From NCBI GenBank assembly GCA_027449865.1, contig DAIDKV010000082.1, positions 1 to 64,000 of the forward strand: a stretch of DNA of 64,000 bases, given 5' to 3'. Both the position numbers and the translations under genes were made by a program. How positions within the stretch are numbered: position 1 is the first letter of the stretch; the number at the start of each line of letters is the position of its first letter. Below the pieces are notes generated by a model. It ran no database searches, was not told the origin of the DNA, and saw only the letters and a program-made list of their open reading frames with translations. Origin of the DNA: Planctomycetales bacterium (GTDB lineage: Bacteria > Planctomycetota > Planctomycetia > Isosphaerales > Isosphaeraceae). Below, one piece after another: positions 1 through 64,000 of the stretch.

Positions 1-54
1 GAGAAGAGAGAGAACGATACCCTGGAAGGCTGGAGCATGGACGCGCGGCGATCC

Positions 55-95
55 CTCTCATTCTCGATTCTCCTTCCCCTGTAGGGAAATGAGAG
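55..95. repeat. 8-bp inverted repeat downstream of endonuclease V gene
   Basis: CTCTCATT (55-62) and AATGAGAG (88-95) can pair across a 25-nt loop. The surrounding 160 bases are GA/CT-rich and carry no convincing gene. The element lies just beyond the stop of the minus-strand endonuclease V gene, so it could be part of a terminator, but there is no clear T-tract. Confidence 0.3.
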
Positions 96-161
96 AGAGA
101 GAACACAACTCTCTCCTTCGCGGAGGCCCTCCGTTTTGTCGTCCCAATGGTTGCGTAACCC

Positions 162-851
162 TCATGTCTCGCCACGCCGACGAAGCTCGTTGACGAAATC
201 ATGAGCCATCCGCGTCGTGACGGGGAGCCGGTAGCGTGGGGTCGCGGCGAGTACCGCGGCGATCGCGCCGGGGAGATCGCAGAGGTGCCCCGGCGAGACA
301 AACAACGGCTTGACCCGGTCTCGCGTTCGGAGGACCGCACCAATCGTCGCCTCCCCGTCCGTCATTGGAGACCACTGGCCGCGCGTGGGGCCAGGCTCGT
401 CGAAATCGCCGAAGAGGTGCGACTTCGCGCACCCAATCGTCGGGATGCCCAGCCAGATCCCGAGATGCGAGGCCAGCCCGAGCCGTCTTGGATGCGCGAT
501 TCCCTGGCCGTCGCAGATCAGGATGTCAGGCTTCACCGAGAGCCTCGCAAACGCTTCCAGAACCGGCGGCGCCTCGCGGAAACTCAGCAAGCCCGGGATG
601 TACGGGAAGGTCGCCTCGGCCACCACGCCCGCCCGGTCGATCTCTTCGAGCGTGTCGGCTCGGAGCACGACCACCGCGGCGAAAAGAGTCGAACTGTACT
701 TGTTGAACGAGACGTCGGCGCCGCCGACCGTCGCATGGCGGCCGAGCGGCCGGTCGGCAATCACCCGACCCGCCAGCTCGCGCTGAAGGTCCCGCGCCGC
801 GGCCGGGTCGAGTCGCCAGGAATGATTCGGATGGCCCACCGACCCGCTCAT
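162..851 (-). CDS. nfi: Endonuclease V (deoxyinosine 3' endonuclease)
   Basis: The 229-residue product has the length and motifs of the endonuclease V family, which nicks DNA one phosphodiester bond 3' of deaminated bases such as hypoxanthine and so starts alternative excision repair in the cytoplasm. Visible family landmarks are GADVSF near residue 44 (first metal-binding Asp), FPYIPGLLSFRE around residues 82-93 (the wedge motif with its Glu) and DGQGIAHPRRLGLASH around 115-130. The start is an ATG preceded by GAGGA at suitable spacing. It is read away from the window edge and is followed by the threonine aldolase gene on the same strand, 22 bases upstream, so the two may be cotranscribed. 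Nothing is truncated. The family call is confident; physiological use is inferred from the family. Confidence 0.93.
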   Translation of the reverse strand: MSGSVGHPNHSWRLDPAAARDLQRELAGRVIADRPLGRHATVGGADVSFNKYSSTLFAAVVVLRADTLEEIDRAGVVAEATFPYIPGLLSFREAPPVLEAFARLSVKPDILICDGQGIAHPRRLGLASHLGIWLGIPTIGCAKSHLFGDFDEPGPTRGQWSPMTDGEATIGAVLRTRDRVKPLFVSPGHLCDLPGAIAAVLAATPRYRLPVTTRMAHDFVNELRRRGET

Positions 852-873
852 TCCATTCCTCTAAACCGTTCGG

Positions 874-1941
874 TCAATAGACCAGGGTCATGGCCGAGAC
901 CATCGCCGGTTCGATCCGTCGGATCAGGTCGGCGGCGTGCTCGGCCTGTTCTTCCGAGACGTCGAGGTGAGTGCAAGCTCGAAGAACCTGGGCACCAAGG
1001 ACGCTGACCAGGACGCCATGCGACCGCAAATAGGCGGCGACCTCGGCGGCCGTTCCAAGGGATGGGTCCACCTGGATCCAGATCAGGTTGGTCTCCACCG
1101 GCCCGGATTCGAGGGAGAGTCCCTCGGTGTCAACAACCGCCTCGGCGATCCGCTGGGCGTTCGCGTGATCCTCGGCGAGCCGCTCGACGTGGTTCTCCAG
1201 GGCGTGGAGCGCGGCGGCGGCCAGGATACCGGCCTGCCTCATCCCGCCTCCAAGAAGTTTCCGGAGCCGACGGGCTCGCCGGATCGTCTCGGCCGACCCG
1301 GCAAGCGCGGAGCCCACCGGCGCTCCGAGGCCCTTCGAGAAGCAAAGCGAGACGGTGTCGAAGTGCTGGGCCCATTCGCTCGCCGACACCCCCGAAGCCA
1401 CCACGGCATTCATGAGCCGGGCACCGTCCAGATGCATCCGCAAGTCGTGGGCCCTGGCCCACTGGGAGATGGCGGCCATCTCCGCGATCGGGTGAACGCG
1501 ACCGCCGGCGCGGTTGTGCGTGTTCTCCAGGCAGACGAGCCGGGTCCGGACGTAATGGGGGTCGTCGGGGCGGATCGCCTCGCGGAGATCGTTCAGGGTC
1601 ATCAGACCCCCTTCACCCTCGAAGGGACGCGCGGTCGCGCCCGAGAGCCGGGCGATCCCGCCCCCTTCCCAGACATAAACGTGCGACCGGGCCCCGCAGA
1701 GAACCTCATCACCCGGCTCGGTGTGAAGGCCGATGGCGATCTGATTGGCCATCGTCCCGGATGGAACGAAGACCGAAGCTTCCTTTCCCAGAAGCTCGGC
1801 CGTCCGACGTTCGAGCGCCCGGATGGTCGGGTCATCGCCGAGGACGTCGTCACCCACCTCCGCCTCGGCCATCGCCCGTCGCATGGCCGGAGTCGGCCGC
1901 GTGACCGTGTCCGATCGAAGGTCCATCATCGCCCCTTGCAT
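874..1941 (-). CDS. ltaE: Low-specificity L-threonine aldolase
   Basis: This is a PLP-dependent fold-type I enzyme that cleaves L-threonine or L-allo-threonine to glycine and acetaldehyde. The mature start MQGAMMDLRSDTVT carries the family's N-terminal DLRSDT signature. VPSGTMANQ (cofactor phosphate loop), MHLDGAR (Asp that contacts the PLP pyridine nitrogen) and CFSKGLGAPVG (Schiff-base Lys) follow in the expected order. The ORF track starts 16 codons earlier, but the ATG at 1941 has GAGGAG six bases upstream and gives a 355-residue protein, normal for the family. The gene lies upstream of nfi with a 22-base gap. It is divergent from the UbiD-family gene, about 320 bases apart; the space between holds the 16-codon N-terminal extension and otherwise no evident gene. 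Confidence 0.93.
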   Translation of the reverse strand: MQGAMMDLRSDTVTRPTPAMRRAMAEAEVGDDVLGDDPTIRALERRTAELLGKEASVFVPSGTMANQIAIGLHTEPGDEVLCGARSHVYVWEGGGIARLSGATARPFEGEGGLMTLNDLREAIRPDDPHYVRTRLVCLENTHNRAGGRVHPIAEMAAISQWARAHDLRMHLDGARLMNAVVASGVSASEWAQHFDTVSLCFSKGLGAPVGSALAGSAETIRRARRLRKLLGGGMRQAGILAAAALHALENHVERLAEDHANAQRIAEAVVDTEGLSLESGPVETNLIWIQVDPSLGTAAEVAAYLRSHGVLVSVLGAQVLRACTHLDVSEEQAEHAADLIRRIEPAMVSAMTLVY

Positions 1942-2258
1942 CGTCGGCTCCTCGACCCGGGATCGTCTCGCTGGCTCGACATTCCTCAACCCGATTCTAT
2001 CCGGGACGGCGGAGGTTGTCAGGAGATCGGCGCCCCTGGAATTCCCGAGCGTCCTCCGGTTTCCTGTACGGCCTGCAAACCAGATCCACCCAGGGACCTC
2101 CCGCTCCCGAGGTGCCGGGCGGCCGGCGCGACCACATCCCCTCCAGGCTTGCGAATCGCGTCGAATCCCTTGAACCTCGACGGTCCTCTCCTGGAATCGC
2201 CCGGTCGATCGACTACAGTGATCCTGGAATTAGATCGAGACTCCGGGGGCCTGGCGTG

Positions 2259-4088
2259 ATGGGTTATCGTTCGCTGTCGGAATGCGTCCGCGACCTCCAG
2301 CGGACGGGGCAATTGCTGGCGATCGACGCGGAAGTCGACCCGTATCTTGAGGTCGCGGCGATCCAGCGGCGCGTTTATCAGGCGGGCGGGCCGGCGCTGC
2401 TGTTTCGGAGGGTCCGGGGGACGGCGTTCCCAGTGCTGGGAAACCTTTTTGGGACGCTCGACCGCTCGCGCTTCCTCTTTCGGGATACGCTCGACGCGGT
2501 CCGCCGACTGGTCGAGTTGAAGGCCGATCCTGGGGCGTTCGGACGGAATCCCTGGAAATACCGGGGCGTCCCGCGCACGCTCTGGCGGCTCTTGCCGAGG
2601 CGGGTCGGAACGGGTCCGATCCTCGCGAATCGAACCCGGATCGGGGCACTCCCTCCGATCCAGTGCTGGCCGATGGACGGCGGCCCGTTCGTCACGCTCC
2701 CACAGGTCTATACCGAGGACCCCGATCGACCCGGGTTGGGGAAGTCGAACCTGGGCATGTACCGTGTTCAGCTTGGCGGCAACGCCTACGAACCGGACCG
2801 CGAGATTGGCCTCCATTACCAGATTCATCGGGGGATCGGCGTCCACCACGCCGCCGCGATCCGGCGGGGCGAGCCACTTCGGGTGAACGTCTTCGTCGGC
2901 GGTCCTCCGGCGATGACCGTCGCCGCGGTGATGCCGCTACCCGAGGGCCTGCCCGAACTGGCCTTCGCCGGGGCGCTCGGAGGACGTCGGATCGCGATGG
3001 TCGCGCCCGAGGGCGCCCTCGCCATGCCCGCCGAGGCCGATTTCGTGATCTGCGGGACCGTCGATCCCCATCGTCGAAAGCCCGAAGGCCCCTTCGGCGA
3101 CCACCTGGGATATTACAGTCTGACTCATGATTTTCCCGTTCTGCGTGTCGATCGGGTTTACCACCGAGATGGAGCGATCTGGCCGTTCACGTCGGTCGGA
3201 CGGCCGCCGCAGGAAGACACCTCGTTCGGCGACCTGATCCACGAACTGACCGGCCCGGTGATTCCCAGCGTGATCCCAGGGGTCCGGGCGGTCCACGCCG
3301 TCGACGCGGCGGGCGTCCATCCGCTCCTCCTCGCGATCGCGAGCGAGCGATACGTTCCGGATGCTCCGGAGCGACGGCCGCAGGAGATCCTCACCACCGC
3401 CAACGCGATTCTCGGACAGGGGCAGCTCTCGCTGGCGAAATACCTCTGGATCGTCGCCCACGAGGACGATCCCAGGCTCGATATCCACGACATCCCTGCC
3501 TTCTTCACGCACGTTCTGCGACGTGTGGACTGGACGAACGACCTGCATTTTCAGACGCGAACGACCATCGACACGCTCGACTATTCGGGTCACGGGCTCA
3601 ACCAGGGCTCGAAGGTCGTGATCGCCGCGGCCGGTCCTAGCCGCCGTGGCCTGCCCACGGAGATCCCCCCTGGACTGAATCTCCCCGACGGATTCCGCGA
3701 GCCAAGAATCGCCATGCCCGGAATTCTCGTCATTCAGGGGCCGAGATACGTCGACGGCAACCAGGACCTGAATACGTTTGGCCGTGCCTTCCGACCCGAC
3801 GACCCGATCCGTGCCTTCCCGATGATCGTGATCGCGGACGACAGCGACTTCGCCGCGAGCGACGTCCGTAACTTCCTCTGGGTCACGTTCACGCGATCCG
3901 ACCCGGCCTCGGACATCGAAGGGATCGACTCCTTCGTCGACCGGAAGCACTGGGGATGTCGCGGGCCGATGGTCATCGACGCCCGGATCAAGCCGAGGCA
4001 TGCTCCTCCCCTGATCGACGACCCCGAGGTCGAGCGCGGAGTGGACGCCCTGGCCGCGCCTGGCGGACCACTCCACGGAGTCTATTGA
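2259..4088 (+). CDS. UbiD-family decarboxylase (possibly menaquinone pathway)
   Basis: A 609-residue UbiD-type protein. The family uses prenylated FMN, made by a UbiX partner, to decarboxylate aromatic or alpha,beta-unsaturated acids. The diagnostic block is PEGPFGDHLGYYS near residue 275, with an upstream LGMYRVQ segment and a downstream HDFPVLRV segment typical of UbiD. At about 610 residues it is longer than the roughly 490-residue enterobacterial UbiD and closer to the long variants linked to futalosine-route menaquinone synthesis, so that role is possible but unproven. No ubiX/flavin prenyltransferase gene is in the window. I chose the ATG at 2259; the track's extra 81 N-terminal residues are arginine/proline-rich and lie outside the conserved domain. 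It converges on the giant repeat-protein gene. Confidence 0.8.
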   Translation: MGYRSLSECVRDLQRTGQLLAIDAEVDPYLEVAAIQRRVYQAGGPALLFRRVRGTAFPVLGNLFGTLDRSRFLFRDTLDAVRRLVELKADPGAFGRNPWKYRGVPRTLWRLLPRRVGTGPILANRTRIGALPPIQCWPMDGGPFVTLPQVYTEDPDRPGLGKSNLGMYRVQLGGNAYEPDREIGLHYQIHRGIGVHHAAAIRRGEPLRVNVFVGGPPAMTVAAVMPLPEGLPELAFAGALGGRRIAMVAPEGALAMPAEADFVICGTVDPHRRKPEGPFGDHLGYYSLTHDFPVLRVDRVYHRDGAIWPFTSVGRPPQEDTSFGDLIHELTGPVIPSVIPGVRAVHAVDAAGVHPLLLAIASERYVPDAPERRPQEILTTANAILGQGQLSLAKYLWIVAHEDDPRLDIHDIPAFFTHVLRRVDWTNDLHFQTRTTIDTLDYSGHGLNQGSKVVIAAAGPSRRGLPTEIPPGLNLPDGFREPRIAMPGILVIQGPRYVDGNQDLNTFGRAFRPDDPIRAFPMIVIADDSDFAASDVRNFLWVTFTRSDPASDIEGIDSFVDRKHWGCRGPMVIDARIKPRHAPPLIDDPEVERGVDALAAPGGPLHGVY

Positions 4089-4141
4089 TCCACGCGGCCA
4101 GTGACGTTGTCGCCTTTTTGGAATCCTGGTCCTGGGTTCGA

Positions 4142-7100
4142 TCATCGTCCGTGGCGGTGTCGATGAGTCGTGGTCAGGATTCCGAGGGCCGTTAGCATGG
4201 TCTGGTGAGGCTTCGCGGTCGCCGGATGGTGGATTCCGGGCGAGGTCGCGACCATCGGATGTCGGGCACGGAACACCGAGGCCGGGCCGGACGGGTGCTT
4301 CCTCTCGCTGGCCATCGCCTGACGGTGCTGCGGGCTGTTGCCGACGAAGAACGAGCGGTCAGCCAAAACCGGCGCCGAACTGCTGGGTGCGTAGGTCGTC
4401 GTCCCGACGACCGCTCCGTCGTAGCGAACCACGATCGTCTTGTTGAAAACGACGCGACCCTTCACGTTGAACGTGGCCTGGCCGCTGGCGTCGAGGTTGA
4501 CCGAGGCGATCGGCAGGCCGTCGGCCAGGAGCGTGACGGGGCCGACCGGCGTCGAGGCGCCCGAGGTTCCGCTGGCGACCGTCACCGAGACCTTCAGACG
4601 GGTATTCCGGCCTCCAAGCGAGGCTGGAACGGTCGAGGGCAGCGGCAGGTAGATGGGCGTCACCGAGATCGCCGTGTTCACTGTTACAGGAGCCAGCGGG
4701 TTGGTGGTCACCAGCGTCGTCTGCGCCGAGGAGTGGCTCGGCGCCACGCCGCCGCTCGACGAGGTGAACGCCGCCGTGAACGAGTGGTCGCCCTGCGAGA
4801 GATCGGGCAGGCTAAGTGTCGCCACGCCCGAGGTCGAGAGCGGCACCGTGCCAATCGCCTTGCCCCCGTCGAAGAACTCAACCTGGCCCGTTGGGTCGGC
4901 CGTCCCCGCACCGACCAGGGCCGAGAGCGTGATGACCGATTGCGAGTAGGCCGAGGCTGGGGCGACCAGCGTGATCGACGAGGCGAGGACCCCCACGCCC
5001 TGGACAGCCACCGATGTCGAGGCCGAGCCACCGCCGTCGTAATTGGCGTCGCCCGAATTATAGGTGAACGCGATCGAGTGATCGCCCGGGGCGAGCGTGC
5101 TGAGCGTCAGGACGGCCCGGCCGTCCACCAGCGGGACGTTCGAGGCGAGCGTGGTGCCAGTGGTCGTGTCGGTGAAGCTGGCCGTTCCGGTCGGCACGGC
5201 GCTACCGGGCGTCGCCGGGAGGACCGAGCCGATGAAGGAGACCGGCTGGCCGGCGGCGACCGTCGGCGTCGAGGTCGCGATCTGGACCATGGGCGTGGCC
5301 TTCGTCACCGTGACGGTCGCCGTGTTCTGGCTCCTCTCGAAGGCCATGGTCCCACTGAACAGCGCGGTGACGGTGTCCGACCCGGTCGGCAAGCTGGGCA
5401 CCTGCAGCGAGGCGTTGCCATTGGCATCGATGGGGACAAGGCCGAGGAAGGTGTTGCTCCCCAACAGATAAAAGGCAACGTTGCCGGTCGGCGCGATCGA
5501 CGTGCCGGTGGTGATCACCTTCGCAAGGAACTGGGCCGTCTGGCCGTAGGACACCGGACCTGGAGTGGCCTGAAGCGTGGTTGTCGTCGGCGCCGGGATG
5601 TACAGGACGACGTCGGCGCCCGAGGCCCCGCCGGAATAACTGAGGAAATAGGTCTGGCCGCCGAGCGTAATGCTGGAGCCCTCGGGGAGCCCGTTGAACG
5701 TCCCGGCGATCGCCGCGCCGCCAGGGTTGGAAATCAGGGTGTAGACCGATCCCGGCTGGGCCGCCAGGGCGCCCAGCGACTGGAGCTGGAGCGTCGAGCC
5801 CGAGAGGTTGATCGGCGATTGAGGCCCGACCGACGCGGGGACGATCTGGATCTGCGAGTAATCGGTACCGGCGATCGGCTGCTGGCCGGCGACCGAGGGG
5901 CCGCCCAGGCCGAAGACAAACGTCTCGCCAGAACCGGGGTTCACCGAGGTGAAGTGGAGGATGCCAGCGGACGTCGGACTCCCGGGCGAGATCGTGCCGT
6001 TGCCGGTCGAGACGTAGGCGCCGACGGTCCCCTGGCCACTCGCCCCGTTGATCGTCCCTCCGGAGTCGGAGACGCCCGGCAGGACCGCGCCGGGGGCGAC
6101 GGTCAGTGTCGCGGAGGCGGCGACCGCGATCGGGGAGGTCAGGCCGGCGGCGAGATGGCCCGAGGCGATCATGGTGCCGGTGTTGTCGTTGACCTGTCCG
6201 GCCTGGAACTTCGGGCCGCCGTCGAGAGTGAGAACCCCGGCGCCGGTGCTGTTGAACGTCATTGAGGAGACCGATCCGGCGATCGTCCCCGACTGGCTCA
6301 CGCTGACGCCGATGGTCTGGCTGGGAGTGGAGAGCGTCGAGGTGGCGTCGGCCAGCAGGGTGTCGGCCTGGAGGTTGAAGGGCTCCTGCACCGGCCCGTT
6401 CTGGCCGAAAATCCCGCCGGAGTTGGTGATCTGGATGCCGTATCCGGGCGCGGTGCCGGTCTGGCCCGAGGTCCCGGCGTAGACCGGTGTGGCCGAGAGG
6501 ACGGCCTCGGTGAAGAGCTTGGAGCCGATCCCGTCGATCAGGAGGCCAGAGTTGCCGCCGCCGGTGCCGTTGCCGCCGGTGCCGTTGACGGAGAAGGTAC
6601 CGGTGTTGCTGCCGTTCCAGAGGAGCTGGCCGCCGGCGGTCAGCGCGACGCCCGAACTGCCGGTCGAGTTCGAGCCGCCGCCGCCGGTGCCGGCGACAGC
6701 CATCGAGGCGCCTGTCGAGGTGATCGCCGAGCCGGTGCCGGTCACGAAGAGGCCGTCGTCCTGGCCGATCCCGTAATTCCCGCCGTACGCGGTGATCGAG
6801 AGGGCGCCGGCGGTCGAGGTGATCGAGGCGCCCGAGTCAACGCGGACGCCGACATCGTAGCCCTGCGAGCCGTTGGAGCCGCCGCCGGTCCCGGTGAGGG
6901 TGAGGCCCGGGGCTGTGATCTTCGTCGAGGAGTTGCCGGAGACCAGGACGCCGGCATCGTTCCCACCGCCGCTCCCGCCGTAGCCGTAGAGCTTCAGCGG
7001 GCCGGTCGTGTTGATCTGGCCGCTGGACGTCACGGCGATCCCGACGTCGTTCCCGGCGTCGCCGGCGTGCCCCTTGCCGTACCCGTAGATCAAGAACCCG

Positions 7101-10100
7101 CCGTTGCCTCCGAGGCTGCCGTTGGTGCTCACCTGAACGCCGTCGCTGTACCCGTTGCCCGGGCCCCCGGTCCCGTTGATCGAGCCCTGGGCCGTCACGG
7201 CGACGATCTTGCCGCCGTTGGAGACCTGGACGCCGACGTCGCCGCCTCCGTCGCTCGCGGAGCCGCCGCCGGTGCCGTTCAGCGTGATCGCGCCGCCGCC
7301 GGAGGTGATCTGGGCGCCGGTCCCGCTGAGGTATCCGTTGACGGAGACGCCGACGCTGCCGCCGCCCTGGCCGCCCTGGCCGGTGACCGTCACGGTCCCG
7401 GTTGAGCCGGCCGAGACGTTCGACCCGGTGGCGATGTAGACGCCGAAGTCGGTGGAGTCGGCCGAGGTGCCGCCGCCGGTCCCGGTGATGGTGAGGTCGC
7501 CCGAGCTGGTCGTGGCCGTCGAGCCGTTGGCCAGCTTCACCCCCGCGTTGTTGCCCTGACTGGCCGTCCCGCCCTTGCCGGTGATGGTGAGGGTTCCCGT
7601 CCCGGTCTCGCTGATCGTCCCGCCGGAGTCGTAGACGCCGATGCTCTGCGAGCCGTCGCTCGACTGGCCGCCGGTCCCGTTGAGGACGATCGAGCCGGAA
7701 GTCGTCGAGGTGATTGTGGACTCGTCGATGTGGACGCCGAAATCCTTCGAGCCGCCGACGCCCCCCGCGCCCTGGATCGAGACGTTGCCGCCGACCACCG
7801 GCGTCGGGCCCGGCGTGCCCGTCGTGATCTGCCCAGATCGGACGATGATCCCGGCGTTCGATCCCTGGCCCGAAGCCGAGCCGCCTCCGGTCCCGACCAC
7901 CGTCACGCCGCCCTGAGTCGACTCGATGGCGCCGGAGGAGTTGAGCAAGATGCCGTAAGAGTAGTAGCCTCCCTGCCCGCCGATCCCGGTCACCGAGACA
8001 TCCCCGGTGGTCGTCGTCTGGATCGTCCCGCCGAGGACCAGGATTCCGATGTCGTTGGAGCTACTATCGGCCGCCGAGGCGCCGCCCGTTCCTTTGACGG
8101 TGAGCTGGCCACTCGTCGCGTGGATCGCACCGTTTTCGACGAAGATCCCCTTGTTATTGTCCGACGGCTGGCCGCCAGCCGAGAGCGCGGAGCCGCCGGT
8201 CCCCGTCACGGTCACGTTGCCGGTCCCAGTGGTCCCGATGGTCCCGGTGAGCTGGACGCCATAGTTGTTGATCGCGCCCGACCCGCCGGTACCGGTGACG
8301 ATCAGGTTGCCGGAACCGGTCGCCGTGATGGTCGAGCCCGACATGTCGCGGATGCCGATGTTCTGACCGCCGGTTCCCGTGTCGCCGCCGGTGCCGGCGA
8401 CCGTGACCGAGCCACCCCCCGAGGTGATCGTCGAGTTTAGGACCAGGGAGATGCCGATTTCGTAGCCGCCGCCAACCGACGTGCCGCCAGTGCCGGTGAC
8501 CGAGACCGTCCCGGTCCCCGTTGCTTCGACGGTCGTGCCATTGTAGAGGTAGATACCGTAGGCGACGGCCTGTTGACCGGCCGAGGCGCCACCCGTCCCG
8601 ACGAGCGAGAGATCGCCGGAGCCGCTCGACTTGATCGTCGCCTTCTTGGCATAGATCCCCTGATCGGCGGAGGCCGACGTGGTGGCCGACGTCTCGGCGC
8701 CGCCGATGCCCGTGATCGAGACGTTCCCGTTTCCGCCCGGCGAGAGGGTCTGGCTATTGAGGAAGACGCCCCGATCCCGATTTTTCCCCTGTCCGCCGGT
8801 GCCGGCGATCGTGACGTCGCCGCCGACCGTCATGGTTGAGCTACCGATGTAGACGCCGGCATTATAGCTGCCGGTCGCCCCGCCGTTGCCGCCGTATCCG
8901 GTGATGAAGAGTGCGCCCGTCCCGCCGGGAGAGACCGATGCACCGGTCAGGTTGACGCCGACGTTGTTCGTGGCGCCCGCCTGGCTGCCGCCGGTTCCCT
9001 TGATGGTGAGGTTGCCCCCGGCCGTCGTCGCGGTGGCGCTCGAGTCGATGGCCACGCCCTGGTTCTGGTTGTTGCCCACGCCGCCGGTCCCGGTGATCGA
9101 GGTCGATCCGGTGCCCGTGACGGTGATCGAGGCGTTGGTGCTCAGGTCGACGCCGTAATTATGGTTCGAGGTGGAGCCGGTGCCGCCGCCGGCCCCACTC
9201 AGCGAGATGTTGCCGTTGTCCGAATGGACGATCCCGCCATTCGTCACGAAGACGCCGGTGGCATAGTAGCTGCCGGCGCCGCCGGTCCCGTTGATCGTCA
9301 CATCGCCCGATCCGGTCGCCTGGACCTGCCCGCCGCTCCAGACCACGACCCCGGCATCGCCGTTGGCGGTCGCCGAGCCGCCGCCGGTCCCCGTGATGGT
9401 GAGGTTGCCGTCGGCCGACCGGAACGTCCCGCTGGCACTCGCGTAGACGCCCGACTCTACGTAAGTGCCGCCGCCGCCGGTGCCGTTGACGGTCAGGTTA
9501 CCGGAACTGGTCGCCTGGACTGTGCCGCTGCTGTTGACGGCGGCCCCGAAGTTATGCTTGCCGGTCGTCGTGGACAGGGCGGTGCCCGTTACGACGACGT
9601 TGCCGCCCGTCTGGAGCGATGAGCCGCCGGTGACCATCACGCCGTCGTTGTAATTCGTCCCGCCGCCGCCGGTCCCGTTGATCGTCACATCGCCCGAGGT
9701 CGAGGACGCCGTCGCGCTGGTGGTGAGCAGCACGCCGTAATTGTTCGCCGCGGTCGCCGTCGCATCGCCGAGACCGGTGATACTGAGCGTGCCGGCCCCG
9801 CCCGCCGTGACGGCCGTGCTCGAGTCGGAGATCCGGATGCCCGTGCCGTTGTAGGATCCACTCCCGGCCGTACCGTCGAGCGTGATGTTGCCCGAGACGG
9901 TGGACTTCACCGAAGAGGCGCCGTTGATCTGGATGCCATCGTTGTCGTGGCCCCCAGCGCCGGCGTTTCCGCCCGTGCCCTTGATCGAGATCGGGCCGGT
10001 GGCCGTTTGGATCGACGAGTTGTTGACCCAGACGCCCTGGTTGTTATTCCCCCCGGCGCTGGCGCCTCCGGTCCCGATCAGCGCGATGCCGCCGGTCCCG

Positions 10101-12928
10101 GTGGCCGAGATGGTTGAGCCATTCTCGACGTCGACCCCGTCGCTCGCGGTGGAGTTGGTCGTGCTGCTCCCGCCGATCCCGGTCATCGAGATGTTGCCGG
10201 CGCCCGACGTCGTGATCGTCATGCCAGAGTTGTAGACGCCAGCGGAGTTGCCAGCGCTGGCGGAGGCGGTCCCGGAAAGGCTCACCGAGCCGCCGGTCGT
10301 GGTGATGCTCGACGCATTGAGGCGGATGCCATACTCGTTGGCCCCGCTGCCGCCGGCGGTGCCGACGATCGAGATGTTGCCGACAGTCGTCGAGAGAACC
10401 GCCCCGTTCGTATCGGGATCCAGGCCCACGCCCATTGACCACTGGTTTCCCGGGCCGCCGGTACCCGTGATGGAAAGGTCGCCCTTGCCGGTGGCGTCGA
10501 TCTGCGCACCCTCGATATAGACCCCGTAGTTGGAAGAACCCGAGGAGTGGCCGCCGCCCTGGCCCTGGATCGTGATCGAGCCGTCGACCGACTGGACGGC
10601 CGGAGTGGTCGGCGCCCCGTCGAGGATGAAGACGCCGTCTTGCGACGAGCTGCCGACGCCACCCGTTCCCTTGATGGAGATCGGAGCCGATCCCGAAGCG
10701 ATCACCTGGCCGCCTCCGGCGATCTGCACGCCGTAGTCCACGACCGACGTCGAGCTGCCGCCGCCCGTTCCAGTCAACGTGATCCCGCCCGCCGAGGTGA
10801 CGTTTCCTCCCGTGCCGGTGATGAGGACGCCAAGGTCATTGAGCGAGCCGACACCGCCCGTCCCGGCGATCGTCACCACCCCGCCCGCATTGATCGTCGC
10901 CGCGTTGATCTGAACGCCGTATTCCTGGCTCGCGACGGCTTTGCCACCGGCCGACCCGCTGATCGAGGCCGTTCCCGTCGGGCTGAGAACCTGCGCCGAC
11001 GTGAGGATATCCACACCATCGCTGCTCTGCCCAGCCGCCGCGCCGGTGCCATTGATCGCGACCGCGCCGCCCGTCGTCGACTCGACCAGGCCCCCCGCCT
11101 CGACCGCCACGCCGGAATCGTTCGTACCGGTCGCGGAGAATTGCCCCGCGGTTCCGGTGATCGAGAGCGACCCGGACGCGGTCGTGACGCCGCTGCCGTA
11201 GCCCTTGCTTCCATCGGTGATCTGGACGCCGTCTTCCTGCCCGCCCGACGCCGCGCCACCGGTCCCGATGACGGTGACAGAGCCCGTCCCGACGCCGGCG
11301 ATCAGCCCTCCAGAATCGAGATGAACCCCGGCGTTCTGCGAGCTAGCGGTGCCGGCCCCGCCGCCCCAGCCCTGGACGAGGATGTCGCCGCCCGAGGAGG
11401 TCACCAGGCCGAGGTTCGCTCCCGTGCCGGTCCCGCTGAGATACACCCCGACGCTCAGATTGCCCCCGCCGGCCCCGCCGGTGCCGTACAGTTTGACCGT
11501 CCCCATCCCGCCGGCCGTGATCGTCCCCTGGGGGGCGACCTGGATGCCGAAGTCGTAGATGGAGTTGGTGTCGGTCGCGAGGCCGCCACCCTTCGCGGCA
11601 ACGATCACATTCCCGCCCGAGGACGTGATCATCGCCCCGGCGTTTCCGACATAGACGCCGATATTTGCTGGACCGGCGTCCGAGCTACCGGTCGCCTGGA
11701 CGGTCACGTTCCCGAGCCCGCCAGCGGTGATCACTCCCCCGATCCGAACCAGGACGCCGTCGCTCAATCCAGTGCTGGTCTGCGAGCCGCCGCCGGTCCC
11801 GTTGACGGCCACGTTCCCGCCGCCGGACGTGATCGTCGGCGACGGCCCGGCGTCATAGTTGAACAGCACCACGCCGCAGTTGTCCCCGCCCGTCGAGGCG
11901 CCGCCCGTCCCGTTGACCGTGACGGGACCTACGTCGCCGGTGCCGATCGAGCCGCCCGTGGCGACCAGCACGCCGAAATTGTTTCCCGCCGTCCCGGTCC
12001 CCCCGCCGCTCCCGCTCACCTCCACCGCTCCACTGCCCGATGTGATCGATGCCGACGTGCTGGTTCCGCCGGTGCCGAGGCTCAACGGATCGGAGTAAGT
12101 GCCCGAGGCCCACACGAAGACGCCGTGGTCGCTATTTGACCCCGCGCCGGCGCTCCCGTTCACCGTGACGGCGCCGGACTGCGTCGAGATCGTCCCGCCG
12201 TCGACGAGGACGCCGTAGTCCAGGCCCTGATCGGTGGCGGTGCCATAGCTTGACCCATTCACGGTGATCGGGCCTCGATCGTCCGTGACCGACGCCCCAC
12301 CGCCGACCAGCACGCCGACGTTGTGGCCGGAGGTGGTCCCACCCCCGAAGACGCTCCCATTGACGGTGAGGCTGCCGCCACCCACGACCGCCAGATGCGA
12401 GCCCGCCTGGACGAAGACACCGAACGCCGCGTTCGTGCCATTCGACGAATCGCCGACGCCGTTGATCGTCAGATTCCCGTAAGAAGTGATCGTGGCGTTA
12501 TTGGCGATAACGACTCCATTCTGACTGGTTCCGGCGGCGGTGCCGCCGTTGTCCGCCCTCAGCGTGATATCGTAACCGGCCAGGGTCGAAAGATTAGCCT
12601 GGACGCTGAGTATCCCCCCAGAATAAACATCCAGGCTCGTCTGACAGCCCAGAACCGGGGACTGGAAGAGGATCGACCCGGTCGCATGAAGCACGATCGG
12701 CGAGGTGGCGCCGATCAGGGCGGAGGGATCGATCGTGTAGGTGCCGTTGTCGATGAACGACGAGGCACCCGCAGGGATGGAGGTGGATCCGCCCGTCGCG
12801 ATGGTGATGGAGGCGGCCAGGAGTTGCCTCGATTCGAGCAAATCCATCACCAGCGCCTTGCTACGCGTCGCGGTCCGACCCCTTCTCGACCCCCGTACCC
12901 CAGCGATCGATCCGGATGCCTTCCCCAT
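4142..12928 (-). CDS. Giant extracellular repeat protein with LEPR-XLL-like N-terminus and Ig-like C-terminal domains
   Basis: This 2928-residue product dominates the window. The N-terminus is basic and then shows MDLLESRQLLAA (residues about 28-39), a variant of the planctomycete LEPR-XLL motif found on very large exported proteins. There follow some 2100 residues of tandem units of roughly 33-40 residues with the pattern GVxV..GG.I...G.G.VTV.GTGG......N, very rich in Gly, Ser, Thr and Val, as expected for a right-handed beta-helix. Near the C-terminus are three or four Ig-like domains (for example TTLQATPGPVSYGQ and PVGPVTLLADG) and a His/Arg-rich tail. No sortase motif, autotransporter barrel or PEP-CTERM is visible. 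The start at 12928 is preceded by GGGGAGGGG; the track's 45 extra residues lack this. It is probably a surface or matrix adhesin. The function is inferred. Confidence 0.85.
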   Translation of the reverse strand: MGKASGSIAGVRGSRRGRTATRSKALVMDLLESRQLLAASITIATGGSTSIPAGASSFIDNGTYTIDPSALIGATSPIVLHATGSILFQSPVLGCQTSLDVYSGGILSVQANLSTLAGYDITLRADNGGTAAGTSQNGVVIANNATITSYGNLTINGVGDSSNGTNAAFGVFVQAGSHLAVVGGGSLTVNGSVFGGGTTSGHNVGVLVGGGASVTDDRGPITVNGSSYGTATDQGLDYGVLVDGGTISTQSGAVTVNGSAGAGSNSDHGVFVWASGTYSDPLSLGTGGTSTSASITSGSGAVEVSGSGGGTGTAGNNFGVLVATGGSIGTGDVGPVTVNGTGGASTGGDNCGVVLFNYDAGPSPTITSGGGNVAVNGTGGGSQTSTGLSDGVLVRIGGVITAGGLGNVTVQATGSSDAGPANIGVYVGNAGAMITSSGGNVIVAAKGGGLATDTNSIYDFGIQVAPQGTITAGGMGTVKLYGTGGAGGGNLSVGVYLSGTGTGANLGLVTSSGGDILVQGWGGGAGTASSQNAGVHLDSGGLIAGVGTGSVTVIGTGGAASGGQEDGVQITDGSKGYGSGVTTASGSLSITGTAGQFSATGTNDSGVAVEAGGLVESTTGGAVAINGTGAAAGQSSDGVDILTSAQVLSPTGTASISGSAGGKAVASQEYGVQINAATINAGGVVTIAGTGGVGSLNDLGVLITGTGGNVTSAGGITLTGTGGGSSTSVVDYGVQIAGGGQVIASGSAPISIKGTGGVGSSSQDGVFILDGAPTTPAVQSVDGSITIQGQGGGHSSGSSNYGVYIEGAQIDATGKGDLSITGTGGPGNQWSMGVGLDPDTNGAVLSTTVGNISIVGTAGGSGANEYGIRLNASSITTTGGSVSLSGTASASAGNSAGVYNSGMTITTSGAGNISMTGIGGSSTTNSTASDGVDVENGSTISATGTGGIALIGTGGASAGGNNNQGVWVNNSSIQTATGPISIKGTGGNAGAGGHDNDGIQINGASSVKSTVSGNITLDGTAGSGSYNGTGIRISDSSTAVTAGGAGTLSITGLGDATATAANNYGVLLTTSATASSTSGDVTINGTGGGGTNYNDGVMVTGGSSLQTGGNVVVTGTALSTTTGKHNFGAAVNSSGTVQATSSGNLTVNGTGGGGTYVESGVYASASGTFRSADGNLTITGTGGGSATANGDAGVVVWSGGQVQATGSGDVTINGTGGAGSYYATGVFVTNGGIVHSDNGNISLSGAGGGTGSTSNHNYGVDLSTNASITVTGTGSTSITGTGGVGNNQNQGVAIDSSATATTAGGNLTIKGTGGSQAGATNNVGVNLTGASVSPGGTGALFITGYGGNGGATGSYNAGVYIGSSTMTVGGDVTIAGTGGQGKNRDRGVFLNSQTLSPGGNGNVSITGIGGAETSATTSASADQGIYAKKATIKSSGSGDLSLVGTGGASAGQQAVAYGIYLYNGTTVEATGTGTVSVTGTGGTSVGGGYEIGISLVLNSTITSGGGSVTVAGTGGDTGTGGQNIGIRDMSGSTITATGSGNLIVTGTGGSGAINNYGVQLTGTIGTTGTGNVTVTGTGGSALSAGGQPSDNNKGIFVENGAIHATSGQLTVKGTGGASAADSSSNDIGILVLGGTIQTTTTGDVSVTGIGGQGGYYSYGILLNSSGAIESTQGGVTVVGTGGGSASGQGSNAGIIVRSGQITTGTPGPTPVVGGNVSIQGAGGVGGSKDFGVHIDESTITSTTSGSIVLNGTGGQSSDGSQSIGVYDSGGTISETGTGTLTITGKGGTASQGNNAGVKLANGSTATTSSGDLTITGTGGGTSADSTDFGVYIATGSNVSAGSTGTVTVTGQGGQGGGSVGVSVNGYLSGTGAQITSGGGAITLNGTGGGSASDGGGDVGVQVSNGGKIVAVTAQGSINGTGGPGNGYSDGVQVSTNGSLGGNGGFLIYGYGKGHAGDAGNDVGIAVTSSGQINTTGPLKLYGYGGSGGGNDAGVLVSGNSSTKITAPGLTLTGTGGGSNGSQGYDVGVRVDSGASITSTAGALSITAYGGNYGIGQDDGLFVTGTGSAITSTGASMAVAGTGGGGSNSTGSSGVALTAGGQLLWNGSNTGTFSVNGTGGNGTGGGNSGLLIDGIGSKLFTEAVLSATPVYAGTSGQTGTAPGYGIQITNSGGIFGQNGPVQEPFNLQADTLLADATSTLSTPSQTIGVSVSQSGTIAGSVSSMTFNSTGAGVLTLDGGPKFQAGQVNDNTGTMIASGHLAAGLTSPIAVAASATLTVAPGAVLPGVSDSGGTINGASGQGTVGAYVSTGNGTISPGSPTSAGILHFTSVNPGSGETFVFGLGGPSVAGQQPIAGTDYSQIQIVPASVGPQSPINLSGSTLQLQSLGALAAQPGSVYTLISNPGGAAIAGTFNGLPEGSSITLGGQTYFLSYSGGASGADVVLYIPAPTTTTLQATPGPVSYGQTAQFLAKVITTGTSIAPTGNVAFYLLGSNTFLGLVPIDANGNASLQVPSLPTGSDTVTALFSGTMAFERSQNTATVTVTKATPMVQIATSTPTVAAGQPVSFIGSVLPATPGSAVPTGTASFTDTTTGTTLASNVPLVDGRAVLTLSTLAPGDHSIAFTYNSGDANYDGGGSASTSVAVQGVGVLASSITLVAPASAYSQSVITLSALVGAGTADPTGQVEFFDGGKAIGTVPLSTSGVATLSLPDLSQGDHSFTAAFTSSSGGVAPSHSSAQTTLVTTNPLAPVTVNTAISVTPIYLPLPSTVPASLGGRNTRLKVSVTVASGTSGASTPVGPVTLLADGLPIASVNLDASGQATFNVKGRVVFNKTIVVRYDGAVVGTTTYAPSSSAPVLADRSFFVGNSPQHRQAMASERKHPSGPASVFRARHPMVATSPGIHHPATAKPHQTMLTALGILTTTHRHRHGR

Positions 12929-13275
12929 CGTCCCCTCCCCGGTAGCTGACTTGTCGTGGACCTGGCCCGTCGGATCGCCCGGCGCGGGTCCCCCCTGGAC
13001 CCTGCGCGCGACAGGACGCCGGGGCCACATCGGCGAGGTGGACCGCGCGAGACCCCGACACACGGACCATAGAACATCAACTCGTGAATGGGAACTCGAC
13101 GCTTCAGGGTCGATTCGAACGATCGATTTCCTGAAGCCGCGTGCGCTGAGGATCGGGCACCTCGCTTGGACCGGCGCGGAGGGATGGGTATCCTGTTGGG
13201 CTGTCGAGCGCTCGGAACCCAGACCGGGCGAAGGGCGCTGGGATCGACCTCCGGCATTTTTTCGAGGTTAGAAAC
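12929..13275. other. Intergenic region between divergent giant-protein and cyclophilin genes
   Basis: About 350 bases separate the two divergent start codons and must hold both promoters. The ORF track extends the giant protein into this region, but codon content and the strong ribosome-binding site at 12928 argue against that. I see no tRNA, no clear paired -35/-10 elements and no strong hairpin. A weak TATGGT box on the minus strand near 13069 is not convincing. Confidence 0.4.
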
Positions 13276-13770
13276 ATGGCCAGGCCGCGCGTCTTTTTCG
13301 AGATCACCGTCGACGGCAAGCCCGCCGGTCGAATCACCATGGACCTCTTCGATGACGTGGTGCCCGAGACCGCCGAGAACTTCCGCGCGCTCTGCACCCA
13401 CGAGAAGGGGTTCGGCTACAAGGGGTCCTCGTTCCACCGAGTCATCCCCCAGTTCATGATCCAGGGGGGCGACTTCACCAACCACAACGGGACCGGCGGG
13501 AAGTCGATCTACGGAACGAAGTTCAAGGACGAGAACTTCCAGCTCAAGCACGACCGCCCCGGCCTGCTCTCGATGGCCAACGCCGGCCCCAATACCAACG
13601 GCTCTCAATTCTTCATCACGACGGTCGTCACGCCCTGGCTCGACGGCAAGCACGTCGTCTTCGGCGAGGTGGTCGAGGGGATGGACGTGGTCCAGAAGAT
13701 CGAGGCCCTCGGCTCGCGGAGCGGAACACCGCAAGCCCAGGTCCAGATACAGGATTGCGGGCAGGTTTGA
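13276..13770 (+). CDS. Cyclophilin-type peptidyl-prolyl cis-trans isomerase, eukaryote-like
   Basis: The 164-residue product is a compact single-domain cyclophilin that catalyses cis-trans isomerisation of peptidyl-proline bonds. Catalytic and binding residues are all present: [15 protein letters not shown] (Arg, Phe, Met, Gln of the active site), [15 protein letters not shown], and [14 protein letters not shown] with the Trp that contacts cyclosporin in eukaryotic CypA. The insertion around [12 protein letters not shown] is like the eukaryotic CypA class and unlike short bacterial PpiB. There is no signal peptide, so it should be cytoplasmic. GAGG lies eight bases before the ATG. It is followed by the Tat-exported aldo/keto reductase after about 135 bases; no functional link is evident. 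Confidence 0.95.
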
Positions 13771-13905
13771 TCGTACGGGTTCCGCCGGTCCCTGGGCGAG
13801 CGAGGCATCAGGGCCCGGGGATTGCTTGCTCCGTCTCTCCGGACGCCTTGACCAATCCCGGAGGGACGGAGCGTCGATCGCCACTCAACCCGAGGAGAGA
13901 TCCCG

Positions 13906-15087
13906 ATGGAGACGAACCCCAAAACCGCCCCGGACGCCAGCCGCCGCGATTTCCTCCGCGTGGGGACCGCCGCGATCGCTCTCGGGGCCTCGGCGCATCC
14001 TGCCCTCGGACGCGAAGCAGACGAGCCCGCCGAGGAGTGGCGCAACCGACAACCCGGGATGGCCTATCGACGACTCGGCCGAACCGGAATGATGATCTCG
14101 GAGGTCGTTTGCGGCGGCGACCCCATCACCCTCAAGAACTACCGGCATATCCACAAGGCCATCGAGCGCGGGCTGAACTACCTCGACATGGCCCCCGCCT
14201 ACAACGGAGGCGACACCGAGCGCGCCTTCGGCAAGCTCCTCACCGAGTCACCAAAGCTCCGAGACAGGGTCTTCCTGACAACCAAGGTCAGCGCCTTCAA
14301 TGGGGTGCGCACCCGGCTGTACCGGAAGATCCTCGACAGCCTTCCTACCTCGCGACAGGAAGCGATCCGCCGCGAGGCCGAGGCGATCGGCCGAAGCCGA
14401 CGGCTCGAACTGCCAGGCTACTACCTGACCTATTTCCCCGGCCAGCAAAAGGCGTTCGCCTCGGCCTATCTCCGGACCGCGATGCAGCCCGAGTTCGGCG
14501 ATCGGGTGGAGAATAGCCCGGAGGTACGCCAGGCGATTGTCGAGTCGATCGAGGGGAGCCTGAAGCGCGTCGGCACCGACCATTTCGACCTGCTGATGTG
14601 CCCCCACGGCGCCGATATCGCCGAGGACCTCGGCTCGCCGGCCATCCCCGAGGTCTTCGCCGACCTGAAGCGTCAGGGGAAGGTTCGGTTCCTGGGCGTG
14701 ACCTCGCACAACGACCCCGCGGGCGTACTCCGCGCCGCGGCCGAGGCCGGACATTACGACGCCGCGATGGTCGCGTATAATGTGATCAACGGCGGATACG
14801 TCAACGCCTCGCTCGCGCATGCGACCCAAAAGGGGCTGGGTGTGATCGCGATGAAAGCGGCGCACGCCGTCGCGACACACCACAAGCCGCTGCAACCAGT
14901 CCCCTCGTGGCGGGTCGCGAAGGTGGAGCGGGTCGTGCCCGGCGAGATGAAGGCCCCGATGAAGGCGTACCTCTGGGCCCTTCAGGACCCGAGGATCTCC
15001 GCCGTGATCTCGAACCTCTGGAACGAGACCGACATCGACGAGAACCTCGGACTGGCCGGCCGCCGAGTCGAGCTTGGTCCCGCCTGA
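13906..15087 (+). CDS. Tat-exported aldo/keto reductase
   Basis: A 393-residue aldo/keto reductase with an N-terminal twin-arginine signal (SRRDFLRVG, residues about 13-21, then a short Ala-rich hydrophobic stretch ending near ALG). The domain begins at MAYRRLGRTGMMISEVVCGG. The catalytic tetrad of the superfamily is recognisable: Asp and Tyr in YLDMAPAY, Lys in TTKVSAF and His in LLMCPHGAD. These enzymes reduce aldehydes or ketones with NAD(P)H; the Tat signal implies folding with cofactor before export to the periplasm. The start ATG at 13906 has GAGGAG six bases upstream. It is convergent with the vWA-protein gene (33-base gap). The physiological substrate cannot be deduced. Such Tat-tagged oxidoreductases are common in planctomycetes. 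Confidence 0.9.
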   Translation: METNPKTAPDASRRDFLRVGTAAIALGASAHPALGREADEPAEEWRNRQPGMAYRRLGRTGMMISEVVCGGDPITLKNYRHIHKAIERGLNYLDMAPAYNGGDTERAFGKLLTESPKLRDRVFLTTKVSAFNGVRTRLYRKILDSLPTSRQEAIRREAEAIGRSRRLELPGYYLTYFPGQQKAFASAYLRTAMQPEFGDRVENSPEVRQAIVESIEGSLKRVGTDHFDLLMCPHGADIAEDLGSPAIPEVFADLKRQGKVRFLGVTSHNDPAGVLRAAAEAGHYDAAMVAYNVINGGYVNASLAHATQKGLGVIAMKAAHAVATHHKPLQPVPSWRVAKVERVVPGEMKAPMKAYLWALQDPRISAVISNLWNETDIDENLGLAGRRVELGPA

Positions 15088-15119
15088 CTCGCCGGCCTCG
15101 GCCGCTGGAGAATCGGAGG

Positions 15120-16400
15120 TCAGCTTTTCGCGTCGCCGGGCGAATCCGGCGACTGCGGAGGGCGATTGACCCGGGCCTGGCGGTGCTGGTACGAGCGATA
15201 CTTGGCCTGCTTGGCGAAGGTCTCATGCGGGAGCGACCCGAGCGATTCTTCCATCTGATCGAGCACCGCCAGTTCGTCGTTCAACACAGGCGAGCCGACA
15301 ATCGACGAGGCCGTCGCGCGGGCGGTGTGCAGCCATTGCACGGTGCCGCTGACGTCGCCAATCTCGGCGGAGCGGCCGGCCTCCTTCTGGGCTCGGGCGA
15401 CCATCAGCAGCGCGACCTGCTCGGCGACCTCGGGAAGCTCGGGCAGCGCCGACCACTCCGTCATTGGGATGGCCGGCAACCCGCCGAGCAGGGATCGGAC
15501 AACGTGACGGCCGCCGGTCCGTGGGTCGTCCCAGGCCAGCCGAATGGCCAGTATCTGGCCACCCGTGGCACTCGGCGGCACTCTCAGCCGGACAACCAGA
15601 GGGATCGGCATCCCGACCACAAGGTTCGGCAGCATCAAACGGCCGGTGGGGGCGCGCTGGAGGTCATTGAGCACCTCCAGCACCTCAACGCCATCGGCCG
15701 GTTCGAGGCCCAGGCTCATCTTCTGGCCGAGTGTCGCCATCAGCCCCTGGAGTTCGGTCTGGAAAATATCTGCAAGCTGCACAGGTGACTCTATGTAGTA
15801 ATAGTTTCCGTCGCCGGCCATCGCCATCGATTCGAGCAGGTCCTCGTTGTAATCGTCGCCGACGCCGAGGGTCGTCGTACTAACACCGTTGGCCACCAGG
15901 CCGCTCGCCTCGGCGGCGATTGTGTTCGGGTCGACAACGCCGGCATTGGCGTTACCATCGGAGAGAAGCAGCACGCGATTGATCCCGCCCGGGACCAGCC
16001 CCGCGGCGGCCTGACGCCCTCCCTCGGCCCATCCCGCGTGAAGGTTCGTCGAGCCCCGAGGCCGGACCTGCTGTATCCGGTGCACGAGCCCCAGCTTGTC
16101 CGCCGCCGGACTACATGAAACCAAAACGTCCACACATTCATCAAATATCACAACGCTGATTTTATCGTTCGGCAGAAGCTGCTGCACGACGAACGCCGAG
16201 GCCTCGATGGCGTGCGCCATCTTCTTCCCCTCAACCATCGACCCCGATCGGTCGAGCACCAGTGCAAGGTTCAGGGCCGGGCGCGGGAAATGAACGTCCG
16301 GGCTCCGAGGCGTGATCCGGAACAGGACGTCCAGCACGATCGAGCCATCGGAGCAGACAGCGCCACGCGAAGGGATCAGTTCGATGCGAGGCTCGGACAT
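15120..16400 (-). CDS. von Willebrand factor A domain protein
   Basis: A 426-residue protein with a complete vWA domain in its first half. MIDAS residues are intact: DRSGSM (DxSxS, about residue 50), STNLHAG (Thr) and LLSDGNAN (Asp). The C-terminal half resembles the extension of bacterial vWA proteins annotated as Ca-activated chloride-channel-like or YfbK-like, with a beta-rich domain and a helical tail. No signal peptide or membrane helix is evident, so the location is probably cytoplasmic. The start at 16400 has GGGAGGG nine bases before the ATG; the track start adds 39 unsupported residues. No MoxR-type ATPase sits next to it, so it looks like a stand-alone vWA protein. Metal-dependent ligand binding is known for the domain; the partner is unknown. 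Confidence 0.85.
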   Translation of the reverse strand: MSEPRIELIPSRGAVCSDGSIVLDVLFRITPRSPDVHFPRPALNLALVLDRSGSMVEGKKMAHAIEASAFVVQQLLPNDKISVVIFDECVDVLVSCSPAADKLGLVHRIQQVRPRGSTNLHAGWAEGGRQAAAGLVPGGINRVLLLSDGNANAGVVDPNTIAAEASGLVANGVSTTTLGVGDDYNEDLLESMAMAGDGNYYYIESPVQLADIFQTELQGLMATLGQKMSLGLEPADGVEVLEVLNDLQRAPTGRLMLPNLVVGMPIPLVVRLRVPPSATGGQILAIRLAWDDPRTGGRHVVRSLLGGLPAIPMTEWSALPELPEVAEQVALLMVARAQKEAGRSAEIGDVSGTVQWLHTARATASSIVGSPVLNDELAVLDQMEESLGSLPHETFAKQAKYRSYQHRQARVNRPPQSPDSPGDAKS

Positions 16401-16565
16401 GATGGCAGCCCTCCCTGCGTCGGCCGCATCCGTCGACGCCCGCCCGATGCGGCGAGGTCTCACCGACTCATTCTCCCGGCCGGGATCGTTGCCGGATGCT
16501 CGGACGACAGAATCCATTCTCGCGTGGATCGGACCGCGTGAAAAGGGGAGACTCTCGCTCTTTTC

Positions 16566-17381
16566 TCAACGCGACGGTTCGGATTCGACCAGGGCACGGA
16601 TGCGATCGAGACCCCGGCGGATCACCGTAGCGGGGTTTTGCTCCCACAACGCCCGGTTGAAAAGTTCGAGCGAGATCGGGCCGTCGTAGCCGATCGTCCG
16701 CAGGTTCGCGATCACGCGAGGGAGGTCCGCGATCCCCTCGCCGACCATCACTCGATGCTCGTCCATCTGGGTGAGCGGATCGGGATTGGCCGGAACGTCG
16801 TTGATGTGGAAGTTCGCCAGCCGATCGCCCGGAATCTTGAGCAGGTCGTCGACCGAGCCGCCGCCCCGAATCATGTGGAAGACGTCCCCCACGATCGTGG
16901 CGTGAGGGTCGCCTGTCCCGCCTGCGATCGCCCAGGCCGCGTCGAGCGTCTTCACGCCGGCGACGAAGCCGAGGAATTCCATCGACGGCGTCACACCGAT
17001 CGAGCGGCCGATTTCCAGAAGTTCGGCGAACCGCTCCGTGGCTCGTCCAAGGTCGACCACCTCACGCGGCGGGCTGGCGACGATGTACGGGCTCTTCAAC
17101 TCGGCGGCCTGTTCCATCCGACGCCGGCATTCCGCCAGCACCCTGGCGTGATCCTCGCCCTCGGCGGTGATCCAGCCGTGGAGCGCGATCACACTGACCA
17201 CCCGGAGGCCAGCATCGGCGAGGGCCGATCGAAGCTCGGCCATGCTTCCGCCCTGATCAAGATACGCCGTGATCTCATCGTTCCACGGCTCGATCGCCGA
17301 GTAACCCGCCTCGCCCGCCAGCCGAATCTTCTCCAGCAGGGGCGTCGGTCGGATCGTGCTGGTATTTAGACAGTAGAGCAT
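16566..17381 (-). CDS. Xylose isomerase-like TIM-barrel protein (sugar phosphate isomerase/epimerase family)
   Basis: A 271-residue member of the AP endonuclease 2 / xylose-isomerase-like TIM-barrel superfamily. Landmarks are YSAIEPWND near the N-terminus, a MEFLGF strand with the metal-binding Glu near residue 150, GDVFHM, FHIND (metal-binding His) and ISLELFN at the C-terminus, as in hydroxypyruvate isomerase and inosose dehydratase relatives. There is no signal peptide. It ends 48 bases before the vWA gene's stop-side neighbour and lies 21 bases downstream of the SDR dehydrogenase, on the same strand, suggesting an SDR plus isomerase pair acting on a sugar or polyol. AAGG lies before the ATG. 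The substrate is not predictable from sequence. Confidence 0.85.
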   Translation of the reverse strand: MLYCLNTSTIRPTPLLEKIRLAGEAGYSAIEPWNDEITAYLDQGGSMAELRSALADAGLRVVSVIALHGWITAEGEDHARVLAECRRRMEQAAELKSPYIVASPPREVVDLGRATERFAELLEIGRSIGVTPSMEFLGFVAGVKTLDAAWAIAGGTGDPHATIVGDVFHMIRGGGSVDDLLKIPGDRLANFHINDVPANPDPLTQMDEHRVMVGEGIADLPRVIANLRTIGYDGPISLELFNRALWEQNPATVIRRGLDRIRALVESEPSR

Positions 17382-17402
17382 GTTTTGCCCTTAACTCAGG
17401 GA

Positions 17403-18245
17403 CTAATCGAATCGTTGCTCGTAGGGCGGGCGGCTGCGTTCGGGCAGATGGACCATCCCCGCGTCGTCGGCGACGTGCAGGCCGGCGTCGAGATAGAGAA
17501 TGGTCCCGGTGATCTTGCGGGCGGGCTCCGAGGCCAGGTAGAGGACAGCGGCGCCGACCTCCTCCGGGGTGGTCAGATTACGGATGCCGGCGGGAAAATC
17601 CGGACGGCCGTGCCTGGCCTGGATTTGCCGTTCGTTGGGTGTGTCGACCCATCCGGGCGCGACCATGTTGCACGAGACCCCGATGTCGAGGCATTCGACA
17701 GCCACCTGCTGCGTCAATCCCCACAGGCCGGCCTTGCTGACCACGTAGGAAAAGAGCCCCGGCATCGGTCGAGTGGCCCGGACCGAGCCGATGTTCACGA
17801 TGGTTCCCCGGCGGTCCCGAAGAATCGGCATCGCCGCCTTGATTCCTAGCCAGGCTCCCTTCAGGTTGATCGAGAGCGTCCGGTCCCAGAGCGCCTCGTC
17901 GGTCGACTCGATCGTCCCTCTTGGGCTGATTCCCGCACAGTTGACCAGGACGTCAATCCCACCCCACTGGGCGACGGCCTTTTCGACGGCGAGGGTCCAG
18001 TCGTCGGATCGAGTGACGTCGAGCGGTTGGCCAATGGCCCGGCCGCCGTGGCTCGTGATCGCCGCGGCCTCGTCGCGGACCAGATCGCGCTCGACATCGG
18101 TCAGCACGAGATCGTACGAGGCGGCTGCCATCGTCCGGGCAATCCCCAGCCCGATCCCCTGCGCCGCACCCGTCACCAGGGCCACTCTCCGCTCGGATGA
18201 TCCATTCATGCTTGTGACTCGTTGCTTGCACCGATCCAACTTCAT
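17403..18245 (-). CDS. Short-chain dehydrogenase/reductase
   Basis: A classical SDR oxidoreductase of about 270-280 residues. The Rossmann motif TGAAQGIGLGIA, the VNCAGISPRG strand, the Ser in NIGSVRA and the YVVSKAG catalytic Tyr/Lys are all present. SDRs of this shape reduce or oxidise alcohol/ketone groups of sugars, polyols or acyl chains with NAD(P). Two starts are possible: ATG 18245 has GAGG seven bases upstream, whereas ATG 18209 sits directly before the conserved domain but lacks a good ribosome-binding site; I keep the former. It is followed after 21 bases by the TIM-barrel isomerase, a pairing that suggests sugar or inositol-like metabolism, though that is inference. Confidence 0.9.
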   Translation of the reverse strand: MKLDRCKQRVTSMNGSSERRVALVTGAAQGIGLGIARTMAAASYDLVLTDVERDLVRDEAAAITSHGGRAIGQPLDVTRSDDWTLAVEKAVAQWGGIDVLVNCAGISPRGTIESTDEALWDRTLSINLKGAWLGIKAAMPILRDRRGTIVNIGSVRATRPMPGLFSYVVSKAGLWGLTQQVAVECLDIGVSCNMVAPGWVDTPNERQIQARHGRPDFPAGIRNLTTPEEVGAAVLYLASEPARKITGTILYLDAGLHVADDAGMVHLPERSRPPYEQRFD

Positions 18246-18412
18246 AAATCGGCCTCATCATGGCGGGTGCCCTGGCTGTCGTCAATTGGCCGCCGCTCGG
18301 GCGTTCGTGGAAAGACGAAGGAATTCGCGCAGGAGGGGACGGATTGGGATCGTCCGATCGCTTCATCTATGCTACATTCTGGTGTTGGCCGCCATAGAAA
18401 AGCCGAAGTCAA

Positions 18413-18940
18413 TCATGCATCGGCCTTGGGAGGATGCAGAGGGGATGGAGATGCTGGGCCGGATCGTCGATGACGGGCGCGGACAAGCGTCTGGGTACGG
18501 CCTTCCTGGACGACGCGATCGTCCTGATTCAGGATGCGACGATGCCAGGTGACCACGCCTCGGCGGCCATTCGCGGCGGGTTCGAGGGTCTCAACGCGGG
18601 AGAGGCCACGGATGGTGTCGCCAAAGAGGATCGGGTGATGGAATCGCCATTCGAGGATGCCGAGAAAGGCGAGGGTCTCCACACGAGGCGCCTGGCTCAT
18701 CAGGCCCGAGCCGACGGCCATTCCGAGCAAACCGTGAGCGACCGGCTGGCCGAATGGACCGCGCCCGGCAGCCTCGAAATCCACGTGAATGGGGTTGAAG
18801 TCGCCAGAGAGCCCAGCGAAGAGAGCGACATCCGCCGCGGTAATGGTTCGGCGAGGGCTCTCCCACTCGTCGCCCACAATCAGATCGTCGAACAACAGGC
18901 TCGACCAGGCATGCAAGGTCAAGATCCAGGCCCTCCCCAC
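18413..18940 (-). CDS. MaoC-like acyl dehydratase (R-specific enoyl-CoA hydratase type)
   Basis: A 175-residue single hot-dog-fold protein. The hydratase-2 motif is clear: ALFAGLSGDFNPIHVD contains the catalytic Asp-His pair, followed by the conserved FGQPVAHGLL. The family hydrates trans-2-enoyl-CoA to (R)-3-hydroxyacyl-CoA or dehydrates related acyl thioesters. The track start at 18940 is a GTG; a TTG a few codons later would use the GGGGAGG overlapping the track start, so the first residues are uncertain. The conserved domain begins at LLFDDLIVGDEW. It lies on the same strand as the SDR gene with about 170 bases between. The C-terminal tail (GPASPSPLHPP) is low complexity. No polyhydroxyalkanoate gene is nearby, so the pathway is unknown. 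Confidence 0.85.
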   Translation of the reverse strand: MGRAWILTLHAWSSLLFDDLIVGDEWESPRRTITAADVALFAGLSGDFNPIHVDFEAAGRGPFGQPVAHGLLGMAVGSGLMSQAPRVETLAFLGILEWRFHHPILFGDTIRGLSRVETLEPAANGRRGVVTWHRRILNQDDRVVQEGRTQTLVRARHRRSGPASPSPLHPPKADA

Positions 18941-19149
18941 AGACCAGCGATCCGCGGGTTACCCGGCCGCCGCGCCGGACTCGATCCGAGATCGGGGACA
19001 TTTTGACCTGGCTCCACACGTCGTCAAGCGGTTTTCCGGGTCCGAGTGATCGGAAATCCGGAGTCGGATGTCGATTTTTGTGGAGCGGAACCGAATTTGC
19101 TGGAGAGTGGAACCGCTTTCACGGATCGAGAAACGAGAGGAACACGGCG

Positions 19150-19803
19150 ATGACTCGGCCTTATCGTGTTGTGATCGCGGACGACGAGAAACCAGTCGCG
19201 GTCGGACTGCAAAACCAACTGGAATCGCTGGGCTATGACGTGGTGGCCGTTGTCCACGATGGCCAGCGTGCCATTGAGATGTGCCGGCGAACCCTTCCCG
19301 ACGCGGTGTTCATGGACATCGAGATGCCGGGCCTGGACGGGCTTTCGGCGGCCCGCCAGATTGCCGTCGATCCCGGGACGCCGGTCATAATCCTGACGGC
19401 CCATGGCCACCCCAACCTGATCGATCAGGCGGTGGAAGACGGTGTGATCTCTTACCTGCTCAAGCCGGCGACCAATCCCAGCCTCCATGCTGCCGTGCAG
19501 GTGGCGGTGGCTCGAGCGCGTGAGCTGAAGGCGCTTCAGGAGGATGTCGACGAGCTGAAGACGACCCTGCGGGAGCGGAAGCTGATCGAGCGAGCCAAGG
19601 GGATATTGATGTCGCGGCGCCACCTCAATGAAAGCGAGGCGTTCCGGCTGCTCCAGCGACAGAGTCAGGATCGTCGCATTCCGATGGCGAAGCTCGCCGA
19701 GTCCATTATCCAGACCGACGAATTGCTTGAAGCTCCCAACCAGGCCGGGGCGGCCGGTTTGCGGCCACTCCGCCGCCATTCCGACCTGCCGCACGGGGAG
19801 TAG
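19150..19803 (+). CDS. ANTAR-domain response regulator (AmiR/NasT-type)
   Basis: A 217-residue two-domain regulator. The receiver domain occupies residues 1 to about 120, with ADDEKP (acidic pair), VFMDIEMPGLDG (phosphoacceptor Asp), VIILTAHG (Thr) and YLLKPAT (Lys). A short helical linker leads to an ANTAR domain (about 140-200) containing LIERAKGILMSRRHLNESEAFRLLQ, the three-helix RNA-binding bundle that prevents transcription termination by stabilising leader hairpins. The start ATG at 19150 has GAGAGGAA eight bases upstream; the track start is 49 codons too early. A small BON-like gene and a histidine kinase follow on the same strand, so the kinase may phosphorylate this regulator. The RNA target is unknown. 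Confidence 0.92.
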   Translation: MTRPYRVVIADDEKPVAVGLQNQLESLGYDVVAVVHDGQRAIEMCRRTLPDAVFMDIEMPGLDGLSAARQIAVDPGTPVIILTAHGHPNLIDQAVEDGVISYLLKPATNPSLHAAVQVAVARARELKALQEDVDELKTTLRERKLIERAKGILMSRRHLNESEAFRLLQRQSQDRRIPMAKLAESIIQTDELLEAPNQAGAAGLRPLRRHSDLPHGE

Positions 19804-19815
19804 GGGTTTGACGCC

Positions 19816-19860
19816 GTGCTGGTCCCTCGGTATGATTTTTGATACTCGGAGGGACCGCAC
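19816..19860 (+). terminator. Long hairpin directly after the ANTAR regulator gene
   Basis: GTGC-T-GGTCCCTC pairs with GAGGGACC-GCAC, and an inner GTAT/ATAC pair continues the stem around an AT-rich loop (GATTTTTG). The element starts 12 bases after the stop codon. It would be a strong structure in RNA, but the downstream sequence (GGAACGGAAAGG) lacks a T-tract, so it may be a processing site, a regulatory hairpin or a Rho-independent terminator of atypical form. Confidence 0.55.
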
Positions 19861-20049
19861 GGAACGGAAAGGTCCATCGGGCCCTCCCCGGTTGGGTCGC
19901 AGTCTTTCTTCCGACGAATGAGACGGCCGGTCGGGTTCAAGGATGGTACGAGCCGGGCTCGATATCCAACAGGTCGCAACTATCCTCGACTCCCGCCCTC
20001 TCCCTCTCGCGTGATGGGCGGCCCCTCTCCAGGGACGCCGCCTCGACAG

Positions 20050-20061
20050 CCATGATCATGG
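20050..20061. promoter_or_regulatory. Perfect 12-bp palindrome before the small BON-like gene
   Basis: CCATGATCATGG is its own reverse complement and ends 12 bases before the ATG at 20074, abutting the ribosome-binding site GGGAG. It could be an operator or a translational control hairpin. A chance occurrence cannot be excluded. Confidence 0.3.
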
Positions 20062-20073
20062 TGGGAGACTGGC

Positions 20074-20334
20074 ATGCCGCTGTTTGAGACCGGGATCGAC
20101 GACCATCGGATCGGCACCCGTTTGGATCATCGGGAGCTGGCCGAGTTCATTGAGGGGCACATCAATCGGGTCGCCAGCGGGCGGATCCGCGACCTCCACG
20201 TCGTTTACTCCGACGAGAAGATCATCCTTCAGGGCCGCTCACGGACGTACCACGCGAAGCAACTGGCGCATCAGGCTGTCCTCGATCTGACCGACGGACA
20301 TCCCCTCCTCGCCAATCAGATTGTCGTTTCCTGA
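20074..20334 (+). CDS. Small BON-like protein, paralogue of the 63.1 kb gene
   Basis: An 86-residue protein without signal peptide or membrane helix. The order helix (LAEFIEGHINRVASGRI), strand (DLHVVYSDEKIILQG), then helix (HAKQLAHQAVLDL) and a final strand (NQIVVS) resembles a BON (OsmY/nodulation) fold, with the glycine at the end of the second strand. The segment HAKQLA followed by a helix and a terminal I-V-V/V strand also occurs in the small protein encoded at 63069-63296, so these are paralogues. GGTGGGAG lies ahead of the ATG. It sits between an ANTAR response regulator and a histidine kinase, on the same strand. A lipid- or ligand-binding role is usual for BON domains, but the function here is unknown. 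Confidence 0.75.
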   Translation: MPLFETGIDDHRIGTRLDHRELAEFIEGHINRVASGRIRDLHVVYSDEKIILQGRSRTYHAKQLAHQAVLDLTDGHPLLANQIVVS

Positions 20335-20448
20335 CTGTGGGGATCGAGCGGCGACCTTGCCCCGCGGTGGACGGCTTCCAGCCGACAAACGACCATGCGG
20401 AGGATTCCCCGGAACTCGATCGACCGCACGGAGCAGGGAAAACAGGCC

Positions 20449-21213
20449 ATGGATGTCCGATCCAGGGGGATACCGAGCACTGGGAGCCATCCGCTCCTGA
20501 TCGACCGAGGTGAGCTGCGCTCGGTGCTTTCGAACCTTAGCCACGAGCTCTGCCGGCCTCTCACCTCGCTGAAGGCCGGATTCGACCTCTTGCTCGGCGA
20601 ACCGGCGGCCACCTTCACGGCCGACCAGCGAAATCACATGCAGACCATGGTCTCGCTCTGCGATGATCTTCTCCGGCTGACTCGGAGCTACCTCGACTAC
20701 GCCGGGCTGGTGCAGGGATCGCGCCCGCTTTGCCTCGGACGCTTCACAATCGCCGCGATGATTCACGAGATCGGGCGTCAGTTCGGCTCGGCCGCCGCGG
20801 CTCGCCAGGTCCAATGGGAGGCCCGGGTCGAGGCTTCGCCCGATGCGGCGGTGGTCACCGATGCCTCACGCTGCCAGCAAATCCTGGGCAATCTTGTCAC
20901 AAATGCCCTCAAGTACACACCGACCGGGGGCCGGATCGAGGTGGTGGGACGTCTCGAGGGCGATTCCTGGTCCGTCACTGTCGCCGATTCAGGCCCGGGT
21001 ATCCCACCCGATGCCCTGGAGATGGTCTTCGAGCCCTTCTTCCGACTGGCCCGCGACGAGCATTCCGGGGTGGAAGGAAACGGCCTGGGGCTGGCGATCT
21101 GTCGCGAACTGGTCGCCCAGTTGCAAGGGTCGATCGCGCTGGCCTCGGTCGTCGGCCAGGGTACCTCCGCCACGGTCCGGTTCCCGATCGAGATCCAGAC
21201 GGTCGATACCTAG
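20449..21213 (+). CDS. Soluble sensor histidine kinase
   Basis: A kinase of about 254 residues (272 if the upstream ATG at 20395 is used; neither has a strong ribosome-binding site). There is no membrane segment and no recognisable sensor domain before the HisKA region SNLSHELCRPLTSLKAG, which holds the phosphoacceptor His. The ATPase domain has LGNLVTNALKY (N box), VADSGPGIP (G1), VFEPFF (F box) and GNGLGLAICRELV (G2). A cysteine replaces the more usual Arg/Leu after HEL in the H box. It is downstream of the ANTAR regulator and the small BON-like gene, so the three may form one phosphorelay locus. Signal input would have to come from a partner protein. Confidence 0.9.
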   Translation: MDVRSRGIPSTGSHPLLIDRGELRSVLSNLSHELCRPLTSLKAGFDLLLGEPAATFTADQRNHMQTMVSLCDDLLRLTRSYLDYAGLVQGSRPLCLGRFTIAAMIHEIGRQFGSAAAARQVQWEARVEASPDAAVVTDASRCQQILGNLVTNALKYTPTGGRIEVVGRLEGDSWSVTVADSGPGIPPDALEMVFEPFFRLARDEHSGVEGNGLGLAICRELVAQLQGSIALASVVGQGTSATVRFPIEIQTVDT

Positions 21214-21893
21214 CGAATCCGGAGCGCGGGGTCGACCGATCCCGGCGATCGAGGCGACCATCGAAGCGGACCTCGGTACCTCGAATGGTGGTCCAGATCG
21301 TCGTCGAGGCGAAGGCCGACCTGGTCGGAGTCTTCTTCCGTTCCGGGGGCAGTTTGTGGCGGGCCGAGAGTCCCCGTGCCCTCTTCCTCGTCGCGTAGCG
21401 GCGCGGCGGGGGTCATCTGGCCGGGGATTCGAGCGACCGGAGGCTTCCGGCGCGGCCGATTGTCCCGGCCAGCGGGGATGGTCCGGGCGCCGTCTTCCAG
21501 GTCGTCATGGGATCGACCGGATCGAGAGGCCGACCGAAGGTCATCGTCCAACCCGCGTTCGCGGAGGAGGTTGCGAGCGTCGTCGAGCCGGGCGGTCAGG
21601 TCGCCGTTGTCCTGCTCCTGCTGGACGAGGCGATCTTCCACCTCGCGGTTCTCACGACGGAGCTTCGCCAGGTCGCGCTTCATCTGGGCGTTCTCGTACT
21701 CCAGGTGCGAGACGCTGGTTTTCAACTGGCCGACAGTCGGTCCGCCCGCGATGAATGTGGGACGCCCGGCGCATCCGGAAAAGAGGGATGGCCCGATGAC
21801 GGCCAGCGAGGCGAGCAGCCCGGCGCGGATCGCCGTCCGCCCTGGTAGCGCCCGGGCGGCGGCTGGGTCGGGATTGAGGAGTCCGGGTGACAA
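21210..21893 (-). CDS. Coiled-coil lipoprotein of unknown function
   Basis: A 227-residue product beginning with a TTG codon in the track; no better start is visible. Residues about 20-41 form a signal peptide with a lipobox SLFSGC, so Cys41 would be lipidated and the protein anchored to a membrane. Residues about 50-115 (LKTSVSHLEYENAQMKRDL, then KLRRENREVEDRL) predict a coiled coil. The remainder is low-complexity, charged and proline-rich, with no recognisable domain. Its stop overlaps the 3' end of the convergent histidine kinase by four bases. It lies downstream of the LapA-domain gene on the same strand after 60 bases. I do not recognise a family. Confidence 0.7.
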   Translation of the reverse strand: MSPGLLNPDPAAARALPGRTAIRAGLLASLAVIGPSLFSGCAGRPTFIAGGPTVGQLKTSVSHLEYENAQMKRDLAKLRRENREVEDRLVQQEQDNGDLTARLDDARNLLRERGLDDDLRSASRSGRSHDDLEDGARTIPAGRDNRPRRKPPVARIPGQMTPAAPLRDEEEGTGTLGPPQTAPGTEEDSDQVGLRLDDDLDHHSRYRGPLRWSPRSPGSVDPALRIR

Positions 21894-21953
21894 GGTAGAA
21901 GGCCCCGATCGCGAAGTCTCAGGAGATGAGAAGTCAGTCCTCCTCTTTCATCG

Positions 21954-22331
21954 TCAATTCGACCAGTGAGGATTCGGAAACCCTTCCGTGGTTTTTGCGG
22001 CATAGTCCGGCGGTGGCAGGTCGTCGACGGGGTCGGCCGGATTGGGAGGGTCGTGAGGGGCGGGCGTGGATCGGAGCCGACGGATCGCCAGGACGATCGT
22101 GGTGGTGAGCAGGGTGAGCACGGATCCGACCACGGCACTCATCAGAATGACGATGCCGGTTGTACTGGTGAGCTGTCCCAGCCCGAACGGGAAGCGAACC
22201 GTCACCGGACTGTTGTTCGCCCAGATGAACCAGAGCATCAGGCCGAGCAGGACCGCCGTGCCGACCAGCCGGCGATAGACCCAGAAGTTTCGAATCAATG
22301 AGGGCCGGCGGCGCTTGTACTGGTAGGCCAT
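21954..22331 (-). CDS. LapA-domain (DUF1049) inner-membrane protein
   Basis: A 125-residue protein. Two hydrophobic segments (LVGTAVLLGLMLWFIWANN and TTGIVILMSAVVGSVLTLLTT) are separated by a short NSPVTVRFPFG loop, which is the arrangement of LapA-domain proteins; these take part in lipopolysaccharide assembly with LapB in enterobacteria. The N-terminus is strongly basic (YKRRRPSLIR) and the C-terminus is proline-rich and soluble. The ORF track starts 116 codons too early; the ATG at 22331 is preceded by GGAG at eight bases. It lies downstream of the prepilin peptidase gene (74-base gap) and upstream of the coiled-coil lipoprotein. A role in envelope biogenesis is plausible but inferred. Confidence 0.75.
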   Translation of the reverse strand: MAYQYKRRRPSLIRNFWVYRRLVGTAVLLGLMLWFIWANNSPVTVRFPFGLGQLTSTTGIVILMSAVVGSVLTLLTTTIVLAIRRLRSTPAPHDPPNPADPVDDLPPPDYAAKTTEGFPNPHWSN

Positions 22332-22405
22332 GGCAGGGGCTCCGACTCCAGGCGGGATGAGGGCCGGCGGCGCTTCGTCGCGGCCGATCGGCCGGGGATG
22401 GCTCG

Positions 22406-23368
22406 CTAATCCGGGATGTTCGTGACCCCCATTAGCCACCAGAATACCACATAGAGAGAATGGAAGAGTCCCGCGGCCCAACCTCTCCAGACGACCGGCC
22501 AGGCGAAGAGCAGGACCGCCGCCGCCATGCTGAGATAGGGCCCATAAGGGATTTCGCGATCGGCGCTGGATAATTGGGCGCCGGCGAGCCGTTTCCTGAG
22601 GTTGACCAACACTTTCCATGCCGCATGCGCCAGGCCGAAGAACGGGGCGAGGAAGAAGGTCAGGACGGCGGCCTGCCATCCCAGGAAGGCCCCGACCATC
22701 CCCATCAGCGTGACGTCGCCAAGCCCCATCGCCTCGCGGCCGAAGAGGAACCCGGCCGAGCCCCGGACGCCCTGCGTGAGCCCCGCGCCGACCGCCATCC
22801 CGACAAGTCCCGCCATCAGGCCCTGCCCGTGGGTCATCGAGCCTGGCGGGGGCATGTTCGAGGGCTCGGGCCGAACCGCCGGCCAGATCGTTCCCATCAG
22901 GACGCCGATGACCATCCCCGTCACCGTGATCTGATCGGGGATCAGCATCAGGTCGTAGTCAATGAACGTCGCGGCCACCAGCAAGGCGAGGAAGATCGAG
23001 TGATAGGCCGCGGCGATGAGCCGGTCGGTCGGGATCGCGTACCAGGGACCGCGTGGCACCGCCACGACGTCGATCAAAAAGGCCCCGAGGAAGAGCAGCC
23101 CGACCATCGCCTCGACCATCGGGTAGCGCGGCGAGATCCGGAGCCCGCAGCTTCGACACTCTCCCCGAAGGGCCAGCCAGCTCACGATCGGAATATTGTC
23201 CTGAGGCGCGATCGCCGACCAGCACCGGGGGCAATGTGATCCAGGCCAGATCACGCTCTTCTGCCAGGGAATTCGATAGATGCAGACGTTCAGGAAGCTG
23301 CCGACCACGGTGCCGATCAGGAAGAATCCGGCGCCCAGTGCCACCAGCATCGGCCATGCGGAGAGCAT
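22406..23368 (-). CDS. Prepilin peptidase / N-methyltransferase (A24 family)
   Basis: A 320-residue polytopic membrane protein. The N-terminal cytoplasmic loop has the two zinc Cys pairs CPRC and CRSC of the methyltransferase domain. The peptidase aspartates appear as DYDLMLIPD and as GLGDVTLMG (the GxGD motif). It would cleave the leader of type IV prepilins or type II secretion pseudopilins and methylate the new N-terminus. ATG 23368 has AAGGAGG six bases upstream and overlaps the aroK stop by one base (TGATG); the track begins at the in-frame GTG just before it. The gene is thus translationally coupled to aroK. No pilin genes are in the window. Confidence 0.93.
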   Translation of the reverse strand: MLSAWPMLVALGAGFFLIGTVVGSFLNVCIYRIPWQKSVIWPGSHCPRCWSAIAPQDNIPIVSWLALRGECRSCGLRISPRYPMVEAMVGLLFLGAFLIDVVAVPRGPWYAIPTDRLIAAAYHSIFLALLVAATFIDYDLMLIPDQITVTGMVIGVLMGTIWPAVRPEPSNMPPPGSMTHGQGLMAGLVGMAVGAGLTQGVRGSAGFLFGREAMGLGDVTLMGMVGAFLGWQAAVLTFFLAPFFGLAHAAWKVLVNLRKRLAGAQLSSADREIPYGPYLSMAAAVLLFAWPVVWRGWAAGLFHSLYVVFWWLMGVTNIPD

Positions 23369-23913
23369 CACGCCCCTCCTTCGTCGAACATCGGCCCGAG
23401 GGCCGCGATCACAGCCAGGGCGGCCTGTTCGGGCGTCTGGCCGCCGGTTGGGATGACCACGTCGGCGGCCTCGGCGTAAAGGGGCGACCGCGAGGCAAGT
23501 ACCTGCTCGATCTCGGCGAGGGTTCCGGCCGAGGTGAGCGCCGGCCGCCCCGCAAGACTGGTTGGATCGGCTTCAAGGCGGCGTGAGAGTTCCACGGGGT
23601 CGGCCGTCAACCAGGCGACGAAACCAAAATCGCGGAGGCGTCGCCGGTTGGACTCCCGAAGGATGGCCCCGCCGCCGGTCGCGAGAACAGCGCCCGGAAA
23701 GCCGTCGGTCAGTTCGGCGAGGGTTTGCTCCTCGCGGTCGCGGAACGAAGGCTCGCCCGACTCCGCGAAAAGGGCGCGGATCGACCGGCCCGATCGCGCC
23801 TCGATTTCGCGGTCGCTATCCACGAACGCTCGGCCGAGTCGCTCGGCGAGAATCCGACCCACGGTCGACTTTCCCGTTCCTCGGTATCCGATCAGAACGA
23901 TGCCCCGGCCCAT
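23368..23913 (-). CDS. aroK: Shikimate kinase
   Basis: A 181-residue P-loop kinase that phosphorylates shikimate at the 3-OH in aromatic amino acid synthesis. Walker A is GYRGTGKSTVG at residue about 9; DSDREIE supplies the substrate-binding Asp; FRDREEQTL and GGGAIL are the conserved shikimate-binding segments; RPAL marks the lid. The track's 46 extra residues read through the preceding aroE frame and are rejected: the ATG at 23913 overlaps the aroDE stop by one base (TGATG). It is therefore coupled to the two preceding steps of the same pathway, and its own stop overlaps the prepilin peptidase start. Confidence 0.95.
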   Translation of the reverse strand: MGRGIVLIGYRGTGKSTVGRILAERLGRAFVDSDREIEARSGRSIRALFAESGEPSFRDREEQTLAELTDGFPGAVLATGGGAILRESNRRRLRDFGFVAWLTADPVELSRRLEADPTSLAGRPALTSAGTLAEIEQVLASRSPLYAEAADVVIPTGGQTPEQAALAVIAALGPMFDEGGA

Positions 23914-25415
23914 CAGGCGTCCTTCAAGGGCGAGAGCCGCCGGCGGAGTGCTTCTCGCATGACATCGAGGGGCGCGTCCTGCCCGGTGTAGAGCTTGAAC
24001 TGGAGAGCGGCCTGGCGGACGAACATGTCCGTGCCGGAAAGACCCTTGCAACCGCGCTCGCGGGCCAGCTTCAGCAGCATTGTGTTCTCGGGATGATAAA
24101 TGGTGTCGAAGACAACCATGTTCGGACGGCTGAACGCGCCCGGCGGCATCGGCGTGTCGTCAACGTTGGGGTGCATCCCGACCGGAGTGCAATTGATGAT
24201 CACGTCGGTGACCGTACTGGACCGCGAGGACCAGGTGATCGCCCGAGCGCCAACCTCTTCGGCCAGCGAGGTGGCTCGCTCGTCGTGCCGGTTGGTGATG
24301 GTTACATTCGCGCCGCGGCGGACCATTCCGAAGGCAATCGACCGGGCAACGCCTCCGGCTCCCAGGATCATCACGTGCTTTTCATAGACGGGGCTCGTCG
24401 CCTCCTCGCTCGCCCGGCCGCCCATGGCGTCCTCGAGCGAATCCATCGCGGCCCGATAATCGGTGTTGTACCCGACTCGCTTGCCATCGGGCTCGATGAC
24501 GACGGTGTTGCAGGAGTTGGTCCGCTCGACGGCACCCTCCTTCTGCTGAAGGAGCGGGACGATGGCTTCCTTGTGCGGGATGGTCACACTGCATCCCCTG
24601 ATCCCCAGCCACTTCAACTCCTCGAAGAACGTGGCCAACTGTCCTTCGGGGACGAGAAAGGGAACCATGGCCTTGTTCAGGCCGAGGTGGGCGAAGGCGG
24701 CGTTGTGGATGGTCGGACTGAGGCTCTGCTCGATCGGGTCTCCCAGGACGCCAAAGATCTCGGTCGAGGCATTGATCCGATCGTACGCGAGGTCCTTTTT
24801 GAGGACGGAATACGGCTGCATTCCGGGAGCGAAGGTTCGCTCGGGGTTGAAGCCGGCGAAGGTAAAGGGAGCCCCGTATTTCGCCCCGAGAATCCGTGTA
24901 AAAACTCCGATCTCGCCCATCGCGATCGGGATCATCGGGACCTTGGAGACGGTCGCCAGGTGAAGGATTCGTGAGGCTTCGGCGAGGGTGGTGGCGTTGG
25001 CGGCAATCTTGACGATATCGGGGTCGAATTTCTCGCATTGCTCGGCGGTATCGCCGAGGTCTTGCGGGGTGCCCTTCATGTTGTGATAGCTGATGATCCG
25101 CTTCGTCTTGCCGAACCGCCGGATGCCGGCGGCGATGTCTACCTCGAGATCGACATAATCCACCCCAGCCACGATCGCCTCGCGGAGGAGCTGCTGCCGT
25201 TTCTCCTCCGGGCCGCGCCAGAGGCCGCCGTCGGCGCCTCGACGGATGGTAATGACCATCGGCGTCGGGCGTTCCTTGAGGATTCGCTTGAGGTCCGGCT
25301 CGTGTCGGAGGCAGTCGAGGCGGAGCTCGACCAGATCCACGCCGGCCTCCGCCGCCTCTTTCCATTCCTCGGCGAGCGACGAATGCCGGCCCCGCCCGAT
25401 CGTCACGCAGATCAT
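23913..25415 (-). CDS. aroDE: Bifunctional 3-dehydroquinate dehydratase (type I) / shikimate dehydrogenase
   Basis: A 500-residue fusion covering two successive shikimate-pathway steps. Residues 1 to about 215 are a type I dehydroquinase: VELRLDCL, the His in ISYHNM and the Schiff-base Lys in DIVKIAANA are present. Residues about 220-500 are shikimate dehydrogenase: IFGVLGDPIEQSLSP, GCSVTIPHKE (catalytic Lys), GYNTDYRAA (catalytic Asp) and the NADP loop ILGAGGVARS. The dehydroquinase-dehydrogenase order is that of plant enzymes and is also seen in planctomycetes and chlamydiae. The next gene, aroK, overlaps by one base, so three consecutive activities are made from one message. The start at 25415 lacks a strong ribosome-binding site, but the domain begins immediately. 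Confidence 0.95.
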   Translation of the reverse strand: MICVTIGRGRHSSLAEEWKEAAEAGVDLVELRLDCLRHEPDLKRILKERPTPMVITIRRGADGGLWRGPEEKRQQLLREAIVAGVDYVDLEVDIAAGIRRFGKTKRIISYHNMKGTPQDLGDTAEQCEKFDPDIVKIAANATTLAEASRILHLATVSKVPMIPIAMGEIGVFTRILGAKYGAPFTFAGFNPERTFAPGMQPYSVLKKDLAYDRINASTEIFGVLGDPIEQSLSPTIHNAAFAHLGLNKAMVPFLVPEGQLATFFEELKWLGIRGCSVTIPHKEAIVPLLQQKEGAVERTNSCNTVVIEPDGKRVGYNTDYRAAMDSLEDAMGGRASEEATSPVYEKHVMILGAGGVARSIAFGMVRRGANVTITNRHDERATSLAEEVGARAITWSSRSSTVTDVIINCTPVGMHPNVDDTPMPPGAFSRPNMVVFDTIYHPENTMLLKLARERGCKGLSGTDMFVRQAALQFKLYTGQDAPLDVMREALRRRLSPLKDA

Positions 25416-25569
25416 CGCCCGATACGCCCTGACAGGGCGCCCCCACTCAAGATCTCCCGATCCCGACGCCGGATCGGCCGCATCGCACCCGATCCCTGGA
25501 TTTTACGAGACCCGCATGGATCGATGAAAGGGGGAGGTGGGCCGAGTGTTCTTCCGCGATCGGACGCGG

Positions 25570-25917
25570 TCAGAGCGGCAGGTGGCAGACCACTCCTTCC
25601 CACTCCCCCTGACGGCTGCAAGAGATCAGGAGGAGGATTTCCTCGATCGCCTGGCCAACTGGGAAACGGCTTGCAATCACCCAGACACCCGGCATCCGTC
25701 GTGTGGCGGCGAGTCGCTCGTAGGCGAAATCGGGGATGGTGACCCGATCGTGGGTGAGGAGGATTCGACCCTCGGATGCGGCCCATTCCCGTACTTCGGG
25801 ATCGTCGTGGCCGATCAACCCGATATCCTGGACCCGGATGAGGTCTAGCTCCGGGACTTTCCTCAACAGTCCGCGTACGATCTCGCCATTGAAATTCTCG
25901 TCGGCGGCCAACCGCAT
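25570..25917 (-). CDS. DUF5615 PIN-like protein (putative toxin)
   Basis: A 115-residue protein starting MRLAADENFNGEIVRGL, the characteristic opening of DUF5615 PIN-like proteins, with acidic residues ADEN, a second acidic cluster in GHDDPEVREWA and LTHDR, matching the nuclease-like active-site pattern. The family is paired with DUF433 proteins and is regarded as a VapC-like toxin. The start at 25917 lies seven bases after the stop of the DUF433 gene; the track's 34 extra residues overlap that gene and are rejected. RNase activity is inferred from family, not from this sequence. Confidence 0.85.
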   Translation of the reverse strand: MRLAADENFNGEIVRGLLRKVPELDLIRVQDIGLIGHDDPEVREWAASEGRILLTHDRVTIPDFAYERLAATRRMPGVWVIASRFPVGQAIEEILLLISCSRQGEWEGVVCHLPL

Positions 25918-25924
25918 GATGGCC

Positions 25925-26260
25925 TCATTCGACCGGCTTCCGCCCGACCTCGACCCTACGTCGGATCTCGCCCAGGTCCTTTCGATTGGCCTCGATCTTT
26001 TCCCAGACCTCGGCGGCACGCCGGTCGCGTCGCTTTTGGTAGTCGGCGATCTCGTCGGGGTGCCGCTCGGCGTAGGTGATCACCGCGTTTATGTCGGAGA
26101 CGGACAGCGTATCGAAACGCTGCGCGATGGCCTCGGGAGTCGCGCCGTCTTCCAGGGCCTCGAGGACCAGTTCCAGCAGCACGCGAGTGCCGCCGACCCG
26201 GAGCGTGCCCGAGGCATCTTCCCTCAGCGGGATCGTCTCGATCGGGGATTTCGATGGCAT
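25925..26260 (-). CDS. DUF433 protein (putative antitoxin)
   Basis: A 111-residue DUF433 protein. The N-terminal part (PLREDASGTLRVGGTRVLLELVLEAL) and the helix-turn-helix-like segment EDGATPEAIAQRFDTLSVSDINAVI are typical. A charged helical tail (KRRDRRAAEVWEKIEANRK) probably wraps the partner. It is the upstream member of a two-gene unit with the DUF5615 protein, 7 bases apart, the usual order of antitoxin then toxin. GAGGAGG lies six bases before the ATG. By analogy with VapB it may autoregulate the pair, but no operator is evident. Confidence 0.85.
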   Translation of the reverse strand: MPSKSPIETIPLREDASGTLRVGGTRVLLELVLEALEDGATPEAIAQRFDTLSVSDINAVITYAERHPDEIADYQKRRDRRAAEVWEKIEANRKDLGEIRRRVEVGRKPVE

Positions 26261-26290
26261 GGTGATCCTCCTCGGCCTGAAGGCTCGATT

Positions 26291-28249
26291 CTAGATCCGT
26301 CCGAACTGCTTCTCCAGGTCGGCGCGGGTGAAGACCAGGGCCGTCGGTCGGCCGTGGGGGCAGTGGTGCGAGTCGGCGACGAGGTGTCGGCGGTCCAGAA
26401 GGGCCTCGATCTCGGCTGGCGTGAGGGGCTGGCCGGCCTTGATCGCCGCCTTGCAGGCGATCATGTGGAGCAACTCGGCGAGCAGGCCGTCGCGGGTCGG
26501 GGGCAGCGGCTGGGTACGCAGGTGCTCGGCGAGGTCGCGGACCAGCCGGTTCGGTTCGACGTTGGGCAGCATCGCCGGGAGACTTCGAACCAGCACCGTA
26601 TCGCCGCCGAACGACTCCACCTCCAGGCCGAGCTTTGCCAGGACCTCGACCTGTTCGAGAACCGCCACGGCCTCAGGCGCGGGCAGGTCCACCGGCTCGG
26701 GGACGAGCAATCGCTGCGATTCGACCTGGCCCTGAGCCACGCGCGCCCGCAGTTCCTCGTAAAGAATGCGCTCGTGAAGCGCGTGCTGGTCGATCACGAT
26801 CATTCCGTCGCCCGCCTCGGCGATGAGGTAGCTATCGTGGACCTGGATGGCCTTGAGCTTCGGGGCGCCGAGGGAGTCCGTCGATACGGGCAACGGCGCG
26901 GGTGGTGGCGTCGAGGGACCGGGAGTGGGTGGCCCGATCATCGGCGAGTCGGCCGCGGCCGGGATCGGCGGAGGGGCGAACTCGTCAAAATCGGCGTCGG
27001 TCCCTCGGGCGAATCCGCCGGGGAGTGGTTGCGCCCAGCTCGGGGCGGGTTTCGGAGTCTCGACCCTCGGCCGGCTCGGCTCAAACCACGAAGCCACGGT
27101 TTGCCGGTCGCTCGGTCCGCCGCCCAGCTCAAATGACGCAGGAGCCATCGACGGCCCCGGTGAAAACGTCGAGACGGCCAGCGTGGGCGAGACGTCGCGC
27201 GGCATCGGCTCCGGAGGCACGACGCCCGTATCGGCCCCCGCCTGAAGCCTCGCGTGCAGGTCGCTCTTGAGAAAGGTCTGGCGGAGCGTGGCCAGAACAT
27301 GGCTGTAGATCCGGTTCGAATCACGGAACCGAACCTCGACCTTCGTTGGATGGACGTTGACGTCCACCTCCTCGGGTGGGATCTCCAGGTTGAGAAACGC
27401 CACAGGCATCCGGCCAACCATCAAAAGTCCGCGATACGCTTCATTCAACGCATGGGAGAGTGAGCGATCCCGAACAAAACGCCCGCCCAGAAACAGGAAT
27501 TGCCCCTTCGCCGTTGACCGGCTCTGCGATGGGTGGGCGACGTAACCCCAGACATGCATCTCGTCGAGCCGTCCCTCGACCCAGAGAAGCGATTCGGCCA
27601 GCTCTCGACCGAAGAACACGGCAATCCGCTCGCGGATGCCGCCGACGGGCGGCAGGTCGTGGACGACCTTACCGCCGGATCGATAGGTCAGGTGGATATT
27701 CGGGTTCGCCAGCGCGACCCGCGAGAACATCTCGGCGACGTGGCCGGCTTCGGTCACGTCGGACTTCAGGAATGTTCGCCGGACAGGTGTGTTGAAAAAA
27801 AGGTTGCGGACCTCCATCACCGTCCCAACCGGCCCTCCGCACGACCGGATCAGCCCGAACGTCCCACCCTCGATGCAGAGTTCCGACCCGGTCTCGGCGC
27901 CCATCTGCCGGGTCTGGCAGCGAACCTTCGAGACCTCGGCGATCGCCGCCAGGGCCTCGCCGCGGAAGCCCAGCGTCCGGATTCGGAAGAGATCCTCGGC
28001 GTCGCTCAACTTGCTCGTCGCGTGCGGGGTGAAGGCGAGGGTCAGGTCGTCGTCCGACATTCCGCCGCCATTGTCCGCCACCCGAACGAGATCCTTTCCA
28101 CCCCGCTCGACGGTCAGGTCGATGCGCGTGGCGCCGGCGTCGATCGCGTTTTCCAGCAACTCCTTCACCACGCTCGCCGGACGCTCGACCACCTCGCCCG
28201 CCGCGATCTGATTGACGACCGACGGCGGCAATTGCCGGATGATTCCCAT
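26291..28249 (-). CDS. mutL: DNA mismatch repair protein MutL
   Basis: A 652-residue MutL. The N-terminal GHKL ATPase has VVKELLENAIDAG (catalytic Glu, Mg-binding Asn), VADNGGGM and TPHATSKL (ATP lid). The middle transducer domain ends near residue 330; residues about 340-470 are a proline-rich linker. The C-terminal dimerisation domain contains DQHALHERILYEEL, which fits the DQHA(X)2E(X)4E endonuclease motif of MutL proteins that nick DNA, and CPHGRP for metal binding. Organisms with this motif usually lack MutH. The start is an ATG with GGGGGAG upstream and a TATAAT box about 34 bases away. MutS is not in the window. Confidence 0.97.
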   Translation of the reverse strand: MGIIRQLPPSVVNQIAAGEVVERPASVVKELLENAIDAGATRIDLTVERGGKDLVRVADNGGGMSDDDLTLAFTPHATSKLSDAEDLFRIRTLGFRGEALAAIAEVSKVRCQTRQMGAETGSELCIEGGTFGLIRSCGGPVGTVMEVRNLFFNTPVRRTFLKSDVTEAGHVAEMFSRVALANPNIHLTYRSGGKVVHDLPPVGGIRERIAVFFGRELAESLLWVEGRLDEMHVWGYVAHPSQSRSTAKGQFLFLGGRFVRDRSLSHALNEAYRGLLMVGRMPVAFLNLEIPPEEVDVNVHPTKVEVRFRDSNRIYSHVLATLRQTFLKSDLHARLQAGADTGVVPPEPMPRDVSPTLAVSTFSPGPSMAPASFELGGGPSDRQTVASWFEPSRPRVETPKPAPSWAQPLPGGFARGTDADFDEFAPPPIPAAADSPMIGPPTPGPSTPPPAPLPVSTDSLGAPKLKAIQVHDSYLIAEAGDGMIVIDQHALHERILYEELRARVAQGQVESQRLLVPEPVDLPAPEAVAVLEQVEVLAKLGLEVESFGGDTVLVRSLPAMLPNVEPNRLVRDLAEHLRTQPLPPTRDGLLAELLHMIACKAAIKAGQPLTPAEIEALLDRRHLVADSHHCPHGRPTALVFTRADLEKQFGRI

Positions 28250-28282
28250 CGCGATGATCTCCCCCTATGCGCGAGTCTCCTT

Positions 28283-28288
28283 ATTATA
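28283..28288 (-). promoter_or_regulatory. Candidate sigma-70 -10 element for mutL
   Basis: The minus strand reads TATAAT, a consensus -10 hexamer in otherwise GC-rich DNA, about 34 bases before the mutL start. Upstream at about 16 bases is TTCTGA, a weak -35 match. This would give a leader of roughly 25 bases carrying GGGGGAG as the ribosome-binding site. Confidence 0.5.
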
Positions 28289-28397
28289 CAATGTGATCTT
28301 CCGTTCAGAAAGAGGACCGGACTTGATCCCCGCTCCGGTTCGTTCCATCATCGAGAGACGCCGGGATGACTTATCCACCGATTGTGACGGATCCCCG

Positions 28398-29168
28398 ATG
28401 AGCCCGGAACGCGAGAATCCTCTCTCTTGCCTGGTGCTGCATGGCCTGGGCGGCGGCCCTTATGAGGTTGCGCCGATCATCGAGGCGCTGAAGGCCGACG
28501 GCCTGAAGGTTTCCGCGCCGATTCTGCCCGGGCATGAGGGACCGGGTCCCGTCATGCCGTCATCGTCGTGGAGGGACTGGATCGCGGCGGCGATCCAAGC
28601 TTTCGACGAACTGGCCGTCGAGGGGGCTCCGGTGGCCGTCGTCGGCTTCTCGACCGGTGGAACGCTCGCCCTGGAATTGTCGACGCTCCGTCCGGTGGCG
28701 TGTCAGGTGTTACTGGCCCCGTTCCTGGGGATCCGGTTCAGCCGGATGATACCGGTGGCGCCGGCCGTGTATTTGCGGGCGATTGCGCGGGTGATGCCGA
28801 ATCTCTGGCGACGTCCTCCGGCGGTTCGAGATCGAGCGGTCCGGGGCCAGGTCGCGAGGGCGTCGGAGTTCCGGACCTTCAGCCTGGGCGCGACCCTGAG
28901 CGCCCTGGAATTGATCGAGCGGGTCAAGCCGATGGTGCCGAATATCGCAACCCCGACGCTGATCTTGCAGGGCCGTCTCGATACGGTGGTCGAGCCGCGC
29001 GACGCCCGATGGTTGCTCGAACATCTCGGCTCATCGCGGAAGGATCTGGTGATTCTCCCGCGGTCCGACCATTTGCTCGCTTACGACCGAGACCGGGACG
29101 AGGTGATCCGTCGGACCCTGGATTTTCTTCGTGGCCGCGCTCCGATCGCCGGAGGGCTCTCCCATTAA
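28398..29168 (+). CDS. Alpha/beta hydrolase (carboxylesterase / monoacylglycerol-lipase-like)
   Basis: A 256-residue single-domain alpha/beta hydrolase. The oxyanion region LHGLGGGPYE, nucleophile elbow VGFSTGG (Ser), RLDTVV (Asp) and RSDHLLAYD (His) give a complete catalytic triad, and the arrangement resembles thermophilic carboxylesterase Est30. There is no signal peptide. The track starts 62 codons earlier inside the divergent mutL promoter region; ATG 28398 directly precedes the conserved domain but has a weak ribosome-binding site. Its stop overlaps the stop of the convergent AI-2E transporter gene by four bases. The substrate is probably a short-chain ester or acylglycerol, as inferred from family. 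Confidence 0.85.
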   Translation: MSPERENPLSCLVLHGLGGGPYEVAPIIEALKADGLKVSAPILPGHEGPGPVMPSSSWRDWIAAAIQAFDELAVEGAPVAVVGFSTGGTLALELSTLRPVACQVLLAPFLGIRFSRMIPVAPAVYLRAIARVMPNLWRRPPAVRDRAVRGQVARASEFRTFSLGATLSALELIERVKPMVPNIATPTLILQGRLDTVVEPRDARWLLEHLGSSRKDLVILPRSDHLLAYDRDRDEVIRRTLDFLRGRAPIAGGLSH

Positions 29169-30283
29169 TCGTCGTCGGCGAGCAACCGGGCGACAGGCCG
29201 CGTGGGGTCGAGCCGCTCGAAGACGATCCGGGCGATCACCGTGAGCGGGACCGCGAGGATCATGCCGATGATCCCCCACGACATGTCCCAGAACGCCAGC
29301 GCCAGCAGGACAATCAAGGGACTGAGCCCAACGGCCTTGCCGGTCATGAACGGTTCAACGACATTCTCGGCGACGATGTGGAGGACACCGAGCGCGACCG
29401 CGAAGGCCAGCGAGCGGCCAGAGCCTTCAAGCTGCAGGAGCGCCGAGGCGACCGGCAATGAGTAGGCGACGATCGCGCCGAGGTACGGAATGAACCGCGC
29501 GAAGAAGGTGACCACACCCCAGAGCACGGCTCCCTGGATGCCGAACACCAGCATGAGCAACGCGGCCGGCACGGCGACGATCAGGTTGACCTTCACCTTG
29601 ATCGAGAGATACTCAATCACGGCCCGGTTGATCGAATCGAGGGTGTCGCCGATCCGGGCCGCCTGAGTCGGAGGGAAAGCCTTCCGGATCGCCCGGGGAA
29701 ACCGGGGCGCCTCCATCATCATGAAGATGACATAGAGCCCAACCAGACCGGCTTGAAGCAGGAAATTGGCGAAGGCGCCAAAGACCTCGTGGGCGTAGTC
29801 GCCGATCCGTTCCAGGGGGATTTGGGGAAGGGCCTTCTCGCCCTTCCGGCCAAGGCCGGGAAGGTATCGGCCGACCATTTCCTGGGCATGACCGATAAAC
29901 CGGCCGGCCCGCTCCTGGTATCTGGGAAGTTCCTTCCAGAACTGCTCGGCGTTGGCGAAGGCCATCCAGCCGAGGGCGATTGCGATCAGGCCCAGGCCGG
30001 CCGCGATGATCAAAAGGGAGATTCCCGGCCGGAGCCGCTGACGGAGCCAGTCATGGAGCGGCCAGATTGCGTAGCAGAGCAGGATCGCGATCAGGACGGG
30101 ACGGAGGAATTCGCCGGTCACACGGAGCAGGTTGAGCGCCGCGGCGAGGGCGACCAGTCCGACCGCCAGCCAGATCAGGATCGAGCGGTCGCGTTGCTCC
30201 TTCGGCGCAGGCTGCTCACCGAGTTCCGCGGCCTCGGACGACGCGGTGACCGGGTCATGTTCGATCTCGGTTGTTGTTTTCAT
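29165..30283 (-). CDS. AI-2E family transporter (TqsA/YdiK-like permease)
   Basis: A 372-residue polytopic membrane protein of the AI-2E exporter family. About eight hydrophobic segments are visible, beginning with ILIWLAVGLVALAAALNLL and including the paired FLRPVLIAILLCYAIWPL helix. The conserved late region has PYLGAIVAY, ALGVLHIVAENVVEPFMTGK and LALAFWDMSWGIIGM, all family hallmarks. The N-terminal 30 residues are charged and cytoplasmic. AAGGAGGG lies five bases before the ATG. The family name comes from autoinducer-2 export in E. coli; other members move sodium or unknown solutes, so the substrate is not assigned. Confidence 0.92.
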   Translation of the reverse strand: MKTTTEIEHDPVTASSEAAELGEQPAPKEQRDRSILIWLAVGLVALAAALNLLRVTGEFLRPVLIAILLCYAIWPLHDWLRQRLRPGISLLIIAAGLGLIAIALGWMAFANAEQFWKELPRYQERAGRFIGHAQEMVGRYLPGLGRKGEKALPQIPLERIGDYAHEVFGAFANFLLQAGLVGLYVIFMMMEAPRFPRAIRKAFPPTQAARIGDTLDSINRAVIEYLSIKVKVNLIVAVPAALLMLVFGIQGAVLWGVVTFFARFIPYLGAIVAYSLPVASALLQLEGSGRSLAFAVALGVLHIVAENVVEPFMTGKAVGLSPLIVLLALAFWDMSWGIIGMILAVPLTVIARIVFERLDPTRPVARLLADDD

Positions 30284-30349
30284 GCGAGCCCTCCTTGCAA
30301 AACCTGCGCCTTTGGCGTAGTCGGCTCGGCGCCGCTGGGGCGGTGGGGC

Positions 30350-30355
30350 TATGAT
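30350..30355 (+). promoter_or_regulatory. Candidate -10 element for the bpX cassette
   Basis: TATGAT lies about 48 bases before the first cassette ATG in a short intergenic region. The -35 position is GC-rich and not recognisable, so this is a weak prediction. Confidence 0.25.
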
Positions 30356-30397
30356 GGATGAAGAGGTTCAGGCACCGGGTTGAGTGGCGAATCGGGC

Positions 30398-31027
30398 ATG
30401 GCGTCGTTCTCGGGATTCCTGGGTCCGCTGCTGGCGGAAGGCAAGGTTGTCTTTGGGCCTGCGGACGAGGTCGACGTCCGCCCCGGAGATGCCGACGTCG
30501 CCGAGCTGGGGCGCGTCTTTGCGGGATACGCTCTCTCGGTGGGGGGACCGCCGATTGGTTTCGAGGCCCGGGTCGCTCGCGAGGCCGCCACACTCGTGCG
30601 GCGGGCCTGCTGGGCACTGGTGGACGGCCGGCAGTCGGAGCGCGAGCTGCGTCGTCGGCTGGCGATGCCGATCTCACCGTCGACGCCCGCCGACCATCTC
30701 TCCGCCGACCTGATGCTCCGATACCTGCCGCAGGTCCGGGCGCGGGCGAGGGCCATGGCGCCAGACGATCCGATCGTGGAGATCCTTGGCGAGGTGCTGA
30801 GGCGATGGCCGCTTTCCGGTGCGCTCGCCGAACTCGAGGAAGGCCCGATCGGGGCGACCGACTTCGGTGGGCATCCCGGTCTGCTCCTCCTGTTCGCGGA
30901 GCGCCTTGCCGCCCACGATCGGCCGTCCTGGCGTCCGGGCTCGTCGAGCCGGGCTCATGAGGTTTATCAGCTTGTCGCGGGGACGTCGCCCGCGGTCCCT
31001 GGAGTCCTCGGTTGGCTTCCATCATGA
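30398..31027 (+). CDS. Small protein of a MoxR-vWA-beta-propeller (bpX) cassette
   Basis: A 209-residue protein with no signal peptide or membrane segment. It is mostly helical, with motifs such as VRRACWALVDGRQSERELRRRLAM and MLRYLPQVRARARAM, and ends with GVLGWLPS. I do not recognise a catalytic signature. It is the first of five coupled genes; its TGA overlaps the MoxR start by four bases (ATGA). By position and type it matches the small accessory component of bpX ternary systems, but the exact bpX family cannot be assigned by eye. The track uses a TTG at 30380, six codons earlier; ATG 30398 is chosen here but both are possible. Confidence 0.7.
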   Translation: MASFSGFLGPLLAEGKVVFGPADEVDVRPGDADVAELGRVFAGYALSVGGPPIGFEARVAREAATLVRRACWALVDGRQSERELRRRLAMPISPSTPADHLSADLMLRYLPQVRARARAMAPDDPIVEILGEVLRRWPLSGALAELEEGPIGATDFGGHPGLLLLFAERLAAHDRPSWRPGSSSRAHEVYQLVAGTSPAVPGVLGWLPS

Positions 31028-32148
31028 ACGACGTTGTGGGTCGGTTGCGGACCGAGGTCATCGAGCCGCTGAAGCGGCGATTCGTCGGGCGGGATGAGGT
31101 CATCGACCTGATCGCGCTGGCGGTCGCCGCTGGTGAGCACCTGTTCCTCCACGGTCCGCCCGGCACCGCCAAGTCGGCTCTGATCCGTCAGTTCGCCTCC
31201 GCCGTGCGCGGCCATTATTTTGAGTACCTGCTGACCCGGTTCTCCGAGCCCAACGAGGTCTTCGGTCCGATCGACCTGATCCGGCTCCGCGAGGGGACCG
31301 TCGCCACCGTGACGACCGGGATGCTTCCCGAGGCCGAGTTTGCCTTCCTCGACGAGCTTTTCAACGCGAACAGCGCCATCCTGAACAACCTTCTCACGGT
31401 CCTCAACGAGCGGACCTACCGCCGGGGCGCCGAGGTCCACGCGCTCCCGCTGCTCTCGATGTTCGCCGCCTCGAACCACCTTCCCGAGGACGAGGGTCTA
31501 CGCGCCCTGTTTGACCGATTTTTGCTTCGATGCCACATCGACAATCTTCGACGTGAGGAAATGCCTCGACTGCTCGCGGCGGGCTGGGAGCTGGAGCGAT
31601 CCGAGCCGATTGAGTCGAGCGTCACCGCGGCCGACCTTCGCGGGCTCTCCCGGCGGGTCTATCAGGTGAACATCAACGGCATCGCGGAGCGGTTTGCCGA
31701 GGTCGTCTGGAAGGTGCGCGACATTGGCATTGGGCTGACGGATCGGCGCGCGGTCAAGGTTTTGAAGTTGGTAGCCGCCTCGGCGCTGCTCTGCGGGCGT
31801 GTCGAGGCGCGGGTCTCGGACCTCTGGGTATTACGCTACGTCTGGGACCGCGAGGAGCAGGTGGCCCCGCTCGCCTCGATGATCGCCGGGGTGGTCGAGC
31901 CCGACTCCGGCACGGCCGGGGCCCATCCAATGGCTGTCTCTCCCGAGCGGGTGGAACCGGAGACAATGGCCCGGCATCTCGACCGGATCGCCGCCGAAGT
32001 CGCAAGTCGACGGCCAGGCCTTGCCGACGCGGCACGCCTTCGTGAGCAGCTCTGCGACCTGGCCGACCGCGCCGCCTGGCTGACCGACGACCGCGCCCGT
32101 CAGCATCTGATCGATCGAGCCCGGACCCTTCTCTCCGAACTCGGCTAG
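31024..32148 (+). CDS. MoxR-family AAA+ ATPase
   Basis: A 374-residue AAA+ protein. Walker A is GPPGTAKS at residue about 41; EFAFLDELFNAN is Walker B with the adjacent sensor helix; LLTVLNERTY and FAASNHLPED (sensor 1) are typical of the MoxR/RavA branch; DRFLLRC contains the Arg finger. MoxR proteins remodel partner proteins, classically together with a vWA protein. The start ATG overlaps the upstream stop (ATGA). It is second in the cassette, 18 bases before the next gene, which has GGGAGGA as its ribosome-binding site. In bpX systems the ATPase is thought to power a complex with the vWA and propeller proteins; direct activity is not shown here. Confidence 0.93.
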   Translation: MNDVVGRLRTEVIEPLKRRFVGRDEVIDLIALAVAAGEHLFLHGPPGTAKSALIRQFASAVRGHYFEYLLTRFSEPNEVFGPIDLIRLREGTVATVTTGMLPEAEFAFLDELFNANSAILNNLLTVLNERTYRRGAEVHALPLLSMFAASNHLPEDEGLRALFDRFLLRCHIDNLRREEMPRLLAAGWELERSEPIESSVTAADLRGLSRRVYQVNINGIAERFAEVVWKVRDIGIGLTDRRAVKVLKLVAASALLCGRVEARVSDLWVLRYVWDREEQVAPLASMIAGVVEPDSGTAGAHPMAVSPERVEPETMARHLDRIAAEVASRRPGLADAARLREQLCDLADRAAWLTDDRARQHLIDRARTLLSELG

Positions 32149-32166
32149 GCGGGAGGAAACGAGCCG

Positions 32167-32958
32167 ATGGCCGAAACCTGGCAGGACGTCCGATGTGCCC
32201 GGATCGCCGCGGCCGACCTGCCCGCGCTGGCCGATCTTCGCCGCGAAGGCGCGATCCATCTGGCCATCGACGGCCCATTCGCCTGGATCTTCTGGGATGA
32301 CGACTCCCGTGAAACCGGGGTCACGCGTCGCGTCCTGCTGGAGCGGCTCTTACCGCTCCCGGGCGTTGAGATGCTTACCCGACGCGAAGGAATCTGGTAT
32401 CGGCCTGGCGAGCACCTCCCCTCGTTCGAGGTTCCATCGATCGTTCCAGGATCATCAACGTTTCTCCATCGCTCGATCCTGCCCGGCGCGATCCCGATCG
32501 CAGCGGCGAATGCTGATCCTTTCTGCCCGGTCGAGCTTCGGGTTGTGCGCGAGGACCGGGGACTTGCGCGTCCGGCGTCGGCGCTTCGGTGCCGGCTCGG
32601 CGACCTGGCCCGATGGGCCGACCTCGCGCCGACTGTCCGGATCGAGTCTCTCCTCGGCGCCTGGTGTCCGATCAGTGGCGATCCGGGAGCGGTCCAGGCC
32701 CTCGTGATCGCTCGCAACGCTTCCCTTCCGGAGATTCCCGACGGATCTCGATACTGGGGCGACTCGGTCCTGATTCCGATCGGGTTCCGGACCGATCCGG
32801 AGCTGGCCGAAACCTCGATGCGAGAGGTCGTCGGTGCTCTTCCCGATGAGCTGGTGATTCTCGACACGGCCAGCCGCGAATTGATCCCGCGCGAGGCGTT
32901 CCGGACGCTCCGTCGCGCCGGGATTCGGACGGCGATGGCGGGAGGGGGACCGTCATGA
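32167..32958 (+). CDS. Second small component of the bpX cassette
   Basis: A 263-residue protein. The first 80 residues (VRCARIAAADLPALADLRREGAI, then FAWIFWDDDSRETGVT) look alpha/beta, and VPSIVPGSSTFLHR and ESLLGAWCPISGDPGAV follow. No catalytic motif is recognisable and there is no membrane segment. It resembles the small conserved proteins that sit between the MoxR ATPase and the vWA-propeller gene in bpX-type operons, possibly an adaptor. Its stop overlaps the next start by four bases. GGGAGGA precedes its own ATG. Confidence 0.7.
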   Translation: MAETWQDVRCARIAAADLPALADLRREGAIHLAIDGPFAWIFWDDDSRETGVTRRVLLERLLPLPGVEMLTRREGIWYRPGEHLPSFEVPSIVPGSSTFLHRSILPGAIPIAAANADPFCPVELRVVREDRGLARPASALRCRLGDLARWADLAPTVRIESLLGAWCPISGDPGAVQALVIARNASLPEIPDGSRYWGDSVLIPIGFRTDPELAETSMREVVGALPDELVILDTASRELIPREAFRTLRRAGIRTAMAGGGPS

Positions 32959-35828
32959 GCCACCGACGCGCTGCCCTCTACTTGCAGATCCCGGCCACAT
33001 ACTGTCGGTCGTTCGGCGGCCTCCGATGGGCGCAATACGGCGAGGTGGTCGAGTTTCTGGACGGTCCGGAAGCCGGACGGACCTTCGTCTTCGCTGGCGA
33101 GATCGCACCGTTCCTTGAAGGGCTGATGGCTGACGGCGGTCCGTGTCCGGCGTTTGGGATGGTGCTGCACCTGCTTTACATGCTGGGCCTCGGCGATCGG
33201 TCCGCATCGCCCGGGAAGCTGGCCTGGCTTCAGACGGGCCGGCTTGCCGTATTGTTCCGTGATCAGGGGAATCCACTTCGCAATGCCGGAGCGCTGTTCT
33301 CCCACGTCCTCCGCGAGATTCCCGCTTCAATCGGCGTCCCGGATCCTCCGGCGATCGAGGAGGTGCTGGAATTGCTGCGCGGCGGCGGCTGGCTCCCGCA
33401 AATGGTTCTCAGCCACCCCATGCTCGGCGCGATTGATTACGCCGAGCAGCCCGCCGCCGAGGCCCTGGCCTTCGAGTCGATGATCTCCAGTCAGCTCGAC
33501 GCGTTGTCGGACGAGGCGATCCGCCACTGGCTCCAGTTCGGCCGAGGCCCGCTCGACACGGGCAACGACCTGGCGCTCCCGCTCCCGCCGTCAGACCTTT
33601 CGGAGGCGCTGGCGAAGGTCGCGGAGCGCCCGAGGCTCGCCGGATTGATTCGACTGATCGACCGACTCGACGGAGCGCTGAGCCTCCCCCCGCGCCGGCT
33701 CGACCACGACGGCCCGCAGTCCGACGGCTACTCCGACCTCGCCACCCGCGGCCAGCCCGAGCAGATCCTTCCCATCCAGCTCGCCCTGGAACCCGAGGAG
33801 TTCCTCCGCCGCTTCGCCGAGCGCGAGCTACTCTACTACCACCGGGAAAGGCCCACCCGTCCGGTCGTGCAGGAGCTGGTCCTCGTCCTCGATCAGGGGG
33901 TGCGGACCTGGGGCGATGTCCGGCTCGCGCTCGCCGGCGCGACGATGGCCCTGGCCCGACGCGCGGGACTACGTCGGCTGGCTGTTCGACTCGCCACGAC
34001 CGGCCGCGACGGCGAGGCCGTTGATCCCGCCACGCTCGATGCCGAGGCGCTCGGAAAACTCCTGGAAGCCAGCGACCTGACGCCCAACCCGTCCTGGGCG
34101 CTCGACCGAATCCTCTCGGTCGACCGCGAGACGATCCGCGATGTCGTCCTCCTGACGCATCCGCGCACGCTGGTTGATCGCGAGGTCCGGGAGGTCGCGG
34201 AAGTGATCCGGCCCGGCGATCCGACGCGCCTCTTCGCGGTGACCGTCGCCAGTAACGGCGAGGTTGAGCTGGCCGAGGTTCGCGGCGGTCGTCCGATTGG
34301 ACTCTCGCGGTGCCGAATCGATCTGTCGGAGCGAGAGATACCGCCTGCTCCCGTGCCGGCCGGGGTCGTGGTCACGACCGGCCCTCGGCACGCCTGGCGC
34401 GGGCCCGTCGAGAAAATTCCGATGCCATTCCGCACGGGAATCCTCTCAAAGCCGAGGATAAGTGGCGCCCCCGGCTGCCGCCTCGTCGACTTCGACGAGT
34501 CGGGCGATCGCCTTCTGGTCATCATGCGGCATCGGCTGCTCTACTCGTTTCGCCTGGACGGCAGCGACGCCGAGTTCCTTCCCCGGCCGGTGATCGCCGG
34601 CGACGACGCCGCGAAGATCTTCGCTGTCATCGGAGTCGCCGGTGGATTCGTGCTGGTCAGCGAGGGAGAGACGGGCCCGATCCTCTTCCACTACAACTTT
34701 GAGACCCGAACCTGCCGGCACCACTCGTTTCACAGGTTCGACCGACCCGAACCGATCTTCTGGACCTATTACGCGGACCTGCACACGATCGTCGGCGGGA
34801 TCGGTCATGAACTGGAAAGCCTGGCGATCGATCTGACTCGAGAAGGCCCCGATGCAAGGGCCGGCTGGCGAACGGAGCAGGCCATTCAGCGATCACGGGA
34901 GAACAATCCGTGGCGCTGGCCGTCGGCGATCTCGTTTCGGCCGCCGTTTGCTGAGAAGCACTCGCTCGGCGGAAAAACCGTCGCGCTCGTCCCCGAGACC
35001 GGGACGCTGCGCTTCTGGAGCGACACGGGCGAGACCCGGAGCCTGACACCCACCAGAGACGGACGGCCCGCCCTCCGGGGTGCCCGGATCTTGTCGATCC
35101 AGCGCGGGGAAGATGTGCTGACCCTTCAGCTCGAGGCCGGTTCGCGATTCGAGATCTGGTTTGTCTCAATGGCGAGGACGGCGGTGATCGGGACGTTCAC
35201 CGCGAGCCATGAGGGATCGGGCCAGGGCTGGTTCTCCCTCTCAAGAGACGGGAGCCGCTTCGCGCGTCGGGCCGGCGACGATCAGGTCGAGGTCGGACGG
35301 GTTCCCGGCGACGACTCGCCGATCCACGTCACGCCGCGAGAGCCGGCCTGGAACCACATCGCATGGCTCGGCCGGTCTTGCCTGCTGGTCCGCGAGTCGG
35401 ACCGGAATGGCCTGCGGAGCACGATCAAGCCCCTCCTGATCCGATGGGACGGCGAGCGGCTCGTCGCCGATCAGGAAGACGCGTTGATGACGTTTCACCA
35501 GTTCGGTGGCCCCGCCGCTGAGTCGAGGAGCCTGACGCCCCGAGGCGCATTCCCCGACTACCACCACGCCCGGTTCAACCAGGTCATCGAGCACGGCTCG
35601 CTCCGCATCCTGGTCGACCCGTACAATCACCTGGCGGTCCTGGATCGCGCCGAGGACCGGCTGGTCGCGATCTTCTACGTCTCGGGGAATGAGTTCGCCG
35701 CCTGGATGCCCGACGGGACCCTCGCCGGCTCTCGTCGCCTGATCGGCGGCGAACCGACGAAGGCCGCCGCCGAGAGGATCGCCGCGGCGCTCCGGCGGGC
35801 CGAGCGCGGGGCAGGGGGGCTTCGATGA
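32955..35828 (+). CDS. vWA-like and beta-propeller protein of the bpX cassette
   Basis: A 957-residue protein. The N-terminal about 300 residues are helical and end in the block QILPIQLALEPEEFLRRFAERELLYY. Residues about 305-450 look like a vWA domain: the strand QELVLVLDQGVRTWG takes the place of the MIDAS DxSxS, but the Ser residues are missing, so metal binding may be lost. From about residue 505 a beta-propeller-like set of four-stranded repeats runs to the C-terminus (CRLVDFDESGDRLLV, FSLSRDGSRFA and SLRILVDPYNHLAVL). There is no signal peptide, so it should be cytoplasmic. Its ATG overlaps the previous stop and its stop overlaps the next start, both as ATGA. It is the proposed vWA/propeller partner of MoxR. 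Confidence 0.8.
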   Translation: MSHRRAALYLQIPATYCRSFGGLRWAQYGEVVEFLDGPEAGRTFVFAGEIAPFLEGLMADGGPCPAFGMVLHLLYMLGLGDRSASPGKLAWLQTGRLAVLFRDQGNPLRNAGALFSHVLREIPASIGVPDPPAIEEVLELLRGGGWLPQMVLSHPMLGAIDYAEQPAAEALAFESMISSQLDALSDEAIRHWLQFGRGPLDTGNDLALPLPPSDLSEALAKVAERPRLAGLIRLIDRLDGALSLPPRRLDHDGPQSDGYSDLATRGQPEQILPIQLALEPEEFLRRFAERELLYYHRERPTRPVVQELVLVLDQGVRTWGDVRLALAGATMALARRAGLRRLAVRLATTGRDGEAVDPATLDAEALGKLLEASDLTPNPSWALDRILSVDRETIRDVVLLTHPRTLVDREVREVAEVIRPGDPTRLFAVTVASNGEVELAEVRGGRPIGLSRCRIDLSEREIPPAPVPAGVVVTTGPRHAWRGPVEKIPMPFRTGILSKPRISGAPGCRLVDFDESGDRLLVIMRHRLLYSFRLDGSDAEFLPRPVIAGDDAAKIFAVIGVAGGFVLVSEGETGPILFHYNFETRTCRHHSFHRFDRPEPIFWTYYADLHTIVGGIGHELESLAIDLTREGPDARAGWRTEQAIQRSRENNPWRWPSAISFRPPFAEKHSLGGKTVALVPETGTLRFWSDTGETRSLTPTRDGRPALRGARILSIQRGEDVLTLQLEAGSRFEIWFVSMARTAVIGTFTASHEGSGQGWFSLSRDGSRFARRAGDDQVEVGRVPGDDSPIHVTPREPAWNHIAWLGRSCLLVRESDRNGLRSTIKPLLIRWDGERLVADQEDALMTFHQFGGPAAESRSLTPRGAFPDYHHARFNQVIEHGSLRILVDPYNHLAVLDRAEDRLVAIFYVSGNEFAAWMPDGTLAGSRRLIGGEPTKAAAERIAAALRRAERGAGGLR

Positions 35829-38638
35829 CCGTCCACGTCCGAATCCACCTCCGTCGACGGCCGGGCAGACCGATCGGGCCGGCCTCGGCGCTCCACATCC
35901 CCGGCCGAGACGCCGCCCGTCTTCTCGACGCCTGCGCCCGGGTCGGGATCGACCCCTCGGGCCGGATTCATGACCTCGACGGCGGGTTCCTGATCCGGCT
36001 CCCCCGGCCGACGGCCGAGCCGGTCCCGGGTGCTACTCGATTACGAGAACTGGCCCAGAACCTTTACGTCCCGGTGGACGCCGACCTCGTCCCCGCGCTG
36101 CTCGACGACGAGGCGGCCGGGATGGTCCGAGACGGCGGTCTCGTCCTCCTGCCGGCCGGTCCGGCGCTCCGGTTCGATCCCACGAGGCCCGTCCGCCTGT
36201 CGACGCTTCTCCACGTCGAGCGACCCCAACGCCGGAACTGGCAGCCGATGCCCGAACCCCGGCCAATCGCCGAGCGGATTGTCGAGATCTCGCGCGAGAT
36301 CCCCGAAACGCCGCCCGAGGAACTCTACCGCGCCCTCGAAGACGACGTCCGGCACCCCGACCGCCCGCGGTCCCGTCCGGAGCGGGCCGCGGATGACGCG
36401 ATGGAAGAGGCCGACATCGGCGAGGCCACGGGCGCCGGACGGATCCGCACGGCGGCCTCGGGCCTCGGCAACGCGATCCGGGGGCTGGCCGGGCGGGCTC
36501 GCTCCCTTCGCGACAAGGCTCAGTGGGGGATGCTCGATCACTCGTCGCTGGTCAAGAAGCTCCTCCGAGAGTTCCGGCAGGGGAACATGGACCGCGCCCT
36601 CCAGCATTCCTTCTCGATGCGAGAGGCCGACTCCCGGGCGAGCCGGGTGGTCTCGTGGGGCTTCCGGCTCCCGTTCCACCGGGCGATCTACAGCCTGAGA
36701 GACCTGCTGGGAGGCCCCGAGCGCGGCGGGGTCGCCGGCATCTGGCAGGCACGACCCGACCTGATGCACGAACTGCGCGAGGAGTACCGCAAGGCCGCGC
36801 TGCGGGCGATCCAGGCCGGAGACTTCCGCCGAGCTGCCTACATCTACGGTGTCCTGCTCGACGACCATCGAGCCGCCGCCCAGGCGCTCCAGCGCGGCGG
36901 CCTGCACCACGATGCGTCCATCCTTTATCTGAAAAAGCTCAACGATCGCCCCGCCGCGGCGCATGCGTTCGAGGCCGCTGGCCTGGTCGATCGCGCGATC
37001 GCCCTTTACAGCGAACTCGGCCTCCATGAGACCGCTGGCGATTTGCTCCGTCGGATTGGCGACGAGGAGGGGGCGAGGTCGGCGTACTTCCGGGCGGTGG
37101 GAGTCGCGAGGTCGGCCCATCCTCCCGATTTTCTGGAGGCAGGCCGGATCGCTGATCGCAAGATGGCACTGCCCGAGGCCGCCGTCAACTATTACGCGCA
37201 GGGCTGGGCCACGCGGCCATCGGCCAACGCAATAGCCTGCTCACTGGAGATGATCCGCATTCTCGCCTCGCGCGTCGAGTCGGCGTATCTCCTCGGGCTG
37301 CTCGACGAGGCCGACGAGTATTTCGACGGGATCGGCTCCGAGCGCGACGCCGGCCTCTTTTACAACGCGATCGTCGGCGCGGCCGCCGCGGTTCCCGAGA
37401 TCGCCGAGGAAGTCCACGACCGCGCTCGATCGGGCGTCGCGAGGGTCCTTCGCCGCCAGGTCGAGGCCGGGCGCCCGGCCTCGGCGTCGATCCATTCGCT
37501 GTTCCCGGCGACATCGGGGATCTGGACGCCGGCCTTCCTCCGCGACGCCCAGTTCGCCGCGACCACCGCCACCACCCATGATCGACCGGCGGAGCCCGAG
37601 CCCGAGACCCGGGGGAATCGCCATCCCCAGGGGCCGGGGATCCAGGTCGGCCGAGGGACGGTCGCAGCCGCCTGCCAGGCATCCATCACGCATCGTGTTT
37701 TCCTCGGCTTCTCCGACGGCCGGGTGCTCGCCTTCGACCCCTGGCCCAACCGCGTGGTCCCGGTCGGAATGGTTAAAGGAGCGATCGCGGCGATCGCCGC
37801 ATCGCCGGAGGGGGACGTCGTGGTCGTCCTCCGCCAGACCGAGCAAGGCGCCACGCTCACGACCTTCCTCGCCCGCCCCGACGGCACCTATCGCCCGCCC
37901 CGACCCGACATCCTCTCGTCGAGGTCGCCAACCTGGCTGACTCCGATCCTGGCGTCCGAGCCCTCGTGGTTCATCGGGCTGGGAAGCGATCGCGACCTGA
38001 TGATCCTCGACGCCGCCGGTGGGCTGCCGATGGCCTATTCCTCGTTCAGCGAGGTCACGGCGTACTCCGAGGAACCGGCTCCGGGCTGTGCTCTACTGCT
38101 CCCAGGCGAGTCGGGCTTCACGATTCTCACTCATGCCGGCCCGCGATGGGTGCTGCTCGACCCCGAGGGGCACGCGCTTGCCCGGTCAGGCCCGGCCTTT
38201 CGACCTCACGGCGGTAGCACTTCCCCCCGATGCACCGTGCCGCTCTCGTGGACCCGGCTCGAAGGAATGGTCCGGGTCGTTGGCCTCGACGCGCAAGGCG
38301 CCGTTCATTCCGCGGAATTCTGGTTCGCCGGCCCCGACACGATCGACCTCGGCGCCGTGCTCGTCGCGAGGACCGAGGGGGGCTACCAGGCCGCGACCCG
38401 CACGGCCACGGGGAAGGTCGTGGCTGTTTCATCCTCACGGATCGACTGGCTGAGCGACACGGCGGGCCGGTTCCATGTCGTCCACAGCCGACTCGACGGC
38501 GGCCTGGCCGGCACCGTCGCCTGTTTCCCCTCGACGACCTCCGAGGAAGTGCTGGTCGTCTCGGGCGACGGCTTCCTTTCCCGGATGGCGATCCCCCGCG
38601 GCTCCCGCCGGCAGCGTGGCGAATCGCCCACCAGATGA
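35825..38638 (+). CDS. Helical-repeat plus beta-propeller protein, probably bpX6-type
   Basis: A 937-residue protein with a mosaic structure. Residues 1 to about 150 are an alpha/beta N-terminal domain ([11 protein letters not shown], then [11 protein letters not shown]). A charged linker leads to about 250 residues of alpha-helical repeats resembling TPRs: [20 protein letters not shown]-like helix pairs, [39 protein letters not shown] and [22 protein letters not shown]. From about residue 610 a propeller-like region of beta repeats runs to the end ([32 protein letters not shown]). Such domain order fits the bpX6 component of MoxR-vWA-propeller systems. It is last in the cassette, followed by about 170 bases and then rpsO. 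No effector nuclease domain is visible in it. Confidence 0.8.
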
Positions 38639-38730
38639 CCCGGCCGTCACGACCGGAATCCCGCGACCTCCCGCATCGCCCGGCCGCCAGATAGGGGGAT
38701 TGCAATCGGCGGGGCCTTCGCCTATGCTTG

Positions 38731-38745
38731 ACCACTTAAAGTGGT
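38731..38745. promoter_or_regulatory. Palindrome ahead of rpsO
   Basis: ACCACTT-A-AAGTGGT is a perfect inverted repeat, preceded by TTGACC, which could act as a -35 element. It lies 63 bases before the rpsO ATG, after the end of the bpX cassette. It could be an operator or part of the promoter region. Confidence 0.35.
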
Positions 38746-38767
38746 TGAGATGTTTCTTCAGACAGGC

Positions 38768-38789
38768 CCGGCCTCGACGCACAGGCCGG
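38768..38789 (+). promoter_or_regulatory. Leader hairpin of rpsO
   Basis: CCGGCCT (38768-38774) pairs perfectly with AGGCCGG (38783-38789) around an eight-base loop CGACGCAC. The hairpin ends 18 bases before the rpsO start, close enough to affect ribosome binding. Ribosomal protein S15 represses its own translation by binding leader structures in several phyla, so this is a candidate autoregulatory site. Confidence 0.45.
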
Positions 38790-38807
38790 CGGGTATTGGG
38801 GCGCGAG

Positions 38808-39077
38808 ATGTCGATCACGAAGGAGAAGAAGTCGGAGCTCATCGGGAGCTTCGGGCGGGATGGGCAGGATACGGGGTCGCCCGAAGTGCAAATCGCCCTG
38901 CTGACGGCCCGGATCAATGATCTGACCGAGCACTTCAAGACGCACGCCAAGGATCATGCCAGCCGCCGAGGGCTGCTGATGATGGTCTCCAAGCGGTCCA
39001 GCCTGCTGAAGTATCTGCGGCTGCACGACCGGCAGAAGTACCTTGACGTGATCGGCCGGCTGGGCATCCGGAAGTAA
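38808..39077 (+). CDS. rpsO: 30S ribosomal protein S15
   Basis: The 89-residue product is the standard bacterial S15 length. [16 protein letters not shown], the RNA-binding block [25 protein letters not shown] and KRSSLLKYL are strongly conserved. S15 is a primary 16S rRNA binding protein in the small-subunit platform. The track begins 111 codons upstream; ATG 38808 is the family start. It lies upstream of pnp, the classical bacterial rpsO-pnp order, with 315 bases between. See the leader hairpin entry for possible autoregulation. Confidence 0.97.
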
Positions 39078-39392
39078 GGATAGGCCGCCGGTGCGGTCCC
39101 GTCCCGCGGGCAGGGGCCTTGGATTCGTCCTCGCCTGATCCTCGTAAAGGTCGAGAGTGGGCCTGAATCCGAAGCCCCGACGCATCATCGGACCGGTCCG
39201 ACCGCCAGATCGCGTCTCCCCCGGCGACGATTCCTCAGCGGAATCGCCCGGACACCCGTCCCCTGGCCGAGGGAATTTAACTCCGCGCGAGGAGGACCGT
39301 TCTCGGTCCGTCCCGCCCCTTCTCCTTACGACCATCGATCCGACCCCTCGTGCAGGCGGGTGCATCGGGCACCTACATCCAGGAAATCATTC
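39078..39392 (+). other. rpsO-pnp intergenic region
   Basis: This 315-base stretch holds no gene. It should carry the rpsO terminator and/or the pnp leader, which in enterobacteria is the RNase III target for PNPase autoregulation. I see no single dominant hairpin with a T-tract. The pnp ribosome-binding site AGGAAA is at its end. Confidence 0.4.
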
Positions 39393-41726
<2,334 letters not shown>

Positions 41727-41733
41727 GTCGAGC

Positions 41734-41785
41734 CCTCCGCGGTCTTTTTGGCCGCGGCCTGCTGTTCGCCTGCGGGCCGCGGAGG
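41734..41785 (+). terminator. Hairpin between pnp and the histidine kinase gene
   Basis: CCTCCGCGG (41734-41742) pairs perfectly with CCGCGGAGG (41777-41785), beginning eight bases after the pnp stop. The right arm is followed by CTTCTCG, a poor T-tract, and TCTTTTTGG lies within the loop. It may attenuate or stop pnp transcription before the downstream two-component genes. Confidence 0.5.
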
Positions 41786-41828
41786 CTTCTCGATTGCGGG
41801 ACCTTCGTACAAAGCGGGGCGAGATGCC

Positions 41829-42575
41829 ATGACCACCACGGCGGAACCCCGGGAACGGACCGCGGACCACGAGCCTTCCGCCCCGGGCCCAATCGCCCGA
41901 AGCCAGTACACAGAGATCGCCCAACTGGCTGGTGGGCTCGCGCACGAGATCCGCAACCCGCTCTCGACCCTCCAGTTAAACCTTCAGCTACTCGCCGAGG
42001 ACCTCCAGAATCCAGAGACTACCCGCGAACGCAGAGCCCTGGTCCGGGTGGAGCGGCTACACCACGAAGTCCAGCGACTCCACGGAATCCTGGAAAACTT
42101 CCTCCGCTTCGCTCGAATCCAGGATCTGGACCTCCGCCCGGCCGACCTGAATGAGGTCGTCGAGGAGATTCGCGACTTCTACGAGCCGCTCGCCTCGACC
42201 AAGTCGATCGTGATCCGGACCCAGCTCGCTCCCGACCTTCCCCGGGTCGAACTGGAGCCCGACCTCTTCAAGCAGGCCCTCTTTAACCTGGTGCTCAACG
42301 CCGAGCACGCCATGCCCTCCGGCGGCGAGCTGATCCTCACCACCCGACGCGACGGTGACCAGATCGTCCTTGACGTCACGGATACCGGGATCGGCATGAA
42401 TGACGAGGTCCGCTCTCGAATCTTTGAAGCCTTCTACTCCACCCGACCCGCCGGCAGCGGGCTCGGATTGCCCACCACCCGGAAGATTGTCGAGGGGCAC
42501 GGCGGCACCATTCGCGTTCAGAGCGAGCCAGGCAAGGGCTCAAGGTTCTCGATTCGGCTCCCCGTTCGCTCCTAG
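41829..42575 (+). CDS. NtrB-like sensor histidine kinase
   Basis: A 248-residue soluble kinase. It has HisKA box LAGGLAHEIRNPLSTLQLNL, N box FNLVLNAEHAM, G1 DTGIGM, F box FEAFYST and G2 GSGLGLPTTRKIVEGHGG, all well conserved. There is no transmembrane helix and only about 35 residues before the H box, so the signal must come from partner proteins or a missing sensory domain. The chosen ATG at 41829 removes 27 unlikely residues of the track ORF. It is followed 22 bases later by a sigma-54 activator, making a typical NtrB/NtrC-like pair; the stimulus is unknown. Confidence 0.92.
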   Translation: MTTTAEPRERTADHEPSAPGPIARSQYTEIAQLAGGLAHEIRNPLSTLQLNLQLLAEDLQNPETTRERRALVRVERLHHEVQRLHGILENFLRFARIQDLDLRPADLNEVVEEIRDFYEPLASTKSIVIRTQLAPDLPRVELEPDLFKQALFNLVLNAEHAMPSGGELILTTRRDGDQIVLDVTDTGIGMNDEVRSRIFEAFYSTRPAGSGLGLPTTRKIVEGHGGTIRVQSEPGKGSRFSIRLPVRS

Positions 42576-42597
42576 CAATCGGTCCTAACAAGGAACC

Positions 42598-43965
42598 ATG
42601 GAAAAAATCCGCGTTCTTGTGGTCGACGACGAGGAGTCGCATGCCGTCGCCGTGGCGGAGAGCCTGGGCCGCGTCGGGTACGACTGCGTCGTGGCGACCA
42701 GCGGCGCGGAAGCCCTCCGGTTGATCGAGGAGCAGGTCTTCGACATCGTCATCACCGACCTGGTGATGCAGGGCGTCGGTGGCATGGAGGTGCTCGCCAA
42801 GGCCAAGCGCGAACTGCCCGACGCCGAGGTCGTGATCCTCACCGGGCACAGCACCATCAAGGGTGCGGTGACCGCGATGCAGGCGGGAGCCTCCAATTAC
42901 CTCATCAAGCCACTAGATATCAACGAGCTACGGACCGTGGCCGACAAGGCCTCGCAATCGCAGCGGCTTCAGCGGTCGAACATCGAGTTGCAGCGGCAAC
43001 TCAACGAGAAGTTCGGCTTCGAGGGCGTGGTCGGCAGCTCGCCAGCCATGCACTCGGTGGTCGCCCGGTTGCGGCAGATCGCTCCGACGTCGGCCTCGGT
43101 CCTCATCACCGGCGAAAGCGGAACCGGGAAGGAACTCGTCGCCAAGGCACTCCACATTAACAGCCCGAGGAAGAACAAGCCATTCGTCCCGCTCAACTGC
43201 GCCGAGCTGGGCGAAAATGTGCTGGAATCCGAGCTATTCGGTCACGTTCGGGGCGCGTTCACCGGCGCCGATCGCGACCGGATCGGTCGGTTCCAGTACG
43301 CCAACGGAGGAACGCTCTTCCTCGACGAGATCGGCGACATGCCGATGGCGATCCAGGTAAAGCTCTTGCGAGTGCTGGAGACAGGCGAGATTGTCCGCGT
43401 CGGTACGAACGATCCGGTGAAGGTCAACGTCCGGCTGATCTCGGCGACGAACCGCGACCTTGCCGACGCGATCGCCGAGGGGAAGTTCCGCCAGGATCTG
43501 TTCCATCGGATCAAGGTGGTCAGCGTGAAGCTGCCACCGCTCCGCGAACGTCGCGACGACATCCCGCTACTTATCGACTACTTCCTCAAGGAGTTCGCCA
43601 GCCAGCATGGCAAGGAGATCCGCTCGATGACCCCGGCGGTTCGCAAGGTACTGCTCGGCTACGCGTGGCCGGGGAACGTCCGCGAGCTGCGAAATGTGGT
43701 CGAGAGCATGGTTGTGATGGACGCTGACGGCGTCCTCGATGCCGACGACTTGACGGAAGATCTCCAGCAAGCCGCCTCCGGCGGCAAGGCCGACGGCCTG
43801 GCGGGTGTCGACTCCCTGGTCGGAAAGAAGCTCGATCAGATTGAGCGCCACTACATCGCCGAGACTCTGAAGCTCGCCGGTGGCAACCGCGAGGAGGCCG
43901 CGCGCCTCCTCGACATCGGCGAGCGCACGCTTTACCGAAAGATCAAGGAATACGGAATCGCTTAA
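42598..43965 (+). CDS. NtrC-family sigma-54-dependent response regulator
   Basis: A 455-residue transcription activator. The receiver domain (1-120) has VVDDEE, phosphoacceptor Asp in IVITDLVMQG and Lys in YLIKPLD. The AAA+ domain carries GESGTGKE (Walker A), GAFTGA (sigma-54 contact loop, complete), GGTLFLDEIGDM (Walker B) and FRQDLFHRI (Arg finger region). The C-terminal Fis-type helix-turn-helix is GNREEAARLLDIGERTLYRKI. Phosphorylation by the adjacent NtrB-like kinase should let it open sigma-54 promoters. No target sigma-54 promoter was identified in the window. AAGGAA stands very close to the ATG. Confidence 0.96.
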   Translation: MEKIRVLVVDDEESHAVAVAESLGRVGYDCVVATSGAEALRLIEEQVFDIVITDLVMQGVGGMEVLAKAKRELPDAEVVILTGHSTIKGAVTAMQAGASNYLIKPLDINELRTVADKASQSQRLQRSNIELQRQLNEKFGFEGVVGSSPAMHSVVARLRQIAPTSASVLITGESGTGKELVAKALHINSPRKNKPFVPLNCAELGENVLESELFGHVRGAFTGADRDRIGRFQYANGGTLFLDEIGDMPMAIQVKLLRVLETGEIVRVGTNDPVKVNVRLISATNRDLADAIAEGKFRQDLFHRIKVVSVKLPPLRERRDDIPLLIDYFLKEFASQHGKEIRSMTPAVRKVLLGYAWPGNVRELRNVVESMVVMDADGVLDADDLTEDLQQAASGGKADGLAGVDSLVGKKLDQIERHYIAETLKLAGGNREEAARLLDIGERTLYRKIKEYGIA

Positions 43966-44097
43966 TTGACAGACCCGCGCTGGACATCGAAACGAAACCC
44001 ATTCCAGCATGGAGACCCGGCCGGTACAGTGCAAATCTGGTTTTTCTATTTGCTTCTATCTTGAATCTTCCATGATGGAGATTTCCCTCAGGAATCT

Positions 44098-44241
44098 TCA
44101 GGGCTCGCCGACAAGTCTGCCGACCCACCGCCAGGCCTGTGGCCCCCGTGCTGAGATGACGGTCAGGGCGTAAGCGGCTCCCCATCCGACGGCCCAGGCG
44201 ACCGCGATCCATCCTCGCCAGTCGATACGCGTTCGATCCAT
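44098..44241 (-). CDS. 47-residue predicted membrane protein (short ORF)
   Basis: This frame is too short for the ORF track. The product has a central hydrophobic segment (WIAVAWAVGWGAAYALTVI) that could span a membrane once, flanked by positively charged ends (DRTRIDWRG and RWVGRLVG). AAGGA lies eight bases before the ATG, and the gene begins 12 bases after the stop of the glycosyltransferase-9 gene on the same strand, so it would be the last gene of the envelope-glycan operon. No family is recognised. A competing longer frame in this stretch (43943-44212) has unlikely composition. Confidence 0.45.
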   Translation of the reverse strand: MDRTRIDWRGWIAVAWAVGWGAAYALTVISARGPQAWRWVGRLVGEP

Positions 44242-44252
44242 GCGAGGAATCC

Positions 44253-45590
44253 TTACATGGGAGGATGCGGCGACTCAGCGCGGTGGGTCCGCGCCCACCA
44301 TCGCATCGACGTCCGATAGACGCGGTCAGGGTCGAGTCCGGTCATGCAGGGGTGTCCGGCGAGCGGACAGACCTTCTGGTGGCAGGGGCGGCAGGGAACG
44401 CTCTGCCGGATGGTCAGGGCGTGCCGCGACCAGGGCCTCCACTGTCGGGGACGGTTGGTCCCGCTGAAGAGGATCACCGAGAGGGTCCCGGCCGACGCCG
44501 CCAGGTGCGCCGGTCCGGAGTCGGCTCCGATAAAGAGGTCGGCCCGTTCGAGGAGGGCCGTCGTCTGGGCGACCGTGAGGCTGCCGGTCCAGTCGAGGAG
44601 GCGGTCGTGCGGCGGAAGCTCGCGCGAGAGGACCAGGTCGTCGGCGCCACCGACCACGACGATCCGCCATCCCTCCGCGAGGAAGCGGCCGAGCAGGGCG
44701 GTCCAGGCCCGGATCGGCCATCGCTTCGCGGCGTTGCCGGCGCCGAGATGAACGGCGAGCATCGGTGGGCGCGGGGCGAAGCGGTCGGCGTGGAGCCAGT
44801 CGGGCTCGTCGACCATGGAGACCGAGGAGGGTGGCGAGATCGCGGGCCGCCGGGTCGCTCTCGGCACGGAGTGGCCGGCTGGAAGGGCCCTGGCGTGAAC
44901 CTCGGCGCGTCGAGGGCCGCCGCGACGGGGCCAGGCCTCGTCGAGCCGGTGTGCCACGAGGACCCGGTCCTCGTCCTCAACGTGGACGTCCACACGGACC
45001 GCGGAGGGGTCGGTGGCCATTCCCAGTCGCTCCAGCAGGGCGAGCCGCGATCGGACCTCGTGCCGTCCGGGGATCCATTCGGCGACGTCGGTGAGCAGAA
45101 ACGCTCCGCCGCCCATCGCCCATCCCACCCGGCGACGGACACCGGCGAGGGCCAGGACCAGGACACTCAAAACGTCGCCGCGGACGTCGATTCCGAGATC
45201 GTAGCCGATCGTTCGGAGTTGCCAGCCCAGCTTCCAGACAGCCGAGAGCAAGGCCCGCCGGTCGGGCTTGCGCTCGAACCAGGTGCGCTCGGCGACCCAG
45301 ACACGATCGACGTTCGGGTCGCCGTCGAAGACCTCGTGATTGCTGGGCGAGGCCAGTACGTCGATCATCGCGGCGGGGTACGCCGAACGCAGTTCGGCGA
45401 GCAAGGGCGTGCTGAGCACGGCATCGCCCAGGTGATCGAGCTGGATGACGAGGATTCGCCTGGGGTCGGAAATCCTGGGCGCGGGGAGGAACCGTCGGGC
45501 GATCGCCACCAGGGCGGTCCCGACCGCGTCGAGCGCGTGGACCAGTAGCCGCCAGCGGAGCTTGCTGTAGCGGTACTTTCCGACCGTCAC
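44253..45590 (-). CDS. Glycosyltransferase family 9 (heptosyltransferase-like)
   Basis: A protein of about 445 residues with the family-9 fold used for adding heptose to lipopolysaccharide cores. The N-terminal Rossmann domain begins RILVIQLDHLGDAVLSTPLLAEL, a hallmark; the C-terminal domain shows AVHLGAGNAAKRWPIRAW, RIVVVGGADD and FIGADSGPAHLAAS for nucleotide-sugar binding, and a Cys-rich tail PCRPCHQKVCP. The track start at 45863 overlaps the upstream gene by more than 250 bases; a GTG at 45590 lies 11 bases after that gene's stop and is preferred. It is the last large gene of the cluster. Whether the acceptor is lipid A core, a lipid carrier or a glycan is unknown. Confidence 0.85.
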   Translation of the reverse strand: MTVGKYRYSKLRWRLLVHALDAVGTALVAIARRFLPAPRISDPRRILVIQLDHLGDAVLSTPLLAELRSAYPAAMIDVLASPSNHEVFDGDPNVDRVWVAERTWFERKPDRRALLSAVWKLGWQLRTIGYDLGIDVRGDVLSVLVLALAGVRRRVGWAMGGGAFLLTDVAEWIPGRHEVRSRLALLERLGMATDPSAVRVDVHVEDEDRVLVAHRLDEAWPRRGGPRRAEVHARALPAGHSVPRATRRPAISPPSSVSMVDEPDWLHADRFAPRPPMLAVHLGAGNAAKRWPIRAWTALLGRFLAEGWRIVVVGGADDLVLSRELPPHDRLLDWTGSLTVAQTTALLERADLFIGADSGPAHLAASAGTLSVILFSGTNRPRQWRPWSRHALTIRQSVPCRPCHQKVCPLAGHPCMTGLDPDRVYRTSMRWWARTHRAESPHPPM

Positions 45591-45600
45591 GGGCCTGAGG

Positions 45601-46722
45601 TTATCGGGCGACCTGATCGTACACCTCCGCCGTGATCTGGGCCACAATCGGCCAGAGGTAGTGGGTGGCGATCCTCGGGGCCAGCCGAGGATCCGGCCCT
45701 TGGTCCCATCCCTCGCGGATGGCCTGGCGGATCTCGCGAGGGCGATCCGGCCGGGCATAGTTCGCCTGTTCGCCGAAATACTCGCGGGTCGAGCCAAACG
45801 GTGTGATCGCGACCGCCGCGCCCGCCAGAGCCGCCTCGAGCGCAGCCAGGCCGGGCGTTTCAAACCAGCTTGGCAGGGCGAAGACCCGGGCCGCCGCGAA
45901 GGCGGAGGCCAGCAAAGGATCGTCGTGGTCGAGCCGGCCGATCCAGGTGACGAGTCCCTGGCCCGTCTTCCAGCAGGCGCGGGCGTATTCGCCCCGGCCC
46001 GGTACCGGATCGCCGATATGAATCATTGGCAGGCCCAGTTCGGCGACCGCCCGGGCCAGCCCCAGTGTGTTCTTCCGGGGCTCCATCCGCCCGACCGACA
46101 ACACAAACGGCTCGCCGCCCCACCGGTCGCGGAACAGGTCGGGCGACGCCGTCCCGAACGACGGCCGAACTCCGTTGGGCACCACCTTGATCCGATCACG
46201 TGGGACGTCGAAAAGCCGGGCAAGCTGATCGGCCTCGGCCTCCGAGTTCGGCAGCACAACGTCGGCTTCTCGGAGCAGGTCCCGCCGCCACGAGGGAATC
46301 CCAGGTGCGATCGACCGCAGCGCCCACGCCGAGAGAGCCATCGTCTTTCTCATCGCTCCCGGCTCGAGCGCGGCGATGGCCCGGGGCTGATACCAGCAGA
46401 TCGGCGAGAGCACCACGGGAACCCCACGCGACCGGGCAAGCCGGGCGAGTTCCAGCCCTTCTCGCGACATCCCGAAGAGGTGAAGCAGACGCGCCGCGTC
46501 GAGCCGGTCGGTCCAGGGCGAAAACAGCCGGACGCGCACTCCATGCGCCTCCAGGTGGCGACCCGTCTGAACGAGCTGATTTTCTCCACCGCCGGGAGCC
46601 TGGAACGCCGGAGCCGGCGCGTGCAGGAGGACGCATCCCTCGGGCGATCGACCTCGACTCCGCGAGGCCAGCCAGGCGGCGTCGGTCCTTGGGGTGGGGC
46701 GGCGGCCTGGGGCGCTTCTCAT
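45601..46722 (-). CDS. Glycosyltransferase family 4 (GT-B)
   Basis: A 373-residue retaining glycosyltransferase. The N-terminal domain begins at VLLHAPAPAFQAPGGGENQLVQTG, the acceptor side; PNSEAEADQLARLF and the phrase VVPNGVRPSFG mark the GT-B inter-domain region; FVLSVGRMEPRKNTLGL and ALPSWFETPGLAALEAALAG are the donor-binding part with the E(x7)E motif. It belongs in the cytoplasm or at the inner leaflet. Its ATG overlaps the stop of the deacetylase gene by four bases (ATGA). Substrates are not predictable. It is one of four glycosyltransferases in the 44-52 kb cluster. Confidence 0.9.
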   Translation of the reverse strand: MRSAPGRRPTPRTDAAWLASRSRGRSPEGCVLLHAPAPAFQAPGGGENQLVQTGRHLEAHGVRVRLFSPWTDRLDAARLLHLFGMSREGLELARLARSRGVPVVLSPICWYQPRAIAALEPGAMRKTMALSAWALRSIAPGIPSWRRDLLREADVVLPNSEAEADQLARLFDVPRDRIKVVPNGVRPSFGTASPDLFRDRWGGEPFVLSVGRMEPRKNTLGLARAVAELGLPMIHIGDPVPGRGEYARACWKTGQGLVTWIGRLDHDDPLLASAFAAARVFALPSWFETPGLAALEAALAGAAVAITPFGSTREYFGEQANYARPDRPREIRQAIREGWDQGPDPRLAPRIATHYLWPIVAQITAEVYDQVAR

Positions 46723-48215
46723 GCGTGGGCCTCCGCTCGTCGAAGTTTCCAGCGTCTCAGCCCGCGCTTCACTCGGTTCGGAAGCGTCGAACCGGAAATC
46801 TCGCCGATCGGCGTTACGGTTTCCCAGTCGATCGCCAGTCGGATCGCCTGCTTCAAGCTAGGAGTCCGGCGCTCGGGGACCGGCGGCTCTGGCAGCGGAC
46901 GCTTGCCTCCCGATCGCTCGAACGCCAGCCCGTCGAGCCCCATCGACATCCGCGGGCCCATCAGTGGCACGGAGGCGAAGAAGTCGCCTCGGTGGATTTC
47001 GATCGCGATCGGGTATTCCGTGCTCCAGTCGGAGAACTGCACCTCGAACCGATTCCCTTCGAGCGGGGCGACAATCCACCGCCGCTCGCTCCGCCATCGC
47101 CACCATCGGGCCAGTTCCGAGAGCGTCGTTCGCCAGACCAAAGACCCGGAGTTCACGGTCTGAGCGAGGATCCGCAGGACCTCCGGCATTCGGCCGAGCC
47201 GGCGCTCGGGATGGCCGTAGGCAATCGCCAGCTCGCCGGCATCGAGCCTCGCCGCGATCGCACCGGCCAGGGTCTCGCCGATGATCCGCTCGTCGTCGAG
47301 GCCAGCCTCCACGAAGAGCCCCTCGCAGATCGGATGAACCGGAATCTGGAGCACTCGTGAAAACCGGCCGCCCTTCCACGGGTAAAACGGGAAGTCGTCG
47401 TAGCCGAGCTGAAAATCCGACGAGTACCGATATCCGAAATCCTCCAGAACGTCGTCCAGCCCCTGGTTCCACCGCCCGTGGGGCGCGGCGAATGCGTTCG
47501 GATCGAGGCCAAGGCTGGAGAGAATCCGGTGCGCCCGCTCCAGGTTGATCCGATTGGCCTCGGGCTCCCGGTAGACATGGTGAAAATGGCCATGCGATTG
47601 TGCGTCGCGGTCTCTCAGGTCACGTAGGACCGCGGGATGATGGGCATAGGCGTCGGTGCAGACGAAATGCGTGCAGCAGTCGTCCAGCGGCTCGCGGGCC
47701 TTCGCGTATCGGAAGTAGTCATCGGCGAGAGGCTCGTCGAGATCGGCCCGAAAGCTAAAGGCGGATCGATATGGGTGCGGGAACGGGGCCAGACGCATCC
47801 AGAGGCCGCCCGCCTCGGTCACCTCGCGACGGAGTCGGCCGATGATCCGGCGTCGGATCGAGCCCTTGTCGTGGCGGGCGACTCGCTCGGTCAGCTTCTT
47901 CCCCTCGACGACCCACGAAGCCCTGGCCCCCCTTGTGTCGACCAGCGCGGCAAAGGGATCGACCGGCTCGCCTCGGCGAAACTCGTCAACATCGATGGCC
48001 ACGTGATCAGGCGAGAGCAAGGGCCCGAGAGCGAGGCGCGGGGTTGTCCGGCCGTCGAACAGAACAAACCGACCCCCGCGCAGGACCATCGGGTGCGCGT
48101 CGCGAAGAACCTCGAACGGTACGCCCTCCTGTGCCAGGATTTGCTCCAGGCCGGGCGGTGTGTTCCAGAGAAGCAGCGGGAGAATCGTGGGGATCGTCGG
48201 GTGGATCGGGTTCAC
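46719..48215 (-). CDS. NodB-like polysaccharide deacetylase family protein
   Basis: A 498-residue protein whose central part resembles carbohydrate esterase 4. The first metal-motif region is SFRADLDEPLADDY, then HGHFHHVYREPEANR (His-rich metal site), and AFAAPHGRWNQGLDDVLEDFGYRYSSD, which is typical of NodB-domain motif 3 and the following strand. These enzymes remove N-acetyl groups from glycans. The N-terminal 150 residues and C-terminal 130 are not recognised. The start GTG at 48215 overlaps the methyltransferase stop (GTGA); the track start is 76 codons too early. It is coupled to the glycosyltransferase-4 gene. Catalytic activity is not assured because the usual DD pair is altered to ADLDE. 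Confidence 0.75.
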   Translation of the reverse strand: MNPIHPTIPTILPLLLWNTPPGLEQILAQEGVPFEVLRDAHPMVLRGGRFVLFDGRTTPRLALGPLLSPDHVAIDVDEFRRGEPVDPFAALVDTRGARASWVVEGKKLTERVARHDKGSIRRRIIGRLRREVTEAGGLWMRLAPFPHPYRSAFSFRADLDEPLADDYFRYAKAREPLDDCCTHFVCTDAYAHHPAVLRDLRDRDAQSHGHFHHVYREPEANRINLERAHRILSSLGLDPNAFAAPHGRWNQGLDDVLEDFGYRYSSDFQLGYDDFPFYPWKGGRFSRVLQIPVHPICEGLFVEAGLDDERIIGETLAGAIAARLDAGELAIAYGHPERRLGRMPEVLRILAQTVNSGSLVWRTTLSELARWWRWRSERRWIVAPLEGNRFEVQFSDWSTEYPIAIEIHRGDFFASVPLMGPRMSMGLDGLAFERSGGKRPLPEPPVPERRTPSLKQAIRLAIDWETVTPIGEISGSTLPNRVKRGLRRWKLRRAEAHA

Positions 48216-48925
48216 GCGAGACCCCCTTCCGGTAACCGGGCCGACCAGAGGACGAAGAGTCGAGCCGCCGGGAACGCCTCGAACGGGAACCGGCCCGCCT
48301 CGTCGATGGCCAGCAGGTGGCGGACGCGGACCTCGGCGAAGGATCGGCCAAGGCGGCGTCGCAACGCGCCGGGGCGGAACCATCGTTCGCGGACGGGTCC
48401 ACCGGCGGGATACATCCAGTGCCCTCGACGCTGGTCGATCCACTTGACGGCCAGGGCCGGAAGCCAGGGACGTCGGGCGTTCAGGGCATACGCATTCTTA
48501 TCGATCAGAAGAAATGTCCCACCCGGCCGGAGCACCCGAGAGACCTCGGCGATGGCCTCGTCGACGGCCATCGGCCCGAGGTGCTCGAAGACCTCGACCG
48601 CGAGGGCGGCGTCGAAGCACGACGCCGGAAAAGGGAGCCGGCGCGCCGATCCGAGGACGCAGTCGAGCCCGGCCGACCTCGCGGCGGCGAGCATTCCCGG
48701 AGAGACATCCAGCCCAACCACCCGGGCGCCTCGATCGGCCAGGATGCGAGCAAATCGCCCCTTGCCACAGCCGAGGTCAAGGATTCGGAGTCCCTCGACA
48801 GGTCCCAGGCTCGTCAGAATCCCGCGCACCCGCGGATCGTCGTCGGCAACCTCGGACTTGAATCGGGTTCGAAGTTCGTCGAACCGGGCGGCGACCAGGA
48901 TTTCTTGCTCGTCGATGGCGATCAT
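48212..48925 (-). CDS. Class I SAM-dependent methyltransferase
   Basis: A 237-residue methyltransferase. The SAM-binding glycine-rich loop ILDLGCGKGRFARILADRG, the acidic ribose-binding GLDVSPGML, and ALAVEVFEHL with the VLRPGGTFLLID strand are standard for methyltransferase domain 11 / UbiE-like proteins. GAGGAGGG lies just before the ATG, which overlaps the glycosyltransferase-2 stop by four bases; the track start is 111 codons too early. In the cluster it probably methylates a sugar or lipid intermediate, by context only. Confidence 0.88.
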   Translation of the reverse strand: MIAIDEQEILVAARFDELRTRFKSEVADDDPRVRGILTSLGPVEGLRILDLGCGKGRFARILADRGARVVGLDVSPGMLAAARSAGLDCVLGSARRLPFPASCFDAALAVEVFEHLGPMAVDEAIAEVSRVLRPGGTFLLIDKNAYALNARRPWLPALAVKWIDQRRGHWMYPAGGPVRERWFRPGALRRRLGRSFAEVRVRHLLAIDEAGRFPFEAFPAARLFVLWSARLPEGGLA

Positions 48926-49686
48926 GTGGCCCTCCTCGCGAGGGTCAGCTCGCGGTGTTTCCAGGCCCGAACCGCCGCCGAGACGCCCGAGAAAAGGCAG
49001 AACAGAAAGCCTTCCATCCCGTCTCGGAATCCCTGCTTGAAGACATAGAGCTTCACGAAGATCCAGGCCGGTCGGAGGGTCACGTCGACGGCCCGGAACG
49101 ACCGGCTCGCCGCGAGTCCTTCGGCCTCCAGCGTCGTGTACCGGTCGATCTTTTCGAGGAACGTCGACATCGTCGGGATCGTCTTGTGCCGAAGTTCGCC
49201 GAGGAGAGCACCCGCCGGGCCCTTCAGGTCGACGACCTCGTGGACCAGGCCGACCCACCGGCCCGAGTCGCGCCGGAAGAGACGGAGCGGATGGTCGTGC
49301 TGCGTCCCGGAAAATGCGAATCGCCGGCCGAGAATCTCGCTTCGAATGGGAATTCGATAGCCGACGATCGGCGAATCGTCGTGAGCGATCGCCCGACGAA
49401 TTTCGCTGGCGAGCCCGGGCGTGATTCGCTCGTCGGCGTCGACGGAGAGGATCCAGTCGCCGGTGGCGATCTCCAGACCGGCGTTGCGCTGGCTGGCGAA
49501 GTCGTCGAATGGCCGAACGGCGAGACGATCGGCAAGCCGCTGGGCGATCTCCAGGGTCGCGTCGCGGCTATCGGCGTCGACAACCACGACCCGCTCATCG
49601 GCCCATTCCGCGGCGGCCAGGCAATCGGGGAGGTTGTGCGCCTCGTCACGTGCGACGACCAGCACGCTGATCCGTGGCTCAGGCAT
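48922..49686 (-). CDS. Glycosyltransferase family 2 (WaaE/KdtX-like)
   Basis: A 254-residue inverting GT-A glycosyltransferase. It opens with ISVLVVARDEAHNLPDCLAA and continues with VVVDADSRDATLEIA and WILSVDADERITPGL (the DxD-type metal site), then HDHPLRLFRRDSGRWVGLVHE and a C-terminal region FVKLYVFKQGFRDGMEGFLFCL with a hydrophobic segment, all like the lipopolysaccharide core glucosyltransferase WaaE/KdtX branch. The ATG at 49686 overlaps the preceding stop by eight bases. It acts at the cytoplasmic face of the membrane. Confidence 0.9.
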   Translation of the reverse strand: MPEPRISVLVVARDEAHNLPDCLAAAEWADERVVVVDADSRDATLEIAQRLADRLAVRPFDDFASQRNAGLEIATGDWILSVDADERITPGLASEIRRAIAHDDSPIVGYRIPIRSEILGRRFAFSGTQHDHPLRLFRRDSGRWVGLVHEVVDLKGPAGALLGELRHKTIPTMSTFLEKIDRYTTLEAEGLAASRSFRAVDVTLRPAWIFVKLYVFKQGFRDGMEGFLFCLFSGVSAAVRAWKHRELTLARRAT

Positions 49687-50722
49687 GGCGCCACCCCTTC
49701 CGGATCGCCGAACCGAGGGCACGGACCGGGAAATAGGTCGCATAAAACCCGAGCGCGACGTCGAGCCTTCCGATGGCGGCCAGAACGATCCAGAGGTGCC
49801 ATCGCAGGTCGGCATGGCCGATCGCGCGCACGATCGAGGCCAGCCCGCCCCGCCGCGGAGGCATCGCGGGCGCTGGTGAATGGGCTCCGCGCTCCATTTC
49901 TTCGCCCAGTGCTGACTGCACGCGAAACAGATATTTCCCCGACACATACGCCATTCCGAGCATCAGCCAGGCCGGGCGACCGTCCCGGGCGAAGGCCGAC
50001 CAGGCGATCGCGGCGTGGAGGACCAGGTCGACCATCTCGTCGAGGAATTCGTCCAGCCACCGACCGAAGGCACTCGCCGTTCCCTGAAGCCGGGCGAGGC
50101 GTCCGTCGGACGTGTCGAGCACCAGCGCCACGGCCATCGCGGAGGCAGCCAGTATCCCCGCGGGCGTGGACTCGATCCCGGTCGCGACGATCACCGAGGC
50201 GATGAGCATCAGGCCGGCGGCAGCCATCGTAACGGCGTTGGGCCGGATACGGGTCGGGCAGAGCGCCCGCGCCAGGCGATCGGCGATCGGAAAGGCCCAG
50301 TACTTGCCGATTGGCTGATAGGTCAGACGGCGGGTCAGTTCCTCGTCGGCCGATCGGAGGGATTCGGGGCCATCGAGTCGCCAGAGCACGGCCGACTCGG
50401 GAGAGCCGCCGCGGACCAATCGGCGACGAAGCCGGGACCGGTCGTAATAGCGATCGACGCGGAGGACCGCGGCGTCGGCTCGGGGAGGTCCCGAGAGCAG
50501 AACCAGCCGGGCTCGAGCACGTTCGCCGACCAGCTCGCTGAGGACGCGATGCTCCTCAGGCCGGGCGTGGACGGCCACCGCCTCGCCCTCAGGCGCGAGT
50601 TCCAGCGCCAGGTCGGCCAGGTGGCCGATCATCGATCGGCCGAGCACAACCTCAGCCGCGATCGGGCCGTGAGGTCCGCGCGGGCGGGCGTCGATCGCCA
50701 GGTGGATCGGCCGGGATGGCAT
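49679..50722 (-). CDS. CDP-alcohol phosphatidyltransferase with extra N-terminal region
   Basis: A 347-residue membrane enzyme. The family motif is complete: DTSDGRLARLQGTASAFGRWLDEFLDE fits DGxxAR(x8)GxxxDxxxD, placing the metal-bound CDP-alcohol near residues 200-220. Several hydrophobic helices follow (ILAASAMAVALVLD, AAIAWSAFARDG). Residues 1 to about 110 are soluble (LAIDARPRGPHGPIAAEVV) and not typical of PgsA or PssA; they may be a degenerate nucleotidyltransferase-like domain, as in fused inositol-phosphate enzymes. AAGGAGG nine bases before the ATG is a strong ribosome-binding site. It heads the overlapped glycan cluster, suggesting it makes a phosphodiester-linked lipid for it. Confidence 0.88.
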   Translation of the reverse strand: MPSRPIHLAIDARPRGPHGPIAAEVVLGRSMIGHLADLALELAPEGEAVAVHARPEEHRVLSELVGERARARLVLLSGPPRADAAVLRVDRYYDRSRLRRRLVRGGSPESAVLWRLDGPESLRSADEELTRRLTYQPIGKYWAFPIADRLARALCPTRIRPNAVTMAAAGLMLIASVIVATGIESTPAGILAASAMAVALVLDTSDGRLARLQGTASAFGRWLDEFLDEMVDLVLHAAIAWSAFARDGRPAWLMLGMAYVSGKYLFRVQSALGEEMERGAHSPAPAMPPRRGGLASIVRAIGHADLRWHLWIVLAAIGRLDVALGFYATYFPVRALGSAIRKGWRHA

Positions 50723-50790
50723 CCAAACGCCTCCTTGCGTCTGGTCGTCGCTTGCGAAAGAATCCGTTGACGATTTCAAATTCCGGATTC

Positions 50791-50846
50791 CAGATTCCAG
50801 ATCATTACGAGCCTCTGGAATTCGGAGATCTTCAATCTGGAATCTG
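50791..50846. repeat. 12-bp inverted repeat in AT-rich intergenic stretch
   Basis: CAGATTCCAGAT (50791-50802) and ATCTGGAATCTG (50835-50846) are perfect reverse complements, separated by 32 bases. Both arms contain the same TTCCAGATT-type unit, and the stretch is AT-rich compared with the rest. It is about 70 bases upstream of the CDP-alcohol phosphatidyltransferase start and just downstream of the glycosyltransferase-2 gene. A hairpin terminator, an operator or a mobile repeat fragment are all possible. Confidence 0.5.
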
Positions 50847-50942
50847 AGAACCGACCGGTCCGTCATCCATTCCCTTGCAAGATCTCAGGCAAGTCCCTCG
50901 GGTATCGCTCCGCGTGATCCGTGAGTCGTCAGGATGGGTCGG

Positions 50943-51899
50943 CTACCAGCGAAACCGGCGGTAGAACGCCTCTTGCCGGACGACCCACTCCGCGCCACGG
51001 ACAGGACCGGCTCGACGCGCCTCCAGAACACGGTCGAGCCGGGCGAGTGCCTCGAACGTCGCCGCCGCAAATCCAAACTGCCCACGAGCCACGGCCCCAG
51101 CGACGCGGATCGGTAGCCAGAGCAAATGCTTCACCAGGCGTGGTCCAGCCGTGTTCTTCCACATGAACAGGAGCGTGTTTCGCCGGGCGAGACGCTCGGA
51201 GCGGGCCAGGCCCACTTCGGTCTCAAAGGTGCCGAAGCCTCGATGGTAGGCGACCGACTCTGGGACGTAATATCCCCGGAACCCGGCCATCCAGCCGCGG
51301 AAGCCGAGGTCAAGATCCTCGATCCGCCCCGGGAAATAGATCGGGTCGTAGCCGCCGATCCCCAGGAACCGCCGACGATCGACGGCCAGCACCGGACCGG
51401 CCGAGGCGGTCAGGTCGGGTATCCCCGCAACCTGCTCGTGGCCCGGAACCCGGCACATTCCCTGCACCAGACCAAACCGGCTTCGAACGCGGGTCCGCAT
51501 TCCCTCGTACGTCCGCCCATCGAAGGCCCAGCACAATGGCGCCGTGAAGAGAACGTCGTCGTGTCGTTGGAACGGCTCCAGCAGCGGGCCAACCGCGTCC
51601 GGGTCAAGCTGGATGTCGCTATTCAGGAGCAAGACCACCGACTCTTGCATCCGAGAAAGAACCCGGTTGAACGAGGCGAGGCCGTCGTTCTGTTCGCGAA
51701 TTACCCAGACATCGGGCCATTCTCGAGTGACCAGTTCGACCGAATCGTCCGTTGAGCCGTTGTCGACAACCGTGACAGGGCAGGGCACAGGCGCCCGCGC
51801 CGCAGCCTCTCGGATCGAGGGCAGGCAGCGTTCGAGCCAGGCCCGACCGTTGTAATTCAGGACAACGATGTGAGTTCGGTCGATCGTCAAGGGTTCCAT
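50943..51899 (-). CDS. Glycosyltransferase family 2 (rhamnosyltransferase-like)
   Basis: A 318-residue GT-A enzyme. It has HIVVLNYNGRAWLERCLPSI, VVDNGSTDDSVEL, LLLNSDIQLDPDAVGPL (DxD-type site NSD) and FPGRIEDLDLGFRGWMAG with the catalytic ED motif, the pattern of WsaF/WbbL-like rhamnosyl- and galactofuranosyltransferases. C-terminal helices (LLWLPIRVAGAVARGQFG) suggest membrane association. It precedes the CDP-alcohol phosphatidyltransferase gene with a 220-base intergenic region holding the inverted repeat, so it may be separately expressed. The acceptor and sugar are unknown. Confidence 0.9.
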   Translation of the reverse strand: MEPLTIDRTHIVVLNYNGRAWLERCLPSIREAAARAPVPCPVTVVDNGSTDDSVELVTREWPDVWVIREQNDGLASFNRVLSRMQESVVLLLNSDIQLDPDAVGPLLEPFQRHDDVLFTAPLCWAFDGRTYEGMRTRVRSRFGLVQGMCRVPGHEQVAGIPDLTASAGPVLAVDRRRFLGIGGYDPIYFPGRIEDLDLGFRGWMAGFRGYYVPESVAYHRGFGTFETEVGLARSERLARRNTLLFMWKNTAGPRLVKHLLWLPIRVAGAVARGQFGFAAATFEALARLDRVLEARRAGPVRGAEWVVRQEAFYRRFRW

Positions 51900-52097
51900 C
51901 CCTCGCGATGAGGTCGCGGAGTCCTTCGGATCTCACGGATGCGAGGATCCGGGTCGGGGCCGTCGACGAGCCATCCGGGCAGTCGGTCCGGTCCTGAGTC
52001 GGGGCCTACCTTACGGGCAGGACGGATTGCGGTCAAGTGAAGCGTGGGGAGCGGGGCCGCCGCATCGGGCGGCCCCGGCTCGGAGTAGCCTCGACGA

Positions 52098-53078
52098 TCA
52101 GGCGTTCCGGGGCTGGTAAGAGGCGCCCCGGAGCGAATCGAGGAGCTTCTTGGTCGCCTTGATCCCCTCGGGCTCGCTGAGGCGTCCACCCTCGTACTCG
52201 ATGCCGACGAAGCCGTTGTAGCCGGCGTCGGTGACGATCTTGAGGATGCGAGCGTAGTCGAGGATCGTCTCGCGGCCCTCGTCGTCGAAGTCGTAGCTCT
52301 TGGCCGAGACACCTTTGGCGTAGGGCATCATCCGGGCGATTGCGTCGTAGATGTCGATGTCGTACCTGCGGCCCTTGCGGGGGAAGTTGCCGAAGTCGGG
52401 CAAGGTGCCGAAGGTCGGTTTATCCACGGCCTTCATCAACGCGAGCATTGCGTCGGGATTGCTCGACGGACCGCCGTGGTTCTCGCAGATAATTTTGATT
52501 CCGTGCTTCTGGCCGTACTCCGTGAGCTGACCACACGCCTCGGCGACGCTGGAGACGTCGCTCGGGCTATAGTGACCGCCGGTGTTCACCCGGATCGCGT
52601 GGCAGCCGAGTGCCGCGGCGGCATCGACCCACTTCTTGTGGTTGTCGACGGCCTTGTTGCGATGGCTCTCGTCCTTCGCGCTGAGGTCGCCCTCGCCGTC
52701 AATCATGATGAGAACACAGGTTACACCGACGTCGCTGGCACGCGCCTTCAGGTCCTTCAAGTAGGCCGAATCGTGGGCGTGGTTCTTGAAGAACTGGTTG
52801 ACGAACTCGACTCCCTCGCAACCGAACTCCCGAGCGATCCGGGGGAAGTCAAGGTTGGTGACGACCTTGCCAAACTCCTTTTCGGAAACCTCCTTGTTGA
52901 AGAGCGCCTTGTGGATCGACCACTCGGCCAGCGAGATCTTGAAGTCACCAATCTTGCCGGCGCCGGGATTGCCGGTCGGCTCGCCGGCCCACGCCCCGCG
53001 TGCGCCGAGCCCGAGGAGGGCCGCGCCGGCGGCCGTTGACTCCAGAAAGGCCCTTCGATTCAGGATTCGATCACTCAT
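52098..53078 (-). CDS. Tat-exported xylose isomerase-like TIM-barrel protein
   Basis: A 326-residue sugar phosphate isomerase/epimerase family protein. The N-terminus NRRAFLESTAAGAALLGLG is a twin-arginine signal ending near AWA. The TIM-barrel shows GCEGVEFVNQFFKNH, IRVNTGG, KIICENHGG (metal-binding Glu), PDFGNFP and GFVGIEYEGG. The usual reaction is sugar isomerisation or epimerisation, but the exported members in planctomycetes are of unknown substrate. GGGAG precedes the ATG. A related but non-exported gene lies directly upstream (53123-53947), 44 bases away. Confidence 0.85.
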   Translation of the reverse strand: MSDRILNRRAFLESTAAGAALLGLGARGAWAGEPTGNPGAGKIGDFKISLAEWSIHKALFNKEVSEKEFGKVVTNLDFPRIAREFGCEGVEFVNQFFKNHAHDSAYLKDLKARASDVGVTCVLIMIDGEGDLSAKDESHRNKAVDNHKKWVDAAAALGCHAIRVNTGGHYSPSDVSSVAEACGQLTEYGQKHGIKIICENHGGPSSNPDAMLALMKAVDKPTFGTLPDFGNFPRKGRRYDIDIYDAIARMMPYAKGVSAKSYDFDDEGRETILDYARILKIVTDAGYNGFVGIEYEGGRLSEPEGIKATKKLLDSLRGASYQPRNA

Positions 53079-53122
53079 GGTCGTTAACTCCCGAAAGAGA
53101 CAGGTTGAGAGACTGGTTTGTG

Positions 53123-53947
53123 TCAGGAGTAAGCAATCTTGCGCTCGTCGAGAATGCTCCTGAGCGCGGCGACGGCCTCGCCGAATCGCTCCGGCCCGGT
53201 GAATCCTGAGGAGAGACCGGCGATGGTCAGGTGTGGTTCCAGCACCACGAAGCCCTCATAGCCTGAGTCCACCGCCTCCTGGATCAGCCGGGGGATCTGA
53301 CCGTCGCCGACGCCGGCGGGGACGTTCCGTTCGAGGTTGGCGTCGTAATCCTTCACGTGGAAGTGGGTCACGAACGGCCGGAGCCGGGCCCAGGCGTCGT
53401 CGATCGGCTGGCGGACCTCGACGTAGTTCGCCGGGTCGAACGCGTGGCGGAGCGCCGGCGAGCCAACCGATTCGAGGAGATCGAGCACCCGCGCGGCGGT
53501 GTCGCCGTAAATCCCCTTCTCATTCTCGAGGAAGAGCACGATCCCCCGATCGGCGGCACGCCGAGCCAGTTCCGACATCCGGGCCAGGACCTCGTCGCGA
53601 TGCGAGGCCGGGTCTTCGCCTGGCGGCATGTAGAAGCTAAAAATCCGAATCCGGGGCGCCTTGTAGAACTCGGCCAGTTCCATCGCCCGCTCGAATCGCT
53701 GAAGGTGCTCGCCGAACGGGTCCGTGATCCGAATCTTCCCAATCGGCGAACCAATGGCGCTCAGCTCAAACCCGCGCGAGACGAGCAGGTCGCGGAAGGC
53801 GGCGTGCTGCGCCTCGGAGAGGTCGAGAACGTTGGTCCCGTGGATCGCCCGGAACTCGATCGCCCGAATTCCGTGCCCTTCCAGGACGTCGACCTGCTCC
53901 TGGGGATCCTGCGAAATCTCGTCGGCAAAAGCACTGATGCGGATCAT
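53123..53947 (-). CDS. Xylose isomerase-like TIM-barrel protein
   Basis: A 274-residue protein of the same superfamily as its neighbour, without a signal peptide. It contains IRISAFADEISQDP, IRAIEFRAIHGTNV, FLENEKGIYGD (metal-binding Glu), RHAFDPANYVE and FHVKDYD, and ends with FVVLEPHL. The pattern is close to inosose dehydratase and hydroxypyruvate isomerase. GGGAG lies seven bases before the ATG. The two genes probably make up one transcription unit, with one cytoplasmic and one exported member, but I cannot name their substrates. Confidence 0.85.
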   Translation of the reverse strand: MIRISAFADEISQDPQEQVDVLEGHGIRAIEFRAIHGTNVLDLSEAQHAAFRDLLVSRGFELSAIGSPIGKIRITDPFGEHLQRFERAMELAEFYKAPRIRIFSFYMPPGEDPASHRDEVLARMSELARRAADRGIVLFLENEKGIYGDTAARVLDLLESVGSPALRHAFDPANYVEVRQPIDDAWARLRPFVTHFHVKDYDANLERNVPAGVGDGQIPRLIQEAVDSGYEGFVVLEPHLTIAGLSSGFTGPERFGEAVAALRSILDERKIAYS

Positions 53948-54120
53948 CGAAGTCTCCCGCGCAATCGGACGGCGATGGCCGTCGCGTATCGTCCGCCATG
54001 ATAACAGAACCGGGGAAAACCGCCAGGCACCGGTGGCCTCGCGGCGGCGGCGCGGGTAAGATAGAGAAAGTTCGATCGGAGTAAGAGGTCACCTTTCGTC
54101 ACGATGCGGGTCGCCCGGCG

Positions 54121-54609
54121 ATGTGGACGTTCATCCTGCCTCTGCTGATCTACTGGCTCGTTCTGTTCGTCGCCTGCTTCGTGGTCGTCGAGATCGGCCA
54201 GGACCAGCTCTACGACGAAGTCACCCCACACGCCGGCCTGAAGATCGCCGGCGGCACCCTGATCCTCGCCCTCCTACTCACCATCCTCCGCGCTCGCGGC
54301 CTGACAGCCTCTTTCGAGACAATGTTCACTTCGAACATTGCCTGGACGATTCTTCAGGGGATCGTCTGGTTCGGTGTCTTTGTCCTGATCTTCCAGTTCC
54401 ACCCCTGGCATGGCCTGGGCCTCGGCCTGGCGACCATGGCCCTGATCACCGGGCTGGCGACCATGGGCGTCGAGAGTCTGCTCAAAAAGCCGGTGCCGAC
54501 CTTGCAGTCGTCGTCTCGCTCGCTGATCCTTAACAAGCCGGTCCGGCAGTCGGTCCCCCGTCCGGTGGCTCCCATTACTCCCACAACTCCCGCGACTCCC
54601 GCGAAATAG
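54121..54609 (+). CDS. Predicted four-helix membrane protein of unknown function
   Basis: A 162-residue integral membrane protein. Four hydrophobic segments are visible: FILPLLIYWLVLFVACFVVV, AGGTLILALLLTILRARG, AWTILQGIVWFGVFVLIFQF and LGLGLATMALITGLATMG. The C-terminal 50 residues are Ser/Pro/Thr-rich (RPVAPITPTTPATPAK) and soluble. No family is recognised. It is divergent from the TIM-barrel gene, with a GC-rich gap of about 170 bases, and ends before a 230-base stretch with two small hairpins. The start is the track ATG; no strong ribosome-binding site is seen. Confidence 0.6.
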   Translation: MWTFILPLLIYWLVLFVACFVVVEIGQDQLYDEVTPHAGLKIAGGTLILALLLTILRARGLTASFETMFTSNIAWTILQGIVWFGVFVLIFQFHPWHGLGLGLATMALITGLATMGVESLLKKPVPTLQSSSRSLILNKPVRQSVPRPVAPITPTTPATPAK

Positions 54610-54659
54610 TCCCGAGTTTTCGCTCGCCCCTTCTTGCACGCTAGCGCACACGGCGGCTC

Positions 54660-54687
54660 CGCGACGAAAAAACCCGTTCGTGTCGCG
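54660..54687 (+). terminator. Hairpin downstream of the membrane-protein gene
   Basis: CGCGAC-GAA pairs with TTC-GT-GTCGCG (two-base bulge) around an AAAACCCG loop, about 50 bases after the stop of the upstream gene. There is no following T-tract. A second small stem-loop, CAGCCC-GTAG-GGGCTG at 54759-54774, lies about 65 bases before the next gene. Either could act in termination or leader control. Confidence 0.35.
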
Positions 54688-54839
54688 AACTCCCCATTCC
54701 TTTACGACGTATCCGGGTGTAGGATGATCCCTGAAGTCGGCGCAGGCCGCTTCTTTTGCAGCCCGTAGGGGCTGTGACGAATTCGTTTGGCTCTGGCGTA
54801 CTCCGACCGTCCCAAGTCTGGTCATTCGGAGCAACAAAA

Positions 54840-55229
54840 ATGCGCTACCTTACGCACGCGTTCGCGCATTCCGAAACCCTCGACCGCGCCCGGCGCTGGC
54901 TGATCCATGCGGGTGTGACTCCCGAGCGTATTCGGGTTCACCATCATGGGATTCCGACGCTCATCATCTCGACCGATTCGGCCGAGGTCGACGGCCTGAA
55001 AATGATCATCCGGGCCGCCGAAATCACGGATCCCGATAGCTGTCCGAGTATCTGGGATCTCGCCCGGCTGCCTCACTCGCCGGATGAGGCAACAGAGCCG
55101 TTATCGTCCCCGATACCGGCTGTCCGGTCTTCCTTCCCACTGAGCTGGGGCTCCTTCGACGGCGCGAACGATGCTGAATTGCGATCGCAGATCGAGCTTC
55201 AGCGTGCCTATCGCGAGTTACGCGAGTAA
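54840..55229 (+). CDS. Hypothetical soluble protein
   Basis: A 129-residue protein without signal peptide. It opens MRYLTHAFAHSETLDRARRWLIHAGV, with strand-like IRVHHHGIPTLIISTDSAEV and a helix LKMIIRAAEITD, an alpha-beta arrangement reminiscent of small ligand-binding domains. A Ser/Pro linker and a charged helix (AELRSQIELQRAYRELRE) complete it. CGGAGC stands eight bases before the ATG. It is convergent with hpnG (25-base gap). No family recognised; the initial 28 residues of the track ORF were dropped. Confidence 0.55.
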   Translation: MRYLTHAFAHSETLDRARRWLIHAGVTPERIRVHHHGIPTLIISTDSAEVDGLKMIIRAAEITDPDSCPSIWDLARLPHSPDEATEPLSSPIPAVRSSFPLSWGSFDGANDAELRSQIELQRAYRELRE

Positions 55230-55254
55230 CGCCTGACCAGTTTCGCACCCGTTC

Positions 55255-56064
55255 TTATACGGGAAGTTCGCTCAGGCAGCGTACCAGAAATGTCGCCAGC
55301 CGGTCGGCCGCCTCGAGAGCCTGCTCGTGGAGCGACCAGAAATCCTTCAGGCTTGAGGGGCGGTCCCAGATGGCTCGGAGTGCCGCCCCGAACCGGTAGC
55401 TTCCAGACTTCGTCATCAGCGAGGCGACCTCGCGCGGCAGGTCGACACGAGCGTCGTCACTGATGATCCGAACCGGGAGAAACCGGACCAGTCGCTGTGC
55501 GCAGACCGCGGCCACCGCCGAGGTCTCCATGTCAACCAGGTCGGCGCCCGTCTCCTCGTGCAACCGACGCTTCTCGGCCGCCCCCAGGATCACCTGGTCG
55601 ACGGTCACCAGCGTTCGAGGCTCGGGACCGGCGCCGATCCCGACGAGATGGCCTGGTCGATCGACCGGGAATCGCTCTCCTTCCAGGTCGATCACCTCGG
55701 CCGGAAGGATCAGATCGTACCGGTTCAGAGAAGGGTTCAGCGCCCCGGCGAAACCCGCCGAGACAACCCAGTTCGGCCGATGTCCGTCGAGGAGGATGGA
55801 GGTGGCATGCCGGGCCGCTTCACGGCCCATTCCGCCGATGGCAATGGCAACGATCTTCCCCCCCAGCTCTCCCTCGATCACTGGCATCGACGCGGCCTGA
55901 TACTTCCGGACGCGCCGGAGCTGGTCGACCAGATAGCCGACCTCCATCGACATCGCCGCGACGATCCCCACATCGGCCGGGACGGGTGCCCGCGCGAACC
56001 CGCCGCGCTCCGTCCTTCCCGCTTCTGAAGACCGATGGCCCTGGCTCATCGTCGAAGATGGCAC
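55255..56064 (-). CDS. hpnG: Nucleoside phosphorylase-like HpnG of hopanoid synthesis
   Basis: A 269-residue member of the phosphorylase/MTA-SAH nucleosidase superfamily. Landmarks are GIVAAMSMEVGYLV, IGGMGREAAR, VVSAGFAGALNP and DLVDMETSAVAAVC, with the Asp at IISDDARV as the base-binding residue. In hopanoid pathways HpnG acts after HpnH to remove adenine from adenosylhopane, giving a ribosylhopane precursor. Location next to hpnH and shc supports that role over general methylthioadenosine salvage. The track start is a GTG at 56064; an ATG five codons later at 56049 is an alternative. It is the last gene of the three-gene set. Confidence 0.8.
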   Translation of the reverse strand: MPSSTMSQGHRSSEAGRTERGGFARAPVPADVGIVAAMSMEVGYLVDQLRRVRKYQAASMPVIEGELGGKIVAIAIGGMGREAARHATSILLDGHRPNWVVSAGFAGALNPSLNRYDLILPAEVIDLEGERFPVDRPGHLVGIGAGPEPRTLVTVDQVILGAAEKRRLHEETGADLVDMETSAVAAVCAQRLVRFLPVRIISDDARVDLPREVASLMTKSGSYRFGAALRAIWDRPSSLKDFWSLHEQALEAADRLATFLVRCLSELPV

Positions 56065-56144
56065 CGTTTCCGTGATAAACCCTCACAAGACGGGGGCAGG
56101 CTCCGAGTCTTCGAGGGGCCTCTCCCCGCTTGTTTCCAGGCTTC

Positions 56145-57149
56145 TTAGCTCATTTGCCACTTGATCGTCTTGAAGAGGTCGCCGAGGCGGTTGTTAACCC
56201 CAACCGCGGCTCCGGTCTCGTACCCGACATGGACCATGCAGTCCTGGCACCGCGGGTCGTTGCCATGTCCGAACTTCTCCCACTCCGTCTTCTCCATCAG
56301 GTCGGAGAGGGTCTCGTGGTGGGTGTCCGTGATCAAATAGCAAGGCCCCTTCCAGCCCTTGATGTTCCGCGTCGGACTGGCCCAGGCGGTACACTGCATC
56401 TCGCGCTTTCCCTGGAGGAACTCCTGGTAGAGCGGCGATGTGTGGAAGCGATACTTGCGGAACATCGCCTCGGCCGCCTGGAACTTCGCCCGGATGTCCT
56501 CCCGGGTCATGAAGATTTCCTTGGTGGCGACAGCCGAGTAGCTGTACGCCGGCGAGATGATGAAGCCATCGACACCGAGTTCCGTCAGGTAGCCGAACAT
56601 CTCGTCGAGCTCGCTCATGTCGGTCTCATGGTAGACCGTCGTGTTCGAGCAGACCAGAAATCCGCCCTGCTTCGCGACCTTGATCCCGTCGATCGCGGCG
56701 TCAAAGACCCCCTTGCGCTCCACGGCGATATCGTGATTCTCGCGCATCCCGTCGAGGTGGACGTTGAAGAAAAACGTCGGACTTGGGGTAAACTCGTGCA
56801 GTCGCTTGCGGATGAACATTCCGTTGGTACAAAGGATGACGACCTTCTTGCGTTCCTGAATCTTCGCGACCAGCTCACCGATGGCCGGGTAGATCATCGG
56901 CTCGCCACCGCAGATGGAGACGACCGGCGCATCGGCCTCGTCGACGGCCTCGAGGCATTCCTCGAGGCTAAGACGCTGTTTGATGGTCGACTCATACTCA
57001 CGAATGCGGCCGCATCCTGTGCAGGTCAGGTTGCAGGCGTGGAGCGGCTCGAGCATCAGGACCATGGGGAACTTGCCGGCCCGCTCGAAGAACCGCTTGC
57101 GCACAACATGCTTGGCGATCGTCGTGGTCATTGGCAGGGGGAATCGCAT
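56145..57149 (-). CDS. hpnH: HpnH, adenosyl-hopene transferase (radical SAM)
   Basis: A 334-residue radical SAM protein with the cluster motif CNLTCTGC near residue 41, ICGGEPMIYP (the GGE SAM motif), FFFNVHLDGMRENHD and a C-terminal Cys pair DPRCQDCMVHVGYETG of the SPASM-like tail. HpnH joins the 5'-deoxyadenosyl radical to hopene (diploptene), the first step of side-chain elongation to bacteriohopanepolyols. The ATG at 57149 has AAGGAGG eight bases upstream, far better than the track start, which overlaps shc by hundreds of bases. It lies 98 bases after shc and 80 bases before hpnG, all on one strand. Confidence 0.93.
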   Translation of the reverse strand: MRFPLPMTTTIAKHVVRKRFFERAGKFPMVLMLEPLHACNLTCTGCGRIREYESTIKQRLSLEECLEAVDEADAPVVSICGGEPMIYPAIGELVAKIQERKKVVILCTNGMFIRKRLHEFTPSPTFFFNVHLDGMRENHDIAVERKGVFDAAIDGIKVAKQGGFLVCSNTTVYHETDMSELDEMFGYLTELGVDGFIISPAYSYSAVATKEIFMTREDIRAKFQAAEAMFRKYRFHTSPLYQEFLQGKREMQCTAWASPTRNIKGWKGPCYLITDTHHETLSDLMEKTEWEKFGHGNDPRCQDCMVHVGYETGAAVGVNNRLGDLFKTIKWQMS

Positions 57150-57247
57150 CGGGGCGGCCTCCTTGGCACGAGGGGTCGAAGTTGTTCGGCGGCGATCGTC
57201 CCTGATCGATCGAGCCGTCGTTCGCGCTTGTCCATTCGCGGGTCGGG

Positions 57248-59272
57248 TCAGGCGTCTGGCGAGAGTGGCTGGGCCGGCACCCGGCTCGCCAGCGCGGGGG
57301 CGCTGGACTCGGCTCCGCGTTCGAGGGCCGCCCGATACCGGGAGATCGCCATCAGCGGGAAGTAGATCCGATAGTAGTGGTACGCCAGATAGAAAACGCG
57401 AGGGAAACCCGTCCCGGTGTAGGACGTCTCGTCCCACGAGCCATCGGCATTTTGCTGATCGAGCAGGTAGGCGATCCCGCGGCGGACCGCCGGTGTCTCG
57501 GCTCGTCCGGCCGCGACCAGCCCAAGGACCGCCCAGGCTGTTTGCGAGGGTGTCGGATCGCCGGTCCCCTTGAGCGAGGGATCGTCGTAGGTCCGGCAGG
57601 TCTCGCCCCAGCCGCCGGAGGGTTGCTGGGTCGCTTCCAGCCAGGCCACCGCCCGATGGATCTCGGGACGATCCATCGGATAATCGATGGCCGCCAGGCC
57701 CTGGAGGACCTGCCAGGTTCCGTAGATGTAGTTCACCCCCCATCGGCCGTACCAGCACCCTTCCGGCTCCTGGTTCCGCCAGATGTAGTCGAGGGCCTTG
57801 CACACCGAGGGATGATCGAGTGAATAGCCGAGGGTTCCCATCAGCTCGATGACCCGCGCGGTGATGTCGGCACAGCTCGGGTCGAGCATCGCGTTGTGAT
57901 CGGCAAACGGAAGCTTGGTCAGCACCTGGTTATCGATGTCGACATCGTAAGCGGCCCAGCCTCCGTCGCGGTTCTGCATCGCCAGAAGCCAGTCGAGGCC
58001 GCGGCGGGTGGCGGCCTCGACCGCGGGGTCGGCCGCCATCGGCGATCGGCTCAGCGCCAGCATCACCATCGCGCTATCGTCGAGGTCGGGATAGAACTTG
58101 TTGTGGAACTGGAAGTGCCAGCCGGTTGGCTCGACCTTCGGCCCGTTGATCGCCCAGTCGCCAGCGGCACGCAGTTCCTTCGCCAGTAGCCAGTCGATCG
58201 CGCGGCCCCAGGCGGGATGCGAGGCGGGCAGATCGGCGTCGGCCATCGCGATCGTCGCGATCGCGGTATCCCAGACCGGCGAGACACAGGGCTGGAGGCG
58301 AATCCGGTCTCCCTCGGCGATTTGCAGGTCGTCAAGCTGCTCCATCGCCCACTGGACCTCGGGTGAGTCGTCGGCGTACCCGAGGCACTTCAGCGCGATG
58401 ACGGCGTAGACCATCGGCGGGAAGATGGCGCCCAGGCCGTCGGTGTCCTCGCAGTGCTCCATCATCCAGCGATGGGCCGCCCGGAGCCCGGGCCGCCGCC
58501 AGGCCGCTGGAACCCGGCGATCGAGCCATTTCAGCACTCGGTCCAGCCCGAGGAAGAACCGGTGCCACGAAATCAGCCCACCGCGATTCCGGGTCGGCCG
58601 CTCCGGCAAAAACAGCTCAGCGATCCCCTGCTCGGGAGCCAGCGTCCGGACCGGCTTGTGATACGACATGATCGAGAGCGGTACGACGATCGCCCGCGTC
58701 CAGGCCGACATCGCGAAGAGGCTGAACCGGAGCCTCGGCGGCAGCAGGATCAACTCGGGCGGGACGCAGGGCGTCTCGTCGTACGCAATCTGGCCGAGCA
58801 ACGCCAGATAGAACCGCGTAAAGCTGTTGCAGGCGTGGGCTCCCCCCATCGCGAGGATCGCCTCGCGCGCCCGAACCATTTCCGGCGCCTCGGGCGATCG
58901 GCCGGTCAGCTTCAGTGCGAAGTACGCCTTGACCGAGGCACTGATCTCGCCCGGTCCACCCGGATAGATCGCCCAGGCACCGTCGGGCAACTGATGATCG
59001 GCGATGTATCGGGCGCAACGAAGCGAGACCTCGTCGGTCTCACGACCCAGAAAGGTCATCAGCAGAACGTATTCCGACTCGAGGATCGTGTCGCCCTCAA
59101 GCTCGGCGACCCAGTATCCCTCGTCTTCCTGGCGTCCCAGCAACCAGTCTCGGGTGCGCTCGATCGCAACCTCGATCGCTTCATCCTGGGACGCCGACCA
59201 TCGCGACGATCCCAGCGTGCTCGTCCGATTCCAGGACTCTCGGGAGGCGCCTCCGTCCCTGTTGGCGATCAT
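57248..59272 (-). CDS. shc: Squalene-hopene cyclase
   Basis: A 674-residue triterpene cyclase, normal family length. The catalytic DXDD motif appears as YPDLDDSAMVM near residue 400; several QW motifs are present, such as QEDEGYWVAELEGDTI near the N-terminus, QNRDGGWAAYDVD and QNADGSWDETSYTGTGFP near the C-terminus. It converts squalene to hopene/hopanol at the membrane. hpnH follows after 98 bases. Squalene synthesis genes (hpnC/D/E) are not in the window. The start ATG at 59272 agrees with the N-terminal alignment of the family. Confidence 0.96.
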   Translation of the reverse strand: MIANRDGGASRESWNRTSTLGSSRWSASQDEAIEVAIERTRDWLLGRQEDEGYWVAELEGDTILESEYVLLMTFLGRETDEVSLRCARYIADHQLPDGAWAIYPGGPGEISASVKAYFALKLTGRSPEAPEMVRAREAILAMGGAHACNSFTRFYLALLGQIAYDETPCVPPELILLPPRLRFSLFAMSAWTRAIVVPLSIMSYHKPVRTLAPEQGIAELFLPERPTRNRGGLISWHRFFLGLDRVLKWLDRRVPAAWRRPGLRAAHRWMMEHCEDTDGLGAIFPPMVYAVIALKCLGYADDSPEVQWAMEQLDDLQIAEGDRIRLQPCVSPVWDTAIATIAMADADLPASHPAWGRAIDWLLAKELRAAGDWAINGPKVEPTGWHFQFHNKFYPDLDDSAMVMLALSRSPMAADPAVEAATRRGLDWLLAMQNRDGGWAAYDVDIDNQVLTKLPFADHNAMLDPSCADITARVIELMGTLGYSLDHPSVCKALDYIWRNQEPEGCWYGRWGVNYIYGTWQVLQGLAAIDYPMDRPEIHRAVAWLEATQQPSGGWGETCRTYDDPSLKGTGDPTPSQTAWAVLGLVAAGRAETPAVRRGIAYLLDQQNADGSWDETSYTGTGFPRVFYLAYHYYRIYFPLMAISRYRAALERGAESSAPALASRVPAQPLSPDA

Positions 59273-59511
59273 CGGTCCCTATCCTCTCCCTCGGGTTCGA
59301 GCCGTCGGAACGCCCACGGACGGGCCGTTTTGCAGGGCGTGGAACGAACGATTCCACTCGCGAGGTCACGCGAGCGGGCTCATCCTAGGCACGTGCCCGG
59401 GAATCGATCAAGATCAAACCGCCCCGCGATTTGGGGCGAATTGGCCTCGGCTGCCGGCGACCGCCCGCAAACCTTGCGCAGCTTGCGGGCGAGGTTGTCG
59501 CGTGCGGGGGA

Positions 59512-60990
59512 TCAGTCCGCGGTGAGGGTGGCATCCAGCTCGAATCCGTGCAGAACGGGGATCGATCGAAGGATAGCGAGAGCGCGAGCCCGGTCCGATT
59601 TTTCGAGGAGGGTTCCCCGAATCTCCAGGTGATTGCCGCGCACCTTCACACCATCGATGTGCGCCAGTTCGCCGAGGTGACGCGACATCTGGGCGGTCAG
59701 GTAGGGCTCCAGGTCCTCGGGCCGGCCCTTGCTGACCAGCGGGTTGGGGTGGTCCTCGTCGGGGACGGAGAACTCAAGGCGATCGACCACGTCGCGAACA
59801 CCCGGCGTCTGCTGGGCGGTCCGGTACGCGAGCATGGCCTCGTACGCGGAGGGAACCTTTCCCGAGAGCAGGATGGCATCGCCGGAGGTTCGGACCTGAA
59901 TCGGCTGGTCGGCGAGCTTTGGACGTCGGCGGAGGGCCTCGATCACGCGGCGGGTGATTCGACCTCCGTCAAGCGCGGCGAGGGCCGAGGCATGCGGTCG
60001 CGGTGGCTGGGCGGCCGGTGGCTGGGCGGGTACCGCGGCGGCGGGCTGGACCTCGCGCACGGTCTCGGGAGTGGGGTTGAGTGGAGTCGCTTCCCGATCC
60101 GGAGCCGCGGCGACGGGCTGGGGCGCGGGTGGGGGCCCGGGGTCGTTGGCGACGCCCGCTGGCCTCGGCTTGACCTGGAGCTGCGTGTAGACCCGGCTCA
60201 CGCCCGGGACGCTCCAGGCGGTTTGCACGATCTCGCGAGCAACCTCCTCACTGGCGACCACGCCCCGGAGAAACACCTGGCCGTTGGCGTCCACGGTGAT
60301 ATCGAGATCGCCTCGGGCCGGTGGAAGTTCCATCGGGCCGGGTCCGCCGCCGGCCTGCGGCGGCACGCCCGTCGATGGCGTGGAGCCGGCCGGAGCCTGG
60401 GCAAACGGTCGGCCATTCGGACCAGCGACATTCGGCGGCCCGAGCCCGCCCATCCCGGCGGGCCTCATCTCCGGATCGCGACGCCCTCGCCACCAGGGAG
60501 CAAAGCTGACCACGGGGGGCTGCATTCCGAAGAACGGATCGTCAAGCCAGCCAAAGAGGGGCTCGGGGTAAACGTAGTACGATGACGAAACGTTTGGAGC
60601 CAGGGCCCCGTAGCCCGTCATCGAGGGCGTGGCGCTCATCGCGACCCGCATCGTCTCGGCGGTGTCGATCACAAGGTCATCACGGAACGGGAGGCCGAAG
60701 GCGATCGCCATCTGCACGGCCGAATCGTGGACTTGCTTCGTTCCGACCCGACCCGAGAGGATGACCTTCCCGTCCTGCCAGTACGCCCCGATGGCATAAG
60801 GCGCGGTAAGTGGATTCGACCGAAGCGCCCGGGCCATGATGACCTCGGGCCGCTGCTCGGGATTGTCGGCGGGCCTCGGCGCCGCGGTGTAACCACCGGG
60901 CATCTGCTGAGCCAGTACCGGTTGCAGGGCCGCCGCCAACAGGGCCAGCGCGCCGACTGACGATCGAAATCCGAGCCGACGACGTGACAT
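59512..60990 (-). CDS. Secreted multi-BON domain protein
   Basis: A 492-residue protein with a signal peptide (SSVGALALLAAALQPVLA, cleavage before QQ). Three BON-like domains are visible: around residues 45-110 (YWQDGKVILSGRVGTKQVHDSAVQMA), 225-280 (GDLDITVDANGQVFLRGVVASEEVAREIV) and 335-400 (LADQPIQVRTSGDAILLSGKVPSAYEAMLAYRTAQ). The C-terminal part (VKVRGNHLEIRGTLLEKSDRARAL) may be a fourth. A proline/alanine-rich linker joins them. BON domains bind membranes or ligands. GGAGG stands before the ATG at 60990; the track start is 123 codons too early. It follows a transglutaminase-like gene (148-base gap). Confidence 0.85.
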   Translation of the reverse strand: MSRRRLGFRSSVGALALLAAALQPVLAQQMPGGYTAAPRPADNPEQRPEVIMARALRSNPLTAPYAIGAYWQDGKVILSGRVGTKQVHDSAVQMAIAFGLPFRDDLVIDTAETMRVAMSATPSMTGYGALAPNVSSSYYVYPEPLFGWLDDPFFGMQPPVVSFAPWWRGRRDPEMRPAGMGGLGPPNVAGPNGRPFAQAPAGSTPSTGVPPQAGGGPGPMELPPARGDLDITVDANGQVFLRGVVASEEVAREIVQTAWSVPGVSRVYTQLQVKPRPAGVANDPGPPPAPQPVAAAPDREATPLNPTPETVREVQPAAAVPAQPPAAQPPRPHASALAALDGGRITRRVIEALRRRPKLADQPIQVRTSGDAILLSGKVPSAYEAMLAYRTAQQTPGVRDVVDRLEFSVPDEDHPNPLVSKGRPEDLEPYLTAQMSRHLGELAHIDGVKVRGNHLEIRGTLLEKSDRARALAILRSIPVLHGFELDATLTAD

Positions 60991-61138
60991 CGCCCACCTC
61001 CGTGGGACTGAAGGCCAGAACGACCGACGCCGCACGATCCCCATTTCGAGTCTACGAATCCCTTCGGCCAGGGGCAAGGGTGGCGCCGGCCACGCATCAC
61101 CGAATTCGCTCGCGAATCGGCGACGATCCCTTTCCTGG

Positions 61139-62644
61139 TTAACGGACCTCGATCGGCTCGATGGAGAGTTGCCCCTCGACCAGCGCCACCGGCACAAACG
61201 CCTCGAAGGGCGCCACGCCGTCGAGGCTGGAATCGGAGAGCTTGATGTGAACGGCGTCCACGGTCGTCTGGTTCCACGACGGATCGATTGCGATCCATCG
61301 GTTATTGACGAAGACTTCGTCCCACATGTGGTAACCAAACCCGCCCGCATCCTCGACATAGATCAGGCCGACGACAACCCGGGAGGGGATTCCGGAGGCC
61401 CGGCAGATCGCGGCGGCCAGGACGGAATGCTCCGAGCAATCTCCTTGCAGGTTACGGGCCACGTCGGCCGCGGGGGCGAAGGCGACGGTGAAATCCTTTT
61501 TCCGGATCTTCTTGTAAACCCATTCGTTGATTGCCCGGGCCTTTTCCCAGGGGTCGACGATCCCCTGGGTAATCTCCGAGGCCAGGCTCCGGACGCGGGT
61601 GTCGTCGCTGTTGATCAGGGCGTTGGGCTGGAGGAATTGGGGGTCAACCTCGCCGCCGACGGGCGCCCCGTCAAGCGGTCCGACGCTCTTGATCTCAACG
61701 ATCGCCGTGTTTGTCGCGCCGTCCTGCTTCTGGACCGCCTGCCGCGCATCGACCGGGAAAACCTGCGTGGGGTCCTGCTTCTTGAGAGTCACCCGATAGC
61801 GGACCTGGCGTGTCTGGTCGGGGTTGGAGATGGGCCGAGGAACCTTCACCATCGTCTCGGCGATCATGTTGAACTGAACCGAGCCGGCAGGCGCAAGGGC
61901 GGCCTCTCGACTCGTCCGGTAGTAGACCATCCCGCCCATGATGTCCTGCTCGGACTTGAGAACCTGCCCCCTGGGATCGACGAAGACGCGGGAGTCGTAC
62001 TCGGGACGATGCTTGCCGTCGACCGTGGTGATCAGGTCGACGCGGAGCAGGTCGCGCTTCGAGCCGTCGCCGAGGACGGTCGGATCGATCGACTTCGCGG
62101 TCAACTCCTGGTCACAGACCTTGTTCAGCTCGGGGATGTAGACCCGAATCCGCCGCGACTCGCCGGGCTTCATCGGCTGCTTCGTCATGCTTTGCTCGGG
62201 ACCGTAGGGCCCCCGGATCTCGGCCGACCAGGGGATGGTCTGCGAGACCGACTGGCCGCCCGCCTTCATGCTCAGCTTCATCCGTCCGCCGATCACGTCG
62301 CCGTGGACGCGGATGTCCTGGTTTCCGCCCGCGTCGGTACGGGTATCCAGGCGGAGGACCTGGCCGTCGAGGGTCTCGATCGTCCCGTACATCAGCTTGA
62401 CGACCGACTCGTCCTGCCCGCGCTTCAACCGCATCTCGGCGTCGATCCGGACGCGGTTGTACTCGCGCTCCTTGTCGGCGACCTTCTCGACCCAGGTGTG
62501 GACGTGCCCAATCTTGGAGCCGGAAAGATAAACGGCGTCCCAGGTATCCTGGGCCCGAACGGCGGGCACCGCCAGCACAAGAGCCATCGCCGCCAGCAGC
62601 GCGGCGGACGAATCCCGCCTGGGGCGGGGAACCATTCGCTTCAT
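61139..62644 (-). CDS. Secreted transglutaminase-like (cysteine protease fold) protein
   Basis: A 501-residue protein with a signal peptide ending near AVRA-QD. The N-terminal 300 residues form a beta-rich region found in planctomycete proteins with this domain (KIGHVHTWVEKVADKEREY). The C-terminal transglutaminase core has the full catalytic triad: Cys in GDCSEHSVL, His in GYHMWDEVFV and Asp in IDPSWNQ. Such proteins may cross-link or cleave proteins or act as peptidases. AAAGGAG six bases before the ATG at 62644 sets the start; the track begins 44 codons earlier. The next gene downstream is the multi-BON protein. Substrates are unknown. Confidence 0.87.
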   Translation of the reverse strand: MKRMVPRPRRDSSAALLAAMALVLAVPAVRAQDTWDAVYLSGSKIGHVHTWVEKVADKEREYNRVRIDAEMRLKRGQDESVVKLMYGTIETLDGQVLRLDTRTDAGGNQDIRVHGDVIGGRMKLSMKAGGQSVSQTIPWSAEIRGPYGPEQSMTKQPMKPGESRRIRVYIPELNKVCDQELTAKSIDPTVLGDGSKRDLLRVDLITTVDGKHRPEYDSRVFVDPRGQVLKSEQDIMGGMVYYRTSREAALAPAGSVQFNMIAETMVKVPRPISNPDQTRQVRYRVTLKKQDPTQVFPVDARQAVQKQDGATNTAIVEIKSVGPLDGAPVGGEVDPQFLQPNALINSDDTRVRSLASEITQGIVDPWEKARAINEWVYKKIRKKDFTVAFAPAADVARNLQGDCSEHSVLAAAICRASGIPSRVVVGLIYVEDAGGFGYHMWDEVFVNNRWIAIDPSWNQTTVDAVHIKLSDSSLDGVAPFEAFVPVALVEGQLSIEPIEVR

Positions 62645-63068
62645 CGATGACTCCTTTCCGGATCGTCGCTCGAGGGGAGTAGGTGGCATCCGGTCGCTCC
62701 CGGGCCGGCCTTCCCAATCGTGACGACTCTCTACCCTCAAGGAGAGGGCTTCCTGGGCGACGCCAGGTAACCCCAACGTTACCGCCCACCGGCCTCGTCC
62801 GGGCGAGCCTCGCCTCTCGGCGAGAGTCGTCGACTTCCAGGCCGGTGACCGTTACGCCGGAAAGATCGTCTGAGTCGTCCCTCGGCTCCCGCAGGCCGGT
62901 TGTCTCGGTGAGACGGAGCTTTCGGGCTCATGCCGGACACCGCGGGCTTACCGAGGCGAGCAATATGCTGGCAATATACCGAGGAATACGTTCGGTTTCC
63001 AGATGGCGTGGCCTCAGCGGTTGAGGGCGCCGGAGACCCTCCTCGGCGGAATCGGCCGACGAGGGTGA
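62645..63068. other. Intergenic region upstream of the transglutaminase-like gene
   Basis: About 420 bases between the small BON-like gene and the transglutaminase-like start hold no convincing gene. A six-base stem CTCGCC-TCTC-GGCGAG lies at 62809-62824. Minus-strand promoter elements for the transglutaminase-like gene are expected here, but I could not identify a clear pair. Codon content and ORF arrangement suggest it is non-coding. Confidence 0.4.
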
Positions 63069-63296
63069 TTACCCGACCGTGATGTTCTCGGCGAAGCATT
63101 CGCCCGAGAGAAGCTCGAGCGCTCCGTGCATGGCAAGCTGCTTGGCGTGTCGCGAGGGAACCTGGCCGCTGACAATCACCTGGCCCCGTTCTTCCTTCAC
63201 GACAAGGTTCCGGATCCGGCCGTGCGTGAACTGGCGGACCCTGGCCTCCACCTGCTGGGCCAGGCTGGTTCTGGCCTCAGGAGCATTCAAAATCAT
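63069..63296 (-). CDS. Small BON-like protein, paralogue of the 20.1 kb gene
   Basis: A 75-residue protein without signal peptide. The segments VEARVRQFTHGRIRNLVV, ERGQVIVSGQVPSRHAKQLAMHGALEL and a final FAENITVG strand follow the same order as the 86-residue protein at 20074-20334, and both share GRIR and HAKQLA in aligned positions. It looks like a BON-type fold. The ATG at 63296 is used; the track adds 23 residues. The preceding ribosome-binding site (GAGAGTGG) is only moderate. Function is unknown; the paralogue lies in a signalling locus, this one does not. Confidence 0.7.
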   Translation of the reverse strand: MILNAPEARTSLAQQVEARVRQFTHGRIRNLVVKEERGQVIVSGQVPSRHAKQLAMHGALELLSGECFAENITVG

Positions 63297-63537
63297 GGTG
63301 CCACTCTCGAAGAGATGCGAAAAAAGGCCGCTTCCCTGGACGCGTCCGCAGCGATCATTCGTCACTTTGTCACTTCATGCTACCCCGTCGCCCCGGTTTT
63401 GCAAGCCGTTCAGGTCACGAATTTTCCAGGAAGATCCGGTTTCCAACGCTCGAAATCTCGGCAAAACACAGGTCCGAAAATTCCTATAGATGGCATCGAA
63501 CAGACCACATCGTCGGCCAGAAAAAGCAGTCGCGAAC

Positions 63538-64000
63538 TTAATCGGCACGAGGAAGCGAGAGTTCGGTGATCAGGCGTTCGAGAACCAGTCGGGGCTCGGC
63601 GGAACTTCCCCCCTTGAGATCGAGATCGGCCCGGAGGAGTGTGGCCGGAAGAGCATCCACCCGACGCGGGCCGAGATGGGCGTGCTGTTCGCCGGTCTGG
63701 CTGATCGCGCCGGGATAGATTCCGGCGGTCCGGCAGGCCTCGTCCAGCGAGATCCTCGCGCGTCGCAAATGGCCGGCATGGTGAATCTTCAGAAGAGAGA
63801 AGGTCATCGCCGCGAGGAGACCGACCGGGGCTTCCCCGGCAGCCAGCAAATCATCCAGCAATTCCAGTGCCGTCCTCGACTGGCCGATGGCGGCGGCATC
63901 AAGGACCTTCCAGACCGTCTCCACTCGACCGGCGCCGACCATTCGCGAGACGTCGGCCCGTTCAATCCGTTTCGCCTCGCCCACGTAGACCGAAAGCTTC
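63538..64000 (-). CDS. holA: DNA polymerase III delta subunit, C-terminal part (truncated by window edge)
   Basis: The open frame continues past the right edge, so only the 3' part is visible. The last about 154 residues read KLSVYVGEAKRIERADVSRMVGAG, then a helical TVWKVLDAAAIGQSRTALELLDDLLAAGEAPVGLLAAM segment and the terminal helices ARISLDEACRTAGI and LRADLDLKGGS, which match the C-terminal collar domain of HolA. HolA is the wrench subunit of the clamp loader that opens the beta clamp. The ORF track's ATG at 63984 is really a GTG codon inside the frame. The assignment rests on this region only. Confidence 0.75.
   Translation of the reverse strand, partial: KLSVYVGEAKRIERADVSRMVGAGRVETVWKVLDAAAIGQSRTALELLDDLLAAGEAPVGLLAAMTFSLLKIHHAGHLRRARISLDEACRTAGIYPGAISQTGEQHAHLGPRRVDALPATLLRADLDLKGGSSAEPRLVLERLITELSLPRAD

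Follow-up and report, generated by a model that had tools for sequence, protein, structure and literature searches.

A predicted beta-solenoid array of about 60 coils in a giant, putatively exported planctomycete protein

Giant surface proteins of planctomycetes and the gene analysed

Giant proteins are common among Planctomycetota (PMC11573180), and the sequence RRLxxExLExRxLLA has been proposed as an export signal of planctomycete cell-surface proteins (PMC8567305, citing Studholme 2004). In Tuwongella immobilis, 52 proteins carry a version of this motif, including eight of the ten longest, and the motif-bearing giant proteins are taken as surface proteins; eight of the 20 motif proteins detected were confined to the SDS-soluble fraction (PMC8567305). 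Other described systems that invite comparison are the autotransporters with PATR repeats and the two-partner adhesins (TibA, antigen 43, EtpA, FHA), as well as proteins built with the bacterial Ig-like domain Big_3_5 (PF16640).

The giant gene considered here lies in a window, meaning the whole 64,000-nucleotide stretch that was analysed (contig DAIDKV010000082.1 of a Planctomycetales bacterium), and its frame agrees exactly with the initial annotation (Table 1). The start codon is an ATG preceded by GGGGAGGGG, which from its sequence would be the ribosome-binding site of the gene, a GTG at 13063 being a possible alternative start further upstream. The neighbours in the window (UbiD, PPIase and an aldo-keto reductase) give no hint to function. 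Elsewhere in the window (32955-38638, plus strand), two adjoining ORFs, 957 and 937 aa long, give matches to components of the MoxR-vWA-beta-propeller ternary systems, bpX0/bpX1 and bpX3, and the first of these matches falls below the cut-off.

Table 1. Features of the giant gene and its protein (window coordinates)
Feature	Position	Strand	Basis
Giant gene, 2,928 aa	4142..12928	(-)	Stop-free open frame; ortholog without frameshift over 1,546 aa
GGGGAGGGG, Shine-Dalgarno-like, 3 bases upstream of ATG	12932..12940	(-)	Direct reading of sequence
LESRQLLA, residues 31-38, core of planctomycete export motif LExRxLLA	12815..12838	(-)	Sequence; basic N-terminus before it
Predicted beta-solenoid array, ~60 coils of ~34 residues, residues ~128-2173	6410..12547	(-)	Unit HMM against shuffles; coil alignment and lengths; AlphaFold2
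Solenoid end and PATR-like segment (YTLI...GTFNGLPEGSS), residues 2200-2440	5609..6331	(-)	Paralog similarity
Ig-like domains (Big_3_5) and remaining C-terminal beta region	4349..5611	(-)	Pfam PF16640
Basic C-terminal tail, residues 2860-2928, net charge +8	4145..4351	(-)	Charge count; alignable in ortholog

The giant protein resembles the PF07595 (Planc_extracel) surface proteins in its size, its bacterial Ig-like domains and an LExRxLLA core, held by residues 22-38 (RSKALVMDLLESRQLLA), near a basic N-terminus (net charge +6 over residues 1-45), and long frames of its relatives also carry such motifs (LETRELL, LEDRQLL, LEKRQLL). Unlike them, it is devoid of the RRL part and scores 15.6-17 bits against a cut-off of 25.5, on the second half of the model only. 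The LESRQLLAA pointed out in the initial annotation is present at residues 31-39; taking it as a mark of giant planctomycete proteins holds insofar as it contains the core of the published signal, and falls short at the Pfam cut-off. Below-cut-off matches, likewise to the second half of PF07595, occur at 25 other places in the same genome, and a whole-genome search yields no site above the cut-off, so that the model may not fit this lineage. No hydrophobic signal peptide is visible in the N-terminus (maximum KD19 1.17). Membership in the LExRxLLA-exported surface proteins is thus likely rather than proven, because the PF07595 score stays below its cut-off even though the motif is present, and the motif lends moderate support to export of the protein.

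At the other end, the Ig-like domains expected behind the array were recovered as four Big_3_5 stretches (best at residues 2453-2542; E 3.4e-37; 127.3 bits against a cut-off of 35.5), which, unlike in Big_3_5 proteins as such, account for no more than a portion of its final fifth. Residues 2222-2731 are 39% identical to a paralog in the same genome (G000:C125) that carries PATR/TIGR02601 repeats, which suggests that residues 2200-2440 are PATR-like; Pfam gives no PATR match in that segment. Could the protein then be the passenger of a type V secretion system, an autotransporter or a two-partner TpsA haemagglutinin, with the same rod exported through an outer-membrane barrel? The PATR-like end, the paralog, the Gly/Thr/Asn-rich coils and the predicted parallel solenoid rod described below would all suit such a passenger, but searches of Pfam and NCBIfam at E <= 1 return neither a beta-barrel family nor a TPS/haemagglutination domain, the C-terminus consists of Ig-like domains and a basic tail rather than a barrel, and, unlike TibA, antigen 43, EtpA or FHA, the protein has two coil types that alternate, each coil spanning about 34 residues, and gives no significant structural match. 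A type V passenger is therefore improbable.

The coil array and its predicted fold

When an HMM of the repeat unit is iterated on the giant protein itself, 59 units from residue 128 to residue 2173 score above 3 bits, whereas 20 shuffled versions of these residues give 0-1 units each; the HMM overlooks two units (480-517 and 1848-1882). The total of about 60 coils bears out the repeat number estimated beforehand, and the periodicity check proposed for the translated protein thus found its repeats. Tandem repetition stands, with the period corrected from 33-40 to 33.8 ± 2.9 residues (mean from the coil alignment). The coil consensus runs [VI]-x-G-T-G-G (x also [TN]), followed by a variable loop and G-V-x-V and then, past a short turn, by x-I-x and G-x-[VL]-[TS] (G-x also G-N), the last of which leads on to the next coil; hydrophobic residues occupy fixed alternating positions and the Gly positions are near-invariant. 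The units had been described as near-identical, which they are not: pairwise coil identity averages 34% (90th percentile 45%), and Tandem Repeats Finder detects no coil-period array in the DNA, with only rows of 15-24 bp in about two copies within the gene. The duplications behind the array are therefore old. The array is acidic (net charge -64; 35 K+R and 99 D+E in 2,156 residues), in contrast to the two basic ends of the protein, and it matches no entry in Pfam, NCBIfam or PDB.

The AlphaFold2 model of residues 1050-1308 turns eight coils into 24 strands, three per turn (pLDDT 91.6, pTM 0.92), from an input alignment composed mostly of the array's own segments, plus those of the ortholog. 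In a second model (residues 1917-2460, ortholog-only alignment), strands are predicted with a pLDDT mostly of 73-94 across the first 200 residues, and the model is unreliable past about residue 2200 (pLDDT < 50). The array is thus predicted with high confidence to be a beta-solenoid, its modelled tandem coils being stacked with about three strands per turn, and the initial description as beta-helix units is well supported by this prediction. The outcome set beforehand as a refutation, a disordered chain, is not what the eight-coil model displays. The composition of the protein (Gly 21.6%, Thr 13%, Ser 12%) might have suggested a Gly-rich, low-complexity filler, largely disordered or silk-like and devoid of a defined fold; against this speak the confidence of the eight-coil model, the fixed hydrophobic and glycine positions, and an ortholog alignment almost free of indels, which together make such a filler highly improbable.

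Foldseek searches of PDB and BFVD gave no match at E <= 0.001, and sequence searches of PDB with the array gave none, so that no solved homolog is available to name a function. The weak Foldseek matches are mostly beta-helices (beta-helical adhesins, lyases and tailspikes). Many of them are polysaccharide-degrading right-handed beta-helix enzymes (pectate lyase, PL6 or GH28-like) and tailspikes, so that the array might be thought to be such an enzyme; yet every match has E > 0.05 and a low TM score, Pfam detects no catalytic family in the protein, and few residues of the array are charged, leaving this reading very improbable.

Distribution, divergence and growth of the array

Searches with a profile of eight coils detect the array in eight of 45 genomes of the family and in two of the five of the genus (cut-off 1e-8), several of these genomes being incomplete, and in 8 of 294 across the phylum (cut-off 1e-10), where the frames reach 13,571 aa. 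In its own genome it is single-copy. In another planctomycete family, the frames at L053, L054 and L056 (7,909-13,571 aa) combine these coils with stretches that look Calx-beta-like by eye. A purely structural, non-adhesive component of the envelope, such as a wall or S-layer-like fibre, would agree with the surface assignment and the SDS-soluble fraction of the T. immobilis motif proteins, but so sporadic a presence, read with the incompleteness of several genomes in mind, is unusual for a core part of an envelope, and this alternative seems rather unlikely.

Among the 45 family genomes the sole ortholog was found in another member of the genus, on contig DAHZZC010000643.1; searching the genome contigs with the giant protein alone gave no match, and with the window/ortholog alignment only this known contig. 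The two proteins are 78% identical over 1,546 aa (dN 0.15, dS 0.33, dN/dS ~0.45), with three one-residue indels and no gain or loss of a coil, a comparison that spans residues 1383-2928 because the ortholog contig starts within the array. Every comparable coil (22 of 22) is closest to its positional counterpart (76.5% identity against 40.7% with other coils), a pattern that gives no indication of concerted evolution. The variation in copy number between strains that had been suggested is therefore not borne out by this one ortholog, whose coil number is equal in the compared part.

Divergence is uneven along the alignment. In residues 1785-2384 (window 5777-7576) both dN and dS are reduced, dS being 0.11-0.24 against ~0.5 before residue 1684, about two- to four-fold below the preceding array, and this tract may have recombined recently between species. 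Conservation is highest at residues 2085-2184 (95% identical), and the idea of a functional site there was set aside: dS is low in this stretch too, so that its conservation is equally explained by recent recombination or local rate differences. The genomic place also differs. The ortholog is followed by other genes than the giant gene is, and UbiD in the ortholog genome is followed by DNA ~95-97% identical to that of a genus member with no detected array. Where the window has the giant gene beside UbiD, G002 and G003 have other genes, in DNA ~95-97% identical between the two (L074 compared with L072), and at another stretch G002 and the window are 88-89% identical (L075). In these draft assemblies, chimeric contigs are a possible source of the differing gene places. 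Next after the ortholog come four same-strand genes of ~370-470 aa (L051, 4703-9920) with similar starts and one weak HEAT-like match, possibly a tandem gene family.

Two alternating coil types are observed, weakly in the window and strongly in distant relatives. In the window, the loop after GTGG changes between long and short 45 times in 58 steps, against an expected 29.4 ± 3.8, with the cut at 14/15 picked after looking at the data. Coil similarity there is higher at even than at odd distances (difference 0.026, P 0.0015), the loop-length correlation is by itself marginal (P 0.05-0.07) and the whole-array parity of pairwise identity is not significant (P 0.17). The even-odd difference reaches 0.32 in L043, 0.10 in L053 and 0.18 in L055, equalled in 0 of 2,000 permutations each, and is missing in L039, L040 and L041; in L043 it is inflated by recent duplications themselves. 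Tandem DNA duplications were found in L039 (402 bp, four coils) and L043 (186 bp, two coils; 372 bp, four coils). The alternation and the duplications are most simply explained if arrays grow by coil pairs that later diverge. A second type of repeat stands behind the coil array of the 3,416-aa frame in L043 (3632-4929), in units of 207/414 bp whose 414-bp copies are 90% alike.

Probable role and significance

Taken together, the protein is best read as an exported giant planctomycete surface protein, a solenoid rod with C-terminal Ig-like domains that serves as stalk, matrix fibre or adhesin, at a probability of roughly 0.62; matrix fibre or adhesin, as proposed from the outset, would be the likeliest role. 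The basic N-terminus and LESRQLLA would direct the protein out of the cytoplasm, some 60 coils stacked at about 0.48 nm apiece would form an acidic, stiff rod about 29 nm long, and the Ig-like domains and basic tail would anchor or display this rod at the envelope or matrix, where it could work in any of these three ways. The likeliest contact surface would be formed by the variable loops that follow GTGG, in which long and short forms tend to alternate. The array probably grew by duplicated pairs (or fours) of coils, which then diverged before their number became fixed.

The giant protein most likely belongs to a known kind, the planctomycete giant surface proteins, with a coil family absent from both Pfam and NCBIfam; the literature searched on such proteins contained no description of an array of this type. 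More tentatively, the coils may represent an uncatalogued planctomycete family of beta-solenoids in which two unlike coils, A and B, make up the true repeat, with alternating loops on one face and even-numbered growth followed by a freeze, so that rod length would act as a conserved, species-level ruler for surface structures made of proteins that can exceed 10,000 residues.

The function of the giant proteins of Planctomycetota is mostly unknown, and a coil type with no database entry now has a testable fold and a repeat unit of two coils that recurs in more than one family, in an array that provides short, expressible segments for structural study. The frozen array of the giant gene, set against the freshly duplicated ones of L039 and L043, offers a way to ask whether rod length is selected.

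Follow-up and report, generated by a model that had tools for sequence, protein, structure and literature searches.

The 64,000-nt stretch of DNA analysed here (the window), from a genome whose relatives belong to the Isosphaeraceae of the Planctomycetota, carries a hairpin immediately after the gene for a response regulator with an RNA-binding ANTAR domain, which raises the question of what this structure does for the genes on either side of it. The initial annotation, made by eye from the sequence, placed the hairpin at 19816–19860 and suggested that it is either an atypical terminator of the regulator gene or an RNA control element for the genes that follow, which encode a BON-like protein and a histidine kinase (Table 1). 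The order ANTAR, BON-like and kinase recurs in most family members whose ANTAR orthologue was fetched, and relatives of the BON-like protein are found in 43 of 45 family genomes when weak paralogue matches are counted. A ribosome-binding-like segment, GGGAGACTGGC, stands ahead of the BON-like gene. A second weak BON-like reading frame lies on the minus strand of the window at 63087–63269, with 33% identity to the 86-residue protein.

Table 1. Coordinates of the features around the hairpin and the basis on which each was assigned.
Feature	Position	Strand	Basis
Response regulator, receiver and ANTAR domains, 217 aa	19150..19803	+	Pfam Response_reg 4.7e-26, ANTAR 2.6e-22
-35 element TTGACG	19808..19813	+	Promoter consensus scan; TTGAC in 27/27 orthologous leaders
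Inverted repeat (long hairpin)	19814-19862	+	Fold; 19 pairs around a T-rich loop
Arm A, 5' arm of the long hairpin	19814..19833	+	Fold; in promoter spacer and -10
-10 element TATGAT	19831..19836	+	Promoter consensus scan; conserved across orthologous leaders
Arm B, 3' arm of the long hairpin	19842..19862	+	Fold; at predicted start of the downstream transcript
Leader stem B:C, 5' half, GGAGGGACCG	19848..19857	+	Covariation; folds in leader; inside 3' arm of the long hairpin
Leader stem B:C, 3' half, CGGGCCCTCC	19878..19887	+	Covariation; leader fold
Conserved leader block, here GGCCGGTCGGGTTCAAGGATGG, family form GCCGGTTGGGATCAAGGATGG	19925..19948	+	Alignment of 12 leaders
BON-like protein, 86 aa	20074..20334	+	Weak Pfam BON, E 0.0042, below cut-off
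Histidine kinase	20395..21213	+	Pfam HisKA, HATPase_c

The hairpin is real and as strong as had been supposed. Folding of 19800–19880 gives −39.7 kcal/mol against a mean of −25.0 kcal/mol for shuffled sequences (z −4.9), none of the 200 shuffles is as stable, and after correction for G+C content the site ranks second in structure among the 60-nt places of the 64 kb window. The top-ranked 60-base stretch on the same scale is 31070–31130, at −39.5 kcal/mol. The 5' side of the hairpin begins ∼10 nt past the stop codon of the ANTAR gene and consists of CCGTGC (19814–19819), a T bulge, GGTCCCTC (19821–19828) and GGTAT (19829–19833); the 3' side consists of ATACT (19842–19846) and GAGGGACCGCACGG (19849–19862), with 19847–19848 internal and unpaired. 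The place originally given is thus correct, and its extent falls slightly short on both sides. Because the hairpin sequence is present as a single copy in its own genome, a dispersed repeat or mobile element was rejected as its source.

The initial annotation overlooked a promoter lying partly on the 5' arm and loop of the hairpin. A consensus scan finds a sigma-70-type promoter, TTGACG-17-TATGAT, at 19808–19836, and the 5' arm lies between and on its two hexamers. A TTGAC...TAnnnT promoter is present between the ANTAR and BON-like genes at every one of the 27 Isosphaeraceae loci that hold the ANTAR–BON pair with a complete leader, while shuffled leaders give 0.1; the spacer is 17 bases in 25 of these loci and 18 in the other two, so that hexamers within the 16–18 base spacing expected of a sigma-70-type promoter occur at the same place in the orthologues. 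Elsewhere the intergenic region differs widely among the family loci, so that a promoter kept in all of them argues strongly for function, and it is probably the functional element for the BON-like and kinase genes. It resembles known sigma-70-type promoters in combining TTGAC with TAnnnT at a typical distance of 17 bases, immediately ahead of a putative operon, in 27/27 loci; it differs from them in that the family −10 element is mostly TAGnCT or TAnnCT (patterns TAnnCT/TAnnnT) instead of TATAAT, and its start is a predicted one. As a control element for the downstream genes, the site was located and its targets were named correctly at the outset, whereas the object was not, the conserved features being the promoter and a leader stem described below. 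The locus thereby gives an exact, family-wide promoter for a BON-like/histidine-kinase pair adjoining an ANTAR regulator, and a hairpin spotted by eye beside the gene of an RNA-binding regulator turns out to be mainly promoter, that is, mostly ordinary gene-control sequence.

We consider it likely that the site is a separate promoter for a BON-like/kinase mRNA with a 5'-proximal stem, to which the large hairpin is an addition in a small clade. On this account, the family-conserved promoter directly after the ANTAR response-regulator gene would drive transcription of the BON-like and histidine-kinase genes, which we infer to form an operon, as an mRNA of their own, with a predicted start near 19843, placed by rule, and a leader of ∼230 nt. 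Transcripts of sigma-70-type promoters begin 5–9 bases beyond the −10 element. At its head the leader would carry a stem-loop whose most likely role is to protect the mRNA 5' end from decay, as in ompA. In the small clade of the window, the promoter spacer also matches arm B of the leader, which produces the long inverted repeat. Arm A lies in the promoter spacer and the −10 element and would be absent from RNA started at this promoter; the long hairpin could form only in DNA or in RNA reading through from the ANTAR gene.

Conservation of pairing in relatives, the point on which the initial annotation had staked its hairpin, is where the long stem and the promoter part. In an alignment of six close relatives, we found for the long stem no conserved pairing with compensatory changes, the very outcome that the initial annotation had set as refuting its proposal: the covariation score of the stem equals the shuffle mean and is reached by 289 of 500 shuffles, one pair shows a double change, 9 of the 19 pairs depart only through unpaired cells, and the stem is broken in congeners L103 and L104. 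Strong hairpin pairing is confined to three near-identical congeners and one neighboring genus, and DNA similarity to the region to two congeners. Across the 27 loci, pairing between spacer and leader beats that of shuffled spacers only in L100–L102 and L105, and marginally in L110; L105, which comes from another genus, has one compensatory change relative to L100. The big hairpin is best read as arising from an upstream match to one arm that is specific to the lineage, and as a by-product or refinement, limited to this clade, of the promoter and leader stem. A function particular to the lineage is possible because the hairpin is strong in this genome and present, with the compensatory change, in a second genus.

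The same comparisons bear on two other roles for the hairpin. A strong stem so soon after the stop codon might end transcription of the ANTAR gene, as an intrinsic terminator or by the hairpin alone, and we regard this as very unlikely. As first noted, there is no T-tract: the T-run sits in the loop, the sequence 3' of the 3' arm is AACGGAAAGG, and neither strand has a T-tract after the stem, so that a G+C-rich stem followed directly by a T-tract was not found at this hairpin. The one match of a terminator scan there, 19815–19834, combines the T-run of the loop with another and weaker stem. Nor is the pairing kept in congeners, and all of the relatives (27/27 loci) have a promoter at the overlapping site; the proposed terminator is not supported. 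Alternatively, the long dyad could be an operator: a repressor dimer would bind the inverted repeat, whose center falls just 3' of the −10 element, and so block the promoter in this clade. The dyad center, ∼19838, overlaps the −10 element and the start, a usual position for a repressor, and the arms are nearly unchanged in three congeners. However, congeners G002 and G004 retain the promoter and lack the dyad, and of six genomes only two have the exact GGTCCCTC...GAGGGACC dyad at this promoter, each of them lacking it elsewhere. As the exact dyad is thus not repeated in the genome, an operator common to several promoters was rejected, and one acting at this promoter seems to us distinctly unlikely.

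The leader itself points to a different, shorter structure at the predicted start. In a sliding profile over 25 loci, the folding z-score reaches its minimum exactly there, averaging −1.76 across the 60 nt that start at +1; it dips again, less deeply, ∼90 bases downstream and stays close to 0 in most of the remaining stretches. In the close relatives, the stem involved is B:C, in which two pairs show compensatory double changes in a six-sequence alignment; 1 of 500 shuffles attains the covariation score of this stem. When the partner is slid by +1 column as a control, the score is similar (0.187) despite fewer paired cells (65% against 87%), and for this reason the covariation test is supportive rather than final. 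The stem in the window itself is no more stable than shuffles (z −0.29); the case for a leader stem therefore rests on the family average and the six-sequence alignment. Taken with the promoter data, these alignments suggest that a start-proximal leader stem probably follows the promoter and is conserved more weakly than it. Stem-loops at the 5' terminus stabilize mRNA (Emory et al. 1992, as cited in PMC7509114). Like the ompA-type 5'-terminal stem-loop, B:C would begin within a few bases of the transcript end, going by the predicted start, and appears to keep its structure while its sequence changes; unlike it, the stem of the window is not unusually stable, and its stabilizing role is one that we infer.

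Competition between the two stems would amount to a read-through switch, in which arm A captures B in transcripts from the ANTAR gene and prevents B:C, while RNA from the internal promoter pairs B with C, leaving the two mRNAs with different stability or translation. In L100–L102 and L105, B can pair with either A or C, and where L105 differs at one position, all three arms carry matching changes. Against this, L103 and L104 lose arm A and keep B:C, and the read-through transcript is a presumed one, none being known. We judge such a switch highly improbable and retain the promoter with its 5'-proximal stem as the preferred reading.

The gene neighborhood also invites the idea that the site is an RNA target through which the ANTAR protein controls the BON-like and kinase genes. 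Published ANTAR targets consist of two small hairpins with six-base loops that have A at position 1 and G at position 4 (PMC3369931, PMC8164766). The site resembles the dual-hairpin targets of EutV, NasR and AmiR in adjoining the gene of an ANTAR response regulator; it differs from them in that such tandem hairpins are not above chance and there is no terminator. Tandem hairpins of this kind were not found in the leader of the window, and over the 27 leaders single six-base-loop A1/G4 hairpins number 9 against 9.8 expected in shuffles, with a tandem pair in just one leader, which agrees with the early remark that the single large stem is unlike such a target. A search with Rfam covariance models gave no relevant match in the window or in 19 relatives, and in the literature searched we found no paper describing targets of planctomycete ANTAR proteins. 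The conserved leader block does contain AAGGAT/ACGGAT, with A at 1 and G at 4, and yet forms no conserved hairpin; taken together, an ANTAR-binding RNA target that controls the downstream genes appears extremely improbable here. Just upstream of the ANTAR gene, at 19083–19122, are two neighboring small hairpins with loops ACCGAA and ACCGCT (A1, G4) and the linker GGAGA; they resembled an ANTAR target and were rejected as one, as relatives do not keep them.

RNAalifold found no convincing local hairpin in the leader block. It did hint at pairing of the block with the bases before the start codon, and a permutation control rejected this: the best pairing of start region and leader averages −14.0 kcal/mol with a species' own start region versus −14.6 kcal/mol with those of other species. 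It is conceivable, and on balance unlikely, that the ∼230-nt leader is an undescribed Isosphaeraceae cis-regulatory RNA composed of the 5' stem, the GCCGGTTGGGATCAAGGATGG block and the fixed GGGAGACTGGC-ATG, which the neighboring ANTAR protein might possibly recognize by a mode other than tandem hairpins. The block is a concrete place to test for planctomycete ANTAR targets. The mid-leader GCCGGTTGGGATCAAGGATGG is strongly conserved, the GGGAGACTGGC segment is fixed before the BON-like start codon, and matches to the block in other genomes fall mostly at this same leader.
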